From: Bacillota bacterium
Lineage (GTDB): Bacteria; Bacillota; Sulfobacillia; Sulfobacillales; Sulfobacillaceae
NCBI GenBank assembly: GCA_023475835.1
Contig: JAMCVM010000045.1
Coordinates: 1 to 34,458 of the forward strand
Direction of reading: 5' to 3'
Length of the DNA stretch: 34,458 nucleotides
In this document: positions 1 to 34,458 of the stretch, one piece after another
Position numbering within the stretch: position 1 is the first letter of the stretch
Layout: each line of letters begins with the position of its first letter
Made by a program: the position numbers and the translations under genes
The notes under the pieces: generated by a model
Databases searched by the model: none
What the model was told of the DNA's origin: nothing
What the model saw: the letters and a program-made list of their open reading frames with translations, nothing else

Positions 1-1419
1 ACCGATGGGCGTTTCCTGCCATCCTTCTCCTGCCGGGATCTTGAGCGGGGAGCCGGGGAAACGCATCCCGACTCCATGGGGCGGAAGCCACCCCCGAGCA
101 GACAACGAGCTTTACAGCGAGTCCCATAAGGGGCTGAGAAAAGCCGAAAAAGATTATTGTAGGTTTTTCTAACCAGGACATTGAACTCAAGGGCGAGCGA
201 GTCGTACGTACGGCACCTCGGTATGGGGCGATTTTCGAAGATCGAGTGAAGAATAGGCTGAGTCAGTCGGCGCTGCCAGCTCTGGAGATTTTGGCGGATG
301 TCCTCGACCGCGAACAAAACGCTATGATTAGCGCTCGTGGCGGTCGGCGACGAGCCGTGATTCTTGACGGCCCCGCAGGGACCGGCAAGACCGTTGTCGC
401 TGCCCATCGCGTGGCGGTCAGCGAAGATCCCGAGAGTTCGGGACTCTACGTGACCCCCACTGCAACCCTTCGCGACTATGTTAAGCCCGCGCTACCGCGC
501 CTAGGCATTGAGCCGAATCGAGCTCGTGTGTACGCTCTCGCCGATCTGGTGGCTATGCTTTGGCCCGACTGGCCCTGGGAGCGCGATTTGACCGGAGTCA
601 TCCCGGATTCTTCACACTCCGGTGAAACCTGGTCTCAGGCCTTCGAACGGTACCGTAAAATCGCGAATGCGAGGGTGTTATATCGTGAGGCTAAACTCCT
701 ATTGGACGGGACGTCGTCAGAGCGGATGGGAGTGGCGGATGTGGCTCCTTCGTTGTGGCTGGCCGCTTGGATGGGGAAATCACTCCCACTTGCTCAACCT
801 CGGTGGATTATCGTCGATGAAGCGCAGTCTATTCCGCTGTTAGCCTATCGGGCCATGGCCCCGTGGTTGGGTCCGAAGGCGCATTGGGTACTGGCCGGAG
901 ATCTGATGCAGCGTGGGGCTGCCCGTGAACATTCATGCGGCAGCCGAACGTCTGAGAAAGGCGATCATGCCGGACTCTGAGGACAGCCAAAGTGTGCCTT
1001 GGCATCCCCACTTAGGCGAGGTCAAAATTGGGGTCATGGCGACTCTTGAGGAGATGGCTCAAACGGCCGAGGCTCAAGTAGACCAATGGCACCGTCAGGG
1101 ACTTAGCGCGATCGCGCTTTTGGCACCGGCCACAGACCAGATGGGAAGATGGGAGACCCTATTCACCATGCCCTGGCAGCGCTTAAATGGTCGCGAGCCG
1201 TATCGCGGAGGCACCGTGCTGACAACGTTAGATTTAGTCCGTGGCTTAGAGTTTGACGCGGTGGTATTGTTGGAGGTGTCGCAGGACGCCTATCCTGACC
1301 AAGAGCAAAGTGCTCGTGCCCTGTATACGGCCATCACTCGTGCGCGTCGGTTTGTGCATGTCTTGGTGCCGTTGGATCGGCCGTCGCCTTGGATCCAATA
1401 CCTGGAACAGAAAGTTTAA
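1..1419 (+). pseudogene. Broken superfamily-1 (UvrD/HelD-like) helicase
   Basis: Three reading frames each carry part of one helicase-like protein. The first frame reads from the window edge to about 165. The second is open from 138 and has a possible GTG start at 246; it carries Walker A GPAGTGKT (residues 42-49 from 246), the Walker B motif IIVDEAQ and motif III LAGDLMQ, then runs into a stop at 980. The third frame (about 913-1419) carries the C-terminal motifs: RGLEFDAVVLLE (motif V-like) and ALYTAITRARR (motif VI-like). At least two frameshifts are therefore needed. The spacing between motif III and the C-terminal part also looks short, so a deletion is possible. Intact members unwind nucleic acid or, as HelD, recycle RNA polymerase. 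The exact subfamily is uncertain. The gene is almost certainly inactive unless the shifts are sequencing errors. Confidence 0.7.
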
Positions 1420-1592
1420 TGAACACGACGCGAAAATGTCCGAGCGCCTGATGAACGCTTGGGCCAGAGCCGACACGGGACGATGGGAGATGGGAGCACT
1501 ATGAACAGATAACCACTTCCAGGACATGATGAGGGACAAGCCTAGCAAAGAAGTACTGGGATGCAAACATTCTTCGGATTCCACCCGTGGGA

Positions 1593-1630
1593 TTGCCATC
1601 CACCGAAGACTCGTTATCGGTGGATGGCAA
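1593..1630. terminator. Perfect 14-bp hairpin between helicase remnant and xylB
   Basis: TTGCCATCCACCGA at 1593-1606 pairs perfectly with TCGGTGGATGGCAA at 1617-1630 around a 10-nt loop. It lies 54 bases past the xylB stop on the minus strand and is a likely end point for the xylR-xylB transcript. Neither strand has a clear T-tract, so it may instead be an mRNA-protecting hairpin. Confidence 0.5.
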
Positions 1631-1683
1631 CTGACTCGGTCAAGAAGATCCTACAGGAAAAGCGCCGTGTTCTAGTCGCGAGA

Positions 1684-3129
1684 TTATGGGTGAAACATAG
1701 GTTTGACTCTGTGATACAGTTCTCGATATTGGGCAAATGCTTCGTCGTAGGTGGCGCGCACCGCGGAATTGGGATGGACAGTACGGGTGACGGTAGGCGC
1801 GATCGCTTTTAGTGCATCGGGAAACTGACTGACTTGGGCCAGACGAGCCGCGCCTACGGCGGCCCCAGGATCTTCGACAATGTCAATCGGGGAGCCAAGC
1901 ACATCGGCTAACATCTGGCTCCAGAGCGCGCTTTTCACCCCGCCGCCGGTAGCCACCACGCGTCGATTCTGCCCTTCAGCGCCCATGGTGACGACCACAT
2001 CTTTCAGACTGAGAGCCACGCCTTCCAGAACGCTGCGGATGAGATGGTTTCGGCCATGGGCACTCGACAGTCCAAACCAGACTCCGCGAGCCTCCGGGTC
2101 ATTAATCGGAGCGCGTTCTCCATTCAGATAGGGAAGAAAGATTAAGCCATCCGATCCCGCGGGCGCCGTGCTGGCTTCATCGGTCCAATCATCGTATGAG
2201 GCGCCACCGGCAAAACGCTCGTGCAGCCAGGTAAGCGAGTAGGCCGCCGCCTGCGTCACACCCATCCAATACCATTGGTTGGGCAGGGCATGACAAAAAG
2301 CGTGAATGGAGGCATGCGGCGGCGGATCAAACTTCGGTTGGGGCCAAAATACGACCCCTGAGGTGCCGAGGGAAATGCCGATCGTATTCGAGTGAACCAC
2401 ACCGGTGCCGAGAGCGCTCGCCGGCTGGTCGCCAGAACCGGCCACCACTGGGATGCCTTGCAGGGCCTTGGGGCCCAGTCGGTTGGTGCCGACGACGACA
2501 TTAGATTCCACCACCGGCCCTATCCACTCTGGCGGCAGGTTTTGTTCCTCAAGCCACGCATTGTCCCAATTGCGGTCGGCTACCGAAAGCCAGTAAGTGC
2601 CGGAAGCATCGCCCACTTCACTACCCCAATTTCCGGTCATCAAAAACCGTATCCAGTCTTTGGCAACGGCGATGTGCGCGACTTTTTTCCAGATTTCTGG
2701 TTCCTCGTGTTGCACCCATAGGCACTTGATCAGGGTGTAGTTGACCAGGGGCAGGTTGCCAAAACGCTTCCATAACGTCGATTCTCCGTACTTAGCGAGT
2801 AATTGTTGGACCTGTTCGGACCCTCGGGTATCAGACCACAAGATGGCCGGACGAAGCGGATTGCCATCGACGTCACAAAAGACGGAGGTGTGCATTTGCC
2901 CGGTGAGGCCAATGGCTTGAATAGGTATCCGGCTTTCAGCGACTTGGTCTAAGAGTGTAGTGAGGGCTTTTTGCCAGTCCTCTGGATGTTGTTCGTTCCA
3001 ACCCGCACGGGGAGTCAGGGTTGGGTAAGGAACGGTGTGTTGCCAAAGGCTTTGGCCCTCGGCGTCAATGATGACCCCTTTTAATCCTTGGGTGCCGACA
3101 TCTAATCCTAAGAATCGAGATTGACCCAT
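1684..3129 (-). CDS. xylB: Xylulokinase (FGGY family)
   Basis: Phosphorylates D-xylulose with ATP to xylulose 5-phosphate, the entry to the pentose phosphate pathway. The N-terminus has the FGGY phosphate motif DVGTQGLKG, then LTGQMH near the active site. The C-terminal ATPase half shows GSGDQPASALGTG, SLGTSGVV and VATGGGVKSALW. The frame is open to 3168, but the ATG at 3129 is preferred: it is followed at once by the conserved start of the fold and preceded by AAAGGGG on the minus strand, giving 481 residues, normal for the family. The gene follows the ROK repressor on the same strand with about 60 bp between them, so they are probably one transcript. The neighbouring xylA supplies its substrate. 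Confidence 0.95.
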   Translation of the reverse strand: MGQSRFLGLDVGTQGLKGVIIDAEGQSLWQHTVPYPTLTPRAGWNEQHPEDWQKALTTLLDQVAESRIPIQAIGLTGQMHTSVFCDVDGNPLRPAILWSDTRGSEQVQQLLAKYGESTLWKRFGNLPLVNYTLIKCLWVQHEEPEIWKKVAHIAVAKDWIRFLMTGNWGSEVGDASGTYWLSVADRNWDNAWLEEQNLPPEWIGPVVESNVVVGTNRLGPKALQGIPVVAGSGDQPASALGTGVVHSNTIGISLGTSGVVFWPQPKFDPPPHASIHAFCHALPNQWYWMGVTQAAAYSLTWLHERFAGGASYDDWTDEASTAPAGSDGLIFLPYLNGERAPINDPEARGVWFGLSSAHGRNHLIRSVLEGVALSLKDVVVTMGAEGQNRRVVATGGGVKSALWSQMLADVLGSPIDIVEDPGAAVGAARLAQVSQFPDALKAIAPTVTRTVHPNSAVRATYDEAFAQYRELYHRVKPMFHP

Positions 3130-3190
3130 GAAATATTTCGTACCCCTTTCTAAAAACCGATGAACCATAGTTCTGGTGAGATCAGAGCGA

Positions 3191-4417
3191 TCAAGGATGG
3201 ACAGGTTCTTCCACCGCCATTGCGTTGATGTTGATTAAGCGACGGCCCAAACTAGAATCTTGGAGCACTTGTTCCAACACGCAGGCGCCCGAGCCGATGA
3301 TCGTGGACTGGTCCCGAAACGTGGACATCTGGACGGTCAATTGACGATTTTTATGGGAAATAGACTCGGTTTCGAGTCGACGTTCCACCGGCCAGAGCAA
3401 ATAGTTTTCGGCCTGGGCTAAAGGTCCTCCGAGAATCAATCGGTCCGGATCAAACAGGTTGACAATGTTCACCGCGGCCTGGCCAACATAATCGGCAATA
3501 TTATGCACGGCTTGCAGCGCCCAACGCTCACCTTCCAACGAGCGGGCAATAATCTCGCGGCTGCTTAAACCGGGTTCGGCTTCGGGATAGGCATGAGCGG
3601 CTTCGACTAGGGCGCGAGTCGAAGCCAGGGCTTCGAAACAGCCACGGCGGCCGCAAGGACAAAGCGGACCATCGAGCATCAGAGTGGTATGGCCAATTTC
3701 CCCGGCGGCTCCCGAAACTCCAGTAAACAGATGGCCTTCCATCACAATGCCACAACCGATGCCGACACCGAGACTTAGGTAAATGAGAAGTGCGCTGCCT
3801 TTGCCGTTGCCAAAGTAATATTCACCCAAGGCCGCAGCATCCGCCTCGTTCGCGACCATGACCGGAACGCCTACGGTTTCTTCGAACCGTTCCTTTAAAG
3901 GGAGGTCAGACCAATGCAAATTCGGCGACGATACCAAAATGCCATCCGCATTGACAATTCCTGGAACCGATATGCCCAGACCCCAAACCGGATCGGGCTC
4001 AGACTCTAACAATATAGACAATTCGGCAGCAATGGTGGGCAAAATATCGTCGGGGGCGACCCCGGGGGGCATCGGATGAATTTGATGATTACTTAACCGT
4101 CCTGATAGATCCACCAAACCGATTTCAAAATGGTCCACGTCGAGGACAAGACTCATCAAACGGGCGGCTTGGGGCCGCAAGAGTAAAAGCTTTTCCGGTC
4201 GCCCACGGCGTTCTTGGGGGACGTCGACCTCTTCCAAGAGATTTTGAGTGAGCAATTTTCGAGTGACGTGAGAGACCGTCGAATCGGTCAGATGGGTATA
4301 GGCGGTAATTTCTCGACGAGAAACCATGCCCCCGTTGATGATAGCTAGGAGCACGGCGATTTCATTCATATCACGCATTAAATGATGATCGACGCCGTGA
4401 TGAGTTTTTCTGCGCAT
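3191..4417 (-). CDS. xylR: ROK-family transcriptional repressor of xylose genes
   Basis: A 408-residue ROK protein with an N-terminal winged helix-turn-helix (about residues 15-60) and a C-terminal sugar-kinase-like sensor domain. Visible ROK marks are GEIGH (239-243) and the zinc motif CPCGRRGC (253-260). The ATG at 4417 has a strong AGGAGG just upstream. By family and position, divergent from xylA and upstream of xylB, this should be the xylose-responsive repressor of both transcripts, released by xylose. The divergent region carries candidate operators. ROK proteins can also be sugar kinases, but the DNA-binding domain here argues for a regulator. Confidence 0.9.
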   Translation of the reverse strand: MRRKTHHGVDHHLMRDMNEIAVLLAIINGGMVSRREITAYTHLTDSTVSHVTRKLLTQNLLEEVDVPQERRGRPEKLLLLRPQAARLMSLVLDVDHFEIGLVDLSGRLSNHQIHPMPPGVAPDDILPTIAAELSILLESEPDPVWGLGISVPGIVNADGILVSSPNLHWSDLPLKERFEETVGVPVMVANEADAAALGEYYFGNGKGSALLIYLSLGVGIGCGIVMEGHLFTGVSGAAGEIGHTTLMLDGPLCPCGRRGCFEALASTRALVEAAHAYPEAEPGLSSREIIARSLEGERWALQAVHNIADYVGQAAVNIVNLFDPDRLILGGPLAQAENYLLWPVERRLETESISHKNRQLTVQMSTFRDQSTIIGSGACVLEQVLQDSSLGRRLININAMAVEEPVHP

Positions 4418-4438
4418 AATGTCCTCCTGACGAATTTA

Positions 4439-4467
4439 ATTAAACTGAAGTCTCAGACGAAGCGCAA
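4439..4467 (-). promoter_or_regulatory. Candidate xylR-xylB promoter
   Basis: On the minus strand TTGCGC (4467-4462) and TTTAAT (4444-4439) are separated by 17 nt, giving a good -10 and a weak -35. Transcription would start near 4432, about 15 nt ahead of the xylR start codon. The -10 lies inside the palindrome TTTAATTAAA (4435-4444), a possible autoregulatory site. Confidence 0.4.
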
Positions 4468-4494
4468 GACCCTCAACTTTATTTTTTATGGATC

Positions 4495-4540
4495 GCTTAT
4501 TAAGCAGGGATTTTACCGAGCGATACAGTAAATAGTGTAT
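4495..4540. promoter_or_regulatory. Candidate XylR operators in the xylR-xylA divergent region
   Basis: The 303-bp region between the divergent genes (4418-4720) holds no gene. Two palindromes stand out: GCTTATTAAGC at 4495-4505 (perfect, one central base) and ATACAGTAAATAGTGTAT at 4523-4540 (14 of 18 positions symmetric). The second is of a size typical for a dimeric winged-helix repressor. I could not place the xylA promoter with confidence; the xylA ribosome site GGGAGG lies just before 4721. Confidence 0.35.
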
Positions 4541-4720
4541 GGTTGTACTTACTAGATATTGGGGCCGATGAGAGATCCCCTTCTGAGATGCTAGATGACC
4601 AAAGTAGTGCCGTTTGGAGCGGTTTATCGTTCAGTACGGTCCCCATCGCGGTCATTAGGGGATAGGCCTCGCGATCGAGTTGGGATGGTGTAAGGCAGCA
4701 CATAGACAGGGAGGCAATTC

Positions 4721-5848
4721 ATGGCTAGTCAGAGCGACAAATTTCAACCCACTAAGGCGGACCATTTCACGTTTGGCTTGTGGACCGTAGGCAATCAGGG
4801 CAGAGACCCATTTGGAGACGCCGTCCGGGCACCGCTTTCTCCGTTGGTAACGGTCGAACAACTGTCCAAACTCGGGGCCTACGGCGTGACTTTGCACGAT
4901 AACGACCTAATTCCGCTCGGCGCTAGTGACAGCGAGCGTGAAAAGATTTTGCGGGATTTTAAAAAGGCTCTCAGTGATTATGACCTGCGCGTGCCTATGG
5001 TCACGGTGAACTTATTCTATCATCCGGTCTTCAAAGACGGAGCGTTTACCTCCAGCATGGCACCCATTCGCCGGTATGCCATCGACAAGGCCAAAAAAGC
5101 GATTGACTTAGGCCAAGAATTAGGAGCGGAAACCTTCGTATTGTGGGGTGGCCGTGAAGGCAGTGAAGTGGATGCCGCACGGGATCCTCGAGATGCCATG
5201 AAGCATTATCGTCAGGGGGTCAACGAACTCACCGAACACATCTTAAAGAATCGATATCCGATGCGCATAGCGATGGAAGCCAAACCTAACGAGCCGCGCA
5301 GCGACATCTATTTGGCGACGACGGGAGCGATGCTGGCGTTCATCGCGACTTTGGACCACCCGGAAATGGTGGGGGTCAATCCGGAAATTGCGCATGAAAA
5401 GATGGCTGGCCTCAATCCCTATCACTCCATTGGTCAGGCGTTGGAGGCGGGCAAGTTGTTTCACATTGATTTAAACGACCAAAAGCCTGGCCGGTATGAC
5501 CAAGACTTGCGCTTTGCCTCGGATGACTTGAAGGGATCGTTTTACGTGGTGAAGATGCTCGAAGACGGAGGCTACCAGGGACCTCGACACTTTGACGCGC
5601 ACCCTTATCGGAGTGAAAATGCGGAGGGTGTCTGGGACTTTGCGCGCGGGTGTATGCGTACCTATTTAGTATTAAAGGACAAGGTGCACAAGTTCGCTCA
5701 GGATGCGGAAATTCAAGGGATTTTGAGTGAACTCAAAACCTGGTCTGAGCGTGAGGACGCATTTGATCGAGATGCTTGGGGAGCCGTTGGATATCAGTAC
5801 GAAAAATTGGACCAACTCGTGGTCGAACTCTTGTTGGGCGCTCGCTGA
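4721..5848 (+). CDS. xylA: Xylose isomerase (class I, short form)
   Basis: Converts D-xylose to D-xylulose in the cytoplasm using two divalent metal ions. The 375-residue length fits the class I (actinobacterial-type) group. All active-site residues can be read: H59 in LHDND, E186 and K188 in EAKPNEPR, E222 and H225 in NPEIAHEK, D250, D260 and D262 around HIDLNDQKPGRYDQD, and D292 in HFDAHPYR. The spacing matches the Streptomyces enzymes. The ATG at 4721 follows GGGAGG. It is the first gene of a rightward unit with the GH3, GH10 and GH30 genes. The product feeds XylB encoded divergently. Confidence 0.97.
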   Translation: MASQSDKFQPTKADHFTFGLWTVGNQGRDPFGDAVRAPLSPLVTVEQLSKLGAYGVTLHDNDLIPLGASDSEREKILRDFKKALSDYDLRVPMVTVNLFYHPVFKDGAFTSSMAPIRRYAIDKAKKAIDLGQELGAETFVLWGGREGSEVDAARDPRDAMKHYRQGVNELTEHILKNRYPMRIAMEAKPNEPRSDIYLATTGAMLAFIATLDHPEMVGVNPEIAHEKMAGLNPYHSIGQALEAGKLFHIDLNDQKPGRYDQDLRFASDDLKGSFYVVKMLEDGGYQGPRHFDAHPYRSENAEGVWDFARGCMRTYLVLKDKVHKFAQDAEIQGILSELKTWSEREDAFDRDAWGAVGYQYEKLDQLVVELLLGAR

Positions 5849-5857
5849 GCGCCCAAC
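5833..5857. repeat. Perfect hairpin spanning the xylA stop codon
   Basis: GTTGGGCGCT (5833-5842) pairs perfectly with AGCGCCCAAC (5848-5857) over a 5-nt loop. The xylA stop TGA (5846-5848) sits at the loop and stem edge. There is no T-tract, and the next gene starts 20 bp later, so this looks like an intercistronic stabiliser or processing hairpin, not a full terminator. Confidence 0.75.
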
Positions 5858-5876
5858 GGGTCTATGGGAGTGAACT

Positions 5877-8261
5877 ATGGCTAGCGAAAACGATTCACCG
5901 CTGTACCGGGACCCGCGAGCTTCGGTAGAAGCTCGGGTCTCCGATTTGTTGGGCCGTATGACCGTCGAAGAAAAGATTGCCCAGTTGAGCGCGATTTGGG
6001 TTTATGAGGTGTTGGATGACGGCGTTTTGGTGGAAAAAGAAGCGACGGCACGAATGGGGCTGGGGATTGGCCAAATTACTCGAATAGGCGGAGCCAGTCA
6101 CCTCGGGCCTCTGGATTCAGCTAAAATGGCTAACCAAATTCAGTCTTTTCTTGTCGAGAACACGCGTCTGGGGATTCCCGCCTTGGTGCACGAAGAGGCC
6201 TGCAGTGGCTATATGGCTAAAGACGCCACCTGTTTTCCGCAAGCGATCGGCATTGCCAGCAGTTTTGATGTGGAACTGGTCGAAGCGATGGCGGAAGTGG
6301 TGCGCGATCAAATGCGAGCGGTCGGTGCCCATCAGGCCTTGGCTCCGCTGCTCGATGTGACCCGAGACCCGCGCTGGGGCCGCACTGAAGAGACCTTCGG
6401 TGAGGACCCCTATTTGGTCGCCCAAATGGGGATGCATTATGTCCGGGGGCTCCAAGGCGGGGCGAATCACCAAATGGTCATGGCCACTGGCAAGCATTTT
6501 GTCGGGTACGGAGAAGCCGAAGGCGGGATGAATTGGGCTCCAGCTCACATCCCTGCACGCGAGCTTCGGGAAGTTTTTCTCTTTCCCTTCGAAGCTGCCG
6601 TGAAAGCTGCAGGATTGGCTTCGATTATGCCTGGGTACCACGAGTTGGACGGAGTGGCTTGTCATGCCAATCGCTGGCTCTTGACCGATCTTCTGCGAGA
6701 GTCTTGGGGATTTCAAGGCTTAGTGGTTTCTGACTATTTTGCCATTGCTAGTTTGGCCACGTACCACAAAATGTTTGCGGATGCCGAAAGCGCCGCCGTA
6801 TGGGCGCTAAAAGCCGGCGTGGATGTGGAGTTGCCGAGTCGCGACTACTATTCCCGCCCCTTGCAGACGGCCTTGGACCATGCCCCAGAAGCCGAAGCGT
6901 GGTTAGATCTTGCGGTCAAGCGCGTGCTGCGCTGGAAGTTTCAATTGGGATTGTTCGAATCTTGCCTCGTCGATGTTCAAGCTGCGCCTAAGGTATTTGA
7001 CATCCCATCGCAACGTAAGCTGGCTAGACGAGCCGCGCGCGAATCGATGGTGCTGTTAAAGAACGATTTCCAGACGTTGCCACTCTCACCGGAGATTCGT
7101 TCGATCGCCATCATTGGCCCCAACGCGGATACGGTGCGTAATCTGGTCGGAGATTACGCCTATCCCTGCCACGTTGAAACTTTGATTGACCAGCGCGACA
7201 GCGGCAACATTTTTAATACTCCGCTGCCACGGAACCTTCGCTTGGCGGATCAGGTCGTGCCGATGATTACCCTTTACCAGGCCTTGAAAGAACGTGCTGG
7301 GAGTGAATTAAGGGTTTCATATGCAAAAGGATCGGACATTCAAACCGAGGATCGCTCCGGATTTGCTGAGGCGGTGGAACTCGCCAAGACTTCAGATGTA
7401 GCTATTTTGGCCGTGGGCGACCGCGCCGGATTGGTCGAAGGTTGCACCACCGGGGAGTCTCGGGACCGGGTAGAACTTACCCTGCCAGGGGTGCAGGCGG
7501 ATCTCATTCGCGCCGTGTTAGCTACCGGAACCCCGGTGGTACTCGTGCTCATCAACGGACGGCCGATTGCCTTGGAACCCGACATCTTGGGCGGGGCAGC
7601 GGCTATTCTAGAAGCTTGGTTCCCCGGCGAAGAAGGTGCACCGGCAGTAGCCGACGTGCTGTTTGGCGATTACAATCCGTCGGGGCGCTTGCCTATATCG
7701 TTTCCGCGTGCCGTCGGACAGATTCCCGTGTATTACTATCACAAGCCCTCCGGAGGCCGCAGCCATTGGCACGGCAAATATGTGGAAATGGGAACCGACC
7801 CCTTGTTCGCCTTTGGGTATGGCTTGAGCTACACGGCGTTTGAATATAGCAACCTGAAATTAGACCGAAATCCGCTAGCCCTGGGTCAACCACTGAAGGG
7901 GTCGTTTGAGGTCACGAATATCGGGGACATCAGCGGAGACGAAGTGGTCCAGGTTTACCTGTCTCGGCCATACTCGCGAATCACCCGACCGGTCAAGCAA
8001 CTGCTGGGCTTTTGTCGGGTGGAATTGGCGCCACAGCAGGTCAAGCGCGTGCGGTTTGAATTGGCCGCGGATCTTCTCGGATATTACGACGAATCTATGC
8101 ACTTTGTGTTAGAACCGGGCTTGTTGGATATCACCATAGGGGCGTCCTCAGCTGATATTCGACTTTCCGAGCGAGTGGATTTGACCGGAGAGGCTAAAGT
8201 CTTGGAGCGAAAAACCTTTGCTGCGTCGATGGTCGTCGAAAGTCCGAGTCATCCACGCTAG
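5877..8261 (+). CDS. Glycoside hydrolase family 3, probable beta-xylosidase
   Basis: A 794-residue GH3 enzyme, probably releasing xylose from xylo-oligosaccharides; beta-glucosidase activity cannot be excluded. The N-terminal (beta/alpha)8 domain carries the substrate motif KHFVGYG (K206, H207) and the nucleophile D286 in GLVVSDYFA. The second alpha/beta sandwich domain follows around residues 390-640, and a fibronectin-III-like domain ends the protein (DEVVQVYL and following). There is no signal peptide, so it should act inside the cell on imported oligosaccharides. The ATG at 5877 has GGGAG 7 nt upstream, 28 bp after xylA. A strong hairpin separates it from the GH10 gene. Confidence 0.93.
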   Translation: MASENDSPLYRDPRASVEARVSDLLGRMTVEEKIAQLSAIWVYEVLDDGVLVEKEATARMGLGIGQITRIGGASHLGPLDSAKMANQIQSFLVENTRLGIPALVHEEACSGYMAKDATCFPQAIGIASSFDVELVEAMAEVVRDQMRAVGAHQALAPLLDVTRDPRWGRTEETFGEDPYLVAQMGMHYVRGLQGGANHQMVMATGKHFVGYGEAEGGMNWAPAHIPARELREVFLFPFEAAVKAAGLASIMPGYHELDGVACHANRWLLTDLLRESWGFQGLVVSDYFAIASLATYHKMFADAESAAVWALKAGVDVELPSRDYYSRPLQTALDHAPEAEAWLDLAVKRVLRWKFQLGLFESCLVDVQAAPKVFDIPSQRKLARRAARESMVLLKNDFQTLPLSPEIRSIAIIGPNADTVRNLVGDYAYPCHVETLIDQRDSGNIFNTPLPRNLRLADQVVPMITLYQALKERAGSELRVSYAKGSDIQTEDRSGFAEAVELAKTSDVAILAVGDRAGLVEGCTTGESRDRVELTLPGVQADLIRAVLATGTPVVLVLINGRPIALEPDILGGAAAILEAWFPGEEGAPAVADVLFGDYNPSGRLPISFPRAVGQIPVYYYHKPSGGRSHWHGKYVEMGTDPLFAFGYGLSYTAFEYSNLKLDRNPLALGQPLKGSFEVTNIGDISGDEVVQVYLSRPYSRITRPVKQLLGFCRVELAPQQVKRVRFELAADLLGYYDESMHFVLEPGLLDITIGASSADIRLSERVDLTGEAKVLERKTFAASMVVESPSHPR

Positions 8262-8318
8262 TGGCCGGAGCAGGGGCCGGTAGACCAAGGGGCTCGATTG
8301 CTGATATCTCTCAAGAGT

Positions 8319-8358
8319 GGGGCAGGGAGAGAGCCGAAAAACCCGCTCTCCCTGCCCC
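8319..8358. repeat. 13-bp perfect hairpin between GH3 and GH10 genes
   Basis: GGGGCAGGGAGAG (8319-8331) pairs with CTCTCCCTGCCCC (8346-8358) over a 14-nt loop. No T-tract follows, and the GH10 ribosome site lies about 40 nt downstream. It could be an RNA-processing or stability element, or a partial terminator that lowers GH10 and GH30 expression. Confidence 0.7.
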
Positions 8359-8412
8359 CGGAGGGATTGGGTCGGGCCGGAGATAGCGAACATCCATAAG
8401 GAGGGATTGCAA

Positions 8413-9417
8413 GTGCCCAAACAAGCACCGAATCAGGTTCCGTCATTGGCTGTACGGTACGCATCTTGGTTTAAGGTGGGAGCGGCAGTCAATCACCGTA
8501 CCATTGCCACTCACGCTGAGTTGATTCGCCAACACTTTAATTCGATTACCGCAGAAAATGAAATGAAGTTCGAATCTTTGCACCCAAAGCCGCACACGTT
8601 TGATTTCGGTCCCGCGGATGACATTTTAGATTTCGCTAAGCAAAACGGCATTCAGATGCGAGGGCATACGTTAGTCTGGCATAACCAAACGCCCCATTGG
8701 GTATTCCAAAACGATAGTGGAGAGGTTCGCTCGCGGGCCGAACTGCTCGGCACCATGCGCCATCATATTCATACGGTGATGGGGCACTACCAGGGAAACA
8801 TGTATTGCTGGGACGTGGTTAATGAAGCCGTCAGCGACGAGGGCGAGACGCTGCTCCGGCCGAGTCGATGGCGTGAGCAGGTGGGAGAAGACTACTTGGC
8901 TCAAGCGTTTTGGTATGCTCACGAGGCAGATCCAGAAGCACAGCTGTTTTATAACGATTATAACGAGACGAATCCTACGAAGCGCGAAAAAATCTATCGT
9001 TTGGTGAAAGACCTTTTGGATCAAGGGGTTCCAATTCACGGAATCGGATTGCAAGGACATTTTAAACTAGACGGGATCGTCCTAGACGAGGTCAAAGCGG
9101 CTATTGAACGCTATGCTTCGTTGGGCGTTCGCTTGCAGGTCACGGAACTTGATATTTCACTGTATGACCTTGGCGACCGTCGAAAGGATATAACCCATCC
9201 CGATCCTGAGCGGCTTGCTCAGCAAGCCGAACGCTATGAAGAATTGTTTGATCTGTTCCGCCAGTATGCCTCGGTGATCGACGCCGTGACGACTTGGGGG
9301 GTGGCCGATGACGAAACGTGGCTCGACGGTTTTCCGGTCAAAGGGCGTAAGGATTGGCCGTTATTATTCGACGTCGAGCACCAGCCTAAACCGGCCTTGG
9401 CACACTTGTTGCGATGA
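8413..9417 (+). CDS. Endo-1,4-beta-xylanase, GH10, intracellular
   Basis: A 334-residue single-domain GH10 xylanase. It shows the family core from AENEMKFES (residues 48-56), HTLVWH (85-90), the acid/base E138 in WDVVNEAVSD and the nucleophile E245 in LQVTELDIS. No signal peptide or carbohydrate-binding module is present, so it is of the intracellular type that trims imported xylo-oligosaccharides. The frame extends upstream to 8317, but that part runs through a perfect hairpin. The GTG at 8413 with AAGGAGGG placed 8 nt upstream is the better start. It lies in the xylA unit, followed by the GH30 gene 78 bp downstream. Confidence 0.93.
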   Translation: MPKQAPNQVPSLAVRYASWFKVGAAVNHRTIATHAELIRQHFNSITAENEMKFESLHPKPHTFDFGPADDILDFAKQNGIQMRGHTLVWHNQTPHWVFQNDSGEVRSRAELLGTMRHHIHTVMGHYQGNMYCWDVVNEAVSDEGETLLRPSRWREQVGEDYLAQAFWYAHEADPEAQLFYNDYNETNPTKREKIYRLVKDLLDQGVPIHGIGLQGHFKLDGIVLDEVKAAIERYASLGVRLQVTELDISLYDLGDRRKDITHPDPERLAQQAERYEELFDLFRQYASVIDAVTTWGVADDETWLDGFPVKGRKDWPLLFDVEHQPKPALAHLLR

Positions 9418-9495
9418 CAGCCCAAGCATGGATTTAAAGACGGCGTCCTAACCCTTCGAAGGAGAAACGCACACGCGGAGAAAAGGAGACTTGAC

Positions 9496-10893
9496 ATGCG
9501 AACACAAACCACAAAAATTGCTCTGATTGGGGCGGCAGCGCTGGTCCTAATGGCTGCCCCGGCGGCCTTTGGCCACGCCGCGCCTACGATCACACACCCT
9601 GAGGTAAACGCCTCAGTCAACTGGAATGCGCCCAAACAGGTGATCGTCGGATTTGGGGCGTCGGGAGCGTTCGGCCAGGCAGCGAATCTGGAATCATTTC
9701 CCGCGCCGACTCGTACCAAACTCTTAAACTTATTGTTTTCCACCAAGAGCGGGATTGGCTTGACCGTGGTGCGCAGTTTGGTTAACGACGGCAACGGATC
9801 GGAAGGCAACGGGCTCACCATTGAGCCGTCGCCAGGAACGTGGGACTGGTCGATTTTGCCCGACGCTCAAATCTGGCTGATGCGTCAAGCAGCCAAATAT
9901 GGGGTAAAGACCTTTATGGCGACTCCCTGGAGCCCGCCCGCCTGGATGAAAGCCAATGACTCCTTGGCGGGAGGCTCAGGAAATACCTTGAACTATCTGT
10001 TGCCAAAATATTACCATGCCTACGCAGTGTATCTCGCCAACTATGTCAATGGCTACTGGACGCACTTTCATATTCGCATCACCGACATCTCGGTCCAAAA
10101 TGAACCCGATCAGAATCAAACCTATGCGTCGGCGATCTGGACCCCGGAGCAATTCAATACTTTCATCAAAGACGATTTGGGGCCAGTGTTTGCGGCCAAA
10201 GGGGTCAAGGCGAAAGTCATTATGCCTGAACAGTCGTTTTGGGGTGAACAATACGCGTTGCCAACTTTAAACGATCCGGCCGCCGCGAAGTATGTCTCCA
10301 TTGTCGCAGCGCACGGGTATGGAGGGACTATTGCTCCTTTGACTGTGGCTGAAAGTAAGGGTAAACAGGTTTGGGAGACCGAATACTCGACCTTTACCAC
10401 CGAAGACCCGTCGATTACCAACGGGATTGCTGTGGCTCAAACGATTAACCAATATTTGACCGTGGCCGACGTCAGCGTCTGGAATTACTGGTGGTTGGTG
10501 AACGGACAAACGAATGACAATGAGGGGTTAATCAATCTCCTGGGAGAGTCAAGCTATATCGCCAACAAGCGGCTGTTTACCATGGGTAATTTCAGCCGCT
10601 TCATCCGGCCCGGCGATTACCGCATCGGTTCGTCGGTCAATCCCGCACCGGGCATCTCCATGTCCGCCTATCGCAATCGCAAGACCGGACAGTTTGCCGT
10701 GGTCGTGATTAATGCCAATGCTGCCCGTGAATCGTATGCCTTGGCTGGACTGCCGCTCAGTGTTGGCAGCACCACCCCCTACGTGACCTCAGCCAGTCAG
10801 AATCTGGCCCAAGAGGCCAAGGTTTCGGTGACTGCGGGTCGATTCGTGACTACCTTAGCGCCGATGAGCGTGACCACGTTCGTCGGCGGTTAA
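9496..10893 (+). CDS. Secreted GH30 xylanase/glycosidase
   Basis: A 465-residue GH30 enzyme and the only exported hydrolase of the locus. A signal peptide is clear: positive start MRTQTTK, hydrophobic stretch at about residues 8-25 and a likely cut after FGHA. The acid/base is E203 in VQNEPD and the nucleophile is E296 in VWETEYS. A beta-rich side domain closes the protein from about residue 370. GH30 enzymes of this type cut glucuronoxylan or related beta-glycans; the context favours xylan, but the arginine that fixes glucuronate specificity could not be verified. The ATG at 9496 follows AAAAGGAG. A terminator lies about 120 bp downstream. Confidence 0.9.
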   Translation: MRTQTTKIALIGAAALVLMAAPAAFGHAAPTITHPEVNASVNWNAPKQVIVGFGASGAFGQAANLESFPAPTRTKLLNLLFSTKSGIGLTVVRSLVNDGNGSEGNGLTIEPSPGTWDWSILPDAQIWLMRQAAKYGVKTFMATPWSPPAWMKANDSLAGGSGNTLNYLLPKYYHAYAVYLANYVNGYWTHFHIRITDISVQNEPDQNQTYASAIWTPEQFNTFIKDDLGPVFAAKGVKAKVIMPEQSFWGEQYALPTLNDPAAAKYVSIVAAHGYGGTIAPLTVAESKGKQVWETEYSTFTTEDPSITNGIAVAQTINQYLTVADVSVWNYWWLVNGQTNDNEGLINLLGESSYIANKRLFTMGNFSRFIRPGDYRIGSSVNPAPGISMSAYRNRKTGQFAVVVINANAARESYALAGLPLSVGSTTPYVTSASQNLAQEAKVSVTAGRFVTTLAPMSVTTFVGG

Positions 10894-11011
10894 AGCCAAT
10901 CAGCGGTTCGATGAAGCCCATCACTCATGGTCTTCATCCGAGGTCTCGATGACTCTCGACATATCGCTGTGCCAAACCCGGGTTCGGCTCATGATGGCTA
11001 GGCCGGGTCGA

Positions 11012-11050
11012 AGAGAGCCTCCAATGCGCATTTGGAGGCGTCTCTTTTTT
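11012..11050 (+). terminator. Intrinsic terminator after the GH30 gene
   Basis: GCCTCCAA (11017-11024) and TTGGAGGC (11032-11039) form the core stem, extended outward by AGAG/TCTC with a one-base bulge. It is followed directly by a run of six T at 11045-11050. It ends the xylA-GH3-GH10-GH30 unit. Confidence 0.85.
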
Positions 11051-11461
11051 GGTGGGGCATGCATACCGGGAAACGATGGATCGCTTGCCCATCCGCCTCG
11101 TCAGAAATCCAAAGCGGGGAAGTTTGCCGTGGCGGGGTTCCTGCCAGTGCCCGGGCCGGGTCGTATGCGTCTTTAGGACGGCGACGGGTGGCGAGCACCA
11201 CCACGCCGACTCTGACCTCGATCACTCAGATTTCCGCAAACCAGACAAAAGCTTGAGGTGCCAAAGACAGATTGGCGACCCGTCTAACCGGCTTCAAGGC
11301 TTTGACGTTCGGATCGGGGCAGGTGGCAGGCAAAGGTTGGATGAAGAGAATCGGACGCTATCCCTTCAAGAATCGGTATAATGAGAAACGTTAGTTGGAA
11401 TGAATTGAGGCGAATAGCAGTTTGAGAACTCTGGATGATACAGGGGTCAAGGAGGGTGAAA
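11051..11461. other. Intergenic stretch with a consensus -10 box
   Basis: No convincing gene lies between the GH30 terminator and the dehydrogenase. A perfect TATAAT at 11377-11382 sits about 80 bases ahead of the dehydrogenase start; the -35 side is weak (GACGCT region). This is the probable promoter of the second carbohydrate unit, perhaps activator-dependent. I saw no convincing operator palindrome. Confidence 0.4.
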
Positions 11462-12448
11462 ATGAAGGCAGCAGTTTTGCGAGCTCAGGGTGACTTAGTC
11501 ATTGAGCAGGTGAAAGAGCTAGGCGATATTCCCCAAGGGTATGTTCGGGTGAAGGTCAAGGCGGTCGGCTTGTGCGGATCCGATGTGCACTACTACAGCC
11601 ATGGTCGGATAGGAGATTTCGTGTTGCGCGCGCCCATGATATTAGGGCACGAAGTGGGGGGGATCATCGATGGGGTGGGCCCGGGGGTCGACCTGCCGTT
11701 GGGTGCGGTGGTGGCCTTAGAGCCGGGTATTCCCTGTGGAAGTTGCGATGCTTGTCGGCGGGGAGACTACAATCTGTGCGCAGAGGTAAAATTCTTTGCC
11801 ACTCCACCGGTGGACGGAGCCTTGGCCGAATACGTCCTACATCCGGCGGCGTTTACGTTTTTGGCGGACGGGCTCACTCCGATGCAAGCCGCTTTGGCCG
11901 AACCTCTTTCGGTCGCAGTCTATGCCGCGAGGAGAGCAGCCGTGCGTCTGGGAACCAAGGTAGCTGTCGTGGGCGCGGGTCCAGTCGGCGTACTGACGGC
12001 GCTGGCCTCGGAAGGCCAAGGTGCCATGGTCGATCTTTTTGATATTCGTCAAGATCGCGTTGCCTCGGCCAAAGCCATGGGGTTTCATGCGATGTTGCTA
12101 GATGAACAGCGACCGCAAGAATACGACGTGCTGATTGACTGCAGTGGGTCGGCTGGAGGTTTAGCATTTGCTCAAAGCCATCTCCGTCGGGGTGGGGTGT
12201 TGATCTTAGTCGGACTGGGTGAGGAAGCGGATATGCACTTGAACGGCCTAAAAATCTCAACCTGGGGATGGTCTGTGCATGGAATCTTCCGGTACGCTAA
12301 TACCTTTCCTGCGGCCATCCACCTTATCCGGACGAACCGCGATCGGTTGCTGCCATTCATCGAAAATCAGATCGTGCTGGATGATTTGCCGCAGTATTTG
12401 GCCGAAGATCGCCAGTTGAATGTCTTGAAGACCATGGTGACGATCTAA
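11462..12448 (+). CDS. Zinc-dependent medium-chain dehydrogenase (sorbitol/xylitol dehydrogenase-like)
   Basis: A 328-residue polyol or sugar-acid dehydrogenase. Catalytic zinc residues are C38 in GLCGSD, H63 and E64 in LGHEVGG, and E147 in ALAEPLS. Structural zinc cysteines are C92, C95, C98 and C106. The nucleotide fold has GAGPVG at 171-176. The stretch HYYSHGRIGDF is typical of sorbitol, xylitol and L-iditol dehydrogenases. The ATG at 11462 is chosen over 11435 because AAGGAGGG lies just before it. It heads a four-gene unit with the enolase, SDR and GH67 genes, so the substrate is probably a hemicellulose-derived polyol, uronate or aldonate; which one is not decided by the sequence. Confidence 0.88.
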   Translation: MKAAVLRAQGDLVIEQVKELGDIPQGYVRVKVKAVGLCGSDVHYYSHGRIGDFVLRAPMILGHEVGGIIDGVGPGVDLPLGAVVALEPGIPCGSCDACRRGDYNLCAEVKFFATPPVDGALAEYVLHPAAFTFLADGLTPMQAALAEPLSVAVYAARRAAVRLGTKVAVVGAGPVGVLTALASEGQGAMVDLFDIRQDRVASAKAMGFHAMLLDEQRPQEYDVLIDCSGSAGGLAFAQSHLRRGGVLILVGLGEEADMHLNGLKISTWGWSVHGIFRYANTFPAAIHLIRTNRDRLLPFIENQIVLDDLPQYLAEDRQLNVLKTMVTI

Positions 12449-12480
12449 TCGGCAGGAGTTAAGCAGCCAGGAGGCAGTGC

Positions 12481-13704
12481 ATGAAAATATCAGACATTAG
12501 AGCGGTCACCGTTTCCGTGCCGCTAGAGGCGCCACTCTTGCATAGCAATGGCGCTCACTGGGGGCGGTTTGTCCGTACTCTGGTCGAGATTGAGACCGAC
12601 GAAGGCATTGTCGGGCTCGGAGAAATGGGTGGTGGGGGCCAAAGCGCGCAACGGGCATTTGACGGCCTGAAGCCGTATCTGTTGGGACATGATCCCCTTC
12701 AACTGGAAGCATTGCGCTTTAAAATTGCGAATCCTACGGCTAGCCTTTACAACAATCGGACTCAGTTGCTAGCGGCGATTGAATTCGCCTGCCTAGATAT
12801 TATCGGGCAGAAAATGGGGGTGCCCGTCTACCAATTGCTGGGGGGCAAATTGAGAGACGAAATTCCCTTTGCAAGTTATCTTTTTTTTCGCCTCCCGCAT
12901 CTCGAAACTGGGCAAGGAGAAGTGCGAACCGTCGATCAACTGGTGCGTCATGCGTCTGAGTTGAGGGCTCGCCATGGCTTTCGTACCCATAAGCTCAAGG
13001 GCGGTGTGTTTCCCCCGGAGTATGAACTCGCCTGCTATCAGGCGTTGGCGTCCGCATTTCCTGAAGACCGTCTGCGTTACGATCCCAATGCCGCGTTGTC
13101 GATGGAGGATGCTCTGCGGTTTGGGCGAGCGATTTCGCATCTAAATAATGACTATTTCGAAGATCCGATCTGGGGGTTAAACGGCATGCGTCGCCTGCGC
13201 GAAAGCGTGGGGATGTTATTGGCTACTAATACGGTGGTGGTGAACTTCGAGCAATTGGCAGCGAATATCCTCAGCCCAGCCGTCGATGTCATTTTGCTGG
13301 ATACCACTTTTTGGGGTGGAATTCGGGCTTGCGTGAAGGCGGCTCAAATCTGTGAAACCTTTCAATACTCAATTGGGGTCCATTCGTCTGGAGAACTTGG
13401 CGTTCAGTTGGCGACGATGCTTCATTTAGGCGCAGTCTTGCCGAATATGACCATGGCTGCCGATGCCCATTATCACCATCTCCTAGACGATGTGATTCAA
13501 GGGGGGAAGATGAGCTATCGCGATGGGGCCATTGCGGTTCCTTCGGAACCGGGACTCGGTGTGAAGCTCGACGCTGATAAGGTGAGCCAATATGCCGAAG
13601 AGTACCGACGCCTAGGCGACTACCCCTACGACCGCGATCCCTCACGGCCAGGATGGTTTCCCTTGATCCCCAATCAACGTTGGGCAGATCGGCCTACAAA
13701 ATGA
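12481..13704 (+). CDS. Enolase-superfamily sugar-acid dehydratase, glucarate dehydratase-like
   Basis: A 407-residue member of the mandelate racemase/enolase superfamily, which abstracts a proton next to a carboxylate and eliminates water. The catalytic KxK pair is K171/K173 in HKLKGGV. Metal ligands include D201 in YDPNAA and E227 in YFEDP, and the distal base is H301 in HSSGELG. The C-terminal stretch [12 protein letters not shown] and the spacing of these residues resemble D-glucarate dehydratases. Beside a GH67 alpha-glucuronidase, a route from glucuronate via glucarate is attractive. No uronate dehydrogenase of the known type is obvious nearby, and other aldonates (xylonate, galactonate) stay possible. 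It starts 32 bp after the zinc dehydrogenase, with an AGGAGG site. Confidence 0.85.
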
Positions 13705-13772
13705 CCGAGTTCTAACCCAAAGGGTGGCAAAAAGACGTTTGGACGTCGGGTAGAGCCAGAAAGGTGGAGAAA

Positions 13773-14543
13773 ATGATGCGACTTCAAGGCAAAGTGGCGT
13801 TGGTAACCGGGGCTGGTCGAGGCATTGGGGGCGCGATTGCCGTGAATATGGCCCGGGAAGGTGCGCGCGTAGTGCTTGTCAGCCGAACCACGAACGAACT
13901 GGAGAGCCAAAGGCGAAGAATCGAAGAGGCGGGCTACCCTCCGGCGATGATTTGGGCGGCGGACGTCAGCGAACAAAAGTCGGTGCAATCGATGGTTCAG
14001 GCAGTGCTAGATACTGAGGGCAGTATTGATATTTTAGTGAATGCCGCTGGCATCTCAGTAGCTGGACCCTCGGAGACGTTGGCCGTCGAAGACTGGCGAC
14101 GATGTTTGGCCACCAATTTAGATGGCACGTTCTTCTGCTGCCAAGCCGTAGGCGCACATATGATTGCCAGAAAACGGGGAGGAAAGATTATCAACATCAC
14201 ATCGTTGGTGGCCCATGCCGCCATTCCTCAACGGGCGGCGTATGCGGCCAGCAAAGGGGGAGTCAAACAACTGTCACAAAACCTGGCCGTAGAATGGGCT
14301 CCGCATAACATCCAGGTCAATACCATTAGTCCTGGGTTTATCTTGACAGAAATCGTCCGCGATTACATCGCGCGCGGTGTTCATCGACCGGAGCTGCTAA
14401 CCGCTCGGATTCCGGCGGGGCGCATGGGTGAGGTGGATGACGTGGCAGGTCCGGCGGTATTCCTGGCTTCGGCGGAATCCGATTATATTACCGGGACCAC
14501 GTTAATTGTCGACGGTGGCTGGATGGCCAATGGATACCTCTAA
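13773..14543 (+). CDS. Short-chain dehydrogenase/reductase
   Basis: A 256-residue classical SDR. It has the cofactor motif TGAGRGIGG near the N-terminus, the NAAG motif, the catalytic serine in NITSLV, the Y-x-x-x-K pair in YAASK, and the usual C-terminal ITGTTLIVDGGW. It resembles gluconate 5-dehydrogenase and KduD-type enzymes, which oxidise or reduce keto-sugar acids, and this fits a place next to the sugar-acid dehydratase. The ATG at 13773 (or 13776) is preferred to the GTG at 13764 because GGTGG precedes it at proper spacing. A weak hairpin (about 14554-14576, one mismatch) follows the gene. Confidence 0.87.
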   Translation: MMRLQGKVALVTGAGRGIGGAIAVNMAREGARVVLVSRTTNELESQRRRIEEAGYPPAMIWAADVSEQKSVQSMVQAVLDTEGSIDILVNAAGISVAGPSETLAVEDWRRCLATNLDGTFFCCQAVGAHMIARKRGGKIINITSLVAHAAIPQRAAYAASKGGVKQLSQNLAVEWAPHNIQVNTISPGFILTEIVRDYIARGVHRPELLTARIPAGRMGEVDDVAGPAVFLASAESDYITGTTLIVDGGWMANGYL

Positions 14544-14620
14544 GGACATGGTGAAGGGTTTAGCAAAGCTTAACCCAAGACCGTCCATTAAAGGCGTTCG
14601 ATGAAATGAGGAGGTGTCAC

Positions 14621-16708
14621 ATGGGCGAGGAATTGACGGTCAATGCGGACGAGGCCTGGTTGGCCCGAAAGCCATTACCCCAGGCATTAGTGGACGCATA
14701 CTATCCGCGGATGAATCCCATCGTTGTGGCCGGAGCAAGTGAGCGGATGACGGTGGCGAAGCAAGAATTGCAAGAGGGATTGAACCGATTGCTGGGCCGT
14801 TCGGTTGCGGTTGAGACCTCACTCTCGCCCTGCGGCGGACTCTGGGTCGGAACCCTTGCCGACCTTAAGGACGAGTCCTGGGCAAGGAGTCTTCCTCAGG
14901 AGCAAGTGGATGACTTAGAATCTCGGGGTCAGGAAGCTTACGCCATTTGGCAGGTCGAGAGCCAGACAGTACGAGTTCTGGCCATTGTGGGTGGCAGTGA
15001 TCGGGGAGTGTTGTATGGGGTCTTTGGGCTGTTGCGGCAATTGGCCTCGGGCGACGACCTCGATGCCATCGGGGGCGTCGAAGCACCGACGAATGCCATG
15101 CGCATGATCGATCACTGGGATAATATGGACGGCAGCGTGGAACGCGGATACGCTGGCCAATCTCTATTTTTTCGCGATGGACAAGTCCTTTCAGCCTCCC
15201 CAAGGCTTCAGAGCTACGCTCGCTTGCTCGCTTCCGTGGGATTGAACGCCATTGCCATCAATAACGTCAACGTGCATCGCGAAGAATCGTATTTGATTAC
15301 GGAACGATACTTAACCGACCTTGCCCGGGTGGCATCGCTGTTTCGAAGCTATGGGATTCGTCTGTTTCTCAGCGTCAATTTTGCGGCTCCGATGGAACTC
15401 GACGGATTGAAAACCGCAGATCCATTAGACCCCGAGGTCATCGCTTGGTGGCAGAAGACGACCGATATGATCTACCGTTATATCCCAGATTTCGGAGGGT
15501 TTGTGGTTAAGGCCGACTCCGAATTTCGACCGGGTCCTTTCACTTACGGGCGCGATCATGCCGACGGTGCAAATCTCTTGGCGAGGGCGCTGTTTCCCCA
15601 CGGCGGGATCGTGATCTGGCGCTGTTTCGTTTACGACTGTCAGACCGATTGGAGAGATCGTAAATTGGATCGAGCCCGCGCTGCCTACGATCACTTTGTT
15701 CCCTTGGATGGACGCTTTGATTCCGGCGTGGTGCTACAAATTAAAAATGGTCCCATGGATTTTCAGGTCAGAGAACCGGTCTCCCCGTTGTTGGGGGCCA
15801 TGCCTCGGACGGCTCAGATGTTGGAGTTGCAAATTACCCAAGAATATACCGGCCAACAGCGGGATCTGTGTTATTTGGTGCCCCAGTGGAAAGAGGTGTT
15901 GGATTTTGACACCTATGCCCAGGGACCGGGCAGCAGCATTGCCCAAGTGACCTCGGGTCGTCTTTTCGACCAAGACCAGTCAGGCATTGCTGGCGTGGCT
16001 AACGCCGGTAATGACTACTATTGGACCGGCCATCCTTTGGCTCAGGCGAACTGGTACGGATTCGGCCGATTGGCATGGGATCCGAGCTTGACCAGCGAGC
16101 GCATCACCCGGGAATGGATTCGCCAGACTCTCAGCGATGACGAGACGGTGGTCAGCACGGTCAGCGGGATCTTGCTTGACTCGTGGAAGATCTATGAGGA
16201 CTATACGGCCCCACTTGGGGTCGGTTGGATGGTCAACCCCGGACACCATTACGGGCCTAACGTCGACGGATACGAGTATTCCAAGTGGGGGACCTATCAC
16301 TTTGCCGATCATCTAGGTATTGGGGTCGATCGTACCCAAGGAACCGGCACCGGATATGTCACGCAATATCACGAACCGCATCGAAGTCGATATCAGGATC
16401 TAACGACCTGCCCGGACGACGTGTTGCTGTTCTTTCACCACGTACCCTATCAGCATCGACTGCATTCGGGGACCACCGTGATCCAACATATTTACGACCG
16501 CCACTTTGCCGGCGTAAAGGAGGTTCGCGATCTTGAAGCCAGGTGGCGACGGATTGCACCTGCACTACCCCAAGAATTTGCCGAGGCGGTCGGCGAGCGA
16601 TTTCGCTGGCAGATCAAAAACGCCGAGGAATGGCGGGACGTGGTCAACACCTACTTTTACCGCAAAAGTGGGATTGCCGATGACAAAGGACGGTTTATCG
16701 TGCCCTAA
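14621..16708 (+). CDS. aguA: Alpha-glucuronidase, GH67
   Basis: Removes (4-O-methyl-)glucuronic acid from the non-reducing end of aldouronic xylo-oligosaccharides. The 695-residue length is normal for GH67. The general acid is E301 in [11 protein letters not shown], and the paired bases are D380 in NGPMDFQ and E408 in TQEYTG; their spacing matches the Geobacillus enzyme. No signal peptide is present, so it acts inside the cell, as most bacterial GH67 enzymes do. The ATG at 14621 follows GAGGAGG, better than the ATG at 14606 that overlaps this site. It is the last gene of the second unit and the main reason to link that unit with glucuronate use. Confidence 0.95.
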
Positions 16709-17195
16709 GCATTCCCTAGCCGGAATTTGGGCGTGCGGCTCTTTCAAATAGTTCGATCACCACTCGATCACAACTGGGCGAACCGTGACGGAGGGGTGTT
16801 CTCCGAGCCTTTTTCCCAATATCGCTGGTCTTCTTCCGGGTGAAGCCGAGAGCAGTTTAGCGAACAGCGAGTACCATCCGGTTGGGGGACCGCGCGTTTG
16901 GGCCACTAACCTTCGGGTTAGGCACACAGGCCCGGTTGCGGCTCAGGTGACAATGTCTCCATCACCAGATGTGAAGGGCGACAAGCCGTGATGCGGCGCG
17001 AGGGTCAAAGCTGGGAGTGAAGGATAAGGGTTTCTGCTTAAAACCCCAACAAAGGCCCGCGCGCCTACACCGGCGACAGAGAGGGGTAGGGGTGTCGACA
17101 GCCGATTCGAAGCGCTGAAATCGGTGGGGTTTTCATCAGCCACCAGAATACGGCTTTGACGTTGCTAAACCATGTTTTTCTGATATGATATAGTC
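16709..17195 (+). other. Structured non-coding stretch upstream of tnpA; possible TnpB-tail/omega-RNA-like remnant
   Basis: No firm gene lies in these 487 bases. A weak terminator-like hairpin (CGGAG/CTCCG, 16789-16805, then five T) follows the GH67 gene. CTAACC-TTCG-GGTTAG at 16906-16921 is a perfect stem with the very stable UUCG tetraloop. The frame from 16785 to 16991 ends in a low-complexity tail (GPVAAQVTMSPSPDV...GDKP) reminiscent of the disordered C-termini of TnpB proteins, whose 3' ends give rise to omega RNA. The adjoining IS607 recombinase supports a mobile-element origin. The identification is tentative: I see no zinc-ribbon or RuvC motif. Confidence 0.3.
17162..17189 (+). promoter_or_regulatory. 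Promoter of the IS607-type recombinase gene
   Basis: TTGCTA (17162-17167) and TATGAT (17184-17189) stand 16 bp apart. The expected start point, 7 nt after the -10, is the A of the ATG at 17196. No ribosome binding site precedes that ATG, so the transcript is probably leaderless. Confidence 0.55.
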
Positions 17196-17843
17196 ATGTT
17201 GTTAAGTTTAGAAGAAGCCGCGCAGCTGTTAGGTGTATCGAAAAGTACGATGCGCCGTTGGGAAGAAGAAGGACGTCTGAAACCTGAACGAACGCCGGGC
17301 GGACATCGCCGATATCGTTCGGAAGAGTTAACACAAATGGTGATGCACCCGAGGCTCAAAACAGATCGTGTGACCATCGCCTATGCACGAGTGTCTAGCC
17401 ATGATCAAAAAGCAGCCTTGGAAAGGCAGGCGATTTTGTTATCCGAGTTTTGCACGAAAAATGGCTGGACCCATGAAGTGATTTGCGATTTGGGATCGGG
17501 GCTTAACTACCATAAAAAAGGATTGAAGGCGCTCTTGCAACGAATCATGCGTAATGACGTCGAACGATTAGTCATTACCCACAAAGATCGGCTTTTACGA
17601 TTGGGGGCAGAACTCGTCTTTGCGATTTGTGAAGAGTTTCAAACCGAAGTCGTGATCGTTAACCAATCTGAAGACAGCAGCGACGAAGACGAATTGACCC
17701 AAGATGTCTTGGAGATTATCACCGTGTTTTCCGCAAGATTGTACAGTTCACGAAGTCACAAGAACAAAAAACTCATCGAACGCATGAAAGAGGTGACCCT
17801 TGACGATGAGGACAAAGCAACGGCTGACCCGACCACCGAATAA
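17196..17843 (+). CDS. tnpA: IS607-family serine recombinase (TnpA)
   Basis: A 215-residue transposase of the IS607 kind, which moves DNA with a serine nucleophile. The N-terminal MerR-like helix-turn-helix reads SLEEAAQLLGVSKSTMRRWE, followed by the wing LKPERTPGGHRRY. The catalytic domain starts at about residue 60, with the serine in YARVSSHDQK and the conserved arginines DRLLRLG downstream. No stop or frameshift is seen, so it could be active. Its start codon lacks a Shine-Dalgarno site. A damaged tnpB overlaps its 3' end in another frame, the normal IS607 arrangement. The element ends are not resolved. Confidence 0.93.
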   Translation: MLLSLEEAAQLLGVSKSTMRRWEEEGRLKPERTPGGHRRYRSEELTQMVMHPRLKTDRVTIAYARVSSHDQKAALERQAILLSEFCTKNGWTHEVICDLGSGLNYHKKGLKALLQRIMRNDVERLVITHKDRLLRLGAELVFAICEEFQTEVVIVNQSEDSSDEDELTQDVLEIITVFSARLYSSRSHKNKKLIERMKEVTLDDEDKATADPTTE

Positions 17844-18161
17844 ACAAAAAGCCATGCGCCGTCATGCCCTCGTTGATGCCTAAGCCAAACAAAAAGACGC
17901 GTATTTAGTGGAACTTGCCAAAACGAAGCATTGGCACGGATGGCAAGCGATGCGCAAAGAAAAACGTGCGTTGCAAGGCAATACCGCCACCACACGCTCC
18001 CGGTTCGCATTGAGGATCAGGGTATTTTTGATGCCATCATGACCATGATCGCAGGGGTGGAGAGCGCTAAAGCACGTGACCATTGGAAAGCCCTGGGGTT
18101 GCAATCGCGAAATACTCATGTCATGTGGAGGTATCAAGCTTTAGGCCAACGGAATCGTTAG
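17806..18161 (+). pseudogene. tnpB N-terminal remnant of the IS607-type element
   Basis: The frame starts at ATG 17806, inside the end of tnpA, after GAAAGAGGTG. It reads RLTRPPNKQKAMRRHALVDA, meets a TAA at 17881, and continues in frame (AKQKDAYLVELAKTKHW). It then needs a frameshift near 17995 to go on as LPVRIEDQGIFDAIMTM, ending at 18161. The pattern (LTRPP, HALVDAY, LPV.I.DQ, FDA) recalls TnpB-like proteins carried with IS607 recombinases. The RuvC and zinc-ribbon nuclease part is absent, so no active nuclease is made from here. I base the TnpB assignment on position and pattern only. Confidence 0.6.
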
Positions 18162-18375
18162 CATGATGAGCGAGCCATCTAATCATCGGCCCGATTCATC
18201 ACCCGGAGGACGAGGGCTTTAAATGGGGGGCCTAAACGCGGAAAAAAATCTCCCACCCCTGAGCCCCCCTGCTGTGATATAACGATGCTGTGGGCGGCAC
18301 AAATAGGCATAAGTGGAACTCGTTGGGCGTGGCTCACCGAACCTCGTTCCATCACTAGAGTTTAGCCTTCATGCA

Positions 18376-18921
18376 TTAATAGAAACCTAATTGCAATTTG
18401 GCGGCTTCTGACATTCGGCTAACGTCCCACGGAGGATCCCACACGAGTTCGATATCCACCTTGGCCACCCCGGGCAGGGATTTTACTCGATCGGCCGCTT
18501 CCTGGCGCAGGACATCTCCCATTCCGCAACCGGGGGCCGTCATCGACATTTGAATTTCCACCTGATATTGGCCGTCAGCAAGGAGGTGAGATTCGCAGCC
18601 ATAAATTAGGCCTAAGTCGACCACATTGACGGGGATCTCCGGGTCAAAGATGGTCTTAAGTACCTCGATGACCAGATCATTGCTAAACGCTTCGGTAGGG
18701 GTAGGGTTCACCGTGTCCGTGCTGGCCGTCTGGCCAATCGCGTCGGCGTCCTCAATGGCAATTCGGGCCAAATACCCATAATCAGTCATGACGGTGAAGC
18801 TACTCCCTAGCGCCTGGGTGAGGACCACGTGAGCGCCTTTGGGAAGATCAACCGTCTCTCCACCCGGAATCAGAGTAGCCTGACAATCTCGGGTGAGTTG
18901 AACCGCAATATTGGTGGCCAT
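18376..18921 (-). CDS. sufT: Fe-S assembly protein SufT (DUF59/MIP18 domain)
   Basis: A 181-residue SufT-type protein that helps mature iron-sulphur proteins. The N-terminal SufT domain shows VLTQALGSSFTVM and DADAIG. The C-terminal DUF59 domain (from about residue 80) has DPEIPVNVVDLGLIYG and the conserved cysteine in MTAPGCGMGD, ending with LVWDPPWDVSRMSE. The frame is open upstream to 18993 across sufU, but the ATG at 18921 with GAAGGGA upstream, 2 bp after the sufU stop, is clearly the start. It is the last gene of the suf unit; no clear terminator was found after it. Confidence 0.92.
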   Translation of the reverse strand: MATNIAVQLTRDCQATLIPGGETVDLPKGAHVVLTQALGSSFTVMTDYGYLARIAIEDADAIGQTASTDTVNPTPTEAFSNDLVIEVLKTIFDPEIPVNVVDLGLIYGCESHLLADGQYQVEIQMSMTAPGCGMGDVLRQEAADRVKSLPGVAKVDIELVWDPPWDVSRMSEAAKLQLGFY

Positions 18922-18923
18922 GG

Positions 18924-19376
18924 CTATCGCTTCCCTTCTTGAGGGGGAGATTCCAGCGCGTCTCTTAGGGTGTACCAGCCGAGCGTAGCACACTTAATGC
19001 GCATTGGGTACTCCCAAAGCCCTGACAGTACGGCAAGTTTTCCGAGGTCTTCGGGATGGACGTCGGCGCTCGGGCCGACCGTGAGCATGGTATGGACTTG
19101 TTCAAATAACGTAAGGGCCTCGGCTTTAGTTTTACCCTTAACCGCAGTGGTCATCAACGATGACGAGGCTTTAGAGATGGCACATCCGATGCCTCGAAAG
19201 GCAATGTCTTGGATAACATCACCATCAAACTGCACGTCGAGGGTCATTTGGTCTCCGCAGAGCGCGTTGAGACCCTCGGTGGACACGCTAGCGCCTTCAA
19301 TCGTCCGGAAGTTCCGCGGATGATTGCTGTGTTCGAGGATCTCTTCTTGATAAAGATCACGAAAATCATTGTTCAT
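18924..19376 (-). CDS. sufU: Fe-S scaffold / sulphur-relay protein SufU
   Basis: A 150-residue SufU. It takes sulphur from the cysteine desulfurase SufS through a zinc site and passes it to SufBCD. The ligands are visible: C40 and D42 in ALCGDQ, C65 in GIGCAISKASSS and C129 in RIKCATLGW. The insertion around residues 90-112, between the second and third ligands, sets SufU apart from IscU. The start at 19376 follows a GGAGG site on the minus strand. sufT follows 2 bp later. Its normal neighbour and partner sufS is missing: the space between sufD and sufU is 410 bp and codes for nothing recognisable. Confidence 0.94.
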   Translation of the reverse strand: MNNDFRDLYQEEILEHSNHPRNFRTIEGASVSTEGLNALCGDQMTLDVQFDGDVIQDIAFRGIGCAISKASSSLMTTAVKGKTKAEALTLFEQVHTMLTVGPSADVHPEDLGKLAVLSGLWEYPMRIKCATLGWYTLRDALESPPQEGKR

Positions 19377-19786
19377 CGAGTCACCTCCAGGATCCCGTTT
19401 TGATGAGTGCTACCACCGGACCTGCTCAGAGCCAAGGTAAACGGATAGGTCCAGGCTTCTTGAGTCCGAATCACCATCCGTTAGAATCGAAGTCAGGACA
19501 GGACAGAATTTAATTTGTCGCGGCAACCCTCGCCACGCTCCGATGCAGCCTGTCGATCGATTGAGACGACCGAGAATTCGAAGCACCATTCCCTCACGAG
19601 TCAGGTCCCCCACCCGTGAATGAAGGACCTCACCGCGGAGTCAGCCCTATCGATGGCCCCAGCACACGACCGTTTTCCTCGACATCAGCGAGAGGCTCTA
19701 TCTGGATCGAAAACGGTCAAAAAAGGACGTATACCAGAACGATAAAGACTGATCCCGAGACCACAATCGGCGCCGAGCACGAGGGG
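19377..19786 (-). other. 410-bp gap between sufD and sufU, no sufS
   Basis: In many Gram-positives sufS lies between sufD and sufU; it needs about 1.2 kb. None of the SufS motifs (pyridoxal-phosphate lysine SGHK, RxGHHC) is present in any frame of this gap. GACCGTTTTC and GAAAACGGTC form a perfect 10-bp inverted repeat (19670-19720 region) around a 31-nt loop, about 115 bases downstream of sufD, and may end the sufBCD transcript. A separate sufUT promoter would then be needed; I could not place one. Confidence 0.5.
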
Positions 19787-21100
19787 TCAAGGGCCGGTGG
19801 ATTCCCGGCTCAATTGCCGGGCCACCGAGTGCTCCAGAAGAGTTCGAAGCGCTGGCAGGGCCAAAGACTCCAACATCTCGGTGACAAAGGCGTAGGTCAG
19901 CATGTCGCGCGCTTCCTTATCGGGGATGCCCCGCGAGCGAAGATAGAAGACGGCGTCTTCATCAAGTTGGCCCACGGCTGCTCCGTGCGTACACTTGACA
20001 TCGTCGGCGAGAATTTCAAGTTGCGGCCGAGTGTCGATTTCCGCTCCTTCGGACAGCAAGAGGTTTTTGTTGGTTTGACTGGCGTCCGTACGGTCGGCGC
20101 CCTGGCGCACAATGACCTGGCCCTTGAAAACGGCTCGACTGCGTCCCTCTAGGACCCCTTTGTACAGTTCGCGACTGGTGCATCCTGGCGATTGGTGGTC
20201 AATGGTTGTGACGTGACTGTGATGCTGTTTGCCTCGCGGCATGTATAAGCCCTGGAGTTGGGTTTCGGCCCCTTCTCCAGCCAGAGCGACCCGCACTTCG
20301 TGGCGAGCGAGCGAGGAGCCGAGCGAGACCACATGGGCATAGAATCGACTGTCTTGCTGTTGGTGCACCTCTACCAACCCCAGATGGATAGCGGCCTCCG
20401 ACTCGTTTTGCACCGTATAGTGCTCAACCTGTGCGCCTTGTTCAAGCACCAGCTCGGTGACCGCATTGGTCAATGACAACCGAGGGCTTAGGCCAATATA
20501 AGATTCGACCAGGGAGATATGACTGTTGGCCCCCGCAATCACCACGGACCGGGGATTGGCAAGGAGTGCAGGAGCATCAGCTTCTGCGTCGGCGATAAAG
20601 ACCAGGTGGATAGGGGTCGTGACGCGGAGGTTGGCAGGAACCTCAATATATGCGCCATCCTCGGTTAAGGCACTGTTGAGCGCAGTAAAGGCATTGTTCG
20701 GCGGGGGAAACAAATGTCGCCCGTTTGATTCCTCTTCTTGGTGAAGGCGGGTCTGAAGGGCCATGACCAGGAGATTCTCAGGGATCTGCGTCAAAGAAGA
20801 CCACTCAGGATTGAAAAAACCGTTGACAAAAACCAAGCGAGGTCCGCCAAAGTTGCCCACTAAGCTGTCGAGGTCGCTAAAAGACATCGAGGTCGGCAGC
20901 GAGGCCCGCGCTGGTTCGAAAGGAATGGCCAACAAGGGGCCGATGCGGGTGTACTTCCAGTCCTCATCATCGCGCCCAGGAAAGCCATGTTGAGCGACCC
21001 ATTGGATAGAGTGGCGCCGTATTTTTTGCAGCCATTGCGGCTGGCCATCTGGCTCGGGCACGACCATCTGACCCAGCCCAGTACCGGGGTTCAGACTCAT
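19787..21100 (-). CDS. sufD: Fe-S cluster assembly protein SufD
   Basis: A 437-residue SufD, which forms the SufBC2D scaffold with SufB and the SufC ATPase. The N-terminal helical part has DEDWKYT, the beta-helix core fills the middle, and the C-terminal family signature KCTHGAAVGQLDEDAVFYLRSRG is present in the order expected. Its ATG overlaps the sufC stop by 4 bp (ATGA), so translation of the two is coupled. SufB, also here, is the paralogue with the active cysteine and glutamate. Confidence 0.94.
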   Translation of the reverse strand: MSLNPGTGLGQMVVPEPDGQPQWLQKIRRHSIQWVAQHGFPGRDDEDWKYTRIGPLLAIPFEPARASLPTSMSFSDLDSLVGNFGGPRLVFVNGFFNPEWSSLTQIPENLLVMALQTRLHQEEESNGRHLFPPPNNAFTALNSALTEDGAYIEVPANLRVTTPIHLVFIADAEADAPALLANPRSVVIAGANSHISLVESYIGLSPRLSLTNAVTELVLEQGAQVEHYTVQNESEAAIHLGLVEVHQQQDSRFYAHVVSLGSSLARHEVRVALAGEGAETQLQGLYMPRGKQHHSHVTTIDHQSPGCTSRELYKGVLEGRSRAVFKGQVIVRQGADRTDASQTNKNLLLSEGAEIDTRPQLEILADDVKCTHGAAVGQLDEDAVFYLRSRGIPDKEARDMLTYAFVTEMLESLALPALRTLLEHSVARQLSRESTGP

Positions 21101-21867
21101 CGGTGGCCTCCGACTGGCAGCGTGTGATCTTTGGCGTCTGCCAGATATCCATGCTGCTCGAGTTCGAGGGCAAGGTCCTTGCCGCCCGTGCGAACGATCC
21201 GTCCCTCCGTCATGACGTGGACTTGGTCGGGGACAATATAGTCGAGCAAGCGCTGATAATGGGTAATCAGCAACAGCGTTCGGTCAGGGCTGCGAAGGGC
21301 ATTGACCGCTTTGGCCACCGCGCGTAGGGCATCGATATCCAGTCCGGAATCGGTCTCATCTAGAATCGCTAACTTGGGTTCAAGGATGGCGAGTTGCAAA
21401 ATTTCGTTGCGCTTTTTCTCGCCCCCAGAAAACCCTTCGTTGACTGAACGGCTCATAAGACTACGGTCCATCTCCACTAAGTCCATACGCTTTTGAGCGT
21501 ACGCCAAAAAATCGACGGCATCCAATTCGTCGAGGCCCCGATGCTTGCGTACCGAATTGAGTGCGGTGCGGAGGAAGTATAGATTCCCTACTCCGGGGAG
21601 TTCGACCGGATACTGAAAAGCCAAAAACAGCCCCATAAAGGCCCGCTCTTCGGCTGACAGCGAGAGCAGATCTTTGCCGTCAAACAGCACCTGCCCGTTG
21701 ACGGTATATTCCTCGCGACCGGCCAGCACCTGGGCTAAAGTGCTCTTGCCCGAACCATTAGGACCCATGATGGCGTGGACCTGACCGAGCGGCAGTTCGA
21801 GGTTCACACCGCGTAGTATTTCTTTGTCGCCTACTTTGGCGTGCAAATTCGCAATTTGTAAGATCAT
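21097..21867 (-). CDS. sufC: Fe-S assembly ATPase SufC
   Basis: A 256-residue ABC-type ATPase that drives shape changes of the SufBCD scaffold. It has Walker [10 protein letters not shown] (residues 35-43), the SufC-type signature [14 protein letters not shown] (145-158) and Walker [13 protein letters not shown] (167-178). There are no membrane segments, in line with its cytoplasmic role. It overlaps sufB upstream and sufD downstream by 4 bp each, a tight co-translated unit. Confidence 0.96.
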
Positions 21868-23306
21868 CCAATACTCCCTTCCAAACTCACGCTGAGCAGT
21901 CGTTGAGCTTCGACCGCAAATTCCATGGGCAATTCCTTAAAGACTTCGCGACAAAACCCGTTGACAATCATCGCGGTCGCGTCTTCCTCGGGAATGCCGC
22001 GCTGCCGGCAATAAAAGAGTTGGTCTTCCCCAATTTTCGACGTGGAGGCTTCGTGCTCCACTTTTGCGCTCGGGTGTTTGACCTCGACGTACGGAAAGGT
22101 GGAGGCCCCGGAGTCTTTACCCATGAGCAAAGAGTCGCACTGGGTGTGGTTCCGAGCGCCAATGGCGGTATCGTGAACTTGAACGAGACCACGATACGTA
22201 CTTTGACCGTGACCGGCTGAGACCGTCTTGGAAAGAATGCTGCTTGTGGTGTTCTTCCCAATATGAATCATTTTGGAACCCGTATCGGCTTGTTGATAGT
22301 TGGCGGTCAGGGCTACCGAATAGAATTCTCCGACGGAACCATCACCTTGGAGAATGACTCCGGGATATTTCCAAGTAATGGCTGATCCCGTTTCTACCTG
22401 GGTCCATGATATCTTCGAGTTCGATCCAGCACACAGACCGCGTTTGGTCACAAAATTATAGATCCCGCCTTGTCCCTGAGCGTCCCCCGGATACCAATTC
22501 TGCACGGTGGAGTATTTGATATAGGCATCTTTTAAGGCGACGAGTTCCACCACGGCTGCGTGCAATTGGTTTTTGTCTCGCATCGGGGCGGTGCAGCCTT
22601 CGAGATAACTGACGGACGCTCCCTCTTCCGCGATAATCAGGGTGCGTTCAAATTGGCCGGTATCGGCTGCGTTAATGCGAAAATAGGTCGAGAGTTCCAT
22701 CGGGCACTGCACCCCTTTAGGGATGTAGCAAAACGAACCATCGGTAAACACCGCCGCATTTAAAGCAGCAAAAAAATTATCCTGATTGGACACTACGCTG
22801 CCTAGATATTGCTGGACTAAGTCCGAGTGATTCTGTACGGCCTCCGAAAACGAACAAAATATTACGCCCACTTCGGCCAGTCGCTTCTTAAATGTGGTGG
22901 CTACGGAGACCGAATCGACCACCGCGTCCACCGCCACGGTCACGCCAGAAAGTCGCTCTTGCTCGGCCAGAGAGATCCCTAGCTTATCAAACATGGCACG
23001 TACCTCGGGGTCGACCTCGTCAAGACTGGCTAGGCTCTTTTTGGGTTTTGGTGCCGCGTAATAGCTGATGTCTTGGTAGTCGATGGGCTCGTAGTGGACG
23101 TTCTGCCACCGCGGTTCCTTCTTCTGCGTCCATTTCCGATAGGCTTCCAGGCGCCAGTCGAGAAGCCATGCCGGTTCCTTCTTTTTACCAGAAATTAATC
23201 GGATGACGTCTTCGCTTAAGCCGCGGGGGACGATGTCGGTGTCTAGGTCAGTGCTAAATCCATACTTGTACTCTCGTTCGGTAAATTCGCGAATATCGGT
23301 CGACAT
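21864..23306 (-). CDS. sufB: Fe-S cluster assembly protein SufB
   Basis: A 480-residue SufB, the scaffold subunit that receives sulphur and builds the cluster. It reads as a full-length family member: ETEYKYGF-like N-terminus, RISWTQ-like core ([20 protein letters not shown]), [11 protein letters not shown], and the C-terminal [12 protein letters not shown] and NGFCREVF. The ATG at 23306 follows GGGAGGGG on the minus strand. It is the first gene of the unit. The 780 bases upstream hold no other gene, so the promoter should be there, but I could not fix it. Confidence 0.96.
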
Positions 23307-24084
23307 ACACGTTTCCCCTCCCTGTCTTCAACTCGCATGCCGTCAATTCTGCTCATCAAACCCATAGGCGGCTTGGTTTCTTCTTAGCGTGCCATCCGGG
23401 GGCCCGTAGTTCTCTCGCTATCCTAATTTTGTCCTCTCGTGCGCCCTCGGATTTTGTCAGCCACTGCATAAAAAGTCGCAGTTCGATTCATTCCCAATTT
23501 GGGTGACTAATAAGCTCATCGCGCCACCCAGTGATCCCACCGATTGGGGCGTGACTAGGCATTTTCTCTCCGCCCATGCCCATGCCCATGGCTTGTGACA
23601 CATTTTTAAGGGAACATGGTCTGAACTGACTGAGGTCCGCCATGAAAGGTTGAATAGCGATTAATAAGGAAAAACACATAGTGTTTTTCCTTAACCGTAA
23701 TAACCATCAAATTATGACGTCTCTCGGACCCTAGCCACCCAGAACCGAAAAGCCTTGGATAATCTATTGGGCCGACGAATTCGATACACACCCAACAGGT
23801 CATCGATAGCTTCATTATACCCTATTGCTCTGCAATATGTCGGGGCTGGTGCGAGTCTGGTCTGGGGGCCGGGAAGTCCAGGCGAATTTTATCGCACCCT
23901 TATCAGACGATACCTCGGAACGTCCGAGCGGTGGACGTCTCTAGTCCAAGCCCCCCTATCTCCATAGTAAATCAGCCAAAACGTCGAAATGCTCCATGGA
24001 GGTCGGTGCGTCCGGACTGGAAGTCAGAGGCAAGAGTATGGAGCGCCAGGTGGTGAACGGACTTGGAAGATATCGGGGCCATGT
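23307..24084. other. Non-coding region between sufB and the MBL-fold gene
   Basis: No gene is supported in these 778 bases. A perfect 13-bp hairpin TAAGGAAAAACAC/GTGTTTTTCCTTA (23665-23693, loop ATA) stands in the middle. Near 23575-23592 the hexamer CCATGC or its near copy is repeated three times. The hairpin could end transcription from either side, since its arms carry T5 and A5 runs. Confidence 0.5.
23665..23693. terminator. Perfect 13-bp hairpin with a 3-nt loop
   Basis: Arms 23665-23677 and 23681-23693 pair completely. The T-rich arm sits inside the stem, so it is not a textbook terminator. It might instead be a small mobile-element relic or a protein-binding site. Confidence 0.4.
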
Positions 24085-24711
24085 TTAGGTCCAAGCGTCC
24101 CAAAGAGAACCTCGGCGCACAGGCACCCCGTGAGCCGGACAGACCCAGGTAAACTCGAGCCGCCCCACTGCCTTCAGCGAAGCGCGGAGCGCGAGGCGAT
24201 CTGAGGTCATGATACCGGGAGAGGGCAAAAGGCGCCCGTGACGCTCGATGACCAGATCGCCGGCAAATAGTATGTCGTCGTATAAAAACACCGTATGTCC
24301 GGGCGTGTGTCCTGGGGTCGCAATGGCCACCAGGTCGCCTAAAGGCACGTCGCTAAAGACGTGGTCGACGTGGGTAGGAGTCGCTTTCATCAACATTTCT
24401 ACCACACGTTTGATGCCTGGGCGATGACGTTGACCTTGAATATACGGGCGGTCTTCGGCGCTCGCCCACAATGGAGCTCCGCTCGCCGTCTTAAGCGCCT
24501 GAGCGTTGCCCATGTGGTCAATATCGTGATGTGTAAGCACGATCCCGTTCAGGCTGTCAGGAGCAACCCCTAAAGTAGCAAGTTCGGCAATGATTTTAGC
24601 ATAGCGGCCTGGCATAGAAGTATCAATGAGCAGGCGATGGTCGCCCGCAAGGAGATAGGAAAAGCTTCCAGATGTCGAATCCAACGCGTAAACCTCTCCA
24701 CCTACTTTCAC
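24085..24711 (-). CDS. Metallo-beta-lactamase-fold hydrolase
   Basis: A 208-residue MBL-fold protein. The metal motif reads THHDIDHMG (H61, D63, D65, H66): the second histidine of the usual HxHxDH is aspartate, a variant found in many MBL hydrolases. Further ligands are the histidines in TPGHTPGH and the aspartate in LFAGD, with a final histidine in CPAHG. No signal peptide. The substrate cannot be told: thioesters, lactones and phosphodiesters all occur in this fold. The GTG at 24711 is preceded by AAAGGAGAGG. It stands alone, with non-coding DNA on both sides. Confidence 0.88.
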   Translation of the reverse strand: MKVGGEVYALDSTSGSFSYLLAGDHRLLIDTSMPGRYAKIIAELATLGVAPDSLNGIVLTHHDIDHMGNAQALKTASGAPLWASAEDRPYIQGQRHRPGIKRVVEMLMKATPTHVDHVFSDVPLGDLVAIATPGHTPGHTVFLYDDILFAGDLVIERHGRLLPSPGIMTSDRLALRASLKAVGRLEFTWVCPAHGVPVRRGSLWDAWT

Positions 24712-25056
24712 GCAATCACCTCTCCTTTAACCCAACGATATCGCGAAATGGTTAAGAAGGCTATAGAAGAAAATGAGAAATCCGACGGTGAAAACCGCAC
24801 CTTATTTAAGGTGTCGCTCAGCTTTCGGTATCGAAAAGGTCTCAGTCGGGTTCTATATCGCGTCCGCGGACGCAATAGGTAGGCAATGCTCAGGCGATCT
24901 TGGAGGCTAGGCGTGGATGCTTTCCTCGGGAGCGCTAACCCCGGTAGAGACTCCTAGTATACGGCGATTCGTGGAGGCGGAATACGTTGAACTTGCGACG
25001 AAGACCAACGCATGCGTTCGGACTGGAGTATTCTCGTTAAGTTCATGGCCAATCTC
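24712..25056. other. Non-coding region between MBL-fold gene and DUF4160 remnant
   Basis: No gene recognised. Two inverted repeats are seen: CACCTTA-TT-TAAGGTG at 24798-24813 and the palindrome GCGTCCGCGGACGC at 24860-24873. Either could be an operator or short hairpin; there is no further evidence. Confidence 0.4.
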
Positions 25057-25316
25057 CTAGGAGAGCGGATCGATGTGCCCTGGAGCTTCCAAAGCCTTTG
25101 CTCTGTTCCATGCGGCCACTAGTTTCAGATTGGTGCTGAACTGCCCATTCGGCCACCAGGCCGAGAGCCCGAGGCGGCAACGCACCCGCAGACAGCAAGA
25201 GTGCCAATGGCTACGGTCGCCTGATGGCTACCATACCGCGCATGAAAGTGCGCCGGGTCATGATCGTTATAATACATGCGGATAATAATGCCATAAAATC
25301 GGTAGATTTCAGGTAT
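25057..25316 (-). pseudogene. Decayed DUF4160 gene, partner of DUF2442
   Basis: The minus strand directly after the DUF2442 gene encodes PEIYRFYGIIIRMYYNDHDP followed by AHFHARYG, the unmistakable start of DUF4160 proteins. The first codon is ATA where ATG is expected, overlapping the DUF2442 stop. The frame breaks near 25190, resuming as ALPPRALGLVAEWAVQHQSE, and again near 25122, resuming as LVAAWNRAKALEAPGHIDPL, with a stop at 25057-25059. Each break is explained by one extra base; corrected, the protein would be 85 residues, normal for the family. DUF4160 and DUF2442 genes are often adjacent and have been proposed as toxin-antitoxin-like pairs. This copy is inactive as read. Confidence 0.85.
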
Positions 25317-25590
25317 CGGACCGCACGGTGCGCAAGGTGGGAAATAAATCTTCGGGTTGTTTGCCCGTCAATCGCAGATATAGGGCGTCCGCGCACAAAT
25401 CCACATCGCCCGGCCACTCGACGGCCCCGGCATCAGTGATGCGCACCGATTCGAAGACGCGCCGGTCTGCCCAAACCTTGAACACTCCCCGACCAGCCAG
25501 TTCGTCTAGCTCCACCGTGCCACTCGTCCCGTCGTCAAACCGGACCCAAATTTGAAATCCTTCACGCGGCTCTACGTCCACGACTAGCAT
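25309..25590 (-). CDS. DUF2442-domain protein
   Basis: A 93-residue protein with the DUF2442 core: VRFDDGTSGTVELDELAGRGVF, then VEWPGDVDLCADALYLRL. The frame is open to 25674, but the ATG at 25590 is preferred because AAGGGAG stands 12 nt upstream and the family begins with a VEP-type strand at this point. DUF2442 proteins are small, often paired with DUF4160, and may act as the antitoxin-like or DNA-binding partner; the function is not established. The reading frame is intact while its partner immediately downstream has decayed. Confidence 0.8.
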   Translation of the reverse strand: MLVVDVEPREGFQIWVRFDDGTSGTVELDELAGRGVFKVWADRRVFESVRITDAGAVEWPGDVDLCADALYLRLTGKQPEDLFPTLRTVRSDT

Positions 25591-25938
25591 TACGTTGCCA
25601 ACTCCCTTCCCTACCATTTCTACGCCAAGTATACCCCCGAAGTTTGCACATTGTGAGATCGTACCCGTCAACAAATCATCGACTGCCCCCGGTTACGAGC
25701 CGGAACATCAAGAATCCAAACACCCTGGTTGTTGCTCGAGAATTGCGTTAAGTCAATCCGGCCCACTCATATAAGTAGCCACGTAAAGTACCATGCTCTT
25801 TTCAAAATCGCCCAAGAGCGGGCAGAGGGAATCGAATCCACCTTCCACTTCGAAAGTCCAGGCAGCAAATACCCTTGCTCGATAGGCTTATTGTATGTCT
25901 ACAGGCTACCGTCTACCGCAAACACGATTCTCTGTCAC
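25591..25938. other. Non-coding, unassigned
   Basis: Apart from the ribosome site of the DUF2442 gene I see no gene, repeat or strong hairpin in this stretch. Confidence 0.4.
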
Positions 25939-26209
25939 CTAGGACGTAGTGTGCCACCGCTTTAAGCGCTGTTCCATGCGCTCGTTCAGTTCGTCGCGAA
26001 CGCGATCGACAGGCTTGGCGGGGTTGGGCGCCGGGGCAATGTGATTGTCGTCAAGGAATTTGGAGCAACAGGCCGCGATTCCGCAAGCCATCCAGGCCTT
26101 CCTGCTTCACCACCGTGCGAGCGTCCTCGCGGGACATCCCCACGTGGGCCCGCAACTGGTCTAAGGTTTTGTCATCCACGTCCATCGAGTGTGGGCGATT
26201 GATAGCCAT
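25939..26209 (-). pseudogene. Small unidentified gene with one frameshift
   Basis: A strong ribosome site (TTAGGAGGG, 9 nt spacing) precedes the ATG at 26209. The product begins MAINRPHSMDVDDKTLDQLR and continues to VVKQE. From there the original frame runs to a stop at 26051, but the shifted frame gives a more protein-like and longer continuation: AWMACGIAACCSKFLDDNH, APAPNPAKPVDRVRDELNER, ending MEQRLKRWHTTS at 25939. One extra base near 26090-26100 explains this; corrected length is 89 residues. It is hydrophilic and has no motif I know. If the unshifted frame is real it is a 52-residue protein. Function unknown. Confidence 0.5.
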
Positions 26210-26329
26210 GAAATTTGCCCTCCTAACCTCCGCAATTGGCTTCGCGCCCAGTTTATGAATGGCTGTGGTGAGCGGTTCAAAGATTCTAATTGCTGAAAAA
26301 TGGTGACCGCGTGCGTTGCCGTCACTATA

Positions 26330-26669
26330 CCCTCGTCGAGGAGAATCACAACCCAGATTCCGCAAGTCAGGAAACGAGAATTTGTCCCATTTATTGGGGC
26401 CGTGATACTGCGCTCGGGTCAACCTTGATGTTTTAAAGCATAGATTCCCGTCGTCTGCGCTATAGTGTGGGGCGGTATGACCGATAATTTGGGCCCGTGC
26501 GCAGTATAACCCGATGGATCCCAGACCAATCCGCGGTCAATAGGTATACCGAGTGCTTCGAGAAGATGGCGCTGGTAGGGCAGCACGGCGGTCCATTGTT
26601 ACCAGGGGGGCTCATTCGATAGTCGTCGAAGATTGGGTGGCCCGTCGGAACAAATTTAAAATCCTGCAC
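26330..26669 (-). pseudogene. Unidentified coding remnant interrupted by a miniature element
   Basis: Two protein-like segments flank the miniature element at 26405-26507. Before it (minus strand) one reads HPIFDDYRMSPPGN, a frameshift, then AVLPYQRHLLEALGIPIDRG and LVWDPSG. After it one reads HGPNKWDKFSFPDLRNLG. The segments may be halves of one gene. Joining them with a single TA left at the insertion point does not keep the frame, so an extra mutation is needed, or they are unrelated. I do not recognise the family. The start side overlaps an IS4-like transposase fragment. Confidence 0.35.
26405..26507 (-). mobile_element. Miniature inverted-repeat element, copy A (103 bp, shortened)
   Basis: The left end ATACTGCGCTCGGGTCAA and the complement of the right end, ATACTGCGCACGGGCCCAAA, form terminal inverted repeats. 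They match the ends of the other four copies in this window. The interior is shorter and more diverged than in copies B to E. Flanking bases are compatible with TA-targeted insertion, with one side altered. Confidence 0.75.
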
Positions 26670-26800
26670 ATGACCCCGACGAACCCGATCTTGCGGTCGC
26701 GGGTAAAATCGGTGGGACGTTCTTTGGCTCGATCCCGAAAGCGTAAATTAAGTAATGTTTGACCAAAGGTGCTGATAAGATCCAACGCTTTGACGGACAT
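26612..26800 (-). pseudogene. IS4-like transposase N-terminal fragment
   Basis: Sixty-two residues beginning MSVKALDLISTFGQTLLNLR and including RPTDFTRDRKIGFVGVMC and ILNLFRRATQ look like the helical N-terminus of IS4-type DDE transposases. Homology seems to stop after RRATQ, and the catalytic domain is absent. The assignment rests on pattern memory only. Upstream, at 26899-26938, lies a perfect 13-bp inverted repeat. Confidence 0.5.
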
Positions 26801-27263
26801 TATTACCGCTTCCAGTGCTAGAATACTGGAAGGTGGCCCGAAGATTCAGCTTTTTTACCGGCGGAAGCGCTGAGCCTCCGAAATCCGAGGTCATCACTCT
26901 GATCAATGGTTTCCTAAATACAGCGAACCATTGATCAGAAAATCCTTAACCTGACAACATTGGGGTGCATCCGCGCGGGAGGCTCACACGGATTCGCGAT
27001 AACACCCGTGGTTTCGGTAGAGGCATGCACAGTGGATTGTTTGGGCGAAGATGCTGAGATAACGTCAACGGATGAGATCAGATTCGAACTTTCAGTCTTC
27101 TTGTCTTCGAAGTATACATGCTTCCTGGCTAGGCCGCAGTTTAAGCTTGGGCCTTAACCTTGAAATGGATCAGGCGCGGTGAATGTTAAATTCTAGATGT
27201 GATTCATAACAAGTGTTCCAAGTAGGTTATGCTGTGGAGAGAAACGCAATAGAGGAGGAACTA
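26801..27263. other. Non-coding region with two perfect inverted repeats
   Basis: CTTCCAGT/ACTGGAAG (26809-26832, 8-nt loop) and CTGATCAATGGTT/AACCATTGATCAG (26899-26938, 14-nt loop) lie upstream of the IS4-like fragment on its strand and may be insertion-sequence end structures. The rest, up to the ribosome site of the oxidoreductase, shows nothing I can name. Confidence 0.5.
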
Positions 27264-28361
27264 ATGATGAGTGTCAACGATGGGATGAACTATGCTCCGC
27301 AAGGGAAACCTCGTCCGGTGTGCTCGCCCGGAGAGTTTGTTATCGCCGCGGTGAGCTTGGACCACGGTCATATCTATGGCATGGTGAATGGGTTAACCGA
27401 GGCCGGAGCTCAAATAAAGTGGGTGTATGATCCGGATCCGGCCAAGGTGGCCCAATTTCTCAAGACCTATCCTGGTGCTCGGGCAGCCGCCAGTGAACAA
27501 GAGGTATTAGATGATCGTGAAGTGCGTTTGGTAGCAGGGGCTGCCATCACCTCCAAGCGCGCGGCTTTGGGGATGCGGGTATTGGAGCACGGCAAGGACT
27601 ATTTCACGGACAAAGCTCCGTTTACCACTCTGGCTCAACTGGAGGCAGCGCGGAAGCGAGTCAAAAGCACCGGGTTAAAATATGCGGTGTATTATAGCGA
27701 ACGTCTTCACGTAGAAAGCGCGGTGTTCGCGGGTCAACTCATTGATGAGGGGGCCATTGGCCGCGTCATCCAGGTCATGGGGATGGGCCCGCACCGCCTA
27801 AGAGCGTCCAGTCGGCCAGCCTGGTTTTTTGAAAAGCAGCACTATGGCGGGATACTATGCGATATCGGCAGCCATCAAATTGAGCAAATTCTGGCGTACA
27901 CCGGCGCACACGACGCCAAACTTACCATGAGTCGAGTGGCCAATTACGACCATCCTGAGTTTCCAGAACTCGAAGACTTTGGTGAGGCTAGCCTAGTGAC
28001 GGACAATGGCAGCGGCGGATATTTTCGCGTGGATTGGTTTACGCCCGACGGACTGGGAACGTGGGGAGACGGTCGCACTTTCATCATCGGTACCAAAGGC
28101 TTTATTGAACTTAGAAAGTATATCGACTTGGGGCGTGACACCGAAGGCAGTCACCTCTATTTGGCCAATCAGGAGGGTGAGTGGCATTTACCCGTGCAGG
28201 GCAAAGTCGGCTATCCTTTCTTTGGCCAGTTAATTTTAGATTGTCTCAACCGAACCGAAGAGGCCATGACTCAAGCCCATGCTTTTAAAGCCGCAGAACT
28301 TTGCCTCATCGCGGAACGCGATGCCGAGGTGACAGAGCGCGATCCGATGTCGCAAGCGTGA
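27264..28361 (+). CDS. Gfo/Idh/MocA-family oxidoreductase
   Basis: A 365-residue NAD(P)-dependent sugar or cyclitol dehydrogenase of the Gfo/Idh/MocA group. The N-terminal Rossmann part begins FVIAAVSLDHGHIYGMV, departing from the usual GxGxxG. The catalytic lysine motif (normally EKP) appears as TDKAPF. The second domain contains YYSERLH and GGILCDIGSHQIEQILAYTG, the substrate-side histidine region. No signal peptide. The substrate cannot be read from the sequence. ATG 27264 is chosen because GAGGAGG precedes it; the frame upstream to 27213 lacks such a site. It stands alone between decayed mobile-element DNA and a shared hairpin. Confidence 0.88.
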   Translation: MMSVNDGMNYAPQGKPRPVCSPGEFVIAAVSLDHGHIYGMVNGLTEAGAQIKWVYDPDPAKVAQFLKTYPGARAAASEQEVLDDREVRLVAGAAITSKRAALGMRVLEHGKDYFTDKAPFTTLAQLEAARKRVKSTGLKYAVYYSERLHVESAVFAGQLIDEGAIGRVIQVMGMGPHRLRASSRPAWFFEKQHYGGILCDIGSHQIEQILAYTGAHDAKLTMSRVANYDHPEFPELEDFGEASLVTDNGSGGYFRVDWFTPDGLGTWGDGRTFIIGTKGFIELRKYIDLGRDTEGSHLYLANQEGEWHLPVQGKVGYPFFGQLILDCLNRTEEAMTQAHAFKAAELCLIAERDAEVTERDPMSQA

Positions 28362-28415
28362 TTTGTGGAGGCTCGCTCAGACAAGATGGCAGAGAGCCTA
28401 AAGCTCACTGCCCGC

Positions 28416-28454
28416 GAAGGGATGTCGAGCCGCCGTTGGCGGTGATATCCCTTC
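28416..28454. terminator. Hairpin between convergent genes
   Basis: GAAGGGAT (28416-28423) pairs with ATCCCTTC (28447-28454), and GCCGCC with GGCGGT closes the inner part around GTT. It lies between the oxidoreductase stop (28361) and the acyltransferase stop (28463) and may serve both strands. No T-run follows on either side. Confidence 0.55.
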
Positions 28455-28462
28455 AACGGCGG

Positions 28463-29620
28463 TTACGAACTTAAGGCCTGGTCTTCGATGGAGGTTTCAC
28501 TAGGAAATCTTGGCCGACCCCAGCCTAAGCGCGCGATCCATCGCCGACCCAGGGCGATTGCGGGTTGTTCAACCCATCGGAAGGTGATCTCGGAAACTAC
28601 TAAACTGGCCAAAAGCCCAATCCCAAGGCGTATCAGCCAGGCTGTGAGTGTCGGCGGGGCAGCGAAGGCGAGATCACAAATCTTTGCTAAGATGAGCCAG
28701 TGGACCAAATAAATGCTGTAGCTTCGCGTGCCAATGTAGCGCAGCCAACGATTTTCAATCAGCCAACGGATCCCTCGATAGTTGTGCCAGGTCAGCCAAA
28801 CCAAAAGAAAATTGGGGGCTACCCAGAGTAGATTGGCGGTGCGTGGGGCCCAAAGGTGACCACCGAGGAAGACCGCCGAAATCAGCCAAAGGGTTCCCCA
28901 ACCCACCATGGTCGGATAGGCTCGGTAGGCGAGAACTAAAAAGCCGGCTGCGAACCAGATCCATTGCTCCGGGAAGGACCATAGTAAGAAGGACTTGGCC
29001 CATGTCGGCCAAGGGAACCAAAGATGCAACAAGAGCCAGGGCCAGAATAGGGCGAGGCCAATACCAAGCGCCAGGAAGACTCTGGCGTCAATTTTCGGCA
29101 ATACTTTCTCCATGATCCACGGAAAGAGAAAATAAAACGTCATCTCGACCCCGATCGACCACTCTACTCCGATCCAGGAGTTTTGAAACCAAGGCAGCCA
29201 ACCGAAGACAAATGTGACGTGGGCGACGAGATTTGCCCACGTGAAGAGGTGATGTTTCATGCTTTGTGGGACTACGGTAGGATTGCCGGCGTGGAGCACG
29301 TATGCCGCCAACAGGACCAGGTAGAACATCGGGGCGATGCGCAGAAAGCGTCTCAGCCAAAAGGCCTTGGCCGGTTCCCGATCTACCTGGCGCCGATGCT
29401 GCCAACTGAGTGCTAAGGTCAGCGCGCTGACCATGTAGAACAGACCGACGCCTTGAGCGCCTTGGCCCACAAAACGCATCCACCAGGGGCCGTGGAAAAA
29501 GGGACGAATAATATAAGCATGAAAGGTGACTACACTTAAGATGGCGATGCCGCGCAGCGCATCGAGCTGGCCGTATCGTGGAGGGGTGGACGAGGAGGCC
29601 CTAGTTGATGGATTTGGCAT
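28463..29620 (-). CDS. Acyltransferase-3 family membrane protein
   Basis: A 385-residue integral membrane O-acyltransferase (OafA/YrhL type), which moves acyl groups onto sugars of surface polymers or similar acceptors. The family start GQLDALRGIAILSVVTFHAY gives the conserved R and catalytic H. About ten hydrophobic segments rich in Trp follow, with the late motif YIGTRSYSIYLVHW near residue 305. No C-terminal SGNH domain is present. The ATG at 29620 has AGGAGGA 10 nt upstream. It has no partner genes; its acceptor is unknown. Confidence 0.9.
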   Translation of the reverse strand: MPNPSTRASSSTPPRYGQLDALRGIAILSVVTFHAYIIRPFFHGPWWMRFVGQGAQGVGLFYMVSALTLALSWQHRRQVDREPAKAFWLRRFLRIAPMFYLVLLAAYVLHAGNPTVVPQSMKHHLFTWANLVAHVTFVFGWLPWFQNSWIGVEWSIGVEMTFYFLFPWIMEKVLPKIDARVFLALGIGLALFWPWLLLHLWFPWPTWAKSFLLWSFPEQWIWFAAGFLVLAYRAYPTMVGWGTLWLISAVFLGGHLWAPRTANLLWVAPNFLLVWLTWHNYRGIRWLIENRWLRYIGTRSYSIYLVHWLILAKICDLAFAAPPTLTAWLIRLGIGLLASLVVSEITFRWVEQPAIALGRRWIARLGWGRPRFPSETSIEDQALSS

Positions 29621-30035
29621 CTTGCTTGATTCCTCCTAAGTTTCACGCGAGTGTTTGTGCCGCTTCTGTCAATAGGCCTGGGGCAGAACTTAATAGGCGC
29701 ATAGGAAATCAGACAATGTCGCAAACACGGTGGAATACTGGATGACCGTAAGCCACGAACTGGTCACGCCCATGGTTTAGAGCGAAGTGGAATCAGCGGG
29801 TGTACCCTTGAGTCCATGCTATCAGGAGATTTTCGAGCAAGGAAGGCGAACTGGCGAACTTCAGTAAGACTTCAAGTCGAGGAAGCGAGGCAAAGGAGCC
29901 AGGAACCGGGTTATATATGCCCGGTCGTAAAGATCTTAAATCGGTGCAGCCGTAGAATGGGGAAATTATTCCTGGACAAAGTCCTTCCAACGGAGTATCG
30001 TCGTTGTCTCCGTTGGAAAACAGGAGGAACGTGTC
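29621..30035. other. Non-coding region before the IS630 remnant
   Basis: Two hairpins are visible: ACCGGG/CCCGGT (29905-29925) and a perfect 11-bp pair TTCCAACGGAG/CTCCGTTGGAA (29985-30018) just ahead of the AGGAGG of the transposase remnant. The second may belong to the left end of the IS630 element. No gene recognised. Confidence 0.45.
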
Positions 30036-31135
30036 ATGGTAGCAAATCCCCGCGAGTCCTCGTCGGTGCACATGCCTCACCGCCCCACGCACCTATTATT
30101 CACTGATGCGAAAATGTTGGTCATCATATTGGGAAGCGAGGAAATACGTTGCCGAACGACTCCGGTATGAACAGCATCAAGCGGGGGCCATGATGTTGCA
30201 AAGGTACCCCTATGTCGAAATTGGCCGAATCATCCAGCGGTCGGTGACGACCGTCTGGCAGTACATCCGGCCCTGCCGCGCTTGGGGCCTTCCGGTGTTG
30301 GATCTCCGCCATTCTCACGGGCGTCCCATCGTCTGACCCCGGAGCAAGAATATACTGGGCGCGGGTACCATTTGACCATGTGATTCTAATGCCGTGGGCG
30401 TCTCAACACCTTGTTGCATAACCGTTTCGCAACACGATGGCGTTCGCCCAAAAACGAAAACTGTGACCCGCCTTCAGAATAGCAAGTGGCGCACGTCGTG
30501 ACCTTCAACACGTCCCAGGACATCGGCTTCCCGGCGAACATGCACGGGACCTCGCCCATCGTCCGAGACTACATTCAGAACACCTTTGAGGTCACTTATT
30601 ACCCTGACGAGCACATGGTCAGACCGCGGAACCCGAGGTTTACTGTATCGCTTGGGATTCCGTTGCATCCGACCCAGCTACCCTTTAGCCAAGTCGGATC
30701 TCGAAAATCAATCCGTGTTTCGAGCCGACTTTGAGGTCAAAAAACAATGCCTGAAGGGCCAGATTGACCGCATTCTACTTGAAGACGAGTCGAGGATTCG
30801 CGAGGATCAAGCCATTGGGCGCATGGTTTAGAAAGGGCCCACAAACGGCCTAAGGCAAACATTTGGACGATAAACTGTTGGGCATCGTAGACTATGAAAT
30901 CGACGAAGTATTTTGTCAGCATGAGGAGCAGTGTACGGCGGTGGAGTGTCTGTCCTTTCTGACTACGGTCGTCGCCCTCTACGCCAGCGAAGAAATTGCG
31001 ATCGTGTTGGACAATGCCGCCATTGACCATGCCAACATGATTTAACCGTGTCTCGAAGAACATCGGGACGGACCACTGGACGTCGATATTTGTACCGCCC
31101 TATAGTCCGCAATTACACTTGATTGAGGGCGCGTG
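30036..31135 (+). pseudogene. IS630-family transposase, multiply broken and interrupted
   Basis: A ribosome site AGGAGG precedes ATG 30036 (MVANPRESSSVHMPHRPTH). After a shift near 30106 the helix-turn-helix part follows: EARKYVAERLRYEQHQ, VEIGRIIQRSVTTVWQYI, HGRPI, then after a further shift LTPEQE. A miniature element (30351-30481) sits here. Beyond it reads QVAHVVTFNTSQDIGFPANM and IVRDYIQNTF, then another frame RLGFRCIRPSYPLAKSD. The DDE domain shows RILLEDESRI (first D), IVLDNAAIDHANMI (second D) and, shifted, PPYSPQLHLIEG (final E). At least four frame breaks make it inactive. Confidence 0.85.
30351..30481 (+). mobile_element. Miniature inverted-repeat element, copy E (131 bp) inside IS630
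   Basis: It begins TATACTGGGCGCGGGTA and ends GTGACCCGCCTTCAGAATA. The inner core GTGGGCGTCTCAACACCTTG is shared with copy D. It lies between LTPEQE and QVAHVV of the IS630 transposase, so it inserted into a transposase gene. Confidence 0.85.
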
Positions 31136-31366
31136 CGGCTCTAACTCGTCCGTTCCCACCATCGCTCCCATTCTCCCCCTCGAGTAGCATTCGCAAGGGT
31201 CTAAAGGCTTGGGCAATTGGGGGGAGGTTCGACAGCGAGATCCGAGCGTCTCACCATTCGGAAAACACGCCCATCATATCGTCCATGGACTCCGCCACCC
31301 ACCAATAAGTCTCCCCTTAGTACCTCGATCGCCGAAGCGATCCTCCGTTCGGTCGCTCTTAGGGGC
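31136..31366. other. Unassigned stretch after IS630 remnant
   Basis: No gene or strong repeat recognised. It may contain the right end of the IS630 copy, but I could not define it. Confidence 0.3.
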
Positions 31367-31497
31367 TATACGGCGCGCGGGTCAACGTTTTCGTTTTCTA
31401 GCAAAGTCACCGGATACCCGGACGTCTGGTTTAGCGGGGTGTAGGCACGTTCACGGCTTCGTTGTCAAATCGCCAAGTTCGGCCCGCTCGCAGTATA
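31367..31497 (-). mobile_element. Miniature inverted-repeat element, copy B (131 bp)
   Basis: Left end TATACGGCGCGCGGGTCAA; right end CGGCCCGCTCGCAGTATA. Read on the minus strand it aligns with copy D along the whole length, including ACGAAAAC before the final repeat, though the centre is diverged. The insertion is flanked by TA on both sides. Confidence 0.8.
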
Positions 31498-31909
31498 CGA
31501 CTAGCCGATCTTTCAGATCGTTACGACCGGATATATAGCACGTACACTGGATAGAATATTAAGCAAGGGAGTCCGGGCATCAGAGTGTGCACTATCGGTT
31601 TTGATCCGGATGAAAGCAGTTCAAACTTTGGTGGGTTTCCAGTATAGTCTGTACACCGTCCGCAATCACTATCGCAGCCCCAAACGTAAGCATCTTCATT
31701 CGCGTGATCAAAGCGAATTCTCCTTGTCTCTGTGGACCAAATTCGGGTCCGTGATCCCGAATTTGGTCCACTTCACCCATTAAAATCCTCGAGGATTTGG
31801 CTATTGTTAAGCATCCTCAATTTGGGGCAGACTAGCCTAACTGCGAGCGCCTACCAACGAATTTCAAGACTTTTCATCTTCAATGAGTTAATCTACAAAA
31901 TAACTGAAC
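31498..31909. other. Unassigned stretch with two long palindromes
   Basis: TGGACCAAATTCGGG (31733-31747) pairs perfectly with CCCGAATTTGGTCCA (31756-31770) over an 8-nt loop, and AAATCCTCGAGGATTT (31783-31798) is a perfect 16-bp palindrome. Their closeness suggests an insertion-sequence end or a strong terminator. No gene recognised. Confidence 0.45.
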
Positions 31910-32040
31910 TATACTGCGCGCGGATCATAGTTTTCGTTTTTAGGATAACGCCATCGTCTTGGAAAATCATTATGGAACCATGGGTTGAGACGCCCACAGC
32001 CTTGGCATCAACCCGTCAAATTTGACCCGCGTGCAGTATA
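31910..32040 (-). mobile_element. Miniature inverted-repeat element, copy C (131 bp)
   Basis: Left end TATACTGCGCGCGGATCATA; right end TTTGACCCGCGTGCAGTATA. On the minus strand it carries GATGCCAAGGCTGTG followed by GCGTCTCAAC, nearly identical to copy D. It is flanked by TA-rich sequence. Confidence 0.9.
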
Positions 32041-32405
32041 TATATCCGGCACTAACGACCAATATGGGCTCTGACGCCGTTTGAGTATCTTACTTGTTCC
32101 CGCGCGTGACGCGTTTCAATTCTTTACTGCCGAATATAGGACGATTTGTAACCTAGGGTGATTTATGAACGTTATATAAGCAGGGGCACACTAGAAACCG
32201 TCTGCTCTGATTCATCGATGCCCTAGCGACCCTGTGGACCTACCGAATTTTGGGGGATACGGCGTCCGGAGCCATTTCCTCGAAAATCACCCCAGAAATT
32301 ATCCGGATCGTATCGGAGGCGGAATGAGCCGCAACGGCCTTGGAGAAAAACCGCAAAGTCCACAATTGTGTATGTTCTAGAAAGTCAGATTAGGGGCGTG
32401 TCCAC
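32041..32405 (+). other. Intergenic region with a possible coding remnant
   Basis: From about 32216 to 32400 one forward frame reads IDALATLWTYRILGDTASGA, SSKITPEIIRIVSEAE, a stop (near 32325), then AATALEKNRKVHNCVC. It looks like protein but has no start, contains a stop, and matches no family I know. The rest is AT-rich with nothing recognisable. The ribosome site of the next gene is weak (AGGGG). Confidence 0.3.
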
Positions 32406-33623
32406 ATGACGAGAGAACAGAAAACCCGGGAATGGCATCAATTGGCACGGTCCCACACGACCACCGTACTCACAAAAAATCGATGGCTCCAGCGACTCCT
32501 TTCCATCATCATCGCAACCATGCTAGGAATTGGCATCGAGATCTCGGCGCTTCCGCGTCCAAGCAAGGCTGCAGCGTCTTTTCGTTCCATGGTCGTCCCT
32601 GCGATCGCCGTGGACCATGGCACGCCTTTAATATTGAGCGCCTCTCGCCGGCAAATCGTGGTGGAACATCAGCAAGGCTCCGATTGGCATCGACAGGTGG
32701 TAGCCGCAGTTTCCTCTCAGGACACCGTGACTGCAACCTCGCTCATCTGTCAATCGCAAGGCTGCATAGCCGCTGTAGTCGTTGCCAGCAGCCTGCCACG
32801 ACCTTCGGCCCATATCTGGGTGTTCCGACCGCAGAACTTCAACTCCAAGCTGTTGTGGACCCATGTGACTACCATGACCGTGCCGAGTTATCTCGTCGGA
32901 CACGTGTATCTAGCCCTCGCAGGTCGGTACGCGTGGTTGATGGCCACGACCACCCCGGCGCTCGGTCAAATGCCTAAAATCCTCTGGGCTAGTCATGATC
33001 GAGGAGTTCGATGGAGACTATTGGCGACGGGAAGTCTTCCGTCCTTGGCCGCCGATCAGGAATTTCCAGCTCCCGACTATCTGCCGTTCGGCTATCCTGA
33101 TGGGATGGTCGGAAATACCCATGGAACCTTGACCGTGGCAACAAGTCCCCGTGGCGGAGATATCAAACTGGAAACGGTATACCAGATGAACCGTCCAGGG
33201 GTACAAGTGTTAACGTTTAATGTGCCCCCGGCCTTTCGGCCGATTTATGAGGGATTTCCTGCGCTGTACGGGCGATCACAGGTGGAAATTCCACTTCTAG
33301 AGTCTCACCACGGACATGCGTACCTCGCCCTAGCCAGCCGAAGGAATGAGAGCACTCATTGGAGCATGTACCAATGGGGCCCAACTATCAGCGGCCCTTC
33401 CGTAATTTTTACCGGCAAGGACACGGACATCCTTGTCGGCCTGAAGACATTACAGATCGTCTCGCTGAACCGCCAGGTCATCCAGTTGCCCATCGTTTCC
33501 GCCTTTCAGATGCCATTGGTCGCAGCCGCCATCGCTCCGGGAAAGATCATCGTATTAGGGCATGGTCAGACATTCTGGGTGAACACCAACCGAGGCCTCT
33601 GGCGACAATGGAGACCTGTGTAG
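32406..33623 (+). CDS. Exported or membrane-anchored Asp-box (beta-propeller-like) protein
   Basis: A 405-residue protein with a positively charged N-terminus and one hydrophobic segment at about residues 31-49 (LLSIIIATMLGIGIEISAL), a signal anchor or signal peptide. The rest is beta-rich with repeated strands and one clear Asp-box, SHDRGVRWRLL (S-x-D-x-G-x-x-W), the loop found in sialidase and BNR-repeat propellers. The family usually binds or cleaves glycans or other outside ligands, but no catalytic residues can be assigned here. The uninterrupted frame in decayed surroundings suggests a working gene. Function unknown. Confidence 0.75.
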   Translation: MTREQKTREWHQLARSHTTTVLTKNRWLQRLLSIIIATMLGIGIEISALPRPSKAAASFRSMVVPAIAVDHGTPLILSASRRQIVVEHQQGSDWHRQVVAAVSSQDTVTATSLICQSQGCIAAVVVASSLPRPSAHIWVFRPQNFNSKLLWTHVTTMTVPSYLVGHVYLALAGRYAWLMATTTPALGQMPKILWASHDRGVRWRLLATGSLPSLAADQEFPAPDYLPFGYPDGMVGNTHGTLTVATSPRGGDIKLETVYQMNRPGVQVLTFNVPPAFRPIYEGFPALYGRSQVEIPLLESHHGHAYLALASRRNESTHWSMYQWGPTISGPSVIFTGKDTDILVGLKTLQIVSLNRQVIQLPIVSAFQMPLVAAAIAPGKIIVLGHGQTFWVNTNRGLWRQWRPV

Positions 33624-33949
33624 CGTCCATCCATCGCGATCACGCGGTTCTCGTATGATACCGCGACCCAGGATACCTTACGCGGACCCGGTGTCCTTAT
33701 GAAATTTGCTGGAGTCACCGAAGACGATCGTACGGACTTAGCGTGCCAGTACATCTGTGTTCCGCCGGGTGTGACGACTGTTTGGGTAGCGGTGGAATGC
33801 CAGAAACCAATGGAATGACCTTGTGGCCTCAGAATCAATTGGAATCCGGTGAACGAACACTTCGACCCGGTTGGGAAGAGACGTCCAAGCAATTCATGCG
33901 CTGGCAGACGTTTCCTCATTTCAACTGCGGGTGTGGCACGGCTATGAGG
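33624..33949 (+). other. Region with an unidentified coding remnant
   Basis: In frame with and directly after the stop of the Asp-box gene, about 33624-33813 reads AITRFSYDTATQDTLRGPGV, MKFAGVTEDDRTDLACQYIC and PPGVTTVWVAVECQKPME before a stop. It looks protein-like, but there is no start codon with a ribosome site. It could be the remains of another gene. Nothing else is recognised. Confidence 0.3.
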
Positions 33950-34079
33950 TATACTGCGAGCGGGTCGAATTTATCGGTTTGATGCCAAGGCTGTGAGCGT
34001 CTCAACACCTTGCTTCATAGTGAGTTCCCAACACTTTGGCCTTCCTCTAAAACGGAAACTATGACCCGCGCGCAGTATA
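33950..34079 (+). mobile_element. Miniature inverted-repeat element, copy D (130 bp)
   Basis: Left end TATACTGCGAGCGGGTCGAA; right end ATGACCCGCGCGCAGTATA. The interior GATGCCAAGGCTGTG then GCGTCTCAACACCTTG is the best-preserved version shared with C and E. It is flanked by TA. Confidence 0.9.
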
Positions 34080-34458
34080 TAACGATTCATGGGCGCAAAA
34101 GGGTACCGAAGTCGTTAGACGAGGCGAGGTGTAGGGCATATGTCTTTCCGTTAACGCTTCAACAAATAAGTCGTCGACTCAAAAGTGTGAGGCGCATACG
34201 CCTCCGTTAACGCCGTAGCGCGTTTCGGGCGCCTATAATTACTTGAGTTTCGCACCCCCATATCACGCTCGATTCAGGCGCCGAGGATCCTTGTAGGCCT
34301 TGGCCCGCTTCGCTTTTGCGACATTCCAATATGGCCGTTCAGACGGCCATATTGAGAGTTCACCATGGATAGCTCAAGAAGGACCTCTCAAATAGGTCTT
34401 TGAGCGCGGCATATTGGGGCGACCGTTGAAAGTCGCTGGTGTACCAGCGATAGACACT
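34080..34458. other. Right edge of window, non-coding
   Basis: No gene recognised. CAATATGGCCGT/ACGGCCATATTG (34327-34354) is a perfect 12-bp hairpin with loop TCAG. GAGGCG-CATA-CGCCTC lies at 34189-34204, and CCGTTAACG occurs twice (about 34148 and 34203). These may be remnants of mobile-element ends or terminators. Confidence 0.45.

Follow-up and report, generated by a model that had tools for sequence, protein, structure and literature searches.

Short TA-bordered inverted-repeat elements in two sister species of Sulfobacillaceae, and their candidate IS630-type partner

The five copies in the window

The window, by which we mean the whole analyzed stretch of 34,458 nucleotides, poses a question on account of the short inverted repeats that crowd into 7.7 kb of it: are these miniature inverted-repeat elements (MITEs) mobile and, if so, what moves them? 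The first-pass annotation had described five copies of about 131 bp, and all five were recovered where it had placed them, namely, as four full copies of 130-131 bp and one decayed copy (A), already recognized as shortened, which measures 105 bp (Table 1). The repeats lie far beyond chance expectation because five correctly spaced pairs of terminal inverted repeats (TIRs), 95-145 bp apart, are present in the window compared with none in 20 order-1 Markov shuffles. A profile built partly from B-E, but with copy A left out, recovers all five window copies, the E-values being 7e-4 for A, 2e-29 for B, 1e-23 for C, 4e-35 for D, and 5e-33 for E. As had been noted, none of the five encodes a protein.

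Table 1. Coordinates of the MITE copies and of the element that hosts two of them (positions in the window)
Feature	Position	Strand	Remarks
Copy A, decayed, internally shortened MITE	26404-26508	unresolvable	105 bp; common to G009
Copy B, subfamily 1 MITE	30351-30481	+	inside an unrelated IS630-type transposase remnant; common to G009
Copy C, MITE of subfamily 2 with another core	31367-31497	-	toward the right end of the remnant that holds B; common to G009
Copy D, subfamily 1 MITE	31910-32040	-	site unoccupied in G009
Copy D, element proper	31912-32038		127 bp
Copy D, TA duplication	31910-31911 and 32039-32040		borders of the element
Copy E, subfamily 1 MITE	33950-34079	+	common to G009
Decayed IS630-type element, host of B and C, not a MITE	29914-31538	+	TIRs TATATGCCCGGTCGTAAAGATC.../...GATCGTTACGACCGGATATA

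Copies B and E carry an exact inner core GCGTCTCAACACCTTG, D carries a near-exact one (GCGTCTCAACCCATGG, minus strand), and C, a member of the second subfamily, has none. The core had originally been attributed to C, D, and E, which holds for E and D but not for C, the third carrier being B. The orientations first proposed, D and E against A, B, and C, have to be revised as well: the core and the profile put B and E on the plus strand and C and D on the minus strand, and copy A is too decayed to orient, given its nearly equal profile scores of 14.7 bits (plus) and 14.2 bits (minus).

The remnant that hosts B and C retains a DDE_3 match (30848-31069) with 2 stops. The MITEs are not a part of this remnant, which has other ends and the relatives of which in the sister species G009 (C161, C149) run through the very point of B without B. 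The end of the remnant at 31518-31537, TCGTTACGACCGGATATATA, recurs inverted at 32039-32058, adjoining copy D; this suggests a second fragment of that IS, at the TA-rich tip of which copy D seems to have landed.

Empty sites, copy number, and subfamilies

The window region is found in G009 at 95-99% identity, and copies A, B, C, and E are occupied there too, which implies that not every copy is recent. Copy D is missing from the syntenic C399 locus of G009, the flanks of which are ~97% identical. At this locus, G009 reads GAAC-TA-TATACCCGG vs. the filled GAAC-TA-[127 bp]-TA-TATATCCGG or, in another rendering, GAAC-TATATACCCGG in G009 and GAAC-TA-[127 bp]-TATATATCCGG in the window. The insertion thus adds 129 bp, that is, a 127-bp element and a 2-bp (TA) duplication, and a 4-bp TATA target duplication is ruled out by the same empty site. 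A second, independent demonstration of TA duplication comes from a nested MITE (L079:6720-6979), which splits the end GGGTCATAGTTTTCG of another MITE into GGGTCA-TA-[MITE]-TA-GTTTTCG. When the flanks of 12 further copies from the window's genome were joined and sought in G009, six had a continuous empty counterpart, with the TA kept in four of these sites and the dinucleotide changed in two; reciprocally, among 8 G009 copies tested fully, one is empty in the window's genome. The vacant sites that the first-pass annotation proposed to seek in relatives are therefore at hand, at D and at six other loci, with one case in the opposite direction, and together with the nested insertion, they show that the MITE is mobile.

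The window's genome is a 3.8-Mb draft in 246 contigs, estimated to be 97% complete, and a search of it with copy E found dozens of places. The 18-bp end, with up to 3 mismatches, has 78 plus-strand and 80 minus-strand matches there, whereas the reversed control has 17 and 14, respectively. The sampled loci contain 53 paired-TIR copies with ends 95-145 bp apart, nearly all of them 129-132 bp long, and a profile of 41 copies yields 139 matches in the window's genome and 132 in G009, working figures rather than exact counts, each taken from at most 150 scored candidates. The search of genome and relatives suggested at the outset thus finds abundant further copies in both species; in further genera, both of the family and of the order, the matches are essentially confined to the ends and mostly span ~31 bases. 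The element proper spans 127 bp, or 131 bp including both TA borders, with ends TACTGCGCGCGGGTCA..., and is short (<~500 bp), non-coding, TIR-bounded, and present in many dispersed copies, as MITEs in general are. The family, then, targets and duplicates TA, is dispersed, and differs in its insertions between two sister species.

Two subfamilies account for most of the copies, along with a few outliers. The main one consists of 35 copies, including B, D, and E, with a mean pairwise identity of 83%, and the second one of 10 copies, including C, with 90% identity; the cores of the two are weakly alike (27/69 positions in register, shuffle P ~0.01). There is a small chance that the subfamilies either diverged nearly to saturation or arose separately, each by capture of a short core of its own between IS630 ends common to both. 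Separate core capture, if true, would provide a clean natural case of the birth of MITEs from ends alone, and on the same reading, the copies inserted in other IS elements would damp the transposases of the latter. Same-end structures of intermediate size also exist, at L105:1972-2349 (378 bp), L069:503-1102 (600 bp), and L084:2073-2411 (339 bp), and look like either MITEs of a nested or composite kind or deletion products of an IS. In another genus (G031), the same ends bound a structure of 139 bp (L124:1733-1871), possibly, an independent MITE in that genus.

The candidate IS630-type partner and competing explanations

A full-length element with the same terminal repeats, the existence of which the first-pass annotation had proposed to check, is present in G009, where L206:447-1649 is a complete IS630 element of 1203 bp with a single 343-aa ORF. 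Both ends of this element are TATACTGCGCGCGGGTCAAACTTTACGTTTT and are identical to each other at 31/31 positions, that is, the TIRs are perfect. The 343-aa protein matches the NCBIfam IS630 equivalog at 213.8 bits (cut-off 100) and combines HTH domains with Pfam DDE_3, in a DD34E arrangement, in which 34 residues separate the E from the second D. The MITE ends match those of the IS at 27-28 of the 31 positions. The MITE cores show no detectable match to the interior of this IS (score of 12 vs. a shuffle mean of 11.2), so that the MITEs share the ends alone with their partner; an origin of the MITE as an internal-deletion derivative of the partner IS was rejected for the same lack of a core match.

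Among the sequences compared, the L206 group is the best candidate partner. In the window's own genome, a 97%-complete draft, no intact partner copy was seen, and the IS630-type elements there that do have these ends (L077:623-1835, L070:2860-3832, L071, L073) are frameshifted or truncated. Another genus has a related IS (L122:1101-2187), the 18-bp ends of which are identical and the transposase ORF of which is shortened. Among named records, those closest in the transposase gene are two contigs labeled 'Clostridiales bacterium isolate clean1781', perhaps from a near relative, and the partner IS may already have a name. Given the ~3 mismatches in 31 positions between the MITE ends and those of the known IS, a closer relative that was not seen may be the true partner.

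In the light of these findings, we consider it very likely (probability of about 0.93) that these MITEs form a non-autonomous family, mobilized in trans by the transposase of an IS630/Tc1-mariner element, the ~31-bp TIRs of which are nearly those of the MITEs; movement is read here from the sequence comparison of sites. A mover of the Tc1/mariner-IS630 type had initially been suggested by the TA borders, and this proposal gains support from the copies across the genome, the precise empty sites with their TA duplication, the nested copy, and the L206 element. ISY100, a member of the same group, transposes by cut-and-paste into TA in vitro (PMC2170065). By analogy, the HTH part of the transposase would bind the MITE ends, and the MITE would be cut out and then pasted into a TA dinucleotide, which would thereby be duplicated; the mover would presumably be a transposase of the L206 type rather than that of another IS630 of the genome.

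This last choice is where the most credible alternative arises, namely, a real MITE family moved by a different IS630 transposase, such as that of C224 or one that was not sampled, the ancestral ends being shared with the L206-type IS. Several IS630 groups coexist in the window's genome (18 DDE_3 matches), the MITE and IS ends are not identical, and an IS630-type ORF of 353 aa on contig C224 is intact, shares 69% identity with the query fragment, and has a TIR-like end ~0.5 kb downstream. The left end of C224, however, is cut by the contig start, and among the elements examined, it is the L206 group that has this TIR on both sides of the transposase gene, which leaves such a different mover a small chance. 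That the copies are merely fragments (ends) of one larger known element has a negligible one: even though an IS630 element has the same ends as the MITE, the copies have a fixed full length, two ends, and cores of their own that resemble the IS interior no better than shuffles do, and at the empty sites, it is the 127-bp unit itself that was inserted. The outcomes that the first-pass annotation had named as fatal to its proposal, a lack of further copies and of empty sites, or the copies being parts of one larger known element, thus failed to materialize.

It is highly improbable that the copies are static functional repeats, regulatory or coding for structured RNA, kept by selection rather than mobile. 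Such repeats would fit the conservation of the core within a subfamily and the strong folding of the MITE consensus into a hairpin (-52.8 kcal/mol, z = -5.9), but the hairpin is due to the end repeats, with compensatory change in 0 TIR pairs, the consensus energy over the MITE alignment is only -2.6 kcal/mol, and the TA-duplicating empty sites and the nested insertion speak for mobility against static repeats. No Rfam or tRNA match was found within the window, and an RNA element was rejected on this ground and on the absence of compensatory change in the end stem; more generally, we saw nothing that points to a conserved function, be it of an RNA or of a protein.

Known systems, novelty, and neighboring repeats

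The RUP elements of pneumococcus, for which IS630-Spn1 has been proposed as the mobilizer (PMC2229807, PMC3049150), offer the closest parallel: both families are ~107-131 bp long and non-coding, exceed 100 copies per genome, have ends like those of the IS630 family and TA insertion sites, and insert into other IS elements, as copy B does here and copy C probably does. The two differ in host and presumably in sequence, and host, length, and base composition set them apart (PMC3049150), RUP being AT-rich, with 27.5% G+C vs. ~50% in the present MITE, which also has longer end repeats (an 18-bp outer end, ~31 bp imperfect), a 127-bp element, and two core subfamilies. Compared by description, the Correia/NEMIS elements of Neisseria are likewise MITEs that are short and bordered by TA, have end repeats of ~25 bp, and reach a high copy number (PMC2229807, PMC10969869), the difference being that the present MITE has a likely partner transposase by virtue of shared ends. 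ISY100, with its DDE transposase, N-terminal HTH domains, TA target, and 2-bp duplication (PMC2170065), is autonomous, and the MITE is a non-autonomous counterpart in another lineage. As far as the account cited in PMC3049150 goes, the Nezha MITE of cyanobacteria, for which ISNpu3-like elements were proposed as movers, is similarly tied to an IS by its terminal repeats but, compared by description, differs in host and partner. In the terms of PMC10969869, the family is a MITE that shares the ends alone with an autonomous element.

We did not find the end sequence in open papers, nor an open paper that joins Sulfobacillus with a MITE; the family, for which the first-pass annotation knew of no name, also has no published name that we could find in the open literature and is, apparently, an undescribed one of a well-known kind, like RUP. 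Carriage by phages or plasmids was rejected given that the exact TIR is absent from viral contigs and the MITE has no match in plasmids. These observations leave the general view unchanged, IS630-linked MITEs such as RUP being already known, and add to it a well-documented MITE family, high in copy number and recently mobile, together with its likely autonomous partner, from a bacterial lineage that has received little study. With insertion polymorphism between them and an intact transposase gene in one, the two sister species would make a workable system for the study of MITE spread by IS630 elements.

Other repeats occur in the vicinity of the MITEs. At window position 31317/31318, G009 (C399, L156) has an extra ~123 bp, GGAGCCTGTCCGTTAATT...ATGGACAAACTCC, which may be a small mobile element of another kind, absent from the window's genome. 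Another interspersed repeat, of ~330 bp and 74-80% identity, lies at 26632-26975 and is found, in full or in part, in about a dozen places in the window's genome and in several in G009, the contigs of which break at its border. A ~170-bp repeat at 32194-32363 has relatives in C232, C169, C4, and C156 and in about nine places in G009.
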